Assembly (NCBI GenBank): GCA_902521075.1
Contig: CABYQM010000005.1
Span: 1 to 64,000 of the forward strand
Origin: an uncultured Pelagibacteraceae bacterium
GTDB taxonomy: Bacteria; Pseudomonadota; Alphaproteobacteria; Pelagibacterales; Pelagibacteraceae
Length of the DNA stretch: 64,000 nucleotides
Direction: 5' to 3'
Positions 1-64,000 of this stretch are shown piece after piece (position 1 is the stretch's first letter; every line of letters begins with the position of its first letter). The position numbers were made by a program, and so were the translations under genes. Below the pieces are notes generated by a model. That model was not told the origin of the DNA. It did not search any database and worked only from the letters and a program-made list of their open reading frames with translations.

Positions 1-1360
1 GTCTCCAAGAAGGTACTACTAACTTTAAAATTTTTTTATTTTTAGTTACATCAAAACCTAACTTTTCAAGTATTTTAATTAATTCTTTCTTTTCAACATT
101 AAATCCTGTCGTTTTTTCAAAAAGAAATGGGTCAAAATTAATTATTGTTTTTTTATAATTATCAATTTTTTTTACATCTAAGTTACTTATTTCGCCTCCA
201 CAAATTTGTTTTATTAGCTCAGATGCTTTTATTAATCCCTCTTCAATTGAAAGGGGATCTATGCCTCTTTCGAATCTGAATTTTGCATCTGTATCTATAT
301 TTAATTGTTTAGAGGTTTTTCTTATTGAACGTGGCAAAAAATAAGCAGATTCTAATAATATATTTTTAGTCGAATATTCTGTTCCAGATCTTGTCCCACC
401 AATTATGCCGCCAAGACCAAGGACTCCTGATCTGTCAGAAATAACGCACATATCATTTTCTAAAATATATTTTTTATTATCTAAGGCTTCGAAGCTTTCT
501 CCTTTAGAAGAACTTCTAACAATAACTTCATTATCTATTTTATCTGCATCATAAGCGTGTAATGGTCTATTTAAATCAAACATTACATAATTAGTAATAT
601 CGACTATCGCAGATATTGGTTTTTGGCCTAAAGACAGAATTTTATCTTTTAGCCATTTTGGACTCTCTTTATTTGTTACACCTTTTATTAAACAACTTCC
701 AAATATTGTACATCCTTGAGCTTTTTCTTTTTTTATTGTTACCTTTATATTATGATTACCTCTATATTTTAAATTGGATTTTTTATTAATTTTTAATGTA
801 CCAGCACCAGCAGCAGATAAATCTCTAGCAATTCCTCTTACTCCTAAACAATCTGGTCTATTGGGCGTAATTGATAAATCTATTAATTTTTCAGAAGTGT
901 TTTTAAAATATTTTTCTCCAATTTTGTTTGCATATTTATTGTTTTTTAATTCTATAATTCCATCGCTTTCATTGGATAATAGTAATTCTGACTCAGAACA
1001 GAGCATTCCATATGATGTTACACCTCTTATTTTACTTACAGATAATTTCATCTGATTTTTAGGAATAATCGATCCTGGAGGTGCATAAACAGTCAAAAGA
1101 CCATTTTTTGCATTTGGGGCTCCACATACTACTTCAATTGTTTTGTCGCTACCTATATCAACATCACATAGCTTCAATCTGTCAGCATTAGGATGAGTTT
1201 TGGCATTTATAATTTTTGCAACAATAAATGAATCTAATTCAGATGTAGAGCTCTCAAAACTTTCTACTTCTAAACCTATATTGGTTAATTTATCTATGAT
1301 TTGATTATTATTAAATTTTGTATCAAGATGGTTTTTTAACCAGTCAACGGTGAACTTCAT
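1..1360 (-). CDS. pheT: Phenylalanyl-tRNA synthetase beta subunit, partial (3' end beyond left edge)
   Basis: Beta chain of the (alpha-beta)2 enzyme that charges tRNA-Phe; it carries the tRNA-binding and editing modules. The start is the ATG at 1358-1360, which overlaps the pheS stop as ATGA, so the two chains are probably translationally coupled. The reading frame stays open to the left edge, giving about 453 codons. The N-terminus ([13 protein letters not shown]) and the following EMAP-like tRNA-binding segment ([13 protein letters not shown], then VCGAPN) are typical of PheT. The last visible residues (VVPSWR) fit the B5 region, so the catalytic-like and anticodon-binding C-terminal part is missing only because the window ends. 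Confidence 0.96.
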
Positions 1361-2424
1361 CTACTCAGTCCTCTATAATTTGATGGGACATCTAATGGAT
1401 CAAAACCAAAGTGACTTAACCATCTATAATCAGTCTCAAAAAAAGCTCTTAAATCGTTAATTCCATATTTCAACATTCCCAGTCTGTCTATGCCAATTCC
1501 AAAAGCATATCCTTGATATTTACTTGGATTAACTTTTACATTTTTTAAAACATTTGGATGAACCATTCCACAACCTAAAATTTCTAGCCATTTATCACCT
1601 TCACCAATTACTATCTTTCCATTTTTAATTTCATATCCTATATCTACTTCTGCCGAAGGTTCAGTAAATGGAAAATGACTTGGTCTAAATCTCATTTTAA
1701 TTTTATCAACTTCAAAAAACTCCTTAATAAAATAATTTAAACATCCTTTTAGATGTCCCATGTTTATATTTTTATCTATATGTAACCCTTCAACTTGATG
1801 AAACATCGGAGCATGGGTTTGATCACTATCTGATCTATAAGTTCGTCCCGGAGCAATAATTTTAAAAGGAGGTTTACCTTTTAGCATAGTTCTTACCTGA
1901 ACTGGAGATGTGTGAGTTCTCAAAAGTAATTCCTTATTATTATCTAGATAAAAAGTATCATGCATATCTCTAGCTGGATGATTATCTGGTGTATTTAATG
2001 CTGTAAAATTATTATATTCATTTTCTACATCTGGGCCTTCCTCAACACTAAATCCTATTTCAGAAAATATAGATGAAATTTCATCTATTACCTGGGAGAC
2101 TGGATGAATTTTACCAATTTTAATATCTCTTTCTGGAAGAGTTACATCAATTTTTTCTTTCTCAAGCTTTAAATTGATTTCTTTAGTTTCTATTTCTTGA
2201 ATTTTGATTGATATTTTATTTTGAAGTTCGTCTTTAACATTATTTAAATCTGAGGCTAATTTTTTTCTTTCTTCTACAGAAATCGAACCTAATTTTTTAA
2301 ATTCGTTCGATATAATTCCGTTTTTTCCAAATAGTTCTGATTTAATGTTGTTTACCTTATCAACATTATTTTCCTTATTAAGTTTATCGATATAATCATC
2401 TTTTATTTTTTTAATATCAGACAT
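1357..2424 (-). CDS. pheS: Phenylalanyl-tRNA synthetase alpha subunit
   Basis: Catalytic alpha chain of class II phenylalanyl-tRNA synthetase, 355 residues, a normal length. It has an N-terminal coiled-coil (about residues 1-90), then the class II core: [14 protein letters not shown], the motif 2 region [20 protein letters not shown], and the motif 3 region [16 protein letters not shown] near the C-terminus. It lies downstream of rplT on the same strand with a gap of 43 bases and overlaps pheT by 4 bases. The order infC-rpmI-rplT-pheS-pheT is the classical proteobacterial one. No strong Shine-Dalgarno precedes the start, which is common in this window. Confidence 0.97.
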
Positions 2425-2467
2425 TTTGATAGAATATTTGTTAAAGGAAGAAAAACAATAGTCTTGA

Positions 2468-2824
2468 TTAATTTAATGCTGCTTGAGCCCTTTTAACTAT
2501 AGTTTTGAAAGCTTCAGGGTTATCGTAAGCAATTTCTGCAAGAATTTTTCTATCTAATTTAATTCCAGATTTGCTTAAACCGTTAATAAACTTTGAGTAT
2601 GTTATACCTTCGGATCTAACACCAGCATTAATTCTTTGTATCCACAGTGATTTGAAATCTCTTTTTTTATTTCTTCTATCTCTATAAGCATACTGCATGG
2701 CTTTCTCCATTGCTTGTCTTGCAACTCTTATAGTATTTTTTCTTCTTCCCCACTGACCTTTAACAGCTTTTAAAACTTTTTTATGTTTAGCTCTGCTTGT
2801 AACTCCTCTTTTAACTCTTGCCAT
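2468..2824 (-). CDS. rplT: Large ribosomal subunit protein L20
   Basis: L20 binds 23S rRNA early in 50S assembly. At 118 residues it has the family length. The basic N-terminal extension ([16 protein letters not shown]) and the helical core ([18 protein letters not shown], then [19 protein letters not shown]) are highly characteristic. It follows rpmI with one base between them, so both are surely cotranscribed. In E. coli L20 represses its own operon through a leader structure; no such structure could be identified by eye here. Confidence 0.98.
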
Positions 2825-2825
2825 T

Positions 2826-3032
2826 TTATCCTCTTAAGCTGTAAGGCATATATGATTTTACTATCTTACCATCTTGTTTGGATAAAACAGTTGTGCCTCT
2901 TTGTTTTCTAATTTGTGAATTTGTTCTTTTAATCATGCCATGTCTTTTTCCAGCCTGTGGGGTAATAACCTTACCTTTAGCTGAGATTTTAAATCTTTTT
3001 TTAGCTGAACTTTTTGTTTTTAACTTAGGCAT
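2826..3032 (-). CDS. rpmI: Large ribosomal subunit protein L35
   Basis: Small basic 50S protein of 68 residues ([20 protein letters not shown]), matching L35 over its whole length, including the KRHGMIKR segment. It starts 52 bases after the infC stop. A plausible promoter lies in that gap, so rpmI-rplT-pheS-pheT may be transcribed separately as well as by read-through from infC. Confidence 0.97.
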
Positions 3033-3042
3033 AATTTTCGGG

Positions 3043-3071
3043 GTTATACAAATATTAAATTAAATTTACAA
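3043..3071 (-). promoter_or_regulatory. Candidate sigma-70 promoter for rpmI-rplT-pheST
   Basis: On the minus strand the infC-rpmI gap holds TTGTAA (3066-3071), a 17-base spacer and TATAAC (3043-3048). Transcription would start only a few bases before the rpmI ATG, giving a nearly leaderless mRNA. Found by eye; in DNA this AT-rich such matches arise by chance, hence the low confidence. Confidence 0.35.
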
Positions 3072-3084
3072 CTAGAAATATGGC

Positions 3085-3630
3085 TTATAAAGGCTGGATT
3101 ACCATAATCATTTGCTTTCCATCAAATTTTGGCTGAAGCTCTACTCTCCCAATAGTCTCCATATCTGCCTTAATTTTATCCATTAATTCATTGCCAAGGT
3201 TTGAATGTTGTAACTCTCTCCCTTTGAACCTTATTGTAAATTTGACTTTATCACCTTTTGCCAAAAATTTCTGAGCATTTTTAATTTTGAAAGTGTAGTC
3301 ATGAACTTCTGTAACTGGCCTTAATTTTATTTCTTTTAATTCAATTTTCTTTTGTTTTTTTTTTGCTTTGTTAGCTTTTTTTTGTGCATCATATTTATAT
3401 TTACCCATGTCCATAATTTTACAGACAGGGGGTTTTGCATTCGGAGCAATTTCAATTAAATCTAAACCTTCATTTTTTGCTTTATTGATAGCTTCATTTA
3501 AATTTAAAATTCCTAAATTTTCTCCATCACTTGCAATAACTTGAACTTCATTTGATGTAATCCTGTTGTTAGACCTCGGGCCTCTTGCTTTAGTTCTTTT
3601 TTGAAAATAATTTTGTTTAAAATCTGCCAC
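3085..3630 (-). CDS. infC: Translation initiation factor IF-3
   Basis: IF-3 binds the 30S subunit, prevents premature joining with 50S and checks the start codon-initiator tRNA pairing. It has 181 residues. The N-domain (RITSNEVQVIASDGENLGI, then EIAPNAKPPVCKIMDMGKYK), a lysine-rich linker and the C-domain (KEIKLRPVTEVHDYTFK, then IRFKGRELQH) are all present. The start is GTG at 3628-3630, immediately after the thrS stop (TAAGTG). IF-3 genes are well known to use non-ATG starts, classically AUU in E. coli for autoregulation. GTG is milder, so strong autoregulation cannot be inferred. Confidence 0.97.
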   Translation of the reverse strand: MADFKQNYFQKRTKARGPRSNNRITSNEVQVIASDGENLGILNLNEAINKAKNEGLDLIEIAPNAKPPVCKIMDMGKYKYDAQKKANKAKKKQKKIELKEIKLRPVTEVHDYTFKIKNAQKFLAKGDKVKFTIRFKGRELQHSNLGNELMDKIKADMETIGRVELQPKFDGKQMIMVIQPL

Positions 3631-5550
3631 TTAAATTGAAGGGGCTTTATTTAGATCGGAGTATTTTTTTATAAATTCTTTTAAAGCCATATTTTCTTGT
3701 TTATTAGAGTCCAATCTTCTAATAGTTACACTGTTGGAGTCAACTTCTTTTTTTCCGCAAATCAATAACATTGGTACTTTTGTTAAAGAATGATCTCTTA
3801 TTTTATAATTTAAATTGTGATTTTTAAGATCCACCTCGACAATCAAACCAACCCGTTTTAATTCCTTAGCTACACTTTTAGCATATTCATCAAAATCACT
3901 AGAGATTGGAATAACTACTGCCTGTAAAGGTGATATCCAAAATGGTAGCTTGCCTGCATAATTCTCTATAAGGATACCTATGAACCTTTCTAAAGATCCA
4001 AATAATGCTCTGTGTAACATTACAGGTACTTTTTTAGTACCATCTTTATCAACAAAAGAAGCTCCTAATCTACCTGGTAAATTTAAATCTACTTGCAAGG
4101 TTCCACACTGCCAATCTCTACCGATTGCATCTCTTAAAACAAATTCAATTTTTGGTCCATAAAATGCGCCCTCACCTTTATTAATTGAGTACTCTAGCTT
4201 TGTCGCTTTGATTGCCTCTAACAACGCAGCCTCTGATTTATCCCAAACTTTATCGTCACCAACTCTTAAATCTGGTCTATCTGAATATTTTAAAATAACA
4301 TCTTCAAAACCAAGATCTTTATAAATTTCTAAAATTAAATTTGTAACACTCAAACATTCTTCAGTAATTTGTTCTTCTGTACAAAAAATATGTGCATCAT
4401 CTTGAGTAAAAGCTCTTACACGTAATAATCCATGCAATGCACCTGAAGGTTCATATCTATGAACTTTTCCAAATTCTGACATCTTTAAAGGTAAGTCTCT
4501 ATAACTTTTAAGTCCTTGATTAAATACTTGAACACACCCAGGACAATTCATGGGTTTAATTGCAAATACTTTTTCATCTGGTGTAGTTGAAGTATACATA
4601 TTAGCTCCAAATTTTTCCCAGTGGCCGGATTTTTCCCATAAAGATCTATCAAGTATTTCTGGCGTATTTATCTCTTTGTAACCATCGTGATCTTGTTTCA
4701 TTCTCATATATGAAACTAATTTTTGGAACAAATTCCATCCTTTCTGGTGCCAAAACACAGATCCAGGACTTTCTTCTCTAAAATGAAATAAATCCATCTC
4801 TTTTCCAATTTTTCTATGATCTCTTTTTTCTGCTTCCTCAATTCTCTGAAGATAAAGGTCTAATTCTTTTTGAGTTGCCCAACCAGTGCCATATATTCTT
4901 TGAAGCATTTCATTTTTAGAGTCACCACGCCAATAAGCTCCAGATACTTTTGTCAGTTTAAAAGCTTTACCTATTTTACCAGAAGATACTAAATGTGGAC
5001 CTCTACATAAATCATGCCATGTTTCGCCATGATGATAAACCGTTAGTTCTTCGTTTTCAGGAATGCTCTCAATTATCTCAGCTTTGTATTTTTCTCCAAT
5101 TTTTTTAAAATGACTTATTGCTTTATCTCTTTCCCAAACTTCTTTTCTTGTTTTTACATCTTTATCTATTATCTCTGACATTTTTTTTTCAATCTTTTTT
5201 AGATCATCGCTAGTAAAAGGCTCTTTTCTTGCAAAATCATAATAAAATCCATTTTCTATAACTGGCCCAATTGTTACCTGTGTGCCCGGGTATAGTTCTT
5301 GAACGGCCATAGCCATTATATGTGCAGTGTCATGTCTAATGACTTCTAAACCCTCAGGATCTTTAGCTGTAAATATTTCAATAGAACAATCTTGATCAAT
5401 AAGAGTATATAAATCTTTAAGTTCACCGTTTATGCTCATCACCAAAGCTTGCTTACCTAAAGACTTGCTAATTTTTTCAGCAACCTCTGTGCCTGTTATA
5501 CTTTTTTCAAAGTTTAATTTTTTTCCATCAGGTAATGTAATATTTGGCAT
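3631..5550 (-). CDS. thrS: Threonyl-tRNA synthetase
   Basis: Class II synthetase of 639 residues that charges tRNA-Thr. Domains in order: TGS domain (about 1-60, starting MPNITLPDGKKLNFEKS); the editing SAD domain with the zinc-type HxxxH motif (RHDTAHIMA, about residues 73-83); the catalytic core with MNCPGCVQVF and motif 3 (HRALFGSLERFIGILIEN); and an anticodon-binding C-terminal domain. The start ATG overlaps the stop of the upstream glycosyltransferase (TAATG), and infC follows with no gap. No T-box or other leader could fit upstream because the glycosyltransferase gene abuts it. Confidence 0.97.
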   Translation of the reverse strand: MPNITLPDGKKLNFEKSITGTEVAEKISKSLGKQALVMSINGELKDLYTLIDQDCSIEIFTAKDPEGLEVIRHDTAHIMAMAVQELYPGTQVTIGPVIENGFYYDFARKEPFTSDDLKKIEKKMSEIIDKDVKTRKEVWERDKAISHFKKIGEKYKAEIIESIPENEELTVYHHGETWHDLCRGPHLVSSGKIGKAFKLTKVSGAYWRGDSKNEMLQRIYGTGWATQKELDLYLQRIEEAEKRDHRKIGKEMDLFHFREESPGSVFWHQKGWNLFQKLVSYMRMKQDHDGYKEINTPEILDRSLWEKSGHWEKFGANMYTSTTPDEKVFAIKPMNCPGCVQVFNQGLKSYRDLPLKMSEFGKVHRYEPSGALHGLLRVRAFTQDDAHIFCTEEQITEECLSVTNLILEIYKDLGFEDVILKYSDRPDLRVGDDKVWDKSEAALLEAIKATKLEYSINKGEGAFYGPKIEFVLRDAIGRDWQCGTLQVDLNLPGRLGASFVDKDGTKKVPVMLHRALFGSLERFIGILIENYAGKLPFWISPLQAVVIPISSDFDEYAKSVAKELKRVGLIVEVDLKNHNLNYKIRDHSLTKVPMLLICGKKEVDSNSVTIRRLDSNKQENMALKEFIKKYSDLNKAPSI

Positions 5551-6704
5551 TAGTTTATTAATTTTTTATACTCTGAATAAGTAGAAAAACACATTTTTTC
5601 AACATTAAATTTTGAAACGACATTTTTTCTACCTTCTATGCCCATTTGATTGATAGTCTGTTCATCTAAATTCATAATTTCTATTAATTTTTTTGAAAGA
5701 TCGTCAGAGTTATTTGCCTCAAATAAAAATCCTGTTTTATTTTCATTTATAGTCTCTTTTGATCCCCCAATATTACTTGCAACAATTGGTTTTTTCATTG
5801 CCTGAGCCTCAACAGATATTCTTCCAAAAGCTTCTGGTTCTATTGATGAAGAAACTATGATGTCTGAAACTTTGTAAGCTAGAGGCATATTTTTACAATG
5901 ATCTATAAATTTTACTTGGTTAGTTAATCTATACTGTTCAACTAACCTAATAAGTTTCTTTTTGTAAAGTTCTCTTCCTTGATCGCTCCCAAGAATAATT
6001 ACATTAAATACCTCGTGTCCTAAATTAATATTTACTTTATTAATAGCATCTAAAAACATTTCTTGGCCTTTCCATTCTGTTAATCTTCCAGGTAATAGAA
6101 CAGTTTTTCTCTCAATTTTAAGTGCCCATGATTTAAATAATTCATCTTCCTCTGTTTCTATAGTAGTTGATGGATCAAAATAGTCAGTATTAATGCCTCT
6201 AAATATCACCAAGAATTTTTTTTTATCATTAAGGTATTCAGAGTAGTTTTCTTTAATATGTGAAAATATAAAATTAGACCCAGCAATAATTAAATCTGAT
6301 CTCAACATTACAGAGTTATATAATTTTTTTAATTTACTTTTAAAATTATATGTTCCATGAAATGTGGTTACAAATTTACGCCGTGTGATTTTGGTAGCTA
6401 GCAAACAAGACCATGCAGGTGCTCTACTTCTCGCGTGGACAATATTAATTCCATAAAATAAAATTATTAATGAAATAATTATTGAATTAAAAAAAACCAA
6501 AATGGGGTTTTTGGAATTAACAGGTAACCTTATATATTTAACTTTTTTTTTATCTATAAACTTTGTTAATTCACCACCGTTGCAAATTAAAAAAGATTTA
6601 CAATCATTTTCATGTAGATAGTGTGCGATATCATAACAACCTGTTTCTGCGCCACCGTATCCAAGTTTTGGTATAACTTGCAGAACTTTCAATTTTGGAT
6701 GCAT
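5550..6704 (-). CDS. GT4-family glycosyltransferase
   Basis: Retaining glycosyltransferase of the GT-B fold, 384 residues. The N-terminal domain begins KVLQVIPKLGYGGAETG, a common GT4 start. The C-terminal domain has the LLPGRLTEWKGQE segment and the nucleotide-sugar motif PEAFGRISVEAQAMKKPIVA (E-x7-E type). It probably adds a sugar to lipopolysaccharide or another envelope glycan at the inner face of the membrane. The donor and acceptor cannot be told from sequence. It stands alone without other polysaccharide genes, as first gene of the thrS unit. Confidence 0.85.
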   Translation of the reverse strand: MHPKLKVLQVIPKLGYGGAETGCYDIAHYLHENDCKSFLICNGGELTKFIDKKKVKYIRLPVNSKNPILVFFNSIIISLIILFYGINIVHARSRAPAWSCLLATKITRRKFVTTFHGTYNFKSKLKKLYNSVMLRSDLIIAGSNFIFSHIKENYSEYLNDKKKFLVIFRGINTDYFDPSTTIETEEDELFKSWALKIERKTVLLPGRLTEWKGQEMFLDAINKVNINLGHEVFNVIILGSDQGRELYKKKLIRLVEQYRLTNQVKFIDHCKNMPLAYKVSDIIVSSSIEPEAFGRISVEAQAMKKPIVASNIGGSKETINENKTGFLFEANNSDDLSKKLIEIMNLDEQTINQMGIEGRKNVVSKFNVEKMCFSTYSEYKKLIN

Positions 6705-6746
6705 ATGGTAGAGTTATAATATTTCAAATCAATTTTAATACTTTAT

Positions 6747-7508
6747 ATGAAAAAATTTAAATTTCTAAAAATTTCTAAAACAAAAAAACTAAGATATATA
6801 AGCAATTATTATAAGAAAAATCTTTATATTATATTTTTACCAGGTTTTGCATCCGATATAGAAGGAGATAAACCTAAAAGATTTTTAAACTATGCTAAAA
6901 AAAATAAATTGGGTTTTTTGGCACTAGAATATTCTGGATACGGGAAATCTTCAGGTGAATTTACAAAAGGGAATATTTCCACTTGGGCAAATGATGCAAA
7001 ACAGACTATTAAGAATATAGTTAAAAAAAATGATATAATTTTAATAGGTTCTAGTATGGGTGCTTGGATTTCTTTATTATTATTTAAATCACTTAAGAAA
7101 CAGATTAAAGGCTTTATGGGAATTGGCTCTGCTCCAGAATTTTTAACAAGAATAATGTGGAAAAAATTTTCAAAAAAGACAAAGAGTGAAATTATCAAAA
7201 AAGGTATTAGCAAAATTAAAAATGGTGGTTATGAGTATCTCATAACTAATCAATTAATTAAAGATGGAAGAAAAAAACAAAATAAAGTTTTGAATGTTAA
7301 AATTCCAATGAAAATACCTGTTACTATGGTCCATGGTCAAAAAGACGAAGTTGTTCCAATTAAATACTCAAGAGAAGTTTTAAAAATCTTCAGCAAAGCA
7401 AAAAAAAAATTAAATATAATTAAGAAGGGTGACCATAGTCTCTCGTCAAATAAAAATCTAAATATTATTTGTAAAGAGTTAGATAATATTATTAAAAATA
7501 CTAACTAG
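6747..7508 (+). CDS. Alpha/beta hydrolase
   Basis: Serine hydrolase of 253 residues with an alpha/beta fold. The oxyanion-side segment IIFLPGFASDIEGDK lies near the N-terminus. The nucleophile elbow is GSSMG (ILIGSSMGAWISLL, Ser near residue 102). The acid is probably in GQKDEVVP and the catalytic His in KKGDHSLSS. No signal peptide is visible, so it is likely cytoplasmic. It is divergent from the glycosyltransferase (42-base gap) and its last 8 bases overlap the convergent gltB. The substrate is unknown; the short form resembles BD-FAE/serine-aminopeptidase-type esterases of small acyl compounds. Confidence 0.85.
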   Translation: MKKFKFLKISKTKKLRYISNYYKKNLYIIFLPGFASDIEGDKPKRFLNYAKKNKLGFLALEYSGYGKSSGEFTKGNISTWANDAKQTIKNIVKKNDIILIGSSMGAWISLLLFKSLKKQIKGFMGIGSAPEFLTRIMWKKFSKKTKSEIIKKGISKIKNGGYEYLITNQLIKDGRKKQNKVLNVKIPMKIPVTMVHGQKDEVVPIKYSREVLKIFSKAKKKLNIIKKGDHSLSSNKNLNIICKELDNIIKNTN

Positions 7509-10500
7509 CTTGACCGACTAATTTTTTATTTGATATAGGATTTTCTAACTTATCTAACATTTCTTTTGGACAAACTTGGACGAAATTATTTATTTCATTT
7601 TCAAAATTGTCAACAATTGTTTTCGAGATTGTTGAATTTGTTTCTGTCACATGCTCTTGAATTAATTTCCTTAGGTGCTCAATCCAAAATTTAGTTTCTG
7701 GAGTTTGCCAAACTACACTTTCAGGATTTACTTTTTTATCAAATTGATTTTCAGGGTCATAAATAAATGCCATACCTCCTGTCATACCAGCTCCAAAATT
7801 ATCGCCAATATCTCCTAATATAATAATGTTTCCGCCTGTCATGTATTCACAACCATTTGAATCACAACCTTCTATTACTGCAGTTGCACCTGAATTTCTA
7901 ACAGCAAATCTCTCTCCTGCTTGTCCTGCAGCTAATAATTTTCCTGAAGTAGCTCCATATAAAACAGTATTTCCAATAATAGTATTTTCATTTGAAACAA
8001 GGTTGCTTTCATCTTGTAATTTAATCACAATAGTTCCACCTGATAATCCTTTAGCAACATAATCATTTGCATCCCCTTTTAAAATTAGTTTTAATCCTTT
8101 AATAGCAAAAGCACCAAAGGATTGGCCTGCTGAACCTTTAAAATTTAATTCGATCGAATTTTCATCAAGATTGTTATTTCCAAATTTTTTGTACAAATGA
8201 TAAGAAATTCTAGTACCAACTGCTCTATCAGTATTTTGAATTTCAAATTCTTGATTTATTTTTTCTTTTTTATCTATTTTGTCCTCTATTTCTGGCCATA
8301 ATTTTTGATCTAAAGTATCTGGAACAGAATTAATCTCAGGTTTCTCACAATATCTTTTATTTTTTCCAGGATCTGCCTGAACAAAAAGAGGATTTAAGTC
8401 TAGATCATCCAAGTTTGGTGATCCTTTGCTTACTTGCCTTAGTAAGTCAGTTCTTCCAATTACTTCATTTAAAGATTTGAAACCAAGATCAGCAAGTATT
8501 TCTCTTACTTCCTCTGCTATAAATGTAAAAAGGTTTACTACTTTTTCAGGAGTTCCTGTAAATTTCTCTCTTAATTTATCATCTTGTGTGCAAACACCCA
8601 CTGGACATGTATTTGAATGACATTGTCTGACCATTATACATCCCATTGCGACTAAAGCAGTTGTTGCTACGCCAAATTCTTCTGCTCCCATCATAGCTGC
8701 AATTACAACATCTCTTCCTGTTTTTATTCCACCATCAGTTCTAAGTGTCACTTGATGTCTCAAGTTATTTAAAGTCAATACCTGATTTGCTTCTGTTAAT
8801 CCCATCTCCCAAGGAACTCCAACATATTTAACACTTGTCTGTGGAGTGGCTCCTGTACCTCCTGAGTGCCCTGAGATTAAAATTATGTCTGCTTTAGCTT
8901 TTGCAACTCCAGCAGCTATCGTTCCAATTCCTGATGAAGCAACTAATTTAACTCCAACCCTTGCCTTAGGATTTATTTGTTTTAAATCATAAATTAATTG
9001 AGCTAGATCTTCTATTGAGTAAATATCATGATGTGGTGGAGGTGATATTAAAGTAACTCCTGGCGTTGAGTGTCTCAATCTCGCAATTTCATCTGTAACT
9101 TTAAAACCTGGTAATTGTCCACCTTCACCTGGTTTAGCACCCTGTGCAATTTTGATTTCAATCTCATTACAATTATTCAAGTAATTAATTGTTACTCCAA
9201 ATCTAGCTGATGCAATTTGTTTAACCCTTGAATTTGCACTATCTCCATTCTCCATAATCTTAAATCTTTTTTCATCTTCTCCACCTTCACCACTACAAGA
9301 TGCGCCTTTAATTCTGTTCATACCAACAGCAAGAGTTTCATGTGCTTCTTTAGATAAAGCTCCATGGGACATACTTCCACTTCCAAATCTTTTTAATATA
9401 TTAGATGCAGGCTCAACATTAGATATATCGATAGGATTTTTAGATTTAAAATCAACTAAATCTCTTAAACTTATTGGATTTAGATTGTAAATACCTTTTG
9501 TGTATTTTTTATATATTTCATAAGATCCTTGCCCAACCGCAGTTTGCAGTAAATGAATTAGTCTGCCTTGATACTGATGTGTTTCACCATTTTTTCTATA
9601 TCTGTAAATACCTCCAATTGGTAAAATATTTGAATTATTGAAAAATGCTTCTTCGTGTATAGTTCTAATTTTCTTTTCTATTCCTTTTAAACCAATTCCA
9701 GAAATCTTTGATAACATTCCAGGAAAGTAATCTTTCACAATTGTTCTGCTTAGTCCCACAGTTTCAAAATTACATCCGCCTCTGTAAGAACTTAAAACAG
9801 AAATTCCCATTTTAGACATTATTTTAAGAAGACCGAGATTGACTGATTTAATGTATCTTGAAACACATTCATCAAAAGTGAAATTTCCAAATAATTTCTT
9901 AGAATGTCTTTGATGTAAGCTATCAAAAGCTAAATAAGGGTTCACTGTAGTAGCACCAACACCAATTAATGTTGCAAAAGAGTGAGTATCTAAAGCATCT
10001 CCAGTTTGAACATTAATAGAAACATAACCTCTTAAACCTAATTTAACTAAGTGTGTATTTATTGCCCCTATACATAAAAGCATTGGCATTGGCATTCTAT
10101 TTTCTGAAATATTTTTATCTGATAATATTATCTGTTTAATTCCTTCTCTAACAGCTTGTTCAGATTTAACTTTGAGTAAATTTATTGATGTCTCTAAATC
10201 ATCATCCTTGCTAAATGTACAATCTAAAACTTTATTATTATTTCCAAAGAATTTCAAAAATTTTTCAAATTGTGCATTTGATAATATCGGACTATTTAAG
10301 ACATAAATATTGTCTTTAGTTAATTTACTAAAATCTAAAATATTACCAAGGTTTCCAAATCTTGTCTTTAAACTCATAACTTTATTTTCTCTAAGAGAAT
10401 CAATAGGTGGATTTGTAACCTGACTAAAGTTTTGTCTAAAGTAATGATATAGTGGTCTATATTTGTCAGATAAAACTGCTAAAGGGGTGTCATCACCCAT

Positions 10501-11997
10501 TGAGCCTGTTGCTTCTTTAGCATCTTCTGCCATTGGATGAAGAATTAATTCTAAATCTTCTATGCTATATCCAAAACAATGTTGAAAATTCCTCAAACTT
10601 TGGCCTTCTAGCTCTACTTTTTCAGTTTCTGCCTCTAATTTTTTATCAAGATCAATAATCTGATTGTTGTAATGCTTATATTCTTTTGAAAGGTAGTTTT
10701 TTATTTCATCGTTTGAATATACTTTGCCTTTTTCTATTCTTACTCCTAATATTTCTCCAGGTCCTAATCTTCCTTTAGATACAATTTTTTTCTCATTTAA
10801 ATCTATCATTCCTGTTTCACTTCCTGCAAAAAGAAGTTTGTCTCTTGTCACTGTATATCTAAGTGGTCTTAATCCATTTCTGTCAGTTGCAACAATTACC
10901 CATTCATTATCTGTTGCAGCTATAGCAGCTGGCCCATCCCAAGGCTCCATGGTACTATTTAAAAAATTGAATAGTTGTTGATGATCTTTTTTTAATACCT
11001 TATTTTTTTTTGACCAAGCGTCTGGTATTAACATTAATTTTGCTAGAGGAGCAGGCTGTCCAGAAATATTTAATAACTCAAAAACATTATCTAATGATGC
11101 AGAGTCAGAATTTCCAGCTGGTATTACAGGCTTAAGATTCTCTATATCTTCGAAAACTGGACTAAACATTTCTTCTTCGTGAACCCTCATCCAATTAACA
11201 TTTCCTTTAAGGGTATTTATTTCACCATTATGCGCTATAGATCTAAACGGTTGAGCTAAGTCCCAACTAGGCGCAGTATTGGTTGAAAATCTTTGGTGAA
11301 ATATTGCATACCTAGATATAAATCTTTCATCTTTTAAGTCAGTATAAAAATCTGACAAAGCTTCTGCTAAAAACATTCCTTTATAAATTATAGATTTAGA
11401 ACTAAATGAACATATATAAAAATTATTTAATTGATTATTGAGAGCTTCTTTTTCAATTACTCTTCTAGTTTCATACAATTTTTGTTCCAGAGATTTATTG
11501 ACAACTTTTTTGTCATTGTATGTGAACAATACTTGAGTAATTTCAGGTCTTGTTTGTTCAGCTTTTTCTCCTAAGACAGAGGGATCAACAGGAACTTGTC
11601 TCCAGCCGTAGATACTAAAATTTCTCTTTGTTAGTTCACTTTCAACAATAGTTCTACATTGCTCTTGAGCGCTATAATCATTTCTTGGTAAGAAAATCAT
11701 ACCCACACATAGTTCAGAATTATCATGTTTATGACCAGTGACTTCAATTTTTTCCTCAAAGAAATCTTTAGGAATTTCAATATGAATTCCAGCACCATCT
11801 CCTGTTTTTCCGTCTGCATCGATTGCACCCCTATGCCAAACAGCTTTTAAGGCATCGATTCCATATTCTACGACTTTTCTTGATTTTAGACCTTCGGTAG
11901 ATGCTACTAAGCCTACACCACATGCATCATGTTCCATTTCTTCCGAGTAAACATGATTACTTTTTAAAATTTTTAAATTTTTATTTCTTAACTTCAT
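7501..11997 (-). CDS. gltB: Glutamate synthase (NADPH) large subunit
   Basis: Large chain of GOGAT, which transfers the amide of glutamine to 2-oxoglutarate; with glutamine synthetase it assimilates ammonium. It has 1498 residues, the family length. The N-terminal amidotransferase nucleophile is Cys26 (EEMEHDACGVGL), implying removal of a short propeptide. The FMN-binding synthase domain contains GGEDEKRF and the 3Fe-4S cysteines (CIMVRQCHSNTCPVGVC). The C-terminal beta-helix has glycine-rich repeats such as GGNIIILGDIGDNFGAGMTG. The start overlaps the gltD stop as TAATG, so gltD is transcribed first, the reverse of the E. coli order. Confidence 0.98.
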   Translation of the reverse strand: MKLRNKNLKILKSNHVYSEEMEHDACGVGLVASTEGLKSRKVVEYGIDALKAVWHRGAIDADGKTGDGAGIHIEIPKDFFEEKIEVTGHKHDNSELCVGMIFLPRNDYSAQEQCRTIVESELTKRNFSIYGWRQVPVDPSVLGEKAEQTRPEITQVLFTYNDKKVVNKSLEQKLYETRRVIEKEALNNQLNNFYICSFSSKSIIYKGMFLAEALSDFYTDLKDERFISRYAIFHQRFSTNTAPSWDLAQPFRSIAHNGEINTLKGNVNWMRVHEEEMFSPVFEDIENLKPVIPAGNSDSASLDNVFELLNISGQPAPLAKLMLIPDAWSKKNKVLKKDHQQLFNFLNSTMEPWDGPAAIAATDNEWVIVATDRNGLRPLRYTVTRDKLLFAGSETGMIDLNEKKIVSKGRLGPGEILGVRIEKGKVYSNDEIKNYLSKEYKHYNNQIIDLDKKLEAETEKVELEGQSLRNFQHCFGYSIEDLELILHPMAEDAKEATGSMGDDTPLAVLSDKYRPLYHYFRQNFSQVTNPPIDSLRENKVMSLKTRFGNLGNILDFSKLTKDNIYVLNSPILSNAQFEKFLKFFGNNNKVLDCTFSKDDDLETSINLLKVKSEQAVREGIKQIILSDKNISENRMPMPMLLCIGAINTHLVKLGLRGYVSINVQTGDALDTHSFATLIGVGATTVNPYLAFDSLHQRHSKKLFGNFTFDECVSRYIKSVNLGLLKIMSKMGISVLSSYRGGCNFETVGLSRTIVKDYFPGMLSKISGIGLKGIEKKIRTIHEEAFFNNSNILPIGGIYRYRKNGETHQYQGRLIHLLQTAVGQGSYEIYKKYTKGIYNLNPISLRDLVDFKSKNPIDISNVEPASNILKRFGSGSMSHGALSKEAHETLAVGMNRIKGASCSGEGGEDEKRFKIMENGDSANSRVKQIASARFGVTINYLNNCNEIEIKIAQGAKPGEGGQLPGFKVTDEIARLRHSTPGVTLISPPPHHDIYSIEDLAQLIYDLKQINPKARVGVKLVASSGIGTIAAGVAKAKADIILISGHSGGTGATPQTSVKYVGVPWEMGLTEANQVLTLNNLRHQVTLRTDGGIKTGRDVVIAAMMGAEEFGVATTALVAMGCIMVRQCHSNTCPVGVCTQDDKLREKFTGTPEKVVNLFTFIAEEVREILADLGFKSLNEVIGRTDLLRQVSKGSPNLDDLDLNPLFVQADPGKNKRYCEKPEINSVPDTLDQKLWPEIEDKIDKKEKINQEFEIQNTDRAVGTRISYHLYKKFGNNNLDENSIELNFKGSAGQSFGAFAIKGLKLILKGDANDYVAKGLSGGTIVIKLQDESNLVSNENTIIGNTVLYGATSGKLLAAGQAGERFAVRNSGATAVIEGCDSNGCEYMTGGNIIILGDIGDNFGAGMTGGMAFIYDPENQFDKKVNPESVVWQTPETKFWIEHLRKLIQEHVTETNSTISKTIVDNFENEINNFVQVCPKEMLDKLENPISNKKLVGQAS

Positions 11998-13430
11998 TAA
12001 GCAACTCTAAGATTTTGTTTACTTTGTAAATAATTATCAATTGAAGTTGCGGCATCTCTTCCATCTTTGATACCCCAAACCACTAAAGATGCTCCACGAA
12101 CTATGTCTCCAGCTGCAAAAACTCCCTCTATACTAGTTTCCATTGTATCAAAATCCGCTTTTATTGTTCCCCATCTTGATACTAGTAATTTTTCTTCATT
12201 AAATAATTTTGGAAGATCTTCTGGATCAAATCCAAGTGCTTTGATTACAAGATCAGCTTTAATTTCAAAATCTGAATTTTCTTCAATAACTGGTTTTCTT
12301 CTACCGCTATCATCTGGCTCACCCAATTTCATTTTATTAACAACTACACTTTCAATTTTATTTGTTCCCTTAAACTCTTTAGGGCTTGTTAACCATATGA
12401 ATTCAACACCTTCTTCTTCTGCATTGCCAACTTCTCTTGCTGATCCTGGCATATTTTCTCTATCTCTTCTATATAAACATTTTACAGATTTAGCATTCTG
12501 TCTCACTGAAGTCCTTAAGCAGTCCATTGCTGTATCTCCACCTCCAATTACTACAACATCTTTGCCCTCAGCATTTAAAGTTCCGTTATCAAATAACTCA
12601 ACTTTATCACCTAGTCCTTTTTTATTTGATGCTGTCAAAAATTCCATGGCAGGGAAAATATTACTCAAATCATTACCAGGTAGATTAACTTCTCTAGCTT
12701 TATAAACTCCTGTAGCTATTAAAATTGCATCATGTTTTTCTCTTAACTCCGTCAAGCTAGAATCTTTTCCAACTTCAAAGTTTAAAACAAATTTAATTCC
12801 GCTTTCTTCCAAAAGTTTTATTCTTCTTTGAACAACATGCTTTTCTAATTTAAATCCTGGGATACCATATATTAGTAGCCCTCCAGCTCTGTCATAACGA
12901 TCATATATAGTTACCTTGTATCCTTTTTTTCTGAGTTGTTCTCCACAAGCAAGTCCGGCAGGACCCGAACCTATAATTCCTACACTCTCATTTTTTTCAC
13001 TATTTATCTCAATCGGTTTAACCCAACCATTTTCCCAAGCTTTTTCTGTGATATATTTTTCTATTGATCCAATAGTTACTGTTCCATGACCCGATTGCTC
13101 TATTACACAATTTCCTTCACACAGCCTATCCTGGGGGCAAATTCTTCCACAAACTTCTGGCATGTTGTTTGTGCTTTGTGATAATTGATAAGCTTCCTCA
13201 TATCTTCCCTCAGCAGTTAGTTTAAGCCAATCTGGTATGTTGTTACTCAATGGACAATGAACTTGGCAAAATGGTACTCCACATTGGGAACATCTGCTTG
13301 ACTGCTGAGCAGCTCTATCTTTTAGAAATTCTTGATATATTTCATCAAAATCCTCTTTTCGGTTTGATATGTCTCTTTTAGGTGGATTTTGTTGACCTAT
13401 ATCAACAAACTTAAGCATTTTTTCTGACAT
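11997..13430 (-). CDS. gltD: Glutamate synthase (NADPH) small subunit
   Basis: FAD- and Fe-S-containing chain of GOGAT that passes electrons from NADPH to GltB. It has 477 residues. N-terminal cysteine clusters (SRCSQCGVPFCQVHCPLS and ICPQDRLCEGNC) bind 4Fe-4S centres. The FAD site is VGIIGSGPAGLACGEQL and the NADPH site is VVVIGGGDTAMDC. The C-terminal segment GVFAAGDIVRGASLVVWGI closes the FAD fold. It is the first gene of the gltD-gltB operon, divergent from uppP across 178 bases that must hold both promoters. No canonical NtrC or sigma-54 site was recognised there. Confidence 0.97.
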   Translation of the reverse strand: MSEKMLKFVDIGQQNPPKRDISNRKEDFDEIYQEFLKDRAAQQSSRCSQCGVPFCQVHCPLSNNIPDWLKLTAEGRYEEAYQLSQSTNNMPEVCGRICPQDRLCEGNCVIEQSGHGTVTIGSIEKYITEKAWENGWVKPIEINSEKNESVGIIGSGPAGLACGEQLRKKGYKVTIYDRYDRAGGLLIYGIPGFKLEKHVVQRRIKLLEESGIKFVLNFEVGKDSSLTELREKHDAILIATGVYKAREVNLPGNDLSNIFPAMEFLTASNKKGLGDKVELFDNGTLNAEGKDVVVIGGGDTAMDCLRTSVRQNAKSVKCLYRRDRENMPGSAREVGNAEEEGVEFIWLTSPKEFKGTNKIESVVVNKMKLGEPDDSGRRKPVIEENSDFEIKADLVIKALGFDPEDLPKLFNEEKLLVSRWGTIKADFDTMETSIEGVFAAGDIVRGASLVVWGIKDGRDAATSIDNYLQSKQNLRVA

Positions 13431-13608
13431 GGTGGACGCTGTATATACGATAAAAATTTATTAATAAACAATTACAAGGTCATAAATATTGACTAATATT
13501 TCACAAAACTTAAGTAAATCATAGGTTTTTTCTTATTATGCATAGATGATATGCAAATATGTAATTGCTTTAATTTGGTTACAATTTCATTATGAAGTAT
13601 TGGATCTA

Positions 13609-14376
13609 ATGATTTCAAAATATGTAGAGACGCTATTTTTATCAATTATTCAAGGAATATCTGAGTTTATTCCAGTTAGCTCGTCTGCACATCTTTTAAT
13701 TATATCAAGATTGAGTGACTTCAATGTTAGCAACCTACAATTAGATATTAGTCTGCATTTAGGTTCTTTGTTAGCAATTATTTTATTTTTTAGAAAAGAG
13801 TTAATAAATATCATTAATAATAAAAATATATTTCTACTAATAATTCTTGGGTCTATACCGTTAGTTATTGTTGGTTATATTTTTTACTCCACAAATTTAA
13901 TTGATCAATTTAGAAACTTAAAAGTTGTCGCTTGGACAACTTTGATTTTTGGAATTTTATTATACTTTTCAGATAAGTTTGAATTGAAAAATAAAATTGC
14001 TTCAGAATTAAATATTAAAAGTATTATTATAATAGGGTTATTTCAGATTTTAGCTATTATTCCAGGAGTCAGTAGATCAGGTATAGTAATTACAGCTTCA
14101 AGATTTTTAAAATTTGACAGAGTTGAATCATCAAAGATAGCTTTTTATTTATCTATTCCAGCTTTAGCAGGTGCAAGTGTATTGGGATTTAAAGATGTTA
14201 TTGATGATCAAATAAATTTTGATGCTATATTTATTTTTTCTACTTCAGCTTCATTTTTATTTTCTTATTTTACAATTAAATATTTTCTTATTTATGTTAA
14301 AATGTTTAGTTTGAGTTTTTTTGTTATTTATAGAATAGTTTTAAGTATTATTCTTTTTTCAATTATTTACTTATGA
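13609..14376 (+). CDS. uppP: Undecaprenyl-diphosphate phosphatase
   Basis: Integral membrane enzyme (BacA family) that dephosphorylates undecaprenyl pyrophosphate, recycling the lipid carrier for peptidoglycan and other glycans. The chosen start, ATG at 13609 (MISKYVETLF), gives 255 residues and places the conserved first motif QGISEFIPVSSSAHL at its usual distance from the N-terminus. The longer frame from 13546 adds 21 residues with no family counterpart. The second motif is PGVSRSGIVITASRF. Several hydrophobic helices follow. Its end overlaps the convergent DMT permease gene by 6 bases. Confidence 0.95.
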   Translation: MISKYVETLFLSIIQGISEFIPVSSSAHLLIISRLSDFNVSNLQLDISLHLGSLLAIILFFRKELINIINNKNIFLLIILGSIPLVIVGYIFYSTNLIDQFRNLKVVAWTTLIFGILLYFSDKFELKNKIASELNIKSIIIIGLFQILAIIPGVSRSGIVITASRFLKFDRVESSKIAFYLSIPALAGASVLGFKDVIDDQINFDAIFIFSTSASFLFSYFTIKYFLIYVKMFSLSFFVIYRIVLSIILFSIIYL

Positions 14377-15258
14377 TTTTTTAGATGTTGGAGCAATTTG
14401 AGAAAATATTACAGCAATAAGAATTAATACACATCCTACAATATTATTTATGTTAAGAACTTGACTTAAAATAATCCATCCAGCAATTGTTGCAAAGACA
14501 CCCTCAAGAGAGTAAATTATTGCTGCTGGAGCTTCTTCAATATTTTTTTGTGCAAACATTTGTAAAGTAAAAGCAATTCCTCCAGATAAGACGCCTGCAT
14601 ATAATATTGAACTATACTCAGTTAAAATTTTTGTAATAACTACTTCCTCTAAAATAAAAGCAAATATAAGAGATAAACCGAAAACAAGAGCTGCTTGTAA
14701 TGCTGCATAAAAAATTGGTATATTAAATTTCTCCATAAATTTTCCAGCGAAAATTATATGTAAAGCCCAAAATAGTGAGCATAGAATAACTAAAGCATCA
14801 CCTATCATAATTTCTGAGTTTGAAAAATCACTTAATAGGTAAACACCTATTATACATAAACCTATTGAAGGCCAAAGACTCCAATGGACTTTAATGGAAT
14901 AAATAAAAAATAATAAAATTGGAACTAGTGGAACGTAAAAAACTGTAAAAAAAGCTGCATTTGCTATATTCGTGTACTGTAGTGCGGCTTGCTGCAAATA
15001 GGTACCTAAAAATAATGATATACCCATCAAAAATAAATATTTTAAAAATAATTTTTTATTTGAATTGATTTCATAATTAATTTTTTTTCTCTCTAAAATT
15101 AAAGCAATTGGCAGGACTGTAAGAAAACCAACAAAAAATCTAGATGCATTGAATGTTAATGGACCAATATTGTCCATGCCTGTGTCTTGAGCAATGAAAG
15201 CAGTTCCCCAGATAAATGTTGTTATCAAAGCGCATATAAGCGATGAAGTTTTGGACAT
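14371..15258 (-). CDS. DMT superfamily permease (EamA family)
   Basis: Inner-membrane transporter of 295 residues with about ten hydrophobic helices arranged as two EamA repeats; the second begins near GDALVILCSLFWALHIIFAG. The conserved start of each repeat (ALITTFIWGTAFIAQDTG, GPLTFNASRFFVG) is visible. Family members export amino acids or other metabolites, and the substrate here is unknown. It lies 14 bases downstream of the dioxygenase gene on the same strand and so probably belongs to the aceE-aceF-dioxygenase transcript. Confidence 0.88.
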   Translation of the reverse strand: MSKTSSLICALITTFIWGTAFIAQDTGMDNIGPLTFNASRFFVGFLTVLPIALILERKKINYEINSNKKLFLKYLFLMGISLFLGTYLQQAALQYTNIANAAFFTVFYVPLVPILLFFIYSIKVHWSLWPSIGLCIIGVYLLSDFSNSEIMIGDALVILCSLFWALHIIFAGKFMEKFNIPIFYAALQAALVFGLSLIFAFILEEVVITKILTEYSSILYAGVLSGGIAFTLQMFAQKNIEEAPAAIIYSLEGVFATIAGWIILSQVLNINNIVGCVLILIAVIFSQIAPTSKKS

Positions 15259-15272
15259 TAATTTACTTAAAT

Positions 15273-16370
15273 TTAGATAATATTATTCATTCTACAACAG
15301 CTATCAAAATCTTCTTTATTGATATAGCAACCAGCCATTTTTCTTATACCTGAAAATGCACCTCTACCATGCATTACTCTCCAATTATTAAAAATTAGTA
15401 ATTCACCAGGTTTTAAAATATGCCTCCACTGATATTGTTTTTGGTTTGCCATCGTATCAAATACTTTAATTGCTTTATAAAAATTAATTGTTTTCTGATT
15501 AGTTTCTCTAAAAGGTGCTCTATCGTAATTATTAAAACTAATTTGATCAAAATTATTTTTTTCATTTAATTTTATTATTGGTCTTTTTGCTTCAAGTCGA
15601 ACACCATCTCCGATATATGAACCTTTAACTTTTGTAGTTGATAAAGTTTTGAAATGATTTTTATATCTTTGTTTAATTTCATGTGCCAATTTAAATCCAT
15701 CTACCATTATAGAGTCTCCCCCCTTAGCTTCATACTTACAACAAAGTAGTAATTGTAAACCCGGAGCATCATTACTATATGTAGAATCTGTATGTGGTCT
15801 AAGTTCTTGGTTTGAATATGCACTGTCTGCTTTTTTATTATTTGATTCAAAAGTCCACAATCCTCCAAAAATTGAATTTCTGACATAACCTATTTTTTTA
15901 GCTATATATTCAACAGAGTTTAAATTCTTTGAACAATTTCTTACGACTGCAAAACCATATATGTGAATTTTTTTTAATAAATTTTTAAATCCAACTTTAG
16001 TTTGTAATTGCTTATAGTTGATGAAAATTTGATTTTTTATGTCTTTATCTTTCCAAAATTGAGTATCACTTTTAGTTTCTTCTTTTTTTAAAGAATTTTT
16101 TTTTAAAAATTCATATGAATATTTGGTTGGTTTATTTTCATCAGACCATAATATTTCAATGAATTTCCCTTTTTTTAATAATTTTGCTTTTTTAACTTTG
16201 ATATTAATGTCTAAATTTGCGGTATAAGTTATTCTTTGATTGGTTTTAAAATCCCAGTTTTCTTTATTTTTAATATGATCTCTTAACCAAATATTAGGAA
16301 ATGTTTCAAACTTATTGTCATTAAAGTAAAATACAGTTTTATTATTTAAAAGTTTAAAATTTTTAATCAT
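15273..16370 (-). CDS. Gamma-butyrobetaine hydroxylase-like 2-oxoglutarate/Fe(II) dioxygenase
   Basis: TauD/TfdA-fold oxygenase of 365 residues. The N-terminal domain (FPNIWLRDHIKN, about residues 24-35) matches the GBBH-like_N module. The catalytic domain has the metal motif HTD (His193, Asp195) and a distal His near 334 (MHGRGAFSG), followed by the 2-oxoglutarate-binding Arg in SGIRK. Family members hydroxylate gamma-butyrobetaine or trimethyllysine in carnitine metabolism, but the substrate here is not proven. The Cys-rich zinc site that follows WLRD in many relatives is absent. The start overlaps the aceF stop as ATGA. Confidence 0.8.
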   Translation of the reverse strand: MIKNFKLLNNKTVFYFNDNKFETFPNIWLRDHIKNKENWDFKTNQRITYTANLDINIKVKKAKLLKKGKFIEILWSDENKPTKYSYEFLKKNSLKKEETKSDTQFWKDKDIKNQIFINYKQLQTKVGFKNLLKKIHIYGFAVVRNCSKNLNSVEYIAKKIGYVRNSIFGGLWTFESNNKKADSAYSNQELRPHTDSTYSNDAPGLQLLLCCKYEAKGGDSIMVDGFKLAHEIKQRYKNHFKTLSTTKVKGSYIGDGVRLEAKRPIIKLNEKNNFDQISFNNYDRAPFRETNQKTINFYKAIKVFDTMANQKQYQWRHILKPGELLIFNNWRVMHGRGAFSGIRKMAGCYINKEDFDSCCRMNNII

Positions 16371-17650
16371 TGCTTAGCTAATTTATAGGCAAAATTTTTA
16401 CCAAGGTTATTTTTTAATTCATTATTAAATCTTGAACCCTCAGCACCGTCAATAATTCTATGATCGTAAGAGAGAGATAAAGGCAACATTGTTCTAGGTT
16501 TAAATTGTCCATCAATATAAACAGGTTTAATATAAGTCCTTCCAATTCCTAAAATAGCAACCTCAGGATAATTTATTATAGGAGTAAAATAAGTTCCTCC
16601 AATACCACCTAGGCTTGTTATAGTTATGGATCCTCCATAAAACTCTTTTTTATCTATCTTCAAATTTCGGCAATCATCACTAACTTTTTTAAGATCCTTG
16701 CTTATTTGATCTATATTCTTTTGATTAGCATTTCTTATTTTTGGCACCATTAAACCATTGGGAGTATCAACTGCAATTCCTACATGGAAGTATTTTTTTA
16801 ATGTAATTTTTCCATTTTCAATATTGTCAATAGAACTATTAAATCTTGGAAAAACTTTCAAAGCTTCCACAACTGCCTTTATAATAAATGCCAATGGAGT
16901 AATTTTCTTTTTTTCTCCAGTAAAAGTATCAGTCAAATTTTGTCTAAATTCTTCTAACTCAGTAATATCTGCTTCATCACAACTAGTAACATGCGGTATT
17001 GTTTGCCAAGAATTTGATAAATGTGGAGCAGCAATTCTTTTAATTCTTGGTATATCTTGAATTTCTACATCTCCAAAATCAGCGTGATCATATTCTGAGG
17101 GCTTTATAGATGGAGGCTTCTTTTCTTCCTGAGGTTTATTAAAATTAGAAGATACGAATTTTTTTATATCCTCTTCTATAATTCTTCCTGATCTTTGTGA
17201 TCCAATAACATTATTAATATCAACACCAAGTTCTCTTGCAAATTTTCTAGTTTTTGGGCTAGCAAGCGCTTTGCTTGATTTGAATACACTAACTCTATTA
17301 TTTTGTAATATTTCTTTTGGTTTTGAAGTTACTGTTTCATGAGGTTTTTGTATAATAGTTTCTTTTTTAACTTCTTTCATCTCTTCTTCGATTTGAACAT
17401 CTGGTTTTTGTTCTTCAGAACCAATTATTAATATTGAGGAGCCCTCTGAAACCTTATCACCAACTTTTAAATTAACTTTTTTTACACTACCTGAGTATGG
17501 GCTTGGGATCTCAACACTTGATTTATCGCTTTCTATTGTAATTATCGGATCATCTTTATTAATATTTGATCCTGCCTCTATTAATACCTCAATTACTTCA
17601 ACATCTTTAAAATCACCAATGTTAGGAACTAATACTTCTTTCTCACTCAT
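16367..17650 (-). CDS. aceF: Pyruvate dehydrogenase E2 (dihydrolipoamide acetyltransferase)
   Basis: E2 core of the pyruvate dehydrogenase complex, 427 residues. One lipoyl domain (about 1-78) holds the lipoyl-lysine motif ESDKSSVEIP. It is followed by a variable linker, a peripheral-subunit-binding domain (ASPKTRKFARELGVDINNV, about 131-165) and the catalytic acetyltransferase domain ending with the His/Asp motif SYDHRIIDGAEG. It overlaps aceE at the start (TAATG) and the dioxygenase gene at the stop (ATGA). No E3 (lpd) gene lies next to it. Its lipoyl domain is very similar to the one at the N-terminus of the neighbouring E1. Confidence 0.96.
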   Translation of the reverse strand: MSEKEVLVPNIGDFKDVEVIEVLIEAGSNINKDDPIITIESDKSSVEIPSPYSGSVKKVNLKVGDKVSEGSSILIIGSEEQKPDVQIEEEMKEVKKETIIQKPHETVTSKPKEILQNNRVSVFKSSKALASPKTRKFARELGVDINNVIGSQRSGRIIEEDIKKFVSSNFNKPQEEKKPPSIKPSEYDHADFGDVEIQDIPRIKRIAAPHLSNSWQTIPHVTSCDEADITELEEFRQNLTDTFTGEKKKITPLAFIIKAVVEALKVFPRFNSSIDNIENGKITLKKYFHVGIAVDTPNGLMVPKIRNANQKNIDQISKDLKKVSDDCRNLKIDKKEFYGGSITITSLGGIGGTYFTPIINYPEVAILGIGRTYIKPVYIDGQFKPRTMLPLSLSYDHRIIDGAEGSRFNNELKNNLGKNFAYKLAKQ

Positions 17651-20600
17651 TATAATTTTGTGGGCATAGGCTTATCTTTATCAATTTTATATTTTTTAAT
17701 TGCATCTACCGCATGTTTAGAAGCAATTAATTGTTCATTAGATAAAATACTTAAGCCATATGCAACTATATGCTCTTTATCGACTTCAAAAAATTTTCTT
17801 AGATTTTTTCTTGTATCACTTCTACCAAATCCATCTGTACCCAATGAATAAAAACTTTTATTTATATAAGGTCTAATTTGGTCAGAATTCATTCTCATGT
17901 AATCTGAAGCTGCTAGAATAGGACCTTCGGTTTTTCCAAGGCATTTTTCAACGTAAGAGATTTTTTTTTCTCCTCCTGGATTAAGCAAATTATACCTTTC
18001 TGTTTCAAGTCCATCTCTTCTTAATTCATTAAAGCTGGTAACACTCCACACTTCACTATCTACTTGATATTCATTTTGTAAAATTTCTGCTGCATCCATC
18101 ATCTCTCTTAAAATTGTTCCTGAACCCAACAATTGAATCTTATTCTTTTTATTCTTACTGAAATCTTTTATTTTATACATCCCTTTTAATATGCCTTCTT
18201 CACAATCTTTGGGCATCTCTGGATGAGAATAATTTTCATTCATTGTTGTAATGTAGTAAAAAATATTTTCATGTTTTTCATGCATTCTTTTTAAACCTTC
18301 TTTAAAAATTGTAGCTAATTCATAATGAAAGGTTGGATCATAAGAAACACAATTTGGAATTGTTGATGCTAACAAATGACTGTGACCATCTTGGTGTTGA
18401 AGACCTTCTCCAGCTAAAGTTGTTCTTCCAGCTGTAGCTCCAATTAGAAATCCTCTTGTTTGACTATCTCCAGCCGCCCAAGCAAAATCTCCAGTTCTTT
18501 GAAAACCAAACATAGAGTAAAAAAGATAAATTGGTATCATTTCAATATCGTGGTTTGAATACGATGTTCCTGCAGCTATCCATGATGCCATGGATCCAGC
18601 CTCATTTATTCCTTCCTCTAAAACTTGACCACTTTTCTCTTCCTTGTAAGAACTTAATTGAGCTGAGTCCTCTGGCTCATATTTTTGACCTTCATGCGCA
18701 TATATACCTATTTTTTGGAAAAAACCTTCCATACCAAATGTTCTTGCTTCATCAGGGATTATTGGGACAAGTCTTGGAGCAACATTTTTATCTCTTAGCA
18801 AATTAGTCAACATCCTAACAAGTGCCATAGTAGTTGACATTTCTTTTTCACCAGTTGACTTTTTCATAAAGTCAAAAATATCATTACTTGGTGTTTTGAT
18901 TGGTTTCGAAAAAGATGATCTCTCGGGAATATATCCTCCTAAAGCTAATCTTCTTTTTTTTAAGTATTTTATTTCCTCTGAATTTTCATCAGGTCTAAAG
19001 TATTCTATATTTTTGACTTGTTTATCTGTTAATGGAACATCAAATCTATCTCTGTAATATAGTAAATCGTCTACACCTAATTTTTTTTGTTGGTGGGTTG
19101 TATTTATACTTTCACCAGATTTTCCCATACCATATCCTTTAATTGTTTTAGCTAATATGACTGTTGGTCTGTCTTTTGTATTAATAGCTTTATGATAAGC
19201 AGCATAAACTTTATGCGGGTCGTGACCACCTCTATTTAATTTCCAAATATCGCTATCCGTATAACTTGCAACTAGATTTTTAAGTTCAGGGTATTTCCCA
19301 AAAAAGTTATCTCTAACGTATAAACCACCTTTTGCTTTAAAGGCTTGGTATTCTCCATCGACTGCTTCGTTCATTCTTTTTACAAGTAAACCAGATTTAT
19401 CATTTGCAAGTAAAGGATCCCAATATGACCCCCAAATGACTTTTATTACATTCCAGCCAGCTCCTCTAAAAATTCCCTCTAATTCTTGAATAATTTTACC
19501 ATTACCTCTTACTGGACCATCTAATCTTTGTAGGTTACAGTTCACAACATAAATCAAGTTATCTAACTTTTCTCTTGCTGCTAAACCAATAGATCCTAGA
19601 GCTTCTGGCTCGTCTATTTCACCATCTCCTAAGAAAGACCAAACTTTTCTATTCTCATCTTTTATTAATTTTCTATTAATAAGATATTTCATAAATCTTG
19701 CCTGATAGGTTGCCATCATTGGTCCAAGACCCATAGAAACAGTTGGAAACTGCCAAAACTTAGGCATCAGCCATGGATGGGGATAAGATGATAAACCTCC
19801 AGGGTAAACTTCCTGTCTGAATCTATCTAATTGCTTTTCGTCAAGTCTTCCCTCCAAAAAAGCTCTAGCGTAAATACCTGGCGCTGAATGTCCTTGGAAA
19901 TAAATTAAATCTCCACCAAATTTATTGCTTTTAGCTCTCCAAAAATGATTCATTCCTATATCATAAAGAGTTGCTGCTGAAGCAAATGTCCCAATGTGAC
20001 CTCCTAACGAAGGATCTCTCATGTTGGCTCTGACAACCATCACTGCTGAATTCCATCGAATTAATGCTCTGATTTTTCTTTCGATATTTTGATCGCCTGG
20101 AGATTTTATCTCTTCATCTGCTGGTATAGTGTTTATGTATGGTGTATTTTGTGTGTAGGGTATATTTGATCCCTCTTTATATGCCTGATCAATTAATTGT
20201 TTAATTAAAAAATGAGCTCTCTCAGGTCCTTCAGAATGTACTACAGCAGACAAAGATTCTAACCATTCTTTTGTCTCTTGAGGATCAATATCATTGTTAC
20301 TTTCGACTATTTCTAATCTTTCATTATTTTCTTCTGCTTGTGTATTTTCTACTTTGATCTCTTTATGTGCACTAGTATCTAAATCAGAATTATTATATCC
20401 ATTAGAATCTTCTGCTTCCGCAATTATTTTTTCTGTTGCGGGTGGTATCTTTTCAATAGATTCTTGTTTTTGCTGAGTTCCATTCTCAGAGGATAATGTT
20501 AGTATCAAATCTCCTTTAGAAACTTTATCACCAATTTTTATATTAATAGTATCTACAACACCCTCAAAAGTAGATGGTACTTCAACACTTGATTTATCAC

Positions 20601-20718
20601 TTTCTAAAGTTATTACAGGGTCATTTTTAGAGATTTTATCTCCTTCTTTTACAAGAATTTCTATGATTTCTACCTCTTCAAAATCTCCAATATCTGGAAC
20701 TAGTAATTTTTCACTCAT
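17650..20718 (-). CDS. aceE: Pyruvate dehydrogenase E1, homodimeric type, with N-terminal lipoyl domain
   Basis: Thiamine-diphosphate E1 that decarboxylates pyruvate and reductively acetylates lipoyl groups. It has 1022 residues, over 100 more than the typical AceE (about 890). The extra part is an N-terminal lipoyl domain (about 1-78, lipoyl-lysine motif ESDKSSVEVP) and an acidic linker (about 80-145). The AceE body follows (ETKEWLESLSAVVHSEGPER). The ThDP motif runs from GDGEIDEPEALGS to VNCNLQRLDG, and QDGHSHLLAS lies in the transketolase-like pyrimidine domain. It is the first gene of the unit with aceF. A lipoyl domain on the E1 itself is unusual. Confidence 0.95.
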   Translation of the reverse strand: MSEKLLVPDIGDFEEVEIIEILVKEGDKISKNDPVITLESDKSSVEVPSTFEGVVDTINIKIGDKVSKGDLILTLSSENGTQQKQESIEKIPPATEKIIAEAEDSNGYNNSDLDTSAHKEIKVENTQAEENNERLEIVESNNDIDPQETKEWLESLSAVVHSEGPERAHFLIKQLIDQAYKEGSNIPYTQNTPYINTIPADEEIKSPGDQNIERKIRALIRWNSAVMVVRANMRDPSLGGHIGTFASAATLYDIGMNHFWRAKSNKFGGDLIYFQGHSAPGIYARAFLEGRLDEKQLDRFRQEVYPGGLSSYPHPWLMPKFWQFPTVSMGLGPMMATYQARFMKYLINRKLIKDENRKVWSFLGDGEIDEPEALGSIGLAAREKLDNLIYVVNCNLQRLDGPVRGNGKIIQELEGIFRGAGWNVIKVIWGSYWDPLLANDKSGLLVKRMNEAVDGEYQAFKAKGGLYVRDNFFGKYPELKNLVASYTDSDIWKLNRGGHDPHKVYAAYHKAINTKDRPTVILAKTIKGYGMGKSGESINTTHQQKKLGVDDLLYYRDRFDVPLTDKQVKNIEYFRPDENSEEIKYLKKRRLALGGYIPERSSFSKPIKTPSNDIFDFMKKSTGEKEMSTTMALVRMLTNLLRDKNVAPRLVPIIPDEARTFGMEGFFQKIGIYAHEGQKYEPEDSAQLSSYKEEKSGQVLEEGINEAGSMASWIAAGTSYSNHDIEMIPIYLFYSMFGFQRTGDFAWAAGDSQTRGFLIGATAGRTTLAGEGLQHQDGHSHLLASTIPNCVSYDPTFHYELATIFKEGLKRMHEKHENIFYYITTMNENYSHPEMPKDCEEGILKGMYKIKDFSKNKKNKIQLLGSGTILREMMDAAEILQNEYQVDSEVWSVTSFNELRRDGLETERYNLLNPGGEKKISYVEKCLGKTEGPILAASDYMRMNSDQIRPYINKSFYSLGTDGFGRSDTRKNLRKFFEVDKEHIVAYGLSILSNEQLIASKHAVDAIKKYKIDKDKPMPTKL

Positions 20719-20768
20719 TTAGCTATTTGTATATATATATATTATTTACTTTTAATAGATGTATATTT

Positions 20769-20795
20769 TTGACCATTATTAAAATTTAGTAAAAT
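20769..20795 (+). promoter_or_regulatory. Candidate promoter for tRNA-Arg
   Basis: TTGACC (20769-20774) is followed after 15 bases by TAAAAT (20790-20795). This would start transcription about 28 bases before the tRNA. The -35 is good but the spacing is short, and AT-rich DNA gives chance -10 matches. Confidence 0.35.
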
Positions 20796-20829
20796 TAATA
20801 ATAAATGTTAAAAGAATGGATTAAATTTA

Positions 20830-20906
20830 GCGCCTGTAGCTCAATTGGATAGAGCGCTTGGCTACGGACCAGGAGGTTCTGGGTTCGACTCCTAGCAGGC
20901 GCACCA
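20830..20906 (+). tRNA. tRNA-Arg (anticodon ACG)
   Basis: Complete cloverleaf read directly. The acceptor stem pairs GCGCCTG (20830-20836) with CAGGCGC (20896-20902), then discriminator A and an encoded CCA (20904-20906). The D stem is GCTC/GAGC. The anticodon stem CTTGG/CCAGG closes the loop CTACGGA, giving anticodon ACG (read as ICG for CGN codons). The T arm contains GGTTCGACTCC. It stands divergent from aceE and directly upstream of a tiny membrane ORF and the thioesterase gene, which may share its transcript. Confidence 0.98.
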
Positions 20907-20919
20907 AAAAGAAGGAAAA

Positions 20920-21003
20920 ATGAAAATATCTTTGCAAAAATCTGTAATTTATTTTTTTGTAATAGTGTTAATAATATTATTTTTAATAACTTTAATAATT
21001 TAA
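20920..21003 (+). CDS. Putative 27-residue single-pass membrane microprotein
   Basis: A short frame, ATG at 20920 to TAA at 21001-21003, encodes MKISLQKSVI followed by an almost purely hydrophobic stretch (YFFVIVLIILFLITLII), that is, one membrane helix with a basic N-terminus. An AAGGA lies 3 bases before the ATG, a little close. Its stop overlaps the thioesterase ATG as TAATG, the same junction used by many real gene pairs in this window. It could be a true microprotein or a short coupling leader for the thioesterase gene. No family is recognised. Confidence 0.4.
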   Translation: MKISLQKSVIYFFVIVLIILFLITLII

Positions 21004-21422
21004 TGAAAAAATTTAAACAAATTAGCGTTAAAAAAGGTTTCATGAGACACAATGGTGGTTTGCTACTAAGAGATATCTCAAAAACTAAATATGAATTTAA
21101 AACTAAAATAAAAAAAAACCATCTTAACAGAGCTGGTATAACTCATGGCGGGTATATAGCATCGATCATAGATACCGGGTGTGGATCTGGAGCCCATAGA
21201 ATTTCGGGTAATCAGCCATGTGTAACTATAACACTTAATATTAACTTTATCGGACCTTCAACTATTGGTGATGAAATTTTTGGATATGTAAAAATTAAAA
21301 AAAAAACAAAAAGCATGGTTTTTTTAGAGTGCTATTTAGAATGTAAAGGTAAAATAATTGCATCTGCTACAGGTATTTGGAAAATACTTCAACGTAAGTT
21401 ACCCCATGCAGGTCTAAGCTAA
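21003..21422 (+). CDS. PaaI-family hotdog thioesterase
   Basis: Acyl-CoA thioesterase-like protein of 139 residues with a single hotdog fold. The active-site helix region NRAGITHGGYIASIIDTGCG (about residues 41-60) carries the HGG motif typical of the PaaI/YbgC-like group, and the core strands follow (CVTITLNINFIGPSTIGDEI). It probably hydrolyses a CoA thioester in the cytoplasm; the acyl group cannot be predicted. Its start overlaps the stop of the preceding microprotein ORF, and its last 4 bases overlap the convergent TRAP permease gene. Confidence 0.88.
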   Translation: MKKFKQISVKKGFMRHNGGLLLRDISKTKYEFKTKIKKNHLNRAGITHGGYIASIIDTGCGSGAHRISGNQPCVTITLNINFIGPSTIGDEIFGYVKIKKKTKSMVFLECYLECKGKIIASATGIWKILQRKLPHAGLS

Positions 21423-23740
21423 ATTCTTCTTCTTATATTTAAATAACCAAAGATTGATAACAGAATAAGAGCAATAGGATAAATTATTTCTTTTTTTGGT
21501 CTATTCTGATTTTCAATTTTAAATTCATTAATAATATCTCCCATATCTAAACCAGATTTTTTTGCAATTCCATTCCATTTTAAAGTATCAATTATGGTTT
21601 TATTATCTTCTACAACTAAGCTCATTCCATAATCATCTAAACTGAAATTTTCATCAAAACTATTTTTTTCAATTACAAATAATTTATATCTTTCGCCATA
21701 TTCTGTAAGTCTAGTAATTTTAATTCTTATCTCTTTATTATAATCAAACTGTTTTTTGTTTATTTCTTCAATGCTTAAATAGTTATATTTTGGGTAAAAT
21801 TTATTTAGAATAAATTCTGGAGATAATAATGATATTGAAACAATTAAAAAAATAATAATCTCATACCATCTTAGTTTGTTTATAAACCATCCCTGAGTAG
21901 CAGAAGTAAATACTAAAATCCCAATCAATGAGGTTGCTATGACCATTAAACCATGCCATATACTTTCAATACCAATTAATAATAACTCGCTGTTAAATAA
22001 AAATACAATAGGAAGTATTCCTGTTCTCAGACTATACCAAAATGCCTGAGCTCCTGTTCTTAACGGGTCTCCACCAGAAATAGCAGCAGCTGCATAAGAT
22101 GCTAAGCCAACTGGAGGTGTTACGTCTGCCATAAGGCCAAAATAGAATACGAATAAATGAACCGCAATTAAAGGAAAAATAAATCCTGATGCATTTCCAA
22201 CATCTACAAGAACAGTTGCCATTAAAGATGCTACAACAACGTAGTTTGCAGTAGTTGGTAAACCCATACCCAATAGTAAACACAAAATAATAGTTAAAAA
22301 TAAAAGAATAATAACATTATCTTTTGCAATCGACTCGATTACAATTATTAAATTAGTACTCAAACCTGTAGATCCAACTGCACCAACTATAATACCTGCT
22401 GTTGCAATTGCTATTCCGACACTAACCATATTCAAGGCACCCTTTTCGAAACCAACAACAGTTTGGTTGTACCAATATATTAAAGCATTCTTAAAGTTCT
22501 TTTCTTTAAAAATTTTATTTAAAAGATTGACTATAATTAGAGTTATTGTAGCAAAAAAAATAGAGTATGAAGCTGTAAGCCTCATATAAACTAGTAGATA
22601 TATTAGAACGAATATTGGAACTAAAAAATGTATTCCTTCTAAAAATGTTTTTTTCAATTTTGGAATATCGTTTTCATCCATACCTTTCAAATTTAATTTA
22701 AGTGCTTCAAGGTGAGATATATAAAATAGTGCAATGTAAGAAATTATAGCTGGTAAAAAAGCATGTTTGACAACTTCAAAATATGTAACACCAATAAAAC
22801 TTGCCATCACAAAGGCTGCTGCTCCCATAACAGGAGGCATTATTTGACCATTAACTGATGAAGATACTTCAATTGCACCCGCTTTTTCTTTGGAAAAACC
22901 TGTCTTTTTCATAATTGGAATTGTAAATGTTCCAGTTGTAACTGTATTAGCAATTGATGATCCAGAAATTAATCCTGTCATACCAGATCCAAGAATGGCT
23001 GCCTTAGCAGGACCACCTCTCATTTTTCCAACCATTGCAAAAGCTAAATCTAAAAAATATTTACCCCCTCCAGCAGTTTCTAAAAGTGCTCCAAAAAGTA
23101 CAAAGAGAAATATGAAATCTACAGAAACACCTATTGGGATCCCAAAAATTGCTTCTTGATCAAACCATTGAAAACCAACTAACCTTTTTAATGATAATCC
23201 ACCATGAGAAATTATGTCTGGTGCATATTGTCCAAAATAAGAAAATAACAAAAAACAAACTGCAATAACAACTAATGGAACACCAATTACTCTACGGGTG
23301 GCTTCAAGAAGAATTAATATTCCAATTATTCCAAGTATAAGTTCTACTGGAATAGTAAAATCATTGGTAAAATTTATTTTAAGTAATATTCCACCCCTAT
23401 CTACTAATTGATCATAAAAAACATAAATATATAAACAACAAACTGCGCCTGTTATTGCAATTAATATATCTATAAAATTTACTTTTTTTCCCCTTGCATA
23501 TGGAAATATTAAAAAAGCCAGCAAAAGAGCAAAGCCAAGATGAATTGCTCTAGCTGGCAAACCTTTAAACATTCCAAAGTTTAACCAAAATGGAAATGGA
23601 GAAGCATACCAAAGCTGAAACAAGGACCAAGTTATTGCAATAATAGCAACTAACTTTAAATGAAAACCTGTTAGATTTCTTGTGGGAGAAAGATCTTCTT
23701 TAATCTTATTTTCAATTTTTTTTTCTATGTCCGCTGACAT
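21419..23740 (-). CDS. TRAP transporter permease, fused 4TM/12TM (DctQM-like, TAXI type)
   Basis: Membrane component of a sodium-driven tripartite uptake system, 773 residues. The small (DctQ-like, four helices) and large (DctM-like, twelve helices) subunits are fused, as is usual for TAXI-type TRAP systems. Recognisable segments are GSGMTGLISGSSIANTVTTG, GQIMPPVMGAAAFVMASF and LGMGLPTTANYVVVASLMA. The C-terminal tail (about residues 660-745, GLDMGDIINEF) resembles the DUF3394 module of this group and is followed by a last hydrophobic helix. It lies downstream of the receptor gene, separated by a terminator-like hairpin. The substrate is unknown. Confidence 0.93.
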   Translation of the reverse strand: MSADIEKKIENKIKEDLSPTRNLTGFHLKLVAIIAITWSLFQLWYASPFPFWLNFGMFKGLPARAIHLGFALLLAFLIFPYARGKKVNFIDILIAITGAVCCLYIYVFYDQLVDRGGILLKINFTNDFTIPVELILGIIGILILLEATRRVIGVPLVVIAVCFLLFSYFGQYAPDIISHGGLSLKRLVGFQWFDQEAIFGIPIGVSVDFIFLFVLFGALLETAGGGKYFLDLAFAMVGKMRGGPAKAAILGSGMTGLISGSSIANTVTTGTFTIPIMKKTGFSKEKAGAIEVSSSVNGQIMPPVMGAAAFVMASFIGVTYFEVVKHAFLPAIISYIALFYISHLEALKLNLKGMDENDIPKLKKTFLEGIHFLVPIFVLIYLLVYMRLTASYSIFFATITLIIVNLLNKIFKEKNFKNALIYWYNQTVVGFEKGALNMVSVGIAIATAGIIVGAVGSTGLSTNLIIVIESIAKDNVIILLFLTIILCLLLGMGLPTTANYVVVASLMATVLVDVGNASGFIFPLIAVHLFVFYFGLMADVTPPVGLASYAAAAISGGDPLRTGAQAFWYSLRTGILPIVFLFNSELLLIGIESIWHGLMVIATSLIGILVFTSATQGWFINKLRWYEIIIFLIVSISLLSPEFILNKFYPKYNYLSIEEINKKQFDYNKEIRIKITRLTEYGERYKLFVIEKNSFDENFSLDDYGMSLVVEDNKTIIDTLKWNGIAKKSGLDMGDIINEFKIENQNRPKKEIIYPIALILLSIFGYLNIRRRI

Positions 23741-23754
23741 TCAGCTTAATATAT

Positions 23755-23786
23755 AAAAAAAAAGGCCCAATAGATATATTGGGCCT
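23755..23786 (-). terminator. Intercistronic Rho-independent terminator-like hairpin in TRAP operon
   Basis: A perfect 9-bp stem (AGGCCCAAT at 23763-23771 pairing with 23778-23786) with a 6-base loop is followed on the minus strand by a run of T (23755-23763). It lies 21 bases after the receptor stop and before the permease start. Partial termination here would give more receptor than permease mRNA. The hairpin could also protect the receptor message from 3' exonucleases. Confidence 0.85.
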
Positions 23787-23807
23787 AAATTTTTTATAAA
23801 GATTTAA

Positions 23808-24815
23808 TTACATTAAACCAGCTTCTTTATAATATTTAACAGCTCCAGGATGAAGTGGTGCTGATAAACCATCAGCTATCATATTTTTTTTCTCTAAAGG
23901 AGCGAAAGCTGGATGTTGTTTTCTAAAATCATCAAAATTTTCAAAAACAGCTTTTGTAACCTGATAAACTAAATCCTCAGAAACATCCATACTTGTTACT
24001 ACAGTAGCTTTAACACCAAATGTAGTTACATCTTTTTTCTGTTTAGTATAAGTACCTTTTGGAATTGTTGCAGATGCATAATAATCAGCTCCACTAATAA
24101 TTCCATCAATTACATCTCCTGTTAAATTGATTGGCATTGCTTTAGCCGCACATGTTGCTGCTTGTTCCATTGCTCCATTTGGAAAACCTACTGAATATCC
24201 GAACGCATCAATTTTACCATCGCATAGAGCTTTTACTTGCTCTGAAGATGTTAGCTCAGTAACTGATTTAAAGAAGCTGTTGTCAACTCCCATAGCTTTC
24301 ATTAATTCTTCCATAGTTCCTCTTTGACCAGAACCTGGATTTCCAATGTTTACTACTTTTCCTTTGAGACCCATAAAATCTTTAACTTTTGCTTTTTTTC
24401 TAGCCCAGATTTGAAATGGCTCATTATGGACTGAGAAAACAGCTCTTAAATTTTTGAATTGTTTCCCTTCCCATTTGCTTGATCCATTGTAAGCATGATA
24501 TTGCCAGTCAGATTGTGCTACACCAAATTGAAACTCACCATCTTTTATTTGTCCGATGTTATAATTTGAGCCTCCAGTTGAAGGAGCGGTACATCTGTAA
24601 GCTTTATCTTTCATACCTTTTTTTCTACCATGTTCAGCACTAATTGCTGATTTGTGTAACATTTTACAAATAGCGTTTCCTGTCTGAAAATAAACTCCAG
24701 TTGGTCCTCCAGTGCCTATTGTAAAAAACTCTGCTGATTTTGCTATTGATCCAAATGAAAATATAGCAGCAAATATAATCAGAGAGCTTGATATTGTTGA
24801 TAATATTTTTTTCAT
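23808..24815 (-). CDS. TAXI-family TRAP transporter solute receptor
   Basis: Periplasmic substrate-binding protein of 335 residues. It has a signal peptide (MKKILSTISSSLIIFAAIFS, cleavage probably after AKSA) followed by the typical TAXI start FFTIGTGGPTGVYFQTGNAI. Further family segments are QFGVAQSDWQYHAYNG and VVNIGNPGSGQRGTMEELM. It delivers an organic solute, probably an organic acid, to the fused permease downstream. The gene has a good Shine-Dalgarno (GAGAGGG) and a 108-base upstream gap that must hold its promoter. Confidence 0.94.
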   Translation of the reverse strand: MKKILSTISSSLIIFAAIFSFGSIAKSAEFFTIGTGGPTGVYFQTGNAICKMLHKSAISAEHGRKKGMKDKAYRCTAPSTGGSNYNIGQIKDGEFQFGVAQSDWQYHAYNGSSKWEGKQFKNLRAVFSVHNEPFQIWARKKAKVKDFMGLKGKVVNIGNPGSGQRGTMEELMKAMGVDNSFFKSVTELTSSEQVKALCDGKIDAFGYSVGFPNGAMEQAATCAAKAMPINLTGDVIDGIISGADYYASATIPKGTYTKQKKDVTTFGVKATVVTSMDVSEDLVYQVTKAVFENFDDFRKQHPAFAPLEKKNMIADGLSAPLHPGAVKYYKEAGLM

Positions 24816-24923
24816 ATACCCTCTCTAAAGTTTTAAAATCGAATCTAACTATTTATTACTTCGAGTGTCTAGTAAATTCATTGAATATAAGTATTGTTAA
24901 TTAAGCAATTTTTTAACTGATTA

Positions 24924-26147
24924 TTATTTTTCAACCCAAGATTTTAATTTATTTACTCCTTCAACAACCTTTGGAGCGTACAATTGTATTAACTTGTCAT
25001 TAATATCTGTTTTTTCATTAATATTTTTCATGAATGTGTCTCCGTCAAAGTCTGTAAAACTTAAACGAACTATCATCCTTTTTTGATCAAATCCAAAATC
25101 ACTTCCTGGGAGTAAAGCAATATTTAAGTTAGTTAAAATTTCATCGCATAAAATAGAAGAGCTATTAAATTTTTTGTTCAAAAATTCAGGCAATAAATAA
25201 AAGCCTCCCATTGGTTTGTTCATAATAATATTATTAGATGATAAATTTCTATATACGTACTCTCCAACAGCTTTAAGAATTTTTTTTGATTTTAAAATAT
25301 AATCTTCGTGATTGGCATTAAAAGCTGATATTGCAGCAAACTGAATTGGTGAACTTACTGCAGAAAATGTTTCACTTGCTAAAACTTTCATAGATTTAAG
25401 TAGTTCAATTTTTTTCTTTGGTATTATAAAGTACCCAAGCCTCCATCCTCCAGCACCACACCATTTACTAAGTCCGTTACTTATTATAACATTATCAGGG
25501 CAGTGTGCGAAAATAGAAATATAATTTTCATCAAATGTTAATTCAGAATAAATTTCATCTGATAAAACTAAAATATTATATTTTTTTATTACTAAAGAAA
25601 TTTCTTTTATATTTTTGCATACTTGTCCTGATGGGTTATTTGGAGAATTAAGAAATAGAAGATATTTTTTATCTGGTTTTTTTAAAATAATTTTTTCTAT
25701 GTCTTGAGCTTTAGGAAACCAATTGTTTTCAGCAGATGTTTGTATCCAATGATAATTATTTTTAGCTATAATTGATTGCGGTTTATAAGATACCCAACTT
25801 GGAGCCGGTAACAAAACTTCGCCTTCAAATGCTAAATGCATTAAGAACATTAACTCTTTGGTTCCAGGACCTACAATGACCTGATCTGATTTAAAATTGT
25901 AATTTTTCTTTTTTGACTCATATTTTGCGATTGAGTCTCTTAGTTTATCTAATCCTTGTATCGGTAAATAACTTTTCTGATGAGCATTTTTTTTTAATTC
26001 TTCAACAATAGTAATTGGAACTGGGAATGGCGATTGTCCAAATCCAAACTTAATAATATTTTTTCCTTCATTTTCAATGACTTTTGATTTTTCGTTTATT
26101 TTTAGAGTTGCTGATAAACTTAGGCTTTTAATAGTATCTTTAATCAT
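24924..26147 (-). CDS. PLP-dependent aminotransferase, class I/II
   Basis: Fold-type I aminotransferase of 407 residues. Visible elements are KSYLPIQGLDKLRDSIAKY near the substrate pocket, LNSPNNPSGQVC (the cofactor Asn/Pro region), VLSDEIYSELTF (Asp that contacts the PLP nitrogen), the Schiff-base lysine in SNGLSKWCGAGGWRLGYF, and the C-terminal Arg in MIVRLSF. It is probably an aspartate- or aromatic-type aminotransferase, but the substrate is not clear. Its start overlaps the acetoacetyl-CoA synthetase stop as TAATG, so the two are one operon. Confidence 0.88.
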   Translation of the reverse strand: MIKDTIKSLSLSATLKINEKSKVIENEGKNIIKFGFGQSPFPVPITIVEELKKNAHQKSYLPIQGLDKLRDSIAKYESKKKNYNFKSDQVIVGPGTKELMFLMHLAFEGEVLLPAPSWVSYKPQSIIAKNNYHWIQTSAENNWFPKAQDIEKIILKKPDKKYLLFLNSPNNPSGQVCKNIKEISLVIKKYNILVLSDEIYSELTFDENYISIFAHCPDNVIISNGLSKWCGAGGWRLGYFIIPKKKIELLKSMKVLASETFSAVSSPIQFAAISAFNANHEDYILKSKKILKAVGEYVYRNLSSNNIIMNKPMGGFYLLPEFLNKKFNSSSILCDEILTNLNIALLPGSDFGFDQKRMIVRLSFTDFDGDTFMKNINEKTDINDKLIQLYAPKVVEGVNKLKSWVEK

Positions 26148-28102
26148 TACGATTTTAACTCAATAAAATTTTTATATTCATTTAAAGCAGATGGATTTGA
26201 TAATGCTTCAATATTATTTATTTTATTGCCATCTATAATATTTTTAACGGCTACTTCTACAATTTTACCATTCTTAGTTCTTGGAATATCATTTACCGCA
26301 ATTATTTTAGCAGGTACATGCCTAGGTGAAGCCTCATATCTAATTGTTGTTTTTAGTTTAGAAATTAATTTTTCATCTAATTTGTTATTTTTTGATAAGA
26401 CTACAAAAAGTATTATCCTGACATCATTCTCCCAAGATTGGCCAACAACTATAGACTCTTTTACTTCTTTAAATTTTTCTACAACAGAATATATTTCTGC
26501 TGTACCAAGTCGAACACCGCCTGGGTTTAATGTTGCATCTGATCTTCCATAAATAATATAAGACCCATTATTCTTTCTCTCAGCATAATCTCCATGATGC
26601 CAAGTATTTTTAAATTTTGAAAAATAAGCTTTTTTATATTTAACTTTTCTAGGATCATTCCAAAATTTTAAAGGCATTGATGGAAAAGAGTTTCTGCATA
26701 CTAATTCTCCTTTTTTATTCAAAATTGATTTACCTTTTTCAGAAAATACTGCTGTATCCATGCCAAGACCATTGTTTTGAATTTCACCACTGTTTACACC
26801 TGAATAAATATTTCCATTTACGAAACATGAGACAATATCTGTTCCTCCAGAAATAGATGCCAAGTGAACATTTTTTTTTATATTTCTATAAACAAATTCA
26901 AAACCATCTTTTGAAAGCGGAGACCCTGTCGAACAGATGGTTTTTAAGGACTTAAGTTTTATTTTATTTTTTACTTTTACTTTATGTTTGATAAGTTGAT
27001 CAATATATTTTGCGCTTATACCAAATAGAGTAACTTTCTCTTTATTTGCAATTTTTAATAATAAATCTGTAGATTTATGCATAGGAAAGCCGTCAAATAA
27101 CAATATTGATGCTTTGGATGCTAAGGCTGTAACAAGCCAATTCCACATCATCCATCCACAAGTTGTAAAGTAAAATACATTATCATTTGGTTTAATATTG
27201 CAATGCAATTGATGTTCTTTCAAATGTTGTAATAAAACCCCACCAGATCTATGACAAATACATTTTGGTTTACCTGTTGTACCACTTGAGTATAAAATTG
27301 CTAATTCGTGGTCAAAATCAAATTTTTTTAATTTAATTCTGCTTATTTTATGTTTTTTAATCTCATTAAAATAATAAATTTTTATGTTTTTAATTTTTTT
27401 TAATTTTCTTAATTTTTTTCCAGGGTAATTTAAAATTAATACTGATTTTATACTTTTTATTTTTTTTAAAATTTTAGGCAATCTTTCAATAATATTTATC
27501 TCCTTTCCGTTATAATAATATTTATCAGTAATAATTAGTAATTTCGGTTTAATTTGGGAAAAACGTTCTATAACTCCAGGTACACCAAAGTCAGGTGAGC
27601 ATGAACTCCAAATCGATCCTATAGCACTAGCACTTAAGAAACACTCTACTGTTTCTATCTGATTTGGAGTATATGCTGCTATCCTATCTTTTTCAGAAAT
27701 ATTTATTTTTTTATAAAATGTTATTATTTTCTTTACATCAATATTGAGCTCTCTCCAAGATTTTTGCTCTTTATATCCATTTTCACTAATAAATGTGATA
27801 GCTTTTTGATTGGAATTTTTAACTAGAAGATTTTCTGTAAAATTTAATTTTGAATTAACAAAAAACTTACTATTAATAAGATCCTTGGTGAGATTGAATT
27901 TATTAGTTTTTATTCCTATTACTTCAAAATATTTCCAGATTGAGTTCCAAAAATCTTTAGGATTTTTTACACTCCATTTTAACAACTTTGTATAATTACA
28001 TGAAAAATTATATTTATAATATTTTGAAATAAATTTCTCGTAAGCAAATAAATTGGAATCCTTTATAAGTGCTTTTGACGGTTCCCAAAGTTTTTTTGGC
28101 AT
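26147..28102 (-). CDS. Acetoacetyl-CoA synthetase (acetoacetate-CoA ligase)
   Basis: ANL-superfamily adenylating enzyme of 651 residues, the length of AACS. The N-terminus (KKLWEPSKALIKDSNLFAYE) is typical of acetoacetate-CoA ligases. The P-loop-like motif is YSSGTTGKPKCICHRSGG, then GISAKYIDQL, SISGGTDIVSCF and the hinge motif YGRSDATLNPGGVRLGTAEIY. The C-terminal acylation-dependent lysine region is IPRTKNGKIVEVAVK. It activates acetoacetate from ketone-body or amino-acid breakdown for entry into central metabolism. It is first gene of a two-gene unit with the aminotransferase, divergent from the helicase gene. Confidence 0.92.
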   Translation of the reverse strand: MPKKLWEPSKALIKDSNLFAYEKFISKYYKYNFSCNYTKLLKWSVKNPKDFWNSIWKYFEVIGIKTNKFNLTKDLINSKFFVNSKLNFTENLLVKNSNQKAITFISENGYKEQKSWRELNIDVKKIITFYKKINISEKDRIAAYTPNQIETVECFLSASAIGSIWSSCSPDFGVPGVIERFSQIKPKLLIITDKYYYNGKEINIIERLPKILKKIKSIKSVLILNYPGKKLRKLKKIKNIKIYYFNEIKKHKISRIKLKKFDFDHELAILYSSGTTGKPKCICHRSGGVLLQHLKEHQLHCNIKPNDNVFYFTTCGWMMWNWLVTALASKASILLFDGFPMHKSTDLLLKIANKEKVTLFGISAKYIDQLIKHKVKVKNKIKLKSLKTICSTGSPLSKDGFEFVYRNIKKNVHLASISGGTDIVSCFVNGNIYSGVNSGEIQNNGLGMDTAVFSEKGKSILNKKGELVCRNSFPSMPLKFWNDPRKVKYKKAYFSKFKNTWHHGDYAERKNNGSYIIYGRSDATLNPGGVRLGTAEIYSVVEKFKEVKESIVVGQSWENDVRIILFVVLSKNNKLDEKLISKLKTTIRYEASPRHVPAKIIAVNDIPRTKNGKIVEVAVKNIIDGNKINNIEALSNPSALNEYKNFIELKS

Positions 28103-28264
28103 TAAAAATTTATATTTATATTGTAAAATTTATGCTAACCTTAGTTGATAAAAATTGAAAATGAGAACTTTTTCCTATCTGATTCGGACTAGTTTTAGTC
28201 TATTTTTGTTCTTTTTGAGTAACAAAATATAGTAGGCCAAAAAAAGATCATACTAAAAGTTGAT

Positions 28265-30745
28265 ATGTCAAAAAATAAGATAACTGCAGTTCTAGGTCCT
28301 ACAAATACAGGTAAAACTTTTTTAGCAATAGAGACAATGCTTTCTTTTGATACTGGAATGATAGGATTTCCTTTAAGACTTCTAGCTAGAGAAGTTTACG
28401 ATAAAATAATACAAAAAGTAGATGCTTCCAAGGTAGCTCTTATTACAGGGGAAGAAAAAATTATACCAATTAATGCAAAGTATTTTTTGTGCACTGTGGA
28501 GTCAATGCCTGTAGACAAAGTTTTAGATTTTGTGGGGATAGATGAAATTCAAATGTGTTCAGATCATGAACGAGGTCATATTTTTACTGACAGATTATTA
28601 AATCTAAGGGGTGAGAAATTAACAATGCTAATGGGTTCCAATACTATAAAAAGTATTATTCAAAAACTTGATGATGATATTGAGTTTATAAATAAACAAA
28701 GATTATCAAAACTCTCATTTGGTGGACACAAAAAAATTTCAAGAATTGATAGAAAAAGTGCTGTTATCGCTTTTTCTACAGAAGAGGTATATGCAATTGC
28801 AGAACTCATAAGAAGACAGAAAGGTGGAGCAGCAATTGTTATGGGATCTCTCAGTCCTAAAACAAGAAATGCTCAAGTAAATTTATATCAATCAGGAGAT
28901 GTTGATTATCTTGTTGCTACTGATGCTATTGGAATGGGTATAAATATGGATCTAAATAATGTTTATTTCTCTAATATAAAAAAATTTGATGGAAAAAAAA
29001 TTAGAAGGTTAAAAATCTCAGAAATTGGGCAAATTTCAGGAAGAGCTGGTAGATATTTAAATGATGGAAGTTTTGGAATTACTGGGGATTGTGATGAAAT
29101 TAATCCAGAAGAAATAGAGCTTTTAGAAAATCATAATTTTCCAGAAATACAAAATATATTCTGGAGAAATTCTAATCTTGATTTTAAAAATAAAGAAACT
29201 CTTTTAAAATCTTTAGATGAAAAACCTAATAAAGATTGGTTGAGAAGAGTGGGAGAATGTGAAGATGAAAAAGTTTTAAAATATTTTTTAAAAGAAAATA
29301 ACAACAGTATAGAAAATAATTCAAGTATTTTGAAAATTCTCTGGGAATGTTGTCAAATACCTGATTTTGTCAAAAAAACTTACGGTCACCACTTGGAAGT
29401 TGTAGATAAAGTATTCAATTTTTTAACAGGTGAAGAAAGCAAAATACCTAACTATTACATGAAAAAACAACTTTCTATGCTTGATAAGCTGGATGGAAAT
29501 GTAGACTCAATTTCAAATAGAATATCGAATGTGAGAACTTGGTCATATGTTGCAAACAAATCTAATTGGGTTGAAAATCAAGATTATTGGGTCGAACGAA
29601 CTAAAAACTTAGAGGATAAATTATCGGATAGACTTCATAATGAATTAACCAAAACTTTTATAGATAAAAGGGCAAGCGTCTTAGCCAAAGGATTAAAACA
29701 AGATATTGAACTAAAAACTGAAATTATTGATGAAGAAAAGGTATTGATTAATGATCAATATATTGGAATTTTAAAAGGTCTAAAACTTCAATTAGATTTA
29801 AAAGTGGATGCTCTAGACGCAGATATTAAATCACTAAAAAAAGCTGCAAGGCAAAATGTAGGTCCAGAAATAATGAATAGAATACAACAAATAATGGATA
29901 CTGGACTTATAGAATTGAAAGATGACTTTAAGATATATTGGAGAAATGATCCAATAGCAAAACTTACAGCTGGATCTGATTATCTTAATCCAAAAATTGA
30001 TTTGATAATAGATGAAATGATTGAGAATAATGAAAGAAATAATTTAAACGACTACCTAAATAAATGGATAATAAATAAAATTGAAACTGAACTAAATAGT
30101 TTAATTGAGTTGAAAAACATTAAAGAAGAGAACCCAGAACTTAGAGCTTTAGCTTACAGACTTTATGAAAATAATGGTGTTATAAAAAGATCAAATATAT
30201 CTGAATCCCTAAAAAAAATAAATCAAGATGATAGGAAAAAATTAAGAAAACTAGGTGTTAAGTTTGGAAGATATCATGTCTTTTTATTCAAGTTATTCAA
30301 ACCAAGTTCGGTTTCTTTAAGAATATTATTATGGAAAAGCTATAATAATAATTTTTTAAACTTATCACCACCAACATTCGGGTTAAATTTTTTAAGTGAT
30401 ATGAAATCTGCAAATAAAGATTTTATGTTACTTTGTGGATTTGAGAAATTTGACGACATTTATATTCGAATAGATATACTTGAACGTTTATTTTTGTTAA
30501 TATTCAATTCAGAAAAAGATGATAAAAAAGAGGTTAAAGTTGTACCTGAAATGTTAAACTTGCTTGGTTGCTCTAAAGAAAATTTTAAGAAACTTTTAAA
30601 AAAAATGGATTATAGGATTTATGAGAAAGAAAAAGAGTTTTTTATAAAGTATCTTCCGGCAAAAAAGAAAAGCTCAAAGATGCAAGACAAAAAAGACTAT
30701 TCTAATAATCCATTTAGTGTATTAAATCAATTAATCTTAAAATAA
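28265..30745 (+). CDS. Suv3-like superfamily 2 RNA helicase
   Basis: Helicase of 826 residues, the alphaproteobacterial relative of mitochondrial SUV3. Walker A is LGPTNTGKTFLA (about residues 10-21) and motif II is DEIQ (VGIDEIQMCSDHERGH). Then come VATDAIGMGINM and ISEIGQISGRAGRY, with the motif VI arginines. The long C-terminal part (about 330-800) is mostly helical and charged, without a recognised RNA-binding domain. It probably unwinds RNA during decay. It is followed by the TerB-like gene with a TAATG overlap, forming an operon with fdxA and carD. Confidence 0.9.
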   Translation: MSKNKITAVLGPTNTGKTFLAIETMLSFDTGMIGFPLRLLAREVYDKIIQKVDASKVALITGEEKIIPINAKYFLCTVESMPVDKVLDFVGIDEIQMCSDHERGHIFTDRLLNLRGEKLTMLMGSNTIKSIIQKLDDDIEFINKQRLSKLSFGGHKKISRIDRKSAVIAFSTEEVYAIAELIRRQKGGAAIVMGSLSPKTRNAQVNLYQSGDVDYLVATDAIGMGINMDLNNVYFSNIKKFDGKKIRRLKISEIGQISGRAGRYLNDGSFGITGDCDEINPEEIELLENHNFPEIQNIFWRNSNLDFKNKETLLKSLDEKPNKDWLRRVGECEDEKVLKYFLKENNNSIENNSSILKILWECCQIPDFVKKTYGHHLEVVDKVFNFLTGEESKIPNYYMKKQLSMLDKLDGNVDSISNRISNVRTWSYVANKSNWVENQDYWVERTKNLEDKLSDRLHNELTKTFIDKRASVLAKGLKQDIELKTEIIDEEKVLINDQYIGILKGLKLQLDLKVDALDADIKSLKKAARQNVGPEIMNRIQQIMDTGLIELKDDFKIYWRNDPIAKLTAGSDYLNPKIDLIIDEMIENNERNNLNDYLNKWIINKIETELNSLIELKNIKEENPELRALAYRLYENNGVIKRSNISESLKKINQDDRKKLRKLGVKFGRYHVFLFKLFKPSSVSLRILLWKSYNNNFLNLSPPTFGLNFLSDMKSANKDFMLLCGFEKFDDIYIRIDILERLFLLIFNSEKDDKKEVKVVPEMLNLLGCSKENFKKLLKKMDYRIYEKEKEFFIKYLPAKKKSSKMQDKKDYSNNPFSVLNQLILK

Positions 30746-31170
30746 TGTTTAGCTTATTTACAAATAAAAAAGAAACTGAGAATGATGAAAGTCATTTATC
30801 TCTAATAAGTATTGCCGCTCTTTTAATTCACTCTGCAAAAATAGATCAAAATTTCACAGAAAAAGAAAGAAATATAATAAAAAATGCTTTGATAGAAATG
30901 GGAGCTGCCGAAGATACTTTAGATGAAATATTAAAGGAAGCTGAAACAAAAGAGAAGGATGCAAACCAAATCTTAGAATTTACCAGGGAAGTAAAAAATA
31001 AAAGCTTTGAAGAAAAAAAGATAGTTATAGAGGCCTTATGGACTATAATTTATTCAGATGAGCAAGCAGATATGTATGAAACAAACTTAATGAGAAGATT
31101 GTCTGGATTGCTATATCTTGATCCTAAAGTTGTCGGAGATATCAAACAAAAAGTTAGATTTAAACAGTGA
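30745..31170 (+). CDS. TerB-like protein
   Basis: Soluble helical protein of 141 residues matching the TerB fold. It shows the conserved start [27 protein letters not shown] and the second acidic repeat [20 protein letters not shown], whose Asp/Glu pairs form the metal-binding face in TerB. The family occurs in stress and membrane-associated complexes; it does not by itself imply tellurite resistance. It overlaps the helicase stop (TAATG), and its stop overlaps the fdxA GTG start (GTGA). Confidence 0.85.
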
Positions 31171-31493
31171 CATATTTAGTCAATGATAAATGTATAAAAT
31201 GCAAACATACTACATGTGTAGATGTGTGTCCTGTTGACTGTTTCTACGAAGGGAAAAATATGCTTGTAATTAAACCTGATGAGTGTATAGATTGTGGCGT
31301 TTGTGAGCCTGAATGCCCAATCGATGCTATTATTTCAGACACAGAAACAGGAAGTGAAAAATGGCTAGAGATTAATAAAAAATATTCTGAAATATGGCCA
31401 AATATTTCAGAAGCAAAAGAACCTTTGCCAGATCACGAAAAATTTAAAGATGAAGAAAATAAGTTTGATAAATACTTTGAAGAAAACATTTAA
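31167..31493 (+). CDS. fdxA: 7Fe ferredoxin (FdxA family)
   Basis: Ferredoxin of 108 residues of the Azotobacter FdI-like type with one 3Fe-4S and one 4Fe-4S cluster. The cysteine pattern is [18 protein letters not shown] in the first half and [12 protein letters not shown] in the second. The C-terminal extension (after about residue 57) is typical of the family. The start is GTG at 31167-31169, overlapping the TerB stop. It serves as a low-potential electron carrier in the cytoplasm. The last 44 bases overlap the proposed start of carD in another frame. Confidence 0.95.
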
Positions 31494-32307
31494 AAAAAAT
31501 AAATCTGTTAACAAAAAAAAATCATTAAAATCATCACCAAAACCAAAAAAAACTAAATCTATTACTAAACCGAAAAAAGTAAAAATTGAAAAAAAACAAA
31601 AAAAAACAATCATCCAAAAGAAAATAATTAAGTCAAAACCAATTAAAGCTGAAAAAAAAGCAAATTCTGAAGCGAGTTCTAATTTGCTCAGAATACCTAA
31701 AAGTAATGAGCAAAAACCAGAAATCAAAAAAGTCAAGAAACAAGATACAGAAAAAAAAGAGTATAAAATTAAAGATTATGTTGTTTATCCAAAACATGGG
31801 GTTGGTCAAATCACAGAATTTAAAAAAATGAATATAGGAGGAATTGATATAGAAACTTATATTCTGAAATTTGAAAAAGATAAGGCAAGTGGAATGGTGC
31901 CTGTCAATAAACAATCGCACTTAAGACCCTTGGCTACAATTAACCAAGTTAATAAATGTATTAGTATTTTAAAAAGTAAACCTAAAATAAAAAGAAGCAT
32001 GTGGAGTAGAAGAGCTCAGGAATATGAAGCTAAAATTTCGTCTGGTAAAATTTATGATTTAGCTGAGGTCGTTAGAGATCTTAATAAAGGAGACGATTTA
32101 ATGGTTGATCAATCATATAGTGAAAGACAATTATTCGAAAAAGCTTACGAAAGAATACTTTCCGAGTTTCAAATAATTTTAAATATGAGTGCAGAAGATA
32201 CCCAAAAAAAGCTAGATAAAGCTCTTAAGAGAAATCTAGAGAAACAAATACAAAAAATTGAAACGAAGCAACCGGGTGAAGAAGTTTCCGAAGAAATAGC
32301 TAAATAA
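31450..32307 (+). CDS. carD: CarD-family transcription regulator with Lys-rich N-terminal extension
   Basis: RNA polymerase-binding regulator of 285 residues that helps stabilise promoter open complexes. The CarD/CdnL domain begins near residue 103 ([20 protein letters not shown]) and continues with the C-terminal helical part ([27 protein letters not shown]). The first 100 residues are low-complexity and very rich in lysine. The ATG at 31450 lies inside fdxA; in-frame TTG codons at 31465 and 31477 are alternatives and would keep nearly the whole extension. It is the last gene of the helicase-TerB-fdxA unit and converges with the microprotein gene terminator. Confidence 0.9.
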
Positions 32308-32344
32308 AAAAAACGCTTCCCACGCAAGCGCCATGAGAAGCGTT
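32306..32344 (-). terminator. Rho-independent terminator of the Lys/Arg microprotein gene
   Basis: An 8-bp perfect stem (AACGCTTC at 32312-32319 pairing with GAAGCGTT at 32337-32344) is followed on the minus strand by eight T (32306-32313). It lies 22 bases after the microprotein stop. The T-run side shows that it serves the minus strand. It overlaps the carD stop codon on the other strand. Confidence 0.85.
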
Positions 32345-32366
32345 ATTTAATAAAAAGAATACTAGA

Positions 32367-32450
32367 CTATCTTCTTTTTTTCTTTTTAGCTTTTTTCTTA
32401 GCTTTTTTCTTAGTTTTCTTTTTAGCAGCTTTTTTTCTTCTTTTAGCCAT
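32367..32450 (-). CDS. 27-residue Lys/Arg-rich microprotein (H1-tail-like)
   Basis: A 28-codon frame, ATG at 32448-32450 to TAG at 32367-32369, encodes a peptide with 16 Lys, 4 Arg, 5 Ala, 1 Thr and Met. Its middle repeats a four-residue unit (KKKT, KKKA, KKKA). A strong Shine-Dalgarno AGGGAG sits 6 bases before the ATG. A TTGACA promoter, a leader hairpin and a terminator complete a stand-alone gene. By composition it should bind nucleic acid, like an isolated histone H1 tail or a ribosome-associated basic peptide; that is inference. It is too short for most gene finders. It faces carD, whose product also has a Lys-rich tail. Confidence 0.72.
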   Translation of the reverse strand: MAKRRKKAAKKKTKKKAKKKAKKKKRR

Positions 32451-32472
32451 CTTTAGCTCCCTTTTTTTAATT

Positions 32473-32491
32473 ACGAATCTTTTTGATTCGT
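32473..32491 (-). promoter_or_regulatory. Leader hairpin of the Lys/Arg microprotein mRNA
   Basis: A perfect 7-bp inverted repeat (ACGAATC at 32473-32479, GATTCGT at 32485-32491) with a 5-base loop lies between the proposed promoter and the Shine-Dalgarno. Its position close to the 5' end suggests an mRNA-stabilising stem. On the plus strand it is followed by a T-rich stretch (32500-32516), so it could also terminate read-through from carD. Confidence 0.5.
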
Positions 32492-32502
32492 TTAATTACC
32501 TT

Positions 32503-32531
32503 TTTTTATTTTTTTTGAATAGTTATGTCAA
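32503..32531 (-). promoter_or_regulatory. Candidate promoter of the Lys/Arg microprotein gene
   Basis: A consensus -35 TTGACA (minus strand, 32526-32531) is followed after 17 bases by TAAAAA (32503-32508). Transcription would start about 45 bases before the ATG, just upstream of the leader hairpin. The stretch 32524-32546 can also fold as a weak hairpin plus T-run on the plus strand (stem TTATGT/ACATAA). Confidence 0.5.
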
Positions 32532-32634
32532 TTACATAATTTTTTTAAAATTTTAATTTTTTTTTTAAAAAAATAAAAAAAATAATAATTAAAAAAAGCT
32601 AAGTAAAATAGCGATTAATAAACTACTTTTTTTA

Positions 32635-34344
32635 TTAATTATAAAGTTTTTCAAAGTTATTTTTATATTTATTTATAATTTTATATCTTTTTAACTTTAA
32701 TGTTGGAGTTAACATTCCATTTTCAATTGAAAATTTTTCTTTGATAACAAAAAATTTTTTAATATTTTCTATTTTTGAAAGATTATTATTCAAATTATCT
32801 ATTGCATTTTGAATTTCTTCATTTTTAATATCGATAAATTCATCGTTTAAAACTAATAATGCTACTAAATATGGTTTATTGTCTCCATAAACTATCGATT
32901 GCTCAATAAATTCTAAATTTACTAATTCATTTTCAATTTTTAATGGAGAAATATTATCTCCACCAGGAGTGATGAGAATATCTTTTTTTCTGTCAGTAAT
33001 TTTTAAAAAATTATTTTCAAATACTCCAATATCTCCTGTATGAAGCCAGCCATCTATTAAAACTTTTTCGGTTTCTTTTTGATTGTTCCAATAACCCAAC
33101 ATTACATTTTCACCTTTTACCAAAATCTCACCATCTGAAGCAATTTTTACTTCATTTCCCTTAAATGGTGGACCAACCGTATCTATTCTTATATCATCTA
33201 TTGGATTACAACTTACAACTGGAGAAGTTTCTGTTAAGCCATAACCTTGTAAAGTTGGTAATCCAATAGCATTAAGAAAATATCCAACTTCTTTATCTAA
33301 TGCACCTCCACCAGAAACAAATGTTTTAAGAGATCCACCAAATTGTGACTTTATTTTTTTTCTAACCAATTTCTCTAAAATACTATCCTGTATTTTTTCA
33401 TATAAATTTAATTTTTCTTTTTTTATTTTTTTTAGACCTAATTCTAACATTTTAAATATTAATTTTTTTTTCAATCCTTTAGCTTTTTTAAAACTTGCAT
33501 TAATTTTTTGATAAAGATTTTGATAAAATCTTGGTACAGCTGTCATAATCTCTGGCGAACAATCGCCCATATTTTTTAATAATTTATCGATGCTCTCTGC
33601 ATAAAAAATTCTAGCAGCTACAGTAATTTGTACAAATTGAACAGTATGCTCATATGAATGTGAGAGTGGAAGCCAAGTAAGAAACCTGGGTTGTTGATTA
33701 GTTAATAATGGTTTTAGAATATCTATTGCACCCTCGCAATTATTTAGGATGCCTCCATGACTTAAAATCACTCCCTTGGGATTTCCTTGCGTACCCGAGG
33801 TATAAATTATGCAAGATGGGTCTTTTCTTAAGGCTAAAGATTTGTGAATTGGTAAATCTTTTTTATTATTTTTTTTTATTAAGTCTTCTAAATTAATATA
33901 CTCAAATTCAATATTTGGTAATTTATCAAAGGAAAATATTTTTTTTATAAATTTTTTGTCCTTAATAATGTTTTTTAATTTATTGAATTGTGCAATGTTT
34001 GAAACAAAAATTATACTGGGAGTACAATCATTGATAATATAATTATAGTCATTTTCTGCATAAGTTGTGTAAGCTGGAACAGTTATTCCATCTGATAACA
34101 TAATAGACAAGTCTGCAATAAACCATTCTGGTCTATTTTCAGAAATTAATAAACATCTATCACCTTTTGATATTAATTTTCTTAATTCATTGGAAACTAA
34201 ATTAATAAAATCGTAGGTTTCTTGCCAAGAATAATTTTTTCTTTTATCACCTAAAGTTGATAATAAAATTTTATTTTTATCAATTTGTTTATTGAATTGA
34301 TCAAAAAATAATTCAGTCAAATTATTAATTTGCTTTAGGTTCAT
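32635..34344 (-). CDS. Long-chain acyl-CoA ligase / AMP-binding protein
   Basis: ANL-superfamily ligase of 569 residues that activates fatty acids to acyl-CoA. Motifs: IIYTSGTQGNPKGVILSHGG (ATP-binding loop), GYGLTETSPVVSC, GWLHTGDIGVFENNFLKI and the hinge DRKKDILITPGGDNISP. The length and the N-terminal pattern (YSWQETYDFINLVSNELR) fit long-chain ligases of the FAA1/FadD15 subgroup. The start is placed at ATG 34342-34344 (MNLKQINN); a longer frame to 34362 would enter the 3' end of tRNA-Leu, so it is not accepted. Confidence 0.9.
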   Translation of the reverse strand: MNLKQINNLTELFFDQFNKQIDKNKILLSTLGDKRKNYSWQETYDFINLVSNELRKLISKGDRCLLISENRPEWFIADLSIMLSDGITVPAYTTYAENDYNYIINDCTPSIIFVSNIAQFNKLKNIIKDKKFIKKIFSFDKLPNIEFEYINLEDLIKKNNKKDLPIHKSLALRKDPSCIIYTSGTQGNPKGVILSHGGILNNCEGAIDILKPLLTNQQPRFLTWLPLSHSYEHTVQFVQITVAARIFYAESIDKLLKNMGDCSPEIMTAVPRFYQNLYQKINASFKKAKGLKKKLIFKMLELGLKKIKKEKLNLYEKIQDSILEKLVRKKIKSQFGGSLKTFVSGGGALDKEVGYFLNAIGLPTLQGYGLTETSPVVSCNPIDDIRIDTVGPPFKGNEVKIASDGEILVKGENVMLGYWNNQKETEKVLIDGWLHTGDIGVFENNFLKITDRKKDILITPGGDNISPLKIENELVNLEFIEQSIVYGDNKPYLVALLVLNDEFIDIKNEEIQNAIDNLNNNLSKIENIKKFFVIKEKFSIENGMLTPTLKLKRYKIINKYKNNFEKLYN

Positions 34345-34352
34345 ATATTTTT

Positions 34353-34439
34353 TGGTGGGCAAAGAGAGAATCGAACTCTCACAGTATTGCTACTATTGGA
34401 TTTTGAGTCCAACGCGTCTACCAGTTCCGCCATTCGCCC
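34353..34439 (-). tRNA. tRNA-Leu (anticodon CAA)
   Basis: Class II tRNA of 87 bases with encoded CCA (34353-34355). The acceptor stem pairs GGGCGAA with TTTGCCC (one G-T pair). The anticodon stem TTGGA/TCCAA closes the loop CTCAAAA, giving CAA, which reads UUG. The long variable arm contains the stem typical of leucine tRNAs, and the T loop is GTTCGATTC. It lies 8 bases upstream of the acyl-CoA ligase start on the same strand, so the two may share a transcript that is processed. Confidence 0.97.
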
Positions 34440-34504
34440 ATATACTTTTAGTTTCATAGAATATAAATAATAGTATTAAAACACTATTTATATTAAAAGA
34501 AAAT

Positions 34505-35113
34505 ATGTTTAAGGAACTATTTAATAAAACAATTAGACTTGCAGGACATAAAAATTCAAAAAAAATTTTAGGGTTTATATCTTTTATTGAGAGTTTCGTA
34601 TTTCCTATTCCACCAGATGTTCTTATTATTCCAATGACTATTGCCGACAGACAAAGATGGATGAAGATAGCAATTATTGCTACGACAGGATCGGTCTTAG
34701 GCGCATGTTTGGGATATTTCATAGGATATGTTTTTTTCAATGAAATTGGAATTAAGATTTTTGAGCTTTACGGTGTAGATAATACCTCATTTTTAAAAGA
34801 TAAAATTTCATCAGATGGAGGGGTTTTTGCATGGGCAACGTTGCTGGCTATAGCAGGTTTTACACCCATCCCATTTAAATTACTCACAATAACTAGTGGG
34901 TTTGTTCAATTTAATATTGTCTATTTTATAATTGTCTCCTTACTAACAAGAGGATCTAGATTTTTTATAATAGCTTTCTTGGTTGGAAATTTTGGTTCAG
35001 CTATGAAAACAATAATTGAGAAAAAGCTGCTTAAAGTTTCAATTGTTATCTCAATTGTATTAATAGTTTTTGCTTTTTTAATTTATAAATTTTTACAAAA
35101 CTTTATGAACTAA
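34505..35113 (+). CDS. YqaA/DedA-family membrane protein
   Basis: Inner-membrane protein of 202 residues with the SNARE-associated/VTT (DedA) fold of the shorter YqaA subgroup. Characteristic pieces are FIESFVFPIPPDVLIIPM near the N-terminus and AGFTPIPFKLLTITSGFV in the second half. Both contain the conserved re-entrant loop with Pro and Gly. About four to five membrane segments are visible. Related proteins move lipid carriers or other phospholipids across the membrane; the substrate here is unknown. It starts a three-gene unit with dsbB and coq7. Confidence 0.88.
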   Translation: MFKELFNKTIRLAGHKNSKKILGFISFIESFVFPIPPDVLIIPMTIADRQRWMKIAIIATTGSVLGACLGYFIGYVFFNEIGIKIFELYGVDNTSFLKDKISSDGGVFAWATLLAIAGFTPIPFKLLTITSGFVQFNIVYFIIVSLLTRGSRFFIIAFLVGNFGSAMKTIIEKKLLKVSIVISIVLIVFAFLIYKFLQNFMN

Positions 35114-35114
35114 A

Positions 35115-35588
35115 ATGAATTTTATTTTAAAAAGAAAAAATATTTATTTATTAATTTTTATATACTCAATTATTGCTATATTATCTGCGATCTACATTGA
35201 AAAAGTTTTGGGGTATTTGCCATGTAAATTATGTATTTATCAAAGAATTCCTTTTTTAGTAGCGATCTTCATTTGTTTTTTGGGATATAACTATATTAAA
35301 TCTGATAGAATATTAATTGCTTTAATAATTACATTCACATTGAGCACTGCTCTTGCAGGATATCATTTTGGTATAGAAAATGGCGTTTTTAATGAATATG
35401 CTGGTTGTACAAACACAAATCTAGATATCACGAATAAAGAAAAAATAATCGAGAGTCTTGGAATGGTTAAAAATTGTAAAGATGTAGAGTTTACTATATT
35501 AGGCATATCTTTATCAGGATTGAATTTTTTAACATCTTTACTAATTGTATTATTTTCGCTAAGAGCTCTTGTATATGAAAAAGACTAA
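35115..35588 (+). CDS. dsbB: Disulfide bond formation protein DsbB
   Basis: Four-helix inner-membrane quinone reductase of 157 residues that reoxidises DsbA. The first active pair is in LPCKLCIYQRIPF (about Cys35/Cys38). The second periplasmic pair is represented by the cysteines in EYAGCTNTN and MVKNCKDVEF. It starts one base after the YqaA stop and overlaps coq7 by 14 bases. It passes electrons to ubiquinone, which fits the coq7 neighbour. Confidence 0.93.
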   Translation: MNFILKRKNIYLLIFIYSIIAILSAIYIEKVLGYLPCKLCIYQRIPFLVAIFICFLGYNYIKSDRILIALIITFTLSTALAGYHFGIENGVFNEYAGCTNTNLDITNKEKIIESLGMVKNCKDVEFTILGISLSGLNFLTSLLIVLFSLRALVYEKD

Positions 35589-36108
35589 CAAAAAAAAATT
35601 AGAAGAATTTATTAGAGTTGATCACGCAGGTGAAAGAGGTGCAATTAAAATATATGAAGGTCAACTTTTAGCACTGAAAACATTTAAAAAAGATCCTGAA
35701 CTATTAAAATTAGTAGAAGAAATGAGAGAACATGAGCAAGAACATAGCGATTTTTTTGAAAATGAAATCAGAGAAAGAAATATAAAACCAACTAAATTTT
35801 TACCACTATGGGATCTATTGGGAGTAGGTTTGGGTTTCGGCTCAACAATATTAGGAAAAAAGGCAGCAATGCTGTGCACAGCCTCTGTTGAGGAAGTAAT
35901 TGATAAACATTACCAAATTCAAATAGATCAATTACAAGATGATGAGAAAAAACTCAGAGAAAAAATTAAAAAATTTAGAGCTGATGAAATAGAACATAAA
36001 GATATTGCATATGAGCACGGTGCAACAAAAAAAGGATTATATTCGGTAATGGATAAAATTATAAAAACTGGCTCAAAAATTGCGATAAATATCTCTGAAA
36101 AAATTTAA
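35575..36108 (+). CDS. coq7: Demethoxyubiquinone hydroxylase Coq7
   Basis: Di-iron monooxygenase of 177 residues for the penultimate hydroxylation in ubiquinone synthesis. The metal ligands are in RVDHAGERGAIKIYEGQ, EMREHEQEHSDFFE, ASVEEVIDKHY and RADEIEHKDIAYEHGA, the two ExxH-type repeats of the family. The start is ATG 35575 (MKKTNKKKLEEFI), not the TTG two codons upstream. It is membrane-associated by hydrophobic helices. Its end overlaps the convergent HNH gene by 4 bases. Confidence 0.95.
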   Translation: MKKTNKKKLEEFIRVDHAGERGAIKIYEGQLLALKTFKKDPELLKLVEEMREHEQEHSDFFENEIRERNIKPTKFLPLWDLLGVGLGFGSTILGKKAAMLCTASVEEVIDKHYQIQIDQLQDDEKKLREKIKKFRADEIEHKDIAYEHGATKKGLYSVMDKIIKTGSKIAINISEKI

Positions 36109-36677
36109 CTAGGATCTAATTCCACATCCCAATATAAATAATCCATCCAACTGCTGTGTAGAAAATTAGGAGGAAAATTCTTCCCATTTCTATGAAGGTC
36201 TTCTGTTGTTGGTTGAAAAGGCCATTGATTTAACTTCATACCTGAATTTTTTAATAATCTTCCACCTTTTTTTACATTACAGTCTGAACAAGCAGTAACA
36301 ACGTTTTCCCAATCAGTTTTCCCACCTTTCGATCTTGGAAGAAGATGGTCAAAAGTTAGTTCATCATTACTCCCACAATATTGACAACTAAACTTATCCC
36401 TTAAGAAAACATTAAACCTTGTGAAATTTGGATTTGATCGAGGCTTTATAAAAGATTTTAATGCAATAACACTAGGTAACTGCATAGAGAATGATGGACT
36501 TCTTATCATTCTATCATAATGACTTACAATTGAGACTCTATCTAAAAATACAGATTTAATAGCGTCTTGCCATGACCATAATGACAAAGGATAATAACTC
36601 AATGGTCTATAATCTGCATTAAGAACTAGAGCTGGACATTTTTCAAGTGAAAGGTTTTCATTGATCATCAAAGTCAT
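36105..36677 (-). CDS. HNH endonuclease family protein
   Basis: A protein of 190 residues with a C-terminal HNH domain. Zinc-binding CxxC pairs (FSCQYCG and TACSDCNVKKGG) bracket the catalytic core TFDHLLPRSKGGKTDWENVV. The N-terminal half (CPALVLNADYRPLSYYPLSLWSW) is the conserved extension found in a widespread chromosomal HNH family of proteobacteria. Its role is unknown, probably DNA repair or processing rather than restriction, because no methylase lies nearby. Confidence 0.88.
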   Translation of the reverse strand: MTLMINENLSLEKCPALVLNADYRPLSYYPLSLWSWQDAIKSVFLDRVSIVSHYDRMIRSPSFSMQLPSVIALKSFIKPRSNPNFTRFNVFLRDKFSCQYCGSNDELTFDHLLPRSKGGKTDWENVVTACSDCNVKKGGRLLKNSGMKLNQWPFQPTTEDLHRNGKNFPPNFLHSSWMDYLYWDVELDPS

Positions 36678-36735
36678 AATTATTTAATATATTATATATT
36701 ATTATTAATCAATGTAACAAAAAAATTAATTCTCT

Positions 36736-37392
36736 TTAAATATCAAAATTATCTTTGATAAATTTTAATGCATTGCTTGAAGCCTCAACTGGTATATGAT
36801 GGTCGCAGTCCTTGATCATTAATGTTTCTATACTAATATTATTGCGTGTAAAAAAATCTTTTGCTTCCAATAAATTATATGGTGGAACTATTTCATCCTT
36901 TTCACCATGAATTAATAAAGTTTTTGTTTTAGAAATTAATCTTAAACTAAGATCCTTTTTATCTATAATCTTTCCAGAAAATCCAACAATGCAATTAAAG
37001 GGATCTTTAGAAGTTAAGCCCAAATTTATTGACATCATGCACCCCTGACTAAATCCAGATAAACATATCTTTGAATTTTCCAAATTATATTCTGCTTTAA
37101 CTTCTTCAATGTATTTTCTTAATTTATCTTCACCTTTTTTTACTTCATTTAAAATATAATTTTTATCATTTGTTTCTAAATCAAACCATTGATAACCAAT
37201 TGGATTAATTTTACATGGTTCATGTCCGTTCGGACATAAGAATACTGTATTAGTTAAAAATCTTTTCCAATTCAGAGTTAACATGCTTATATCTTTTCCA
37301 TCTCCACCATATCCATGAAGTAAAATTACTGCATTTTTGATGTCAGACCCGTTTTCAGGTTTTATAATTGTTGATTCAAGGCAAAATGTCAT
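36736..37392 (-). CDS. Phospholipase/carboxylesterase family alpha/beta hydrolase
   Basis: Small esterase of 218 residues related to bacterial carboxylesterase EstB and acyl-protein thioesterase. The oxyanion segment is VILLHGYGGDGKDI, the nucleophile is in LSGFSQGCMMSINLG (Ser near residue 117), the acid in HGEKDEIVP and the His in KDCDHHIP. No signal peptide is visible, so it is cytoplasmic. The substrate is unknown. It is monocistronic, between the HNH gene and the divergent HIG1 gene. Confidence 0.9.
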   Translation of the reverse strand: MTFCLESTIIKPENGSDIKNAVILLHGYGGDGKDISMLTLNWKRFLTNTVFLCPNGHEPCKINPIGYQWFDLETNDKNYILNEVKKGEDKLRKYIEEVKAEYNLENSKICLSGFSQGCMMSINLGLTSKDPFNCIVGFSGKIIDKKDLSLRLISKTKTLLIHGEKDEIVPPYNLLEAKDFFTRNNISIETLMIKDCDHHIPVEASSNALKFIKDNFDI

Positions 37393-37441
37393 AGATAAGT
37401 AATTATGTTTTTTTATTTTAAAAAGAAACTAAAATCAAAGT

Positions 37442-37642
37442 ATGATTTCTGAAATATTTGTTAAAATTGCAGCAATTGTTTTGCTTGCTGCTGTAGCTGT
37501 AGTCTTAATTCTAGGAATTAGAACTCTTTTTAAAGGGGACGGAGACAAAAAAACATCTAACAAATTAATGCAGCTTAGAGTTTTACTACAATTTGTTGCT
37601 ATAATTGTGCTTGTAGCATTAGCTTACTTTTATAAAAATTAA
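37442..37642 (+). CDS. HIG1-domain twin-transmembrane protein
   Basis: Protein of 66 residues with two membrane helices (about 7-26 and 44-63) joined by a short polar loop (FKGDGDKKTSNKLMQLRVLLQ). The loop end fits the HIG1 signature (R-x3-Q), with Gln where the first Arg or His usually stands. Mitochondrial HIG1 proteins associate with cytochrome c oxidase, and bacterial versions are widespread in alphaproteobacteria. A role in respiratory complexes is therefore plausible but not shown. It converges with the tlpA gene by 4 bases. Confidence 0.8.
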   Translation: MISEIFVKIAAIVLLAAVAVVLILGIRTLFKGDGDKKTSNKLMQLRVLLQFVAIIVLVALAYFYKN

Positions 37643-38169
37643 TTTAATTCATTTAACCAATTTAAAAATTCATCACTGTTAAAATCTATTGAGCCAACAA
37701 TTCTTGCAAACTCATAACCATCTTTATCAATAAATAGTGTTGTGGGTAGTCCCCGTAATTTTAAGTTTTTTGCAATTCCAGCACCGTCACCAACAAAAAC
37801 TTGTAATTCTTCTATGAGCAGTTCATCAAAAAATCTCTTGGACGTACTAATATTTTCTCCACCTATATTTATTGGTATAATCATTATTTTTTTTTCACCC
37901 TTAAGTTTTTGAAGGTTGTTTAATGATGGCATTTCCTCTCTACATGGAGCACACCATGTTGCCCAAAAATTCAAAATAATTAATTCAGATTTAAAATCTT
38001 TCAAATTAACTTTATTTCCAGCCTCATTTAAAAAGTCAAAAAACTTAATTTTTTGTTTTTCCTCATAAATTATTAGATTTTTTATATTTGGAGCTTCTAT
38101 TGAATATGAAGAGCTAAATGATATGAAGTAAAGAAATATTATTTTAATGGATATAAATATAAATTTCAT
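37639..38169 (-). CDS. TlpA/ResA-type periplasmic thioredoxin
   Basis: Exported thioredoxin-fold protein of 176 residues. The start is set at ATG 38167-38169, which gives a clear signal peptide (MKFIFISIKIIFLYFISFSS). The upstream TTG frame would only add 13 residues and run into the argH start. The active site is FWATWCAPCREEMPSL (WCxPC), then GLPTTLFIDKDGYEF with the cis-Pro. It keeps periplasmic thiols reduced, for example for cytochrome c or copper-centre maturation. It is divergent from argH across only 19 bases. Confidence 0.9.
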   Translation of the reverse strand: MKFIFISIKIIFLYFISFSSSYSIEAPNIKNLIIYEEKQKIKFFDFLNEAGNKVNLKDFKSELIILNFWATWCAPCREEMPSLNNLQKLKGEKKIMIIPINIGGENISTSKRFFDELLIEELQVFVGDGAGIAKNLKLRGLPTTLFIDKDGYEFARIVGSIDFNSDEFLNWLNELN

Positions 38170-38188
38170 AGATTTGTAATTGAATAAC

Positions 38189-39577
38189 ATGAGTAAAAAT
38201 AAAAACAATAAACCAATTTGGGGTACAAGAATTAAGAAAAATGCCTCAACTTTATTTAAAAAAGTTGGTGGTTCGTTACCAGTAGATAAAAGACTATTTA
38301 AAGAAGATATCGAAGGATCGATTGCTCATGTCGAAATGCTTCACAAACAGAAAATTATAAATTTTAGAATAAAGAATAAAATAATTTGGGGATTAAAAAG
38401 AATTAAAAATGAAATTGTAAAAAAAAAATTCAATTTTGATTATGATTTAGAGGATATTCACATGAATATAGAAAATAGATTATTTGAACTAATTGGTGAT
38501 GATGCTGGATATGTTCATACTGCTAGATCTAGAAATGATCAGGTAATAACTGACCTTAAATTATGGTTAAAAGAAGCAACAAAAAAAATAATAATTTTAT
38601 TAGATAATACAAATTCAAATATTCTAAATCTTGCACAAAAAAATATAAGAACAATTATGCCAGGATTTACACATTTAAAAAATGCACAACCATTATCTTT
38701 GGCCCATTATCTACTAGCATATGTTGAAATGTTTAAGAGAGATAAGAAAAAATTTAAGAATAATTTAGAGTTTTTAGATGAAAATCCTTTAGGTGTAGGA
38801 GCTTTATCTGGTACTTCTTTTAAAATTGACAGAAGCTTTACAACAAAAAAACTTAAATTTAAAAAACCAACAAACAATTCTATAGATACTGTCTCTGATA
38901 GAGATTTTGTCTTAGACTTTTTATATTCTTCTTTAGCTTGCTCTTTACACATCTCTAGAATTGCTGAAGAACTTATAATTTGGAATTCTGATGCATTCAA
39001 TATGATAACTTTAAACGATAAATTAGTAACTGGTTCTTCAATAATGCCACAAAAAAAGAATCCTGACCCGTTGGAATATTTAAGAGGTAAAACTGGAATA
39101 TTCATTGGAAATATTAATTCTATGATTTCAATATTAAAAGGCTTACCGTTATCATATTTTAAAGATTTACAAGATGATAAAGAAATTGTTTTTAAAACAA
39201 ATGATCAATTAAAAATATCACTATCATTGTTGAATGATATAATAAAAAATTTAATTATAAATAAAAAAAGTATGCTATCCCTCGCAGAAAAAGGATTTAC
39301 TACAGCTACAGATTTATCTGATTACATTGTAAGAGAACTTGGATACCCATTTAGAAAGGCATACATACAAACAGCAAAAATAATTAATTTAGCAGAAAAA
39401 AAAAATAAAAAACTTCACGAACTAGAATTAAAAGAAATAAATCAAATTGAGCCAAAACTAACATTAAATGTTTATAAAATACTAGACCTGGAAAATTCGA
39501 TAAATTCAAAGAAATCTTATGGTGGAACATCTTTTGAGAATGTTAAGAAAATGATAAAAAAAGCAAAAAATGAGTAA
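38189..39577 (+). CDS. argH: Argininosuccinate lyase
   Basis: Last enzyme of arginine biosynthesis, splitting argininosuccinate into arginine and fumarate. It has 462 residues from ATG 38189 (MSKNKNNKPIWG). Visible are AHVEMLHKQ, the conserved TARSRNDQV segment, GFTHLKNAQPLSLAH and the fumarase-superfamily signature GSSIMPQKKNPDPLE. The C-terminal part is unusually lysine-rich, as in most proteins of this window. It heads the operon argH-lptM-lysA-plsC. Confidence 0.96.
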   Translation: MSKNKNNKPIWGTRIKKNASTLFKKVGGSLPVDKRLFKEDIEGSIAHVEMLHKQKIINFRIKNKIIWGLKRIKNEIVKKKFNFDYDLEDIHMNIENRLFELIGDDAGYVHTARSRNDQVITDLKLWLKEATKKIIILLDNTNSNILNLAQKNIRTIMPGFTHLKNAQPLSLAHYLLAYVEMFKRDKKKFKNNLEFLDENPLGVGALSGTSFKIDRSFTTKKLKFKKPTNNSIDTVSDRDFVLDFLYSSLACSLHISRIAEELIIWNSDAFNMITLNDKLVTGSSIMPQKKNPDPLEYLRGKTGIFIGNINSMISILKGLPLSYFKDLQDDKEIVFKTNDQLKISLSLLNDIIKNLIINKKSMLSLAEKGFTTATDLSDYIVRELGYPFRKAYIQTAKIINLAEKKNKKLHELELKEINQIEPKLTLNVYKILDLENSINSKKSYGGTSFENVKKMIKKAKNE

Positions 39578-39686
39578 AAAAATTTTAATTATTATATTTT
39601 GTTTGTATTTTGTAGTTGCATGTGGGCGTAAAGGGGATCCAGAATATAAGTCAGAGTTAAGTAAAAATATTCAAAAAATATTATGA
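39570..39686 (+). CDS. lptM: Small outer-membrane lipoprotein LptM (YifL-like)
   Basis: A 38-residue lipoprotein between argH and lysA. ATG 39570 lies inside the end of argH, and its TGA overlaps the lysA start (ATGA). It has a basic start (MSKKIL), a hydrophobic helix and the lipobox VVAC with the diagnostic CGRKGDP after the lipidated Cys18. The family pattern is CG-x-KG-x. LptM (YifL) assists assembly of the LptDE lipopolysaccharide translocon in E. coli. The argH-lptM-lysA order is common in alphaproteobacteria, which supports the call. The mature part (21 residues) is shorter than in E. coli. Confidence 0.85.
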   Translation: MSKKILIIIFCLYFVVACGRKGDPEYKSELSKNIQKIL

Positions 39687-40897
39687 AATATTTAAAAAAT
39701 AAATTTTTTATTGAAGGAAAAAATATTGAGAGTCTAACAAAAAAATTTAAAACACCTCTATACTGCTACTCATATAAAAATTTAAGAGAGAATATTGAGA
39801 ATTTTAAAAAAGCTTTTAAGGAAATTAGACCTTTAATTTGTTTTTCTGTAAAATCAAATTCTAATATTTCATTGTTAAAAGAAATAAAAAACCTTGGTCT
39901 TGGAGCAGATGTAGTTTCAAAGGGTGAATTATATGCATCACTAAAAGCTGGTATTAATAAAAACAAGATAGTTTTTTCTGGGGTTGGTAAAACAAAAGAT
40001 GAAATTGAGTATGCAATTAAACAAAAAATATTATTAATAAATTCTGAATCTTTGAGTGAAGTTTTGGCGATTGAAGAGGCTGCAAAAAAATTAAATAAAG
40101 TTGTCAATATAGGCTTAAGATTAAATCCAGATACAGATGCTGAGACATTAAAACAAATTTCTACTGGAAAAAGTGAAAATAAATTTGGTGTAGATAAAAA
40201 AACTTTTGTAAAAATTATTAATTTGATGAAACAATCAAAATTTATAAATATCAAATGCTTAAGTGTTCATATCGGTAGTCAAATCTTAAACCACAAACCC
40301 TACGAAAAAATGCTAAATGTTCTTGATAAACTTTTAAGAAGTTTAGATTATAAATTTGAGTTTATTGATTTAGGTGGTGGGATGGGGATTAATTATGAGA
40401 ATAAAACGAAAAAACTTAATTATTTAAAATATAAAAAATCAATAATTAAATTTAAAAATAAATATAATTCTAAAATAATTTTTGAACCTGGGAGATCTAT
40501 AATTGGGAATGTTGGTATACTTGCAACTAAAGTAATTTATTTAAAACATAATAAGACAAAAACATTTGTGATATTGGATGCGGCAATGAATGATTTGATA
40601 AGACCAGCTTTATATAATGCAAAACACAGGATAGTCCCATCCCTAAGAAATAAGTCGCAATCAAAGAAAATATTAGAATTTGTAGGCCCAGTATGTGAAA
40701 CAACTGATAAATTTTTAACTGAAAGGAAATTTCAGAATATAAAAGAAAAAGATATTATGGTTATTTGCGATACAGGTGCATATGGTTACTCATTATCTTC
40801 TAATTATAATCTTAGATTAAGGCCTGCTGAAATTTTGATTAAAGGAAATAACGTAAAGATTATTAGAAAAAGACAAAAAATAACAGATATAATTTAA
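39683..40897 (+). CDS. lysA: Diaminopimelate decarboxylase
   Basis: PLP enzyme of 404 residues that converts meso-diaminopimelate to lysine. The fold is a TIM barrel plus C-terminal beta-domain. The PLP lysine is in CFSVKSNSN (about residue 56), followed by the HIGSQI segment, the glycine loop FEPGRSIIGNVGIL and the C-terminal active-site Cys and Tyr in PVCETTD and CDTGAYGYSLSSNYN. It overlaps lptM and is followed by plsC after 13 bases. Confidence 0.96.
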   Translation: MKYLKNKFFIEGKNIESLTKKFKTPLYCYSYKNLRENIENFKKAFKEIRPLICFSVKSNSNISLLKEIKNLGLGADVVSKGELYASLKAGINKNKIVFSGVGKTKDEIEYAIKQKILLINSESLSEVLAIEEAAKKLNKVVNIGLRLNPDTDAETLKQISTGKSENKFGVDKKTFVKIINLMKQSKFINIKCLSVHIGSQILNHKPYEKMLNVLDKLLRSLDYKFEFIDLGGGMGINYENKTKKLNYLKYKKSIIKFKNKYNSKIIFEPGRSIIGNVGILATKVIYLKHNKTKTFVILDAAMNDLIRPALYNAKHRIVPSLRNKSQSKKILEFVGPVCETTDKFLTERKFQNIKEKDIMVICDTGAYGYSLSSNYNLRLRPAEILIKGNNVKIIRKRQKITDII

Positions 40898-40910
40898 CCT
40901 AAAACTTATA

Positions 40911-41609
40911 ATGAGAAATATCCTCTTTAAAAGTATATTTTTTTCTGGATTAATTTTAATATGTATTATTTTTCTTCCATCATTATTGTTACCTAAAAAA
41001 ATCATTCTTTTTGGTGGTAAACTTTTTGGATACTGGTCCTCATTCTGTTTAAAAATTTTTTACTCAACCAGCATAGTAATTAAAGGTCAAGAAAACATAA
41101 TTAATAACGAGAACTACTTTATTGCATGCTCTCATCAATCGATGTTTGAAACTTTTTTTTTACAAACAATATTTAATTCACCAATTTTTATTCTTAAAAA
41201 GGAATTATTAAATATTCCGATATTTGGTTGGTATCTAAGAAAGATAGATTCTATTTCTGTGAATAGAAATAAAGTTTCTAAAGAAAACCTGAATTTTACT
41301 GAAAAAATTAAAGAAGCTATGGAGAAAACAAAAAGACCTGTAATAATTTTTCCACAAGCTACTCGAGTTCTACCAGACGAAATTATTCCCTTTAAAAAAG
41401 GAGTTGGGAGAATTTACAAAGAGTTAAATGTAAAATGTCAACCTGTTGCTATTGACTCTGGAAGAGTGTGGCCAAAATCTGGAAAGATGATACCCAATAA
41501 AACGATTACTATTTCTATTTTAAAACCAATTAATACAGGTATCGAAGAAACAGAATTTGTAAGATTATTGCAAAAAGAAATTTATTCCGAGCTTGGTCTT
41601 GCTAACTAA
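40911..41609 (+). CDS. plsC: 1-acyl-sn-glycerol-3-phosphate acyltransferase
   Basis: Membrane-bound acyltransferase of 232 residues that makes phosphatidic acid. The N-terminal hydrophobic helix (about 5-27) anchors it. Catalytic motif I is SHQSMFET (H-x4-E instead of the usual H-x4-D). The phosphate-binding motif is FPQATR instead of FPEGTR. Both variants are, to my knowledge, common in a branch of alphaproteobacterial PlsC-like proteins, so loss of activity is not implied. The final 4 bases overlap the convergent dnaN. Confidence 0.85.
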   Translation: MRNILFKSIFFSGLILICIIFLPSLLLPKKIILFGGKLFGYWSSFCLKIFYSTSIVIKGQENIINNENYFIACSHQSMFETFFLQTIFNSPIFILKKELLNIPIFGWYLRKIDSISVNRNKVSKENLNFTEKIKEAMEKTKRPVIIFPQATRVLPDEIIPFKKGVGRIYKELNVKCQPVAIDSGRVWPKSGKMIPNKTITISILKPINTGIEETEFVRLLQKEIYSELGLAN

Positions 41610-42718
41610 CCTTTCATAGGCATTACAACATAAATACTGTCAAAATCTGCCGGATCTTTTATTAAAGCTGGAGATCCCGTATCTTTCAAATATATTTCAA
41701 TGTTATCACCATTTAGTTGGGATGCTATATCTAGCAAATATCTAGAATTAAAACTTATATCTAAATCTGTCTCAAATTTTACAGATAGGCTTTCTTTACC
41801 GTCACCACTATTAGTGTTATTGACGGATAAATCTAAATTATCTTTAGTCAAGTTAAATTTTACACCATCTTTTTTATCTAGAGAAACTGATGCTACTCTA
41901 TCAACAGAGTTTAAAAAAGATTTTAAATCAATTTCTAATTTTTTTTGATTTTCTCTAGGGATAACTTGAATATAATTTGGGAATTTTCCATCGATTAATT
42001 TTGATATCAAGATACTATTATTAAGTTCAAATTTAATTTTAGATTTAATATTTGAGACTTTAACCTCACCGTCATAATCTTCTAAAAGGGAACATAATTG
42101 AAATATAGTTTTTTTTGGCAGTATTATTGGTTCAAATTCAATTTGATTTTTTAGTCTTACTTTTGAAATAGACATTCTATGGCTATCTGTTGCAGCTGCT
42201 GTTAAAAAATTCTTATCATCTGTTTGCGTCTGATGGAAAAAAATACCACTAAGATAATGCCTTGTTTCATCATTCGAAATTGAAAATTTACATTTGTTTA
42301 AAAGTTTTAATAAATCTTTTGAATTTATAGCAAATTCATTTTCATTGAAATTTTCATCTGTAATTGGAAATTCAGATGCATCAATAGAATTTAAATTGAA
42401 TAGAGATTTATTTGACTCTAATTGTAATTTACTTTCTCCGGTGTTTTCAAAATTTATCTGGCTACCGGAGGGTATTTTTCTTACAATATCAAACATGATT
42501 GATGAAGAAGTAGTTGTTTTGCCTTCATCAAAAATTTTAATATTTGAAATTTCATTTACAAATATTAAATCTAAATCTGTTGCTGTAATTTTTAACTTTG
42601 AATTTGTTGCCTCTATCAAAATATTTGAAAGAATAGGTAGAGTGCTTCTTTTTTCTATTACACCCTGACAATAACCTAAAGATTTTTGCAAATCCTGTTG
42701 ATTAACACTAAATTTCAT
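41606..42718 (-). CDS. dnaN: DNA polymerase III sliding clamp (beta subunit)
   Basis: Ring-forming processivity clamp of 370 residues, a normal length. Three repeated clamp domains start with MKFSVNQQDLQKSLG, and the C-terminus (DSIYVVMPMKG) matches the conserved MPMRL-like end of the family. Its start lies 11 bases inside the end of dnaA in a different frame, so the two are one operon, dnaA first. Confidence 0.96.
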   Translation of the reverse strand: MKFSVNQQDLQKSLGYCQGVIEKRSTLPILSNILIEATNSKLKITATDLDLIFVNEISNIKIFDEGKTTTSSSIMFDIVRKIPSGSQINFENTGESKLQLESNKSLFNLNSIDASEFPITDENFNENEFAINSKDLLKLLNKCKFSISNDETRHYLSGIFFHQTQTDDKNFLTAAATDSHRMSISKVRLKNQIEFEPIILPKKTIFQLCSLLEDYDGEVKVSNIKSKIKFELNNSILISKLIDGKFPNYIQVIPRENQKKLEIDLKSFLNSVDRVASVSLDKKDGVKFNLTKDNLDLSVNNTNSGDGKESLSVKFETDLDISFNSRYLLDIASQLNGDNIEIYLKDTGSPALIKDPADFDSIYVVMPMKG

Positions 42719-44117
42719 TTTCTTGTTTGTATAATATTTTATTCTTTAGGTTATCAATGCTTAAATTTAATTCATTATCGTCTTTTCTTAATTTTTCTAT
42801 TGTTTTAACTGAATGAATAACGGTTGTGTGATCTCTATTAGCAAATAATCGACCTATCTCTGGTAGAGATTTAGATGTCAGCATTTTTGCTAAATAAATA
42901 GCAGTTTGTCTTGGTCTTACAAGATATCTTGACCTTCTTGGTGACAACATTTCGTTTTTACTTATTTTAAAATATTTACAGACTATTGTTTGAATATTGT
43001 CTATATCAACTTTATTTTCACTTAAATATAATAAATCTTTCAATATTACTTTTACCTCTGACATTGAAGGTGTTTTTCCATAAATTCTTGAGAACGAAAC
43101 TATTCTATTAAATGCACCCACAAGCTCCCTGATACTATTATTAACTTCAGTACTAATAAATTTTATGATCTCATCACTGATTTTAATATTATTTGGATCA
43201 TGAATTTCAAGATCTTCATTTTTGGATTTTATTATGTTGTATCTTAATTCAAAATCAGCATTTTGGATATCAACCACTAATCCTCCTGAAAATCTAGATT
43301 TAATTCTCTCTTGTATTCTAGTTAATTTGTTTGGTGGTCTATCTGCAGAAACAATAATTTGTGATCCTTTCTCTAGCAAAACATTGAATGTGTGGAAAAA
43401 CTCTTCTTGCATAGCTTCTTTTCCATTCATGAATTGAATATCATCAATCAAAAATATGTCAGTATTTCTAAAATACTCTTTAAACTTTACCATATCATTG
43501 GATTTTATCGATTTTACAAATTGATACATAAATCTTTCAGCTGAAATAAACATTACTTTGTTTTTTTCTTTCAAACTTAGACCAATTGCGTTTAACAAAT
43601 GTGTCTTACCCATTCCAACTCCACCATAAATATATAGAGGATTATAATGAGCTATTTGTTCTGAGACTTTTTTTGCAGCTTCAAAAGCTAGTTTATTACT
43701 TTTCCCTAGCAAGAAATTTTCAAAGTTTTTATTTGGATCAATTCGATTATATTGAAGATATGAATCTTTAATAAATGAAACCTTTTCATTATCAGATGAA
43801 TTATCTTCTTTTATTTCATCGTCATTTTTGTTCTTTATATTCTCGTTAATCACAAATTCTATTCTGGAAATATCTTTTTTATATAATTTAATTATTTGTA
43901 ATATTTGATCTAAATATCTTGAGGTTATCCAATCTCTGATAAATCTTGTCGAAACGGATAATAAAACATAATTTTTAAACTCATCAACTAAATCAATTTT
44001 TTTTAACCAACTATCATAAATCTCAGAACCAAACTTATTTTTCATTTCATTTTGTAATAATTTCCAATCAATCTTATTAATATTGTCTGCTTTAATGTTA
44101 GTGAGATTATTTTTCAT
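42708..44117 (-). CDS. dnaA: Chromosomal replication initiator DnaA
   Basis: AAA+ initiator of 469 residues. Domain I is about 10-90. The ATPase has Walker A GGVGMGKTHLLNAIG, Walker B IFLIDDIQFMNGKE and sensor II in NSIRELVGAFNR. The C-terminal DNA-binding domain IV carries the signature LVRPRQTAIYLAKMLTSKSL and ANRDHTTVIHSVKTIEKL. Domain II is short. The 243 bases upstream, before rpsT, hold no clear run of DnaA boxes. Confidence 0.97.
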   Translation of the reverse strand: MKNNLTNIKADNINKIDWKLLQNEMKNKFGSEIYDSWLKKIDLVDEFKNYVLLSVSTRFIRDWITSRYLDQILQIIKLYKKDISRIEFVINENIKNKNDDEIKEDNSSDNEKVSFIKDSYLQYNRIDPNKNFENFLLGKSNKLAFEAAKKVSEQIAHYNPLYIYGGVGMGKTHLLNAIGLSLKEKNKVMFISAERFMYQFVKSIKSNDMVKFKEYFRNTDIFLIDDIQFMNGKEAMQEEFFHTFNVLLEKGSQIIVSADRPPNKLTRIQERIKSRFSGGLVVDIQNADFELRYNIIKSKNEDLEIHDPNNIKISDEIIKFISTEVNNSIRELVGAFNRIVSFSRIYGKTPSMSEVKVILKDLLYLSENKVDIDNIQTIVCKYFKISKNEMLSPRRSRYLVRPRQTAIYLAKMLTSKSLPEIGRLFANRDHTTVIHSVKTIEKLRKDDNELNLSIDNLKNKILYKQENEI

Positions 44118-44360
44118 TAGAGTCTGTTAAACTCCTATTCATAATTCAATGCAATAAATTTATTTTTATTCTCAAAAAAAAATAAAATTTATAATTGTAT
44201 AAATTAATAATTGAATCTCTTTTTAGGGACTTAAAATTAGTAATCTTAAATTTACTTTTTTTATTTTTTTTTATCTTAGGACTAAAAGATTAAAAGATTC
44301 TTTTTTTAATTGAAAAAATAATCTCTAGGGTTGTAATTTCTTTAAGTAAACTAAAAGTTG
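44118..44360. other. dnaA-rpsT intergenic region without recognisable oriC
   Basis: This is 243 bases of very AT-rich DNA between dnaA and rpsT. I looked for clustered TTATNCACA boxes on both strands and saw none. A short near-repeat (AAAGATTAAAAGATT) and homopolymer tracts are present, but no convincing terminator. It probably holds the dnaA promoter. Confidence 0.5.
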
Positions 44361-44621
44361 TTATAAGGAATTTATTTTTTTTGTTATTCTAGAAATATTT
44401 CTTGACGCGTTTTCCTTTTTTATCACGCCTGTCTTTGCTATTTTCATCAATTCAGAGTTTAATTTTGGCAAGAAAGCTAAAGCTTCTTTTTTGTCCTTTT
44501 TATCAAGAATTAAATTCATTTTTTTTATTGCAGATCTAAACCTGCTTTTTCTAGACTTATTTACCGTTGTTTGACGTGATATACGTCTTATTCGTTTAAT
44601 AGCTGATTTAGTGTTTGCCAT
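44361..44621 (-). CDS. rpsT: Small ribosomal subunit protein S20
   Basis: S20 binds 16S rRNA early in 30S assembly. The true start is ATG 44619-44621 (MANTKSAIKRIRR), giving 86 residues, the family length. The longer open frame to 44684 adds residues with no family counterpart. The helical, lysine-rich body (NKSRKSRFRSAIKKMNLIL) and NASRNISRITKKIN at the end are typical. It lies between mutM and dnaA, a common alphaproteobacterial arrangement. Confidence 0.96.
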   Translation of the reverse strand: MANTKSAIKRIRRISRQTTVNKSRKSRFRSAIKKMNLILDKKDKKEALAFLPKLNSELMKIAKTGVIKKENASRNISRITKKINSL

Positions 44622-44671
44622 AAGCGCGATTGTATATAACGAGAAATTTATACGGTCAATATAATAATTTT

Positions 44672-45535
44672 TTATTTTTGACAAATATTACAAAAAAATG
44701 TTGATCTATTAGTGATAAATTTTTTTTTTATTGTACCTTTGCATCCTGGTGAAAGACAACTCTTATTTTCTCTATTGTATACTTTAAAGTTATCTTGAAA
44801 GGATCCATTTTTACCAACTATATTTTTAAAATCTCTAATACTAGACCCTCCTTTTTTTATCGCTAAATTTAAAATTTTTCTTGAGTATTTAATAATTTTA
44901 ATACAATCTTTTTCACTTAAAGATTTTGCTTTTTTTTTTGGATTTATTTTAGAGCTGAATAAAATTTCATTTGCATAAATATTCCCCAAACCTGAAACAA
45001 ACTTTTGATCTAAGAGAAAATTTTTTATGTTCTTTTTCTTTTTATAAAAATATCTTTTTAAGTAGTTGAGATTAAATTTTAAAGAAAAAGGCTCTGGACC
45101 ATAGTTATTTATAAAATTTTCTAAATTATTCTTATTTTCAAATAATTTGAAATAACCAAATCTTCTGGGATCATTATATATAATTTTTATGTTATCAAAG
45201 TTCAAAAACACATGATTATGTTTTTTTGGCAAATAAGGACTATGATAAAAACTTGCGTTTGTTTTTTGATTTAAAATATTTTTTCTTAAGAGATGTATAG
45301 TGCCAGACATTCCAAGATGAATTAAGCAAAATTTTTCATCATTTAAAACTAGTATGATATATTTTGAAAACCTCTTTACTTTTTTTATTGATTTTGATTG
45401 AAGTCTTGTTTCAAAACCTTTTTTTATTTTGTACCTTAAATTCCTATTCTTTATACTTACTTTTTTTATTTTTTTTCCTGTTATTGTTCTGCTTAGTGAC
45501 TCTTTAACAACTTCTACTTCTGGCAATTCTGGCAT
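44672..45535 (-). CDS. mutM: Formamidopyrimidine-DNA glycosylase
   Basis: Base-excision repair enzyme of 287 residues that removes 8-oxoguanine and nicks the strand. The N-terminal PELPEVEVV contains the catalytic Pro2 and Glu3. Next are HLGMSGTIHLL, NDPRRFGYF and the helix-two-turn-helix with GLGNIYANEILF. The C-terminal zinc finger is CLSPGCKGTIKKK followed by FFCNICQK. It is divergent from ubiE across 32 bases. Confidence 0.97.
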   Translation of the reverse strand: MPELPEVEVVKESLSRTITGKKIKKVSIKNRNLRYKIKKGFETRLQSKSIKKVKRFSKYIILVLNDEKFCLIHLGMSGTIHLLRKNILNQKTNASFYHSPYLPKKHNHVFLNFDNIKIIYNDPRRFGYFKLFENKNNLENFINNYGPEPFSLKFNLNYLKRYFYKKKKNIKNFLLDQKFVSGLGNIYANEILFSSKINPKKKAKSLSEKDCIKIIKYSRKILNLAIKKGGSSIRDFKNIVGKNGSFQDNFKVYNRENKSCLSPGCKGTIKKKFITNRSTFFCNICQK

Positions 45536-45567
45536 TTATTATTATATTAATTAATATTATTTATTTT

Positions 45568-46275
45568 ATGCAACAATATCTTCAAAATAAAAAAGGTCTA
45601 GTCCAAGGTGTGTTTGATAAAGTTTATGATAAATACGACATCATGAATGATTTGATGTCACTCGGAGTTCATAGAATCTGGAAAAGAAATTTAATAAATT
45701 GGATGAACCCAGGTAAAAATAAAATTCTAGCAGATGTTGCATGTGGCACAGGTGATATAGCAAAACTTTTTATCGATAATAGTTCAAATAAAAATATAGA
45801 ATTATTTTGTATTGATCCCAATGAAGGAATGATGAAAAAGGGAAAAAATAGACTATCAAATTACAAAAATATCAAGTGGATTAAGGGGTCGGCAGAGAAA
45901 TTGCCTTTAAAATCAAATTCATGTGATTATTACACAATCAGTTTTGGTTTAAGGAATACAAAAAATATTAATAAATCCTTAAGTGAAGCGTACAGAGTTT
46001 TAAAGCCAGGAGGTAGATTTTTTTGTTTAGAATTTTCAAAAATTCAAAATTTAAACTTAGATTTAGTCTATAAAAGATACTCTAAATTAATTCCAGAAAT
46101 AGGAAAATTTGTGGTTGGTGAAAAAGAGCCTTATGAATATCTAATAAAAAGTATCCAAGAATTTGTTAATCAAGAGGAATTAAAGGGTTTAATGGAAAAA
46201 AATAATTTTATTAAGTGTGAGTATAGAAACTTTTCTGGTGGAATAGTAGCTATTCATTCAGGTTGGAAAATATGA
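45568..46275 (+). CDS. ubiE: Ubiquinone/menaquinone C-methyltransferase UbiE
   Basis: SAM-dependent C-methyltransferase of 235 residues in ubiquinone synthesis. Conserved pieces are VFDKVYDKYDIMNDLMSLG, the SAM-binding loop LADVACGTGDIAKLF, ISFGLRNTKNINKSL and YRVLKPGGRFFCLEFSK. The C-terminal GGIVAIHSGWKI is diagnostic. It begins the operon ubiE-ubiB-coaBC-dut-moeB; its stop overlaps the ubiB start as ATGA. Confidence 0.97.
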   Translation: MQQYLQNKKGLVQGVFDKVYDKYDIMNDLMSLGVHRIWKRNLINWMNPGKNKILADVACGTGDIAKLFIDNSSNKNIELFCIDPNEGMMKKGKNRLSNYKNIKWIKGSAEKLPLKSNSCDYYTISFGLRNTKNINKSLSEAYRVLKPGGRFFCLEFSKIQNLNLDLVYKRYSKLIPEIGKFVVGEKEPYEYLIKSIQEFVNQEELKGLMEKNNFIKCEYRNFSGGIVAIHSGWKI

Positions 46276-47840
46276 TTAAAAAATTATACATACTTTTTAG
46301 GCTTGGAAGGAAATTAGCAAAATCTGACGCTTTAAGTATATTCACAAAGTTTCATAATCCACCGATTGGAATAAAAATTTTATTCTATTTGTTGTCTTTA
46401 TCATTTTCAAAAAAAGATAATTCTTTTGTAAATGAAACCGAAGGTGAAAGATTGTCAAACTCCTTGCAATCTATGGGCACAACATTCATTAAATTAGGTC
46501 AATTTCTAGCAACTAGACCAGATATAATTGGAGAAAAGTTATCAAAGCAACTAGAGAGTTTACAAGATCGTTTGCCTCCCTTTGAATTATCTAAAGCTAA
46601 AGAAATAATCAAAAAAGATCTAGGAGAAGATAATTTTAATTCAATTATAAATCTATCTGAACCAGTGGCAGCAGCATCTATAGCTCAAGTTCATAAAGCG
46701 CAAATAAATGATAATGGCACAATTAAGGATGTGGCTATAAAAATTTTACGACCAAATATAAAAAAAATATTCAACGAAGAAATTGATGCCTTAATGCTTT
46801 TTGCTTTTTTAACAGAGTCAATAATCAAAAAGACCAAAAGACTTAAATTAGTTGAGGTTGTTTATTTACTAAAAGAAATAACCAACTTAGAAATGGATTT
46901 AAGATTTGAAGCAGCTGCAGCTAATGAATATTCAGAAAACACTAAAAATGATAGTGGATTTCAAGTTCCTAGAATTTATTGGAATTTTACAAGTGAAAAC
47001 GTAATGACTTTAGACTGGGTCGAGGGTGTTTCTATAAGAGAAACTGAAGAGCTGGAAAAAAGAAATATAGATACCAAAAAAATTGCATCAGATATTATTC
47101 AACATTTTTTAAGGCATGCTGTCAGAGATGGTTTTTTCCATGCAGATATGCATCAAGGAAACATTTTTATAAATAATAGTGGTCAAATTGTACCTATCGA
47201 TTTTGGTATAATGGGAAGGTTAGATGATTTAAGTAAAAAATTTCTTGCCGAGATTTTATATGGATTTATAAAAAGAGATTATAAAAAAGTAGCTGAAGTT
47301 CATTTAGCTGCAGGTTTAGTTCCAAAAGAAGTGCCTGTTGATGATCTCGCCCAAGCACTAAGATCAATAGGAGAGCCAATATTTGGTCAGTCAATAAAAG
47401 ATATATCTGGGGGTAAACTACTCAAACAACTTTTTGATGTGACAGAAAAATTTAATATGCAAACTCAACCACAGTTGCTCATGCTACAGAAAACCATGGT
47501 AGTAGTTGAAGGTGTTGCAAGAAGATTAAATCCAGAGACAAACATTTGGGAAACGTCAAGACCTGTTCTTGAAAAATGGCTTAAAGAAACAAAAGATCCT
47601 ATAACAACATTAAATGAAACTCTAAAAAATTCTGCAGAAGTTATAAAAAGATTACCAGAAATGCCGCAAATAATGGATAAAGCAAACCAAGCATTAACAT
47701 TTCTTGCAAGTGGACAAATTCCACAAAATACTAATACGTATAATGATCTAAATACAAAAAAAAATGAAATGGTAGCTTTCAGAAATCAATCAATCATTGG
47801 TTTATTATTACTTGTAATTTTAGGATTAGTAGTATTTTAA
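46272..47840 (+). CDS. ubiB: Ubiquinone biosynthesis protein UbiB (ABC1/ADCK-like kinase)
   Basis: Atypical protein-kinase-like ATPase of 522 residues needed for ubiquinone synthesis. The start is ATG 46272 (MIKKLYILFRLGRK). The diagnostic KxGQ motif is in TTFIKLGQFLATRPD, followed by PVAAASIAQVHKA, the ATP-site lysine (VAIKILRP) and catalytic motifs FHADMHQGNIF and PIDFGIMGRLD. Hydrophobic C-terminal helices (SIIGLLLLVILGLVVF) anchor it to the membrane. It follows ubiE by overlap. Confidence 0.97.
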   Translation: MIKKLYILFRLGRKLAKSDALSIFTKFHNPPIGIKILFYLLSLSFSKKDNSFVNETEGERLSNSLQSMGTTFIKLGQFLATRPDIIGEKLSKQLESLQDRLPPFELSKAKEIIKKDLGEDNFNSIINLSEPVAAASIAQVHKAQINDNGTIKDVAIKILRPNIKKIFNEEIDALMLFAFLTESIIKKTKRLKLVEVVYLLKEITNLEMDLRFEAAAANEYSENTKNDSGFQVPRIYWNFTSENVMTLDWVEGVSIRETEELEKRNIDTKKIASDIIQHFLRHAVRDGFFHADMHQGNIFINNSGQIVPIDFGIMGRLDDLSKKFLAEILYGFIKRDYKKVAEVHLAAGLVPKEVPVDDLAQALRSIGEPIFGQSIKDISGGKLLKQLFDVTEKFNMQTQPQLLMLQKTMVVVEGVARRLNPETNIWETSRPVLEKWLKETKDPITTLNETLKNSAEVIKRLPEMPQIMDKANQALTFLASGQIPQNTNTYNDLNTKKNEMVAFRNQSIIGLLLLVILGLVVF

Positions 47841-47848
47841 TCTCGACG

Positions 47849-49048
47849 ATGAATTATTTTGAGAATAAAAAAATACTGTTGATTATATGTGGTGGAATTT
47901 CTGCTTACAAAAGTCTTGAGTTAATAAGATTATTTAAGAAAAATGGTGCTTGTGTAAAAACTATATTAACAAAAAATGCAAAAGAATTTGTAACTCCACT
48001 ATCTGTTTCGTCTCTTTCCCAAGAAAAAGTTTATGACGATATATTTAGTGCAGAAAACGAAGCTGAGATGGACCATATATCTTTATCAAGATGGGCTGAT
48101 GCAGTATTAGTTGCACCAATTACAGCTAATACAATATCGAAAGTAGCCTCAGGAAATGCAGAAGATTTGGCGTCTACTGTTTTATTAGCTTCTAATAAAC
48201 AAATATTTTTAGCGCCGGCAATGAATGTAAGAATGTGGGAGCATCCTTCTACTAAAGAAAACATATTAAAATTAAAAAGCTTTGGATACAAAATTATTGG
48301 ACCAGAGATAGGGGATATGGCATGTGGTGAATACGGTGAAGGAAAAATGACAGAACCAAATGAAATAGTTAATACGCTTAAAAATTATTTTTCTAATTTA
48401 GATAAAAATAAAAAATTAAAAGCTTTAGTTACTGCAGGACCAACTAATGAATATATTGATCCTGTAAGATTTATTACAAATAAATCCAGTGGCAAACAAG
48501 GATATGAAATAGCAAAATGTCTTAGAGACAATGGATTTGATACAACACTTATTTCTGGAAAGACAAGCATTAAACCTTTGGATGGTGTTAATTTTGTAAG
48601 TGTTGAAACGGCTGAAGAGATGTTCAAAGAAAGTTTAAATAATCTGCCAACAGATGTGGCTATTTTTTCTGCAGCTGTTTCTGATTTTAAAGTGAAAAAT
48701 TATAAAAGTACAAAGATTAAAAAGAATGAAGAATTTAACTTAGAGCTAGAAAAAAATATTGATATTTTAAATCATATATCAAATCATAATTCATTAAGAC
48801 CAAAAATAACAATTGGTTTTGCAGCAGAAACAAACAACGTTTCAATAAATGCAAGGAAGAAGTTGAATGAAAAAAATTGTGACTGGGTAATTGCAAATGA
48901 TGTCTCAGATAAAACTATAGGATTTGGATCAGATTTTAATAAAATTTCAATATTTTACAAAGATAAACCTGAAGAAAATTTTGAAAAGATGAGTAAATCA
49001 TTAGTCGCTGAAGAAATAGTCAAAAGAGTAATTCAACAGATTAATTAA
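47849..49048 (+). CDS. coaBC: Bifunctional phosphopantothenoylcysteine decarboxylase/synthetase
   Basis: Two-step coenzyme A enzyme of 399 residues. The CoaC flavoprotein half (about 1-180) has ICGGISAYKSLELIR, the His-containing segment and the substrate motif PAMNVRMWEHPSTKEN. The CoaB half (about 185-399) has VTAGPTNEYIDPVRFITNKS and IGFAAETN. It lies 8 bases after ubiB and 4 before dut, the alphaproteobacterial arrangement. Confidence 0.96.
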   Translation: MNYFENKKILLIICGGISAYKSLELIRLFKKNGACVKTILTKNAKEFVTPLSVSSLSQEKVYDDIFSAENEAEMDHISLSRWADAVLVAPITANTISKVASGNAEDLASTVLLASNKQIFLAPAMNVRMWEHPSTKENILKLKSFGYKIIGPEIGDMACGEYGEGKMTEPNEIVNTLKNYFSNLDKNKKLKALVTAGPTNEYIDPVRFITNKSSGKQGYEIAKCLRDNGFDTTLISGKTSIKPLDGVNFVSVETAEEMFKESLNNLPTDVAIFSAAVSDFKVKNYKSTKIKKNEEFNLELEKNIDILNHISNHNSLRPKITIGFAAETNNVSINARKKLNEKNCDWVIANDVSDKTIGFGSDFNKISIFYKDKPEENFEKMSKSLVAEEIVKRVIQQIN

Positions 49049-49052
49049 CTTA

Positions 49053-49490
49053 ATGGTAAGGGTCTTAATTAAAAAATTAGACAAAAAAGTTAAACTACCA
49101 GAATATAAAACGACAGGTTCATCTGGACTAGATTTGACTGCATTCATTGAAAAGAAAATAGTAATTAAACCAGGCGAAAACGCTTTAGTTCCAACAGGTA
49201 TATCGATTGCAATACCTGAAGATACCGAGGTTCAAATAAGACCAAGATCGGGTTTAGCAGCCAAAAACAATATAAGTGTTTTAAATACTCCTGGAACTAT
49301 TGATAGTGACTATAGAGGAGAAATAAAAGTAATTTTATTTAATCATGGAGATAAAGAGTTTACAGTAAATAACGATGATAGAATTGCTCAAATGATATTA
49401 ATGCCAATTTTGAAAGTGGATTTTGAAACTGTAGAAACTTTGCCTGAGACAATTAGAGGTTCGGGTGGATTTGGATCAACAGGTAAGTGA
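49053..49490 (+). CDS. dut: dUTP diphosphatase
   Basis: Trimeric dUTPase of 145 residues that keeps dUTP low and supplies dUMP. All five motifs are present, including SSGLDLTA, RPRSGLAAKN, GTIDSDYRGEI and the C-terminal GSGGFGSTGK. Its TGA overlaps the GTG start of the ThiF/MoeB-like gene. Confidence 0.97.
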   Translation: MVRVLIKKLDKKVKLPEYKTTGSSGLDLTAFIEKKIVIKPGENALVPTGISIAIPEDTEVQIRPRSGLAAKNNISVLNTPGTIDSDYRGEIKVILFNHGDKEFTVNNDDRIAQMILMPILKVDFETVETLPETIRGSGGFGSTGK

Positions 49491-50239
49491 AAAATTCATT
49501 ATCAAAACGAAAGCTTGAAAGATACTCAAGACAAATAATACTTAAGGATATTGGTATATTAGGACAAAAGAAAATAATTAATTCAAAAGTTTTAATTGTA
49601 GGAATTGGTGGATTAGGTAGTCCAGTTGCAGATTTGTTGGCTAGATGCGGTGTAGGGTATATAGGTGCTATTGATCACGATAAAGTAGATATTTCAAATC
49701 TTCAAAGACAAATTTTGTATACTTCAAAAGATGTTGGAAAATTTAAGGTTGATATCTTTAAAAGAAGAATAAAATTAATTAACAGAGATGTAAAAGTCAA
49801 AATTTTAAAAGAAAAAGCATCAGAAAAAAATTTAAATAAAATTGTAAAAGATTTCGATATAATTGTAGATGGAACAGATAATTTTAAAACTAAATTTTTA
49901 ATAAATAAATTTTCATTAAAATATAAAAGAAAATTAATAGTTGGTGCTATTAGCAAATTTGATGGACATATTTTTTCATTCGATTTTAATAATAAATCAA
50001 GCCCATGTTTAAAATGTTTTTACCAGTCAGAACCTTCTGATGAAGTTTTAAATTGTGAAAGTGAAGGAATACTGGGTACCACATCAAATATAATTGGGAG
50101 TATGCAAGCAAATGAAGTTTTAAAAAACATAATTTCATCTGATAAAAGTCTTCACTCATCAATTCTGGTGGTTAATCTAAAAAAACTAGAATTTAGAAAA
50201 ATAAAATTTACTAAAAAAAAAGGTTGCTTGTGCAATTAA
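49487..50239 (+). CDS. ThiF/MoeB/HesA-family adenylyltransferase
   Basis: E1-like enzyme of 250 residues that adenylates the C-terminal Gly of a ubiquitin-like sulfur carrier (MoaD or ThiS). The N-terminus (KLERYSRQIILKDIGILGQKKI) is typical, then the nucleotide loop VLIVGIGGLGSPVADLLARCG, NLQRQILYTSKDVG and IVDGTDNFKTKFLIN. Zinc-binding cysteines are in SPCLKCFY and GCLCN. No rhodanese domain is present, so it is the short form. It starts with GTG overlapping the dut stop. MoeB is the most likely role, but ThiF cannot be excluded. Confidence 0.9.
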   Translation: MKNSLSKRKLERYSRQIILKDIGILGQKKIINSKVLIVGIGGLGSPVADLLARCGVGYIGAIDHDKVDISNLQRQILYTSKDVGKFKVDIFKRRIKLINRDVKVKILKEKASEKNLNKIVKDFDIIVDGTDNFKTKFLINKFSLKYKRKLIVGAISKFDGHIFSFDFNNKSSPCLKCFYQSEPSDEVLNCESEGILGTTSNIIGSMQANEVLKNIISSDKSLHSSILVVNLKKLEFRKIKFTKKKGCLCN

Positions 50240-50676
50240 TCTTCAAGATTTTAATCATAATATTTTTTACCTCGAATGCCATTTCGGACGATAATGAAAA
50301 ATTTTTAATGCTTAAAAATGATAAGGTAAACGTAAGATATGGACCAAGTTTTGATTATCCAATAAAGTATATTTACAAAAAAATAAACTTGCCAGTAAAA
50401 GTGATTGATAAAAAAGAAAATTTTAGAAGAATAATTGATAATAAAAAAAATGGTGGGTGGATACATATATCTCAATTGAAGCAATCAAAATCCTTTATAA
50501 CTGTGTCAAATAAAATTCTTTTCAAAAAACCAACTAAATTTTCCAAACCCTTGGCTAAAATAGAAACTGGAAGATTATTGTTAGTAAAAAAATGTGAGAG
50601 AAATTGGTGTTTAGTAGAAACAAAAAGTTTTAAAGGGTGGGTTGATGAAGAAGATCTTTGGGGAAAAATCAACTAA
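50230..50676 (+). CDS. Exported bacterial SH3-domain protein
   Basis: Secreted protein of about 148 residues with a hydrophobic signal segment (QLIFKILIIIFFTSNAIS) and two SH3-like repeats. The first contains NVRYGPSFDYPIKYIY followed by GGWIHISQL, the second GRLLLVKKCERNWCLVET and GWVDEEDLWG. This matches the alphaproteobacterial SH3 type-3 (DUF1058-like) family, probably acting at the cell wall. The start is placed at GTG 50230, six bases after AAAGG; a TTG at 50224 is possible. It overlaps the end of the MoeB-like gene. Confidence 0.82.
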   Translation: MQLIFKILIIIFFTSNAISDDNEKFLMLKNDKVNVRYGPSFDYPIKYIYKKINLPVKVIDKKENFRRIIDNKKNGGWIHISQLKQSKSFITVSNKILFKKPTKFSKPLAKIETGRLLLVKKCERNWCLVETKSFKGWVDEEDLWGKIN

Positions 50677-50702
50677 CCCTTTAAGTTATATATATTAACT
50701 AA

Positions 50703-50882
50703 TTATTTTTGTTGGACGCATACGTCTTTGATCACTGGAGCATTCGCACAATCGACACATTTAGTCTTTTGAACAATACATCCATCATCAAGGACTTCAA
50801 CATCAACTATTTTATCACACTTAGAACAAGTTGAAGAAATTGTTAATCCACATTTTTTACAATTGTAATTTTCTATTTGCAT
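50703..50882 (-). CDS. 59-residue cysteine-rich protein (zinc-ribbon-like)
   Basis: A 60-codon frame, ATG 50880-50882 to TAA 50703-50705, encodes 59 residues with eight cysteines at about 8, 11, 19, 22, 35, 42, 45 and 55. Pairs CKKC, CSKC and CVDC suggest a zinc ribbon or another metal site; no known family is recognised. The Shine-Dalgarno is weak. A candidate promoter, two perfect 18-base direct repeats and a Fur-box-like palindrome lie upstream. It sits at the end of the irr-katG block and may belong to the same iron or peroxide response. It was missed by a 60-residue cut-off. Confidence 0.75.
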   Translation of the reverse strand: MQIENYNCKKCGLTISSTCSKCDKIVDVEVLDDGCIVQKTKCVDCANAPVIKDVCVQQK

Positions 50883-50890
50883 ACTTTAAA

Positions 50891-50919
50891 ATTAAATATG
50901 AAAAAATTATTTTCAACAA
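50891..50919 (-). promoter_or_regulatory. Candidate promoter of the Cys-rich protein gene
   Basis: On the minus strand TTGTTG (50914-50919), a 17-base spacer and TTTAAT (50891-50896) precede the ATG at 50882 by only 8 bases, implying a nearly leaderless mRNA. The two direct repeats end 6 bases upstream of the -35. Confidence 0.4.
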
Positions 50920-50925
50920 ATATCC

Positions 50926-50973
50926 TTGCGAATAATTATTATTTACACATTTTTTTTGCGAATAATTATTATT
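50926..50973. repeat. Two perfect 18-base direct repeats, 30-base period
   Basis: TTGCGAATAATTATTATT occurs at 50926-50943 and again at 50956-50973, exactly 30 bases apart, close to three helical turns. The core AATAAT-T-ATTATT is palindromic, like 7-1-7 sites of Fur-family regulators. They lie just upstream of the candidate -35 of the Cys-rich protein gene, an activator-type position. No other function explains the repeat. Confidence 0.8.
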
Positions 50974-51013
50974 ACTACAAATTATCCTTATAAAATTTTT
51001 TCTATTTATTTAC

Positions 51014-51028
51014 TGATAATGATTATTA
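51014..51028. promoter_or_regulatory. Fur-box-like 7-1-7 palindrome
   Basis: TGATAATGATTATTA matches the 7-1-7 Fur consensus (TGATAAT-N-ATTATCA) at all but one position. It lies directly after the DUF2061 stop and 131 bases upstream of the Cys-rich protein start. The Irr or a Fur/Mur protein could bind it; which one cannot be told by eye. Confidence 0.6.
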
Positions 51029-51268
51029 TTAACTTTTTGATCTACTTGCCCACCACTTATCTAAAACGAAATACCAAATAGAATTAGCAATTGGTTCTAC
51101 GATTGCATCAGTTAAGGCTATCATAAATGATACATCCGCAACCAACATCAAAACTGTTATGGCAATTGCAAAGTGACCAATCGTATAAACGATTGTTCTT
51201 AAAATTGAGCCTCTGTTATTAGTGTAAATCTGTCCAGCAGCTTTAAAAATACCGTTAGTAACTTCCAT
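51029..51268 (-). CDS. DUF2061-like small membrane protein
   Basis: Protein of 79 residues with one or two hydrophobic helices (about 23-45) between polar ends. The pattern NNRGSILRTIVYTIGHFAIA, then an acidic EPIANSIWYFVLDKWW end, fits the DUF2061 family of predicted membrane proteins. Function unknown. Its ATG overlaps the stop of the upstream oxygenase gene (TAATG), so they are translationally coupled. Confidence 0.7.
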   Translation of the reverse strand: MEVTNGIFKAAGQIYTNNRGSILRTIVYTIGHFAIAITVLMLVADVSFMIALTDAIVEPIANSIWYFVLDKWWASRSKS

Positions 51269-51864
51269 TATTCTTTAAATGGGCTCTCAAGAACACAAGC
51301 AACTAAGTGAACTCTAGCCTGTTCTCCTCCATTAAAAAAGTTATGATATTTTGTATTATTAGTAATCCACACATGACCATCAGCAGGCAAGTGTTTTGCA
51401 ACATTTTCTATGACCATTGAACAACCAGCATTAGTTACTATTGGAACATGCAATCTACATTCTGGATCTTTATGCCAGCTTAGTGTAGATCTAGGTTCTT
51501 TTAACAGGAGTCTTACCCTTCCTAGTTTAAATTTTTTGCTAAGGATTTCATAAACTTCTTTAAAATAAGTATTCTCAAATTCAGGCACTAATTGAGTATA
51601 CTTTGACTCTTCAATATCAATGTCTCTTGAAACTTCTTTTCCTGTCTCATCAGCAATAGTCCAATATTTTCCTCTAATGTTATTTCCCTTAATTGACTCT
51701 TCATCATTAGGAATTTGATTTAAAGGAATTGCACCAAAGTGAGTTACACCTGGTGAATTAAATCTTTTTTTCTCTAATATTGCATCTAAATCTTTACGTA
51801 ATTTTGAGATGTCAAATTTGATTTCAGGAACTTTATAAAAATCTTCAAAATTTAATGATGTCAT
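51268..51864 (-). CDS. Aspartyl/asparaginyl beta-hydroxylase-like 2OG-Fe(II) oxygenase
   Basis: Oxygenase of 198 residues with the Asp_Arg_Hydrox jelly-roll. The catalytic pieces are TLSWHKDPECRLHVPIVTN (His-x-Asp and the nearby Arg/His), WITNNTKYHNFFNGGEQARVHLVA (distal His and the 2-oxoglutarate Arg). It lacks a signal peptide and membrane anchor. The substrate is unknown. It lies 22 bases after katG on the same strand and is coupled to DUF2061, so it probably belongs to the katG transcript. Confidence 0.82.
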   Translation of the reverse strand: MTSLNFEDFYKVPEIKFDISKLRKDLDAILEKKRFNSPGVTHFGAIPLNQIPNDEESIKGNNIRGKYWTIADETGKEVSRDIDIEESKYTQLVPEFENTYFKEVYEILSKKFKLGRVRLLLKEPRSTLSWHKDPECRLHVPIVTNAGCSMVIENVAKHLPADGHVWITNNTKYHNFFNGGEQARVHLVACVLESPFKE

Positions 51865-51886
51865 TTTTTTTCCGCCTTTTTCTATA

Positions 51887-54124
51887 CTAATTTAATCTTA
51901 AATCAAATCTATCTGCATTCATCACTTTGACCCATGCGGATACAAAGTCTTTGATAAATTTGTCTGATGAATCTTTGCAAGCATAGACTTCGGCTAATGC
52001 TCTTAATTGAGAATTAGAGCCAAAAATAAGGTCAACTCTTGAACCTTTCCACTTGGCTTTTTTTGACTTTCTATCTTTACCAACAAAATATTGTTCAGAT
52101 TTATCAGTTTCTTTCCAAGTAGTGCTCATATCGAGAAGATTTACAAAATAATCTGTTGATAGCGTTCCAGGTTTTTTTGTGAAAACTCCATTTTTAGAAC
52201 TGTCATAGTTTGTATCTAAAACTCTCATTCCTCCGACAAGAACTGTCATCTCTGGTGCCGTTAATCCCATTAATTGTGCCTTATCAATTAATTTTTCCTC
52301 AGCTGAAACATGAGATTTACCTTTTTTCATGTAGTTTCTAAAACCATCCGCTTGCGGCTCAAGTAATCCAAATGAATTTACATCTGTTTGATCTTGTCTT
52401 GCATCTCCTCTTCCAGGAGTAAATGGAACCTGAATTTTATGACCAGCTTTTTTTGCTGCAATCTCTATTCCTACATTTCCACCTAATACTATAAGATCCG
52501 CCATTGAGACTGATTTTTTATTTGTATCAAATTTTTTCTTAATTTTTTGTAAAGCTTTAATAACCTTTGAAAGTTTTTTAGGATTATTGACTTTCCAACT
52601 TCTTTGAGGCTCAAGCATAATTCTTGCTCCGTTTGCTCCACCTCTTTTGTCAGAACCTCTAAATGTAGAAGCAGAAGCCCAAGCCGTAGAAACTAAATCA
52701 GAAACAGAGATTTTTGATTTTGAAAGCTTTGATTTTAAATCTCTTATATCTTTTGATTTAAGTTTATATTTTGGTTTATCTATAGGATCTTGCCAAATTA
52801 ATTGTTCTTTTGGTACTTCGCTACCCAAATAACATGCTCTTGGTCCCATGTCTCTATGAGTAAGCTTAAACCAAGCTCTTGCAAATGCATCAGCAAATTC
52901 ATCTGGATTTTGATAAAAATGTTTTGAAATTGGTCCATAACTTTTATCCATTCTCAAAGATAAATCAGTTGTTTGCATCATTGGAGGATGCATTTTACTT
53001 TTGTCATGTGCATCAGGAACCATTTTAATTCTCTGACCATTCTTTTTTGGAGTCCATTGAAATGCTCCGGCAGGTCCTTTTGTCAATTCCCATTCATGGT
53101 TAAATAAGCAATCAAAGTAACCCATATCCCATTGTGTTGGTGTTTGTGTCCATGCTCCTTCAATACCACTACTAATTGCATGTACACCTTTTCCTGATTT
53201 GTAATTACTATTCCAACCAGTTGCTTGATCTTGAATTCTTGATGCTTCTGGATCAGGTCCTTTATGTGATTCAGGTGCAGCACCATGAGATTTTCCAAAA
53301 GTATGACCACCAGCAACTAGTGCAACTGTTTCATAATCATTCATTGCCATTCGTCCAAATGTTTCTCTAATATCGTGAGCTGCTTTCAATGGGTCTGGAT
53401 TAAAATCTGGACCTTGTGGATTTACATAAATTAATCCCATGTGAGAAGCCCCTAATGGTTGTTCAAGATCTCTTTTTCCGCTATATCTCTTAACTCCCAA
53501 CATTTCTTTTTCTGAACCCCAGTAAATATCATCTTCTGGTTCCCAGATGTCAGTTCTTCCAGCTCCAAATCCAAAAGTTTTGAAACCCATTGACTCTAAT
53601 GCTACATTTCCAACTAGTATAAATAAATCTGCCCAAGAAACTCTTTTTCCATATTTTTGTTTTATTGGCCACAAAAGTAATCTAGCTTTATCTAAATTAA
53701 CATTATCAGGCCAAGCATTTAACGGTGCAAACCTTTGATTACCTGTTCCGGCTCCCCCTCTACCATCACCAGTTCTATATGTGCCTGCTGCGTGCCATGC
53801 TAATCTAATAAATAAAGGACCATAATGGCCGTAGTCAGCTGGCCACCAATCTTGTGATTCAGTCATTAATTTGTTTAGATCTTTTTTGAGTGCTTTGTAA
53901 TTTAGTTTTTTAAATTCTTTAGAATAATTAAATTTTTTCTCCATTGGATTTGATAAATTCGAGTGCTGACTTAAAATTTTCAAATTCAAACTGTTTGGCC
54001 AAAAATCTCTGTTTGTTTGTCCTCTTCCAGCACTAAATTTTGCCGGTGTACCTGCACCTGTAAATGGGCACTTACTTAATTCTGCTGATTTAAATGATTT
54101 ACTTTTATGAAATTCCGCACTCAT
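51887..54124 (-). CDS. katG: Catalase-peroxidase
   Basis: Bifunctional heme enzyme of 745 residues, the usual length, with two homologous halves; only the first binds heme. The distal site is [20 protein letters not shown] (Arg, Trp, His) and the proximal His is in [15 protein letters not shown]. The Tyr and Met of the Trp-Tyr-Met adduct lie in the expected regions (GLIYVNPQG for Tyr). Good Shine-Dalgarno AAGGAG, 10 bases before the ATG. Two Fur-family boxes lie in the promoter and irr is just upstream. Its G+C appears by eye higher than its neighbours. It removes hydrogen peroxide in the cytoplasm. Confidence 0.98.
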
Positions 54125-54145
54125 TATTATTTATCTCCTTTAATA

Positions 54146-54160
54146 TTATAATTATTCTGA
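54146..54160. promoter_or_regulatory. Irr/PerR-like operator 1 in the katG promoter
   Basis: TTATAATTATTCTGA is a 7-1-7 site close to the PerR-type TTATAAT-N-ATTATAA and the Irr-type TTAGAAT half. On the minus strand it overlaps a perfect -10 TATAAT (54145-54150), so a bound regulator would block RNA polymerase. Confidence 0.65.
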
Positions 54161-54168
54161 TTTCTTCT

Positions 54169-54183
54169 TTATAATTATTCTAA
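54169..54183. promoter_or_regulatory. Irr/PerR-like operator 2 in the katG promoter
   Basis: TTATAATTATTCTAA repeats operator 1 with 14 of 15 bases identical, 23 bases further upstream of katG. The ATTCTAA half equals the Irr ICE half-site. Two copies in the promoter suggest cooperative repression. Confidence 0.7.
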
Positions 54184-54230
54184 AGAAGATTGTCAATAAG
54201 TCAGAATATTTATGGTGTAATTTTGAAAAC

Positions 54231-54641
54231 CTAGTCTTCTAATTTTACTAAAACTTCGACTGATTTAATTTTTTTTCCAGGTATAGATTTTTGAATCTCT
54301 ATCGGTCCTACATCCTCATTTTTAATGTCAATAAGCTTTTCTTCTTTAACATCGAAGAAATGGTGATGATCTGTGACATTTGTATCAAAGTAAGTTTGAT
54401 TAGAATTAATTGGTATCTCTTTTAGATATCCTTTTTTAAGAAATGCATGGACTGTATTGTAAACAGTTGCTAAAGAAACTTTTTCACCCGTTTTATCTTT
54501 AATTAAGTTGAATAAGTCGTTTATTGTGAAGTGGAAAGTTTTATCTCTATTGAATAAAACCTCACATATATTTATTCTTTGTTTAGTTGGTCTTAAGCTA
54601 GAGTTCCTTAGTTTTTCAATAAATTCTTGTTTACTAGTCAT
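54231..54641 (-). CDS. irr: Fur-family iron/heme-responsive regulator Irr
   Basis: Winged-helix regulator of 136 residues from ATG 54639-54641; the longer frame would start at TTG 54645-54647. The helix-turn-helix is RPTKQRINICEVLF and VSLATVYNTVHAFLKKGYL. The segment TYFDTNVTDHHHFF (His92-94) is the Irr hallmark and part of its heme-sensing site. Classical Fur CxxC zinc motifs are absent. In rhizobia Irr controls heme and iron genes and is destroyed when heme is plentiful. It is divergent from fabA, the same order seen in other alphaproteobacteria, and upstream of katG. Confidence 0.92.
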   Translation of the reverse strand: MTSKQEFIEKLRNSSLRPTKQRINICEVLFNRDKTFHFTINDLFNLIKDKTGEKVSLATVYNTVHAFLKKGYLKEIPINSNQTYFDTNVTDHHHFFDVKEEKLIDIKNEDVGPIEIQKSIPGKKIKSVEVLVKLED

Positions 54642-54648
54642 TAGCAAT

Positions 54649-54663
54649 TTAAAACTATTCTAA
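54649..54663. promoter_or_regulatory. Irr-like operator upstream of irr
   Basis: TTAAAACTATTCTAA differs from katG operator 2 in only two positions and lies 7 bases before the irr ATG, in the gap shared with fabA. It would allow autoregulation of irr, and perhaps control of fabA. By-eye match only. Confidence 0.55.
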
Positions 54664-54714
54664 ACTATTTGTATATTATAATGTACCTAAATCAAGTAAT
54701 AAGATTACAAAACT

Positions 54715-55215
54715 ATGAAAAAAAGTTCCTTTAATTACGACGAACTTATTGATTGTGCTAACGGCAAATTATTTGGTCCAGGGAATGCAAAATTACCTTC
54801 TCCACCAATGCTAATGTTTGATAGAATTACAGAAATTTCTGAGAATCAAGGTTTTTATAAAAAAGGTTCCATGAAAGCCGAACTTGATATTAAAGATAAT
54901 TTATGGTTCTTTGATTGTCATTTTAGAGAAGATCCAGTTATGCCAGGTTGTCTTGGTTTAGATGCTATGTGGCAGTTAGTTGGCTTTTTTCTTGGTTGGA
55001 TGGGAAATCCAGGAAGAGGTAGAGCATTAGGTGTAAGCACAGTAAAATTCACTGGGGAAGTTCTTAAAAATGTCAAAATGGCAACATATGAAATAGATAT
55101 GAAAAGAATTCTTGTTAAAGGAGAAACAACTGTAGGTCTTGCAAATGGAATATTGCTTGCTGATGGAAAAAAGATTTATAGTGCAGAAAATCTTAAGGTA
55201 GGATTATTTAAATAA
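54715..55215 (+). CDS. fabA: 3-hydroxydecanoyl-ACP dehydratase/isomerase
   Basis: Hotdog-fold enzyme of 166 residues that introduces the double bond for unsaturated fatty acids. The N-terminal [16 protein letters not shown], the active-site [20 protein letters not shown] (catalytic His) and the Asp/Glu-containing helix [13 protein letters not shown] are diagnostic of FabA rather than FabZ. It heads fabA-fabB-fabI (TAATG overlap with fabB), divergent from irr. Confidence 0.97.
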
Positions 55216-56426
55216 TGAAAAGAGTAGTTGTAACAGGACTTGGTGTAGTTTCGTGTTTAGGAAATAATCAAGGCGAGGTTTATCAATCATTGGTTAATAC
55301 AAAATCAGGAATAACATTTTCGGAGGAATACAAAGAGCATAATTTAAAAAGCCATATTCATGGTAAACCTAATATCAAGTTAGAAGATTATATTGATAGA
55401 AAAGTTATTCGTTTTATGGGTGCTGGTTCAGCATATAACTATGTTGCAATGAGTGAAGCGGTTAAAGACTCTGGATTAGAAGAAAATGAGGTTAGTAATA
55501 TTTCAACTGGGATGGTAATGGGATCTGGAGGTCCATCAATTGAAAACGTTATTTTAGCATCAGATAAGACTAGAGAAAAAAATCCAAAAAAAATGGGTCC
55601 ATTTATAGTTCCAAGAACAATGGCAAGTACTGCTTCTGCCACTCTAGCAGTTCCATTTAAAATAAAAGGCACTAATTACACAATAAGTTCTGCATGCGCA
55701 ACGAGTGGTCATTGTATTGGTAATGCAATGGAGCTTATTCAATTAGGAAAACAAAATATTATTTTTGCAGGTGGTAGTGATGAGGTTCATTTTGCAATGA
55801 CTGCAATGTTTGATGCAATGACTGCGCTATCATCAAAATATAACGATACCCCTGAAAAAGCCTCAAGACCATATGATAAAACAAGAGATGGTTTTGTAAT
55901 TGCTGGTGGAGGTGGAGTTCTTGTCTTAGAAGAGTACGAACATGCCAAAGCAAGAGGTGCTAAAATATATGCAGAATTAACTGGATATGGAGCAACATCA
56001 GATGGCTATGATATGGTTGCACCATCTGGTGAGGGAGCGGTGAGATGTATGAAAATGGCTCTAGCAACATCAAAAAATAAAATTGACTATATTAATACTC
56101 ACGGGACATCTACACCTGTTGGAGATATTACAGAATTAAAAGCAGTTGGTGAGGCTTTCCCAGACTATAAACCTAAGATAAGTTCAACAAAATCTTTGTC
56201 AGGCCATTCATTAGGTGCAACTTCAGTTCACGAAGCAATTTATAGTTTAATAATGATGAAAAACAATTTTATTTCAGCTTCAGCAAATATTTCTGAAATG
56301 GATGACGAAGCAAAAAATTATCCGATTGTTACACAAGTTGAAAAGGACGTAAATTTAAATGCAATCATGTCTAACAGCTTTGGTTTTGGTGGAACTAATG
56401 CAACATTAGTGTTTGAGAAAGTTTAG
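55215..56426 (+). CDS. fabB: Beta-ketoacyl-ACP synthase I
   Basis: Condensing enzyme of 403 residues that extends the unsaturated acyl chain made by FabA. The nucleophile is in [17 protein letters not shown] (Cys near 160). The two histidines are in [12 protein letters not shown] and [11 protein letters not shown], and the C-terminal loop is [14 protein letters not shown]. It is adjacent to fabA, and fabA/fabB pairs are the hallmark of the anaerobic unsaturated fatty acid pathway. Confidence 0.97.
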
Positions 56427-56430
56427 ATCT

Positions 56431-57216
56431 ATGAGTTTAATGAAGGGGAAAAAAGGTCTTATTATGGGCGTTGCCAATGAAAGGTCAATTGCATGGGGTA
56501 TATCGCAAAAACTAGCAGAAGCTGGAGCAGAGTTAGCTTTTACATATTTGGGTGATGCTTTAAAAAAAAGAGTTGTTCCACTTGCAGAAAAACTGAATTC
56601 AAGTGTAACGTTTAGCTGTGATGTAGAAAAAAAAGAAGAAGTTGTAAAACTTTTTGAAGATGTAAAAAGTCAATGGGGAGAAATTGATTTTGTTGTGCAT
56701 GCAATTGCATTTTCAGACAAGACTGAGTTATCAGGAGAATATTTAAATACTACTCGAGAAAACTTTTTAAGAAGTATGTTAATATCTTGTTTTTCATTTA
56801 CTGAAGTTGCTAGAGAGGCATCTAAAATAATGAAGCAAGGTGGTAGTATGATTACTTTAAGTTATGAGGCAAATAAAGCCATACCTAATTATAATGTAAT
56901 GGGAGTATGTAAAGCTGCACTAGAATCTAGTGTTAAATATCTTGCAAGGGATCTAGGAGCAAAGAATATTAGAGTTAATGCAATCAGTGCGGGACCAATT
57001 AAAACTCTAGCGGCATCCGCTATTGGAGATGCTAAATTTCTTTACAAGTGGAACGCAGATCATTCATTTTTGAAAAGAAATGTTGATAATCTTGATGTTG
57101 GAAATTCAGCGTTATATCTTTTAAGTGATATGGCTGGGGGAGTTACTGGTGAAATTCATTATGTTGATGCTGGGTACAATAAAGTTGGAATGCCAGATCC
57201 TAAAAACATTTCTTAA
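56431..57216 (+). CDS. fabI: Enoyl-ACP reductase (NADH)
   Basis: Short-chain dehydrogenase of 261 residues that completes each elongation cycle. The start is ATG 56431 (MSLMKGKKGLIMG), 4 bases after the fabB stop. The cofactor motif is GVANERSIAWGIS, and the catalytic Tyr and Lys are in PNYNVMGVCKAALES (Y-x6-K, FabI-specific). The C-terminal GAVTGEIHYVDAGYN-like end is clear (GGVTGEIHYVDAGYN). It is the third gene of the fabABI unit. Confidence 0.97.
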   Translation: MSLMKGKKGLIMGVANERSIAWGISQKLAEAGAELAFTYLGDALKKRVVPLAEKLNSSVTFSCDVEKKEEVVKLFEDVKSQWGEIDFVVHAIAFSDKTELSGEYLNTTRENFLRSMLISCFSFTEVAREASKIMKQGGSMITLSYEANKAIPNYNVMGVCKAALESSVKYLARDLGAKNIRVNAISAGPIKTLAASAIGDAKFLYKWNADHSFLKRNVDNLDVGNSALYLLSDMAGGVTGEIHYVDAGYNKVGMPDPKNIS

Positions 57217-57238
57217 AATTTCATAAAAATCTAGAGAT

Positions 57239-59449
57239 TTAATTGCTCTCAAGCTTAAACGCAACTAAATATTCTGAATTAGATTTTTTGTAATTATAAT
57301 ATCTTCCGCCTGATGCATTTACCAATATATATTGTGTGCCATCCATCTCATAAGTCATTGGTGCTGATGAACCACTAGCTGGTAATTTGTAACTCCATAT
57401 TTGATCACCATCACTAGACTTGTAAGCGTATATTTTTTCATCACTAGTACCTGTTGAAAATAAAATATTTGATTTAGTTGAGAGTAAACCACCAAAATTT
57501 GTACTGCCAGGAATTTTTTTATTTCTAGAAATTGTATATCCGGAAGGAATGGACCAATTTAATTTCCCAGTTTCAATATCAATTGCTGATATTTTGCCCC
57601 AAGGTTGCACTGATGCGGGAAGTTTTTCATTATCTAAAATAACTTGCCATTTGTATCCTATATGTATTAGATCCAATTTATTTAGTACTTTATCAACTTT
57701 TTGAAAATAATTTTTAACTTGTAAAAGTTCATCATTTGTTATTTTAATTTTATTTTCAATATATTTATGACTGAATTGAAAATCTTCAGTATTTTCCATT
57801 GAATTAAATCTTTCTAATTGTGAAAGATTCGTCAAGGATGGAACATATTCATCTCCAGTAAATTCTGTCTCAAAATATTCTTGTCTATAATACCCATGAC
57901 AACTTAAACATTTATTCTTATAAATTTTACTTCCAGAAAAATCTAGAAATTTTGTTGAGTTGAAGTAAAGTTGATCAAATAAATAAAAAACTCCTTTAAT
58001 TATTTTATATGAAGAATAATAATCCTCGCTATCTACATACCTTTTTATTCTCTGATTTAAATTTTTATCTAGAAGTTCTTTTTTCTTATAATTTGATAAA
58101 AACTCATATTTATCTATAAACCTTTTTATCCTTATATTTAGACCTTTTTTTAGTCTATAAATCTGGTCTTGGTAATAAGCTCTTATAATCCAAGGATCAT
58201 GGTTTGTTGTTACAATAATTTGATTATTTAATTTATCAAAAGAACCACCTGGCCATTGAGGTCCTCCATGTAGACCAATTAAAGTAGAGTCATAATTTAA
58301 AGATAAAGGTATATATTTACTATTATATTTAGAATATCTTAACTTATGAGAAATATAGTTTTTTTTATTTATATCATCAATAGAATCTAAGTAAGAATCA
58401 AAATCATATGTAATTGATGATATCGGTTCAGGTTTTAAAAACTCTTTTTGTACTTTTGAATAATTTACATTTTTTAATGAATTATCTGGAGATAAGGCAT
58501 TTGAATTTTTGAAGCTATTATCAAAATGTAATTCACAAGTATTTAAATCTGCCACAATAGTATTTCCAGTTTTTGAAAAACCAAATACAATATTTTTTTG
58601 ATCACCATTAATATTATTTACAACAATAGGATGGCCCACCATATCTAAATCCCAATGGTCAAATTTAACATCTTGAAATGAACATCGAATTTTTCCATTT
58701 AAAGCATCCAAAATTACAAGACTATTGAAATAGTCAGGTTCTTTTGTTCTTGAATAGATTAAATCTGCTGGATCACTTGTGGTAACAATTAATGAATTTG
58801 TAATTTTATCATATGAAAATCCAGACCAAACTCTTGCACCATTAAGATTCGCACTCCAATTTTTTTTATAATTGTTTATTTCATAACTTTCTATTTTGCT
58901 AGAACTGGATATAAAAATTTTATTATCAATTACTATTGGAGCAAGACCAGAACCATTTTCTCCAAATTTGCCTTGGTCACCAAGACTATTAATAATCTGA
59001 CCGTTATTTGGATCAATTGCTAAAATTGTTTTATTAGTTGGTATAAAGATAACTTTTTTTGATTCATTACCGAAATTAATTTCTTTAAATGTAATACCTC
59101 TTTTTGCAATACCCTTATATCCATTATATTTTTTTTTCCAATTTATTTGGCCACTTTTAGGATTCAACGAAACCAAATAATTGTCTAAAGTTCCAAAAAT
59201 AAGAGACTTATCTGTTATTACTGGAGTTAATGCATTAGCAACAGTGGGATCATCTTTAATTTCAAGATCATTTTTAAAGATCCATGCTACCTTTAAGTTA
59301 TCAATATTTTCTAAGTTTATTTGGTCTAAATAAGAATATCTATGTGATTGATAATTTCCTGTTGAAGTAAAGTAGTTTTGCTCAGATGCAAAACTTAAAC
59401 CAAAAAAATTAAATAAAAAAAAATGAAAAGTTAAAATAAATTTTAGCAT
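57239..59449 (-). CDS. PQQ-dependent dehydrogenase with inserted heme c site
   Basis: Periplasmic quinoprotein of 736 residues. A signal peptide (about 1-22) is followed by an eight-bladed propeller of the PQQ-alcohol/glucose dehydrogenase type, with YSYLDQINLENIDNLKVAWI near the start. Blade repeats such as INWKKKYNG, IDIETGKLNWSIPSG and DGDQIWSYKLPASGSS are visible. A CLSCH heme c motif lies near residue 512, between propeller parts, after a charged 70-residue insert. It probably oxidises a small alcohol or sugar and passes electrons to a cytochrome. PQQ synthesis genes are not in the window. The substrate is unknown. Confidence 0.85.
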   Translation of the reverse strand: MLKFILTFHFFLFNFFGLSFASEQNYFTSTGNYQSHRYSYLDQINLENIDNLKVAWIFKNDLEIKDDPTVANALTPVITDKSLIFGTLDNYLVSLNPKSGQINWKKKYNGYKGIAKRGITFKEINFGNESKKVIFIPTNKTILAIDPNNGQIINSLGDQGKFGENGSGLAPIVIDNKIFISSSSKIESYEINNYKKNWSANLNGARVWSGFSYDKITNSLIVTTSDPADLIYSRTKEPDYFNSLVILDALNGKIRCSFQDVKFDHWDLDMVGHPIVVNNINGDQKNIVFGFSKTGNTIVADLNTCELHFDNSFKNSNALSPDNSLKNVNYSKVQKEFLKPEPISSITYDFDSYLDSIDDINKKNYISHKLRYSKYNSKYIPLSLNYDSTLIGLHGGPQWPGGSFDKLNNQIIVTTNHDPWIIRAYYQDQIYRLKKGLNIRIKRFIDKYEFLSNYKKKELLDKNLNQRIKRYVDSEDYYSSYKIIKGVFYLFDQLYFNSTKFLDFSGSKIYKNKCLSCHGYYRQEYFETEFTGDEYVPSLTNLSQLERFNSMENTEDFQFSHKYIENKIKITNDELLQVKNYFQKVDKVLNKLDLIHIGYKWQVILDNEKLPASVQPWGKISAIDIETGKLNWSIPSGYTISRNKKIPGSTNFGGLLSTKSNILFSTGTSDEKIYAYKSSDGDQIWSYKLPASGSSAPMTYEMDGTQYILVNASGGRYYNYKKSNSEYLVAFKLESN

Positions 59450-59464
59450 TCATAATTAGTATAT

Positions 59465-59617
59465 TTTATACTAATTTAAATTCAATATTCCTGCTCCAGC
59501 AAAAATAATAAAGCAGAGCTAAAGAAGGCCTTTTGCAAAAAAAAATGTGAACCCAAAAACTAATGACAATTTACCATACTTAGTTTTTGTTATATTTATT
59601 AACTTTTTTAATGACAT
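59465..59617 (-). CDS. Putative 50-residue small membrane protein
   Basis: A 51-codon frame, ATG 59615-59617 to TAA 59465-59467, starts 6 bases after the pnp stop and ends 15 bases before the quinoprotein start. It begins MSLKKLINITKTKYGKLSLV (basic), then has one hydrophobic helix (FGFTFFFAKGLLLALLYYF) and a short polar end. No family is recognised. Its tight fit between two genes and the basic-then-hydrophobic design favour a real gene, but there is no strong Shine-Dalgarno. Confidence 0.5.
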
Positions 59618-59623
59618 GATATT

Positions 59624-61696
59624 TTAAACTATGGCCTGTTTAATCGACAATTTAACTTTACCTCTATCAAAACCGATTACCTTTACTTTGACTTCATCAC
59701 CTTCTTTTACAACATCGGTAACTTTACCTACTCTTTTATCTGCAAGTTCTGATATATGTACAAGACCATCTTGTTTTCCAAGGAAATTTACAAATGCACC
59801 AAACTCCATAATTTTCATGACTTTACCATTGTAAATTTTATTTAGCTCAGCTTTTGCGGTTAAGTCTTTAATCATTTGCATAGCTTTATTTCTAGACTCT
59901 TCATCAGGAGCCGCAACTGTGACTTCACCTTCGTCATTTATATCAACTTTAGCGCCTGACAACTCAACTATTTCTCTTATAGTTGCACCGCCTTTTCCAA
60001 TAACTGTAGCAATATCTTTCTTATCTACATTAATCTTTTCCATTTTGGGTGTATGTTTTCCAACATCATCCCTTGATTTAGATAGAGCTTTATTCATTTC
60101 ACCTAAAATATGAATTCTTCCGTCTTTTGCCTGCTTTAAAGCTTGCTCCATAATTTCGAAAGTTATTCCTGTAATTTTAATATCCATTTGAAGTGATGTT
60201 ATCCCATCTTTAGTTCCTGCAACTTTAAAATCCATATCACCTAAATGATCTTCGTCTCCTAGAATATCTGAAAGAACGCTAAATTCTTCTCCTTCTTTAA
60301 TTAAGCCCATTGCAATACCAGCTACTGGTTCTTTAATTGGTACACCAGCATCCATCAATGCTAAGGATGAACCACATACAGTCGCCATTGATGACGAACC
60401 ATTTGATTCGGTTATTTCTGATACGATTCTAAATGTATATGGAAAACTTTCTTTTGTAGGTAAAGAGGAATTTATTGCTCTCCAAGCTAATTTCCCATGT
60501 CCAATTTCTCTTCTTCCAGTACCTATTCTTCCCGTCTCTCCAACAGAGAAAGGTGGAAAATTATAATGAAGCATAAATCTCTCTTTTTGTAGACCTTCTA
60601 GACTTTCTATTTTTTGTTCATCATCAGATGTTCCAAGTGTAGTTGTAACTATTGCCTGTGTTTCTCCCCTTGTGAACAAAGCAGATCCATGCACTCTAGG
60701 AAGAATTCCAACTTCGCACATGATAGGTCTAACATCTGCAAGACCTCTACCATCAATCCGATTTTTGTTTTTAAGAATATCTGTTCTAACAATTCTTTTT
60801 TCTAAATTTTTAAGCTCAGAATTTACGTCAAGATCAGTATAATTCTCATCTTCTTCATAAAGCTTTTTTGCTTTATCAGTTATTTCTGAAATTAAATTCG
60901 ATCTTTCTTGTTTATCTTTTATTGAAAATGCTTTTTTAAGTTCCTCGGTAAAGTCGCTTTCCAATTTTTTTTTTACTTCTGAAAGATCTTTTTTCTCAAC
61001 TACCCAATCAGGTTTTTTGCATTCTTTGGCTAGATCCTCGATCAACTCGATTACAGGAACAAACCCTTCGTGCCCAAACTTAACAGCATTTAACATTTCC
61101 TCTTCAGTTAAACCACTTGCTTCGGACTCAACCATTAAAACCGCATCTTTTGTTCCAGCCACCACAAGATCTAATTTAGAATCTTTAAGTTGTGCTTTGG
61201 TAGGGTTAAGAACGTATTCTCCTTTAATAAAGCCAACTCTAGACGCACCTACAGGACCCAAGAATGGCATTCCTGAAATTGCCAAAGCTGCTGATGAAGC
61301 AATTATTGATAAAATATCTGCTTCGTTTTCTTTGTCATAAGATATCACAGTTGGTAGTACCTGAACTTCGTTTTTAAATTCATCTGGAAAAAGTGGTCTG
61401 ATAGGTCTATCAATTAATCTTGAGATTAATGTTTCACTATCTGTTGGTCTTGCTTCTCTTTTAAAATATCCACCTGGAATTTTACCAGCTGCATAATATT
61501 TTTCTTGATAATTTACTGACAAAGGAAAGTAATCCATATCTGGATTAACTTTTTTTGCTCCCACTGCTGTTGCTAAAACTACTGTTTCTCCACACTGAGC
61601 TATAATTGCACCATCTGCTTGTCTTGCTATTTTACCTGTTTCTAAACTAATTTTTTTTCCCGCTACTTCTATTTCTTTCTTTACAACTTTAAACAT
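59624..61696 (-). CDS. pnp: Polynucleotide phosphorylase
   Basis: Phosphorolytic 3'-5' exoribonuclease of 690 residues, trimeric and usually part of the degradosome. Two RNase PH-like domains (first about 1-220, second about 310-540 with [20 protein letters not shown] and [16 protein letters not shown]), then a KH domain ([21 protein letters not shown], about 555-615) and an S1 domain ([19 protein letters not shown], about 620-690). It abuts rpsO without a gap (TAAATG), as in many bacteria. Confidence 0.97.
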
Positions 61697-61945
61697 TTAC
61701 TTCCTTAAATTTAATTTTGATATTACTTCTTTATAAGACTCCATTTTATTTTTTTTTAAATAGTCTAATAATTTTTTTCTTCTATTTACTGCCCTTAAAA
61801 GTCCAACAGATGAATGTTTATCTTTTTTGAACTGTTTAATATGTTTTGACAAGTTCTCAATTTTTTCTGTTAATTGAGCAACTTGAACTTCTGAAGAACC
61901 TGTGTCCTTGTCATGAATCGCTAGTTCTTTTGCTTTGTTCGCCAT
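61697..61945 (-). CDS. rpsO: Small ribosomal subunit protein S15
   Basis: S15 organises the central domain of 16S rRNA. It has 82 residues, about seven fewer than E. coli S15; the difference lies in the N-terminal helix (MANKAKELAIHDKDTGSSEV). The DTGSSEVQVAQLT and GLLRAVNRRKKLLDYLKK segments are typical. It is between rbfA (10-base gap) and pnp. Confidence 0.96.
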   Translation of the reverse strand: MANKAKELAIHDKDTGSSEVQVAQLTEKIENLSKHIKQFKKDKHSSVGLLRAVNRRKKLLDYLKKNKMESYKEVISKLNLRK

Positions 61946-61955
61946 TTTCTATTCC

Positions 61956-62321
61956 TTATTTATTTGTTTGTTTTATTAAATTTTCAATTTTTTCTGCATA
62001 ATCAAAGGAATCATCTTTAACAAAAAATAGCTTTGGTAAAAATTTCATTACTATCTTTTTTGATAAGACTTTTCTTATTACAAATGAAAATTCTTTTAAT
62101 TTAGCAACGACCTCTTCAGCGTTTTTTCCGCCTAAAGGCATTACAAAAATTTTTGCTGTTTTTAAATCCGGAGACATTCTAACTTCAGTTACCGTTATCT
62201 CTTTTGTAGATAAATCTGGTAGTTTTGCTTCATCTCTGATAAATAACATTCCTAATGCTTGTTTAATCATTTCGCCAACTCTTAGCTGTCTTTGAGTAAC
62301 AGGTCTTCCTAAATTAGTCAT
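61956..62321 (-). CDS. rbfA: Ribosome-binding factor A
   Basis: 30S maturation factor of 121 residues with a KH-like fold. RQLRVGEMIKQALGMLF, VTEVRMSPDLKTAKIFVMPL and LPKLFFVKDDSFDYAEKI are characteristic. Its start overlaps the infB stop (TAATG). It helps process the 16S 5' end, especially in the cold. Confidence 0.95.
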   Translation of the reverse strand: MTNLGRPVTQRQLRVGEMIKQALGMLFIRDEAKLPDLSTKEITVTEVRMSPDLKTAKIFVMPLGGKNAEEVVAKLKEFSFVIRKVLSKKIVMKFLPKLFFVKDDSFDYAEKIENLIKQTNK

Positions 62322-64000
62322 TATATTGTTCTCTCTGTAATTGTGGAATTATATACTTCTATTACATCATTTTTCTGGAAATCAACAAAATCTCTGAGAG
62401 TTATTCCACATTCCAGACCCGCAGTTACCTGTTTAGTTTGATTTTTTTCTCTAAATATTGATCCTATTTTTCCATTGAAAATTATAGCTCCATCTCTAAT
62501 AACCCTTGCACTAGAGTCTTGAGTAATTTCTCCATCTGTTACTTTGGAACCTGCAACTTTGCCTACTTTTGAAACTTTAAATATTTCCAATATCTCTGCT
62601 GTTCCAATTATTTTTTCGTCTACTTCTGGAGTTAATAGACCAGACATTTTACTTTTTATGAAATCTAAAACCTCATAAATAATATTAAAATTGGATATTG
62701 AAATCTTTTCTTGTTCAGCTCTTTTTTTGGCTTCTTTACTAGGTTTTACGTTAAATGCTATAATTACCGCATTAGAAGCTTTAGCTAATGTGACATCGGT
62801 TTCTGTTACCATTCCAATATCTGACAAAAGTATTTTTGGTTTTACCTCATCATGTTTAATCTGATTTATCGCATTTTTTATAGCTTCAGAAGAACCATGG
62901 ACATCTGATTTTATAATAATGTTTAGTTCTTCTGATGATGTATCTTTAAATGCCGAGTCTTGTGTTACAAATGATAATGGGTTTTTACTTTGCTTTGCTT
63001 CTTGTATTCTTCCATCACAAAGAGACTTTGCCTCTTTTTCAGTTTTTAAAACTATAAAATCGTCTCCTGATTTTGCAGCACCATTAATACCTAATATTTC
63101 AATTGGCGTTGCTGGTTCGGCTTTCTCAATTTGTTTTCCTTGATCATTTATTATAGCTCTGACTTTTCCCCATTTTAAACCACTAACAAAATAATCACCT
63201 TTTTTTAAAGTACCTGCTGTAATGATTACATTTGCAATAGGTCCTCTTCCAATATCAATCTTAGACTCTAAAACAATTCCTTTTGCATCTGTATCAAAAT
63301 CAGTCTTTAAATCTAATATTTCTGCTTGTAAAACAACACTCTCAACTAATTTATCCAAATTTTGTTTTGTTTTAGTCGAAATTTCTACCATCAAGGTTTC
63401 ACCAGATAAATCTTCGGCTATCAGCTCATATTCTAGAAGTTGATTTTTAATTTTTTGAGGATCAGCTTCAGGAAGATCGCATTTGTTTATCGCAACTACA
63501 ATCGGTACTTTGGCAGCTTTTGCGTGTTTAATTGACTCTATTGTTTGTGGTTTTACACCATCATCAGCTGCAACGACAAGAATAACTATATCGGTTAATT
63601 TTGAACCTCTTGCACGCATTTCAGTGAAAGCTGCATGACCAGGGGTATCAATAAATGTAATTTTATTTTTTTCGTTTGTAATTTGATATGCACCAATATG
63701 TTGTGTAATTCCTCCAAACTCACCAGAAACAACATTTGCTTTTCTTAACACATCTAGTACTGATGTTTTACCATGATCTACATGGCCCATGACTGTTACA
63801 ATAGGTGCTCTACTCTTTAGATTTTGTGTTTTTACTTCTTTTATTTTTTCTAAAATTTCTTCAGCCTTTTCTTCTTTAACAGGATTATGTCCGAATTCCT
63901 TAACTAAATATTCTGCTGTATCAGAGTCAATAGTATGATTAATCGTTACTGTTACTCCCATTCCCATTAAATGTTTAATAATACTGCTTGATTGTTCTGC
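62321..64000 (-). CDS. infB: Translation initiation factor IF-2, partial (5' end beyond right edge)
   Basis: GTPase that brings initiator tRNA to the 30S subunit. The last 559 residues are visible and the frame is open to the right edge. The end of the N-terminal IF2_N-type region (SSSIIKHLMGMGVTVT), the G1 motif VTVMGHVDHGKTSVLDVLRK, the G3 DTPGHAAFTEMRARG, the G4 NKCDLP and the C-terminal domains (GLECGITLRDFVDFQKNDVIE) are present. The internal ATG at 63965-63967 is not the true start. It is followed by rbfA (overlap) and then rpsO. Confidence 0.96.
   Translation of the reverse strand, partial: AEQSSSIIKHLMGMGVTVTINHTIDSDTAEYLVKEFGHNPVKEEKAEEILEKIKEVKTQNLKSRAPIVTVMGHVDHGKTSVLDVLRKANVVSGEFGGITQHIGAYQITNEKNKITFIDTPGHAAFTEMRARGSKLTDIVILVVAADDGVKPQTIESIKHAKAAKVPIVVAINKCDLPEADPQKIKNQLLEYELIAEDLSGETLMVEISTKTKQNLDKLVESVVLQAEILDLKTDFDTDAKGIVLESKIDIGRGPIANVIITAGTLKKGDYFVSGLKWGKVRAIINDQGKQIEKAEPATPIEILGINGAAKSGDDFIVLKTEKEAKSLCDGRIQEAKQSKNPLSFVTQDSAFKDTSSEELNIIIKSDVHGSSEAIKNAINQIKHDEVKPKILLSDIGMVTETDVTLAKASNAVIIAFNVKPSKEAKKRAEQEKISISNFNIIYEVLDFIKSKMSGLLTPEVDEKIIGTAEILEIFKVSKVGKVAGSKVTDGEITQDSSARVIRDGAIIFNGKIGSIFREKNQTKQVTAGLECGITLRDFVDFQKNDVIEVYNSTITERTI

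Follow-up and report, generated by a model that had tools for sequence, protein, structure and literature searches.

The window, a stretch of 64,000 nucleotides from an uncultured Pelagibacteraceae bacterium, carries opposite the 3' end of carD a gene for a Lys/Arg-rich microprotein, and comparison among relatives gives good support that this is a real protein gene distributed throughout SAR11. The best explanation of the gene, which we hold at about even probability, is that it encodes a minimal histone H1-like nucleoid polycation under replication-linked GcrA/CcrM control, with a stem-loop at the 5' end of its mRNA. SAR11 bacteria count among the most numerous cells of the ocean. Although their genomes are very compact, this tiny gene has been kept with a full set of signals, and it is kept in both sampled families of the order.

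The gene and its conservation in SAR11

An earlier reading of the window from sequence only had described a complete stand-alone gene with a TTGACA box, a 7-bp leader hairpin, an AGGGAG ribosome site and a terminator with eight T, and all of these signals were recovered where it had placed them (Table 1). The stand-alone character was also supported, and the frame is kept in relatives. The encoded protein, with 20 basic residues among 27, is the product of the sole ATG ORF in the 64-kb window that has at least 20 aa and at least 60% K/R, and such a basic ORF occurred in none of 100 first-order Markov sequences of 64 kb. At gathering scores, Rfam matched two tRNAs only in the window.

Table 1. 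Features of the microprotein gene and its neighbours, in window coordinates
Feature	Position	Strand	Basis
27-aa Lys/Arg-rich microprotein ORF, MAKRRKKAAKKKTKKKAKKKAKKKKRR	32367..32450, stop included	-	ORF reading; frame conserved in relatives
Shine-Dalgarno AGGGAG	32457..32462	-	sequence; GGGAG in 121/127 loci
Stem-loop ACGAATC-AAAAA-GATTCGT, 7 bp, near predicted mRNA 5' end	32473..32491	-	sequence
Near-invariant CGAATCA heptamer (TGATTCG on +), GcrA-type GANTC site	32484..32490	-	126/127 loci
Second GANTC site (GATTC on -), 3' arm of dyad	32475..32479	.	
Promoter: TTGACA 32526-32531, 17-nt spacer, TAAAAA 32503-32508	32503..32531	-	TTGAC in 124/127 loci
Intrinsic terminator, 6 GC pairs in stem, then 8 T (TTTTTTTT)	32312..32344	-	
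carD (CarD_TRCF_RID + CarD_C), convergent neighbour	31450..32307	+	domain matches
AMP-binding acyl-CoA ligase gene, upstream, same strand as microprotein gene	32635..34362	-	ORF and domain match

It is conservation, beyond the signal scans, that supplied the decisive evidence and confirmed the status of the gene. The terminator, with 13 pairs counted, has the longest stem of the five terminator-like sites found in a 15-kb scan, a number not above shuffles (mean 4.1), while the promoter is absent among the 60 listed of 96 sigma-70-like sites (95 expected from shuffles); its TAAAAA box breaks the scan's rule of a T at position 6, which puts this promoter outside the scan criteria. Among relatives, a hairpin with a T-run was scored 3' of the gene in 124 of 127 loci, the misses being L108, L125 and L129. 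A leader peptide or attenuator was rejected, since carD, which follows on that side, is convergent and the unit ends in a terminator of its own. Nor was antisense control of carD supported, the T-run of the terminator ending at the carD stop codon. In CarD, about 100 Lys-rich residues precede the RID domain as an N-terminal extension (window 31450-31762 (+); Pfam match at 105-161). The best CarD matches are Pelagibacteraceae records, in agreement with a SAR11 origin of the window.

Loci were found through CarD as an anchor, the opposite strand being read beyond the carD stop. In a first set of 85 usable loci, comprising the window, 29 genomes of the same genus and 55 named Pelagibacteraceae/Pelagibacter records, the microprotein ORF is present in all 85, and in the subset of these loci that was measured, 52-70 nt separate its end from the carD stop. 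In other Pelagibacteraceae genera it is intact in 42 of 43 usable loci, which brings the family total to 127 of 128. L128 has GTG as its start codon, and in L129 the start is present and the frame is broken. Before counting, L056 (contig ends inside carD), L199 (131 bases) and L111-L118 (loci already counted) were excluded, and the 30 of 147 family genomes without a carD match were left out of the survey; the two collections may share species, so that the counts are of loci and not of independent species. The sequence-only reading had held that loss of the frame among relatives that keep the promoter and terminator would point to a small RNA instead; the frame was intact at 127 of the 128 usable loci, and an ORF of this kind opposite carD was found SAR11-wide.

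Length differences among relatives are whole codons. The identical protein MPKRRKKAKKAKKKAKKKAKKRRRR occurs in 26 loci and is encoded by 10 DNA versions, stop codon included, and in the 25-aa class (13 distinct DNAs) the codon changes along a minimum spanning tree are 10 synonymous and 1 nonsynonymous. Over all length classes, nonsynonymous changes are more numerous (158 vs 113 synonymous), and the synonymous share of 42% compares with 18-20% expected under equal base changes, an excess that is less clear if transitions dominate. Asp and Glu are found in none of 49 distinct proteins, nor in the other script-placed ones except L129. A small non-coding RNA with a fortuitous frame would suit the shortness of the transcription unit and its possession of both promoter and terminator; however, frame, start, Shine-Dalgarno sequence and charge are all kept while the DNA changes, which contradicts that reading and makes it barely credible.

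At 53 other alphaproteobacterial carD loci (24 in L058-L081 and 29 in L151-L179), no similar ORF was found; L157 among them has a short basic ORF of another kind, and L070 and L078 have Arg-rich frames. This range limit outside SAR11 concerns carD loci only, and a relative relocated away from carD would escape it. At L153, a Lys/Ala-rich stretch lies just upstream of the carD match. Direct peptide search matched 8 of the 147 family genomes, all in the window's genus; matches were few because the query is short and of low complexity, and anchoring by carD was therefore needed. The class-wide search with the longer, 85-aa form described below (0 of 190) was uninformative, with the known carriers G000 and G009 also missed.

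Histone H1-like form of the product

The microprotein is 20-58 aa long across Pelagibacteraceae; for the window's genus and the named records the length is only 22-35 residues, made up of K/A/R repeats. Its basic share has a median of 75% over 127 loci. Genus g12 (5 loci) has forms of 34-58 aa built of PAKK or AAPKK units, and the sister family has an 85-aa form (MEELKVIFAKARKKAKKKAAPKKKRKAAKRKPAKKK...) with AAPKKK/KPAKKK repeats, which lies on the opposite strand beside carD in all four loci fetched, all from one genus, behind the same leader as in Pelagibacteraceae (4/4 loci). Proteins from different genera repeatedly show basic ends of the type MAKRRKK..RRRR. The likeness to an isolated H1 tail, proposed from the 27-aa form alone, is strengthened by the longer AAPKKK/PAKK-repeat versions, and judged from the sequences the short form seems to be what is left of an H1-tail-like protein after reduction, if the direction of change is read correctly.

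The C-terminal tail of the eukaryotic linker histone H1 has a KKAKKKA/PAKK composition, and the likeness of the microprotein to it is compositional; unlike a eukaryotic linker histone, the microprotein is bacterial, has 27 aa and is devoid of a winged-helix globular domain (no Pfam match). It also resembles chlamydial Hc2 (HctB) and Bordetella BpH1, which have Lys/Ala-rich repeats and vary in length by in-frame repeat number, as has been reported for Hc2 (165-237 aa; PMC2848022). The SAR11 protein differs from Hc2 in length, with 20-58 aa in Pelagibacteraceae and 85 aa in the sister family, and has no Pfam match. With HU and IHF it shares a putative nucleoid role, and an HU-type leader in the sister-family genome G147 has the same promoter pattern, whereas the HU/IHF model Bac_DNA_binding (PF00216) is unmatched by the microprotein. 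When the 27-, 36-, 58- and 85-aa forms were compared with Pfam-A and NCBIfam at E up to 10, no relevant family was matched, and the protein is therefore not filed as Hc2, linker histone or HU. It was likewise unmatched in PDB at E up to 10, where a short low-complexity query is insensitive. K-rich composition by itself cannot establish homology or target.

In 126 of 127 loci, all but L129 with its broken frame, the longest tryptic peptide has at most five residues, so that ordinary proteomics would miss the microprotein; a protein of this kind is also too short and too low in complexity for family searches. An earlier description of the gene was not found in the open-access literature, subscription papers and supplements lying outside the scope, and the word carD is absent from the main text of PMC2704228. 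If its role is confirmed, the gene would show how small an H1-like DNA compactor can become. To our knowledge, the SAR11 microprotein would then be the smallest H1-like chromatin protein known.

The CGAATCA element and its promoter

The 7-bp leader hairpin is present as first described, but that description was incomplete, for it missed a near-invariant GANTC/GcrA-type site that is locked to the promoter. CGAATC is found in all 127 leaders (127 out of 128 loci, the start of L184 not having been placed by the script), as the heptamer CGAATCA in 126 and as CGAATCG in one. The distance from TTGAC to CGAATC is 39-42 nt in all 124 leaders that are long enough, being 40 or 41 nt in 118, and 39 nt in the four sister-family loci; the three leaders without TTGAC (L038, L084 and L105) are contig ends with 51-73 nt of upstream sequence. 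Between CGAATC and the start codon the distance is variable, at 36-58. Near-constant spacing to the box together with a floating distance to the ATG ties CGAATCA to the promoter, where it stands at about +5 of the predicted transcript, counted from the predicted -10 and with a transcription start site (TSS) that is itself a prediction.

CGAATCA is the reverse complement of TGATTCG and fits GANTC with the YGAKTCK extension. Related bacteria use methylation motifs of this sort for the cell-cycle timing of genes. For C. crescentus, TGATTCG/YGAKTCK has been reported as the extended motif through which GcrA activates, the site lying within -40 to +40 of the TSS, while in Brevundimonas the extended motif is not preferred, except slightly for C before GANTC, and the authors warn that the motif alone is no effective proxy for GcrA regulation (PMC7987155). 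A fully symmetric DNA operator was rejected as a general rule, because the 5' heptamer is in 126 of 127 leaders and a close GATTC (at most 16 nt after CGAATC) in only 92; 28 of the 127 leaders have a single GANTC within 95 nt upstream. The exact dyad CGAATC-N2-8-GATTCG occurs once, at the microprotein gene, in each of four genomes of the window's genus and in none of four others, and the reversed dyad used as a control matched in one genome only, G078. The combined pattern TTGACN{33,38}CGAATCA gave nine matches in nine genomes, at the microprotein gene in eight plus one HU-type gene site in G147, vs three matches for its reversed control; the microprotein gene of G078, with CGAATCG, escapes the pattern.

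The putative reader and writer of such a site are both encoded, with GcrA (PF07750) and the CcrM-type domain RAMA (PF18755) each above cut-off in 8 of 8 SAR11 genomes; among 14 control genomes, RAMA was found only in Caulobacter, and the GcrA model in Caulobacter and the archaeal Sulfolobus. GANTC is depleted in the window (91 vs 183 expected, first-order Markov), owing to GAATC and GATTC. Such depletion has been reported for alphaproteobacterial genomes with CcrM, SAR11 being among the carriers of CcrM homologues (PMC3973325), and GANTC in Pelagibacter was reported to be methylated with an origin-terminus gradient, for which the authors propose a cell-cycle role (PMC9516812). The microprotein promoter is thus like the Caulobacter GcrA/CcrM promoters (ctrA P1, ftsZ, mipZ) in having GANTC near the promoter and both genes present in the genome, and unlike them in that the site is downstream of the predicted TSS and the target is an H1-like microprotein. 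In C. crescentus, the GANTC sites of ctrA P1 and podJ P2 precede the TSS, at -29 and -24 (PMC4287350), unlike the +5 predicted here. If confirmed, the microprotein gene would be a concrete GcrA/CcrM target in a lineage, Pelagibacter, that has been reported without ctrA (PMC2877005).

Outside the window's genus, GANTC sites also occur at HU-type genes. In G147 the combined promoter and motif pattern precedes the start of an HU-type gene by 25 bases. When the best PF00216 match per genome was taken, all four SAR11 genomes from outside the window's genus had CGANTC in the HU-type leader, 17-31 nt ahead of the start codon (L209, L211, L215 and L216), vs GANTC in 0 of 4 HU-type leaders within the genus. 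Among the other HU/IHF-type leaders, GANTC within 100 nt was found in 1 of 12 (12 of the 15 remaining matches were fetched). The HU/IHF-type genes, three in 7 of 8 genomes and two in the incomplete window genome, are located elsewhere than the microprotein gene. These leaders hint at a nucleoid-protein regulon in some lineages, where co-regulation would be partial and the number of genomes is small.

Nucleoid role and rival readings

In the preferred reading, the likeliest role of the microprotein is to neutralise nucleic acid and compact it, above all in the nucleoid and together with HU and IHF. GcrA and the methylation state would probably switch transcription as the replication fork passes, the microprotein being made in step with DNA when GcrA occupies the promoter or when the promoter DNA is hemimethylated, and the very short message would probably be stabilised by a 5' stem-loop that the same dyad forms in the mRNA. 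For the microprotein we infer DNA binding, GcrA binding, timing, mRNA stabilisation and expression strength alike. The bolder form of this reading, which we put forward tentatively and with more doubt than belief, is that the microprotein is one of the smallest H1-like chromatin proteins, with its synthesis coupled to the replication fork through GcrA reading CcrM methylation, like S-phase histone synthesis, and with HU co-regulated outside the window's genus. Were the coupling to the fork true, it would be a bacterial parallel to S-phase histone synthesis.

The main rival is a ribosome- or RNA-bound role, in which the basic peptide would sit on rRNA or mRNA instead of DNA, in a manner comparable to the small basic ribosomal proteins bTHX, bL37 and eL41. 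The short forms, at 20-27 aa and with a median of 75% basic residues over 127 loci, have a size and charge in keeping with this, and the basic MAKRRKK..RRRR ends recurrent across genera fit it as well. However, a range from 20 to 85 aa by repeat number is unusual for a ribosome-fitted part, and the GANTC/GcrA-type promoter, common to the HU-type gene of G147, points to the chromosome. The PDB search gave no sequence match, but is insensitive for so short and low-complexity a query. We regard this role as unlikely, while deserving serious attention. Far less probable is a polyphosphate-granule protein in the manner of the H1-like AlgP of Pseudomonas, which the microprotein resembles in being H1-like. 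AlgP has been tied to polyphosphate granules (PMC9239181), whereas PPK1 (PF02503), the only polyphosphate kinase looked for, had no match in any of the 8 Pelagibacteraceae genomes searched; it was found in the one sister-family genome tested (G147:C2:217500-218030).

The conserved element might also be an mRNA feature only, namely a message-stabilising 5'-terminal stem-loop in which GANTC is coincidental. Several leaders of g2-g4 have GATTTG as the 3' arm, which keeps the pairing through G.U and loses GANTC, and in g5, g7, g9 and g12 a different, longer hairpin is predicted, with 97% of cells paired over 13 sequences and 6 two-sided changes vs 1.5 in shuffles; the pairs with a two-sided change (2) and the pair types (4) are within the shuffle range, and the structure was derived from folds of the same sequences. 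Against pairing as the sole cause, CGAATCA stays near-invariant even in these four groups, although the predicted fold leaves CGAA largely unpaired there, so that pairing does not explain it, and besides, its spacing is locked to the -35 box and the heptamer equals the published GcrA motif (PMC7987155). The mRNA-only account is accordingly considered improbable, though it merits consideration. The two views of the element, as a DNA site and as a 5' stem-loop, can be compatible, and both are part of the preferred explanation of a GcrA/CcrM-controlled nucleoid polycation.

In leaders L131, L133-L137 and L195-L198 (g7, g9 and g12), CTCCAAA lies between the hairpin and the Shine-Dalgarno sequence. 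As judged from its letters, CTCCAAA could mask the ribosome site by pairing with GGAG, which would allow a possible translational control in g7, g9 and g12.
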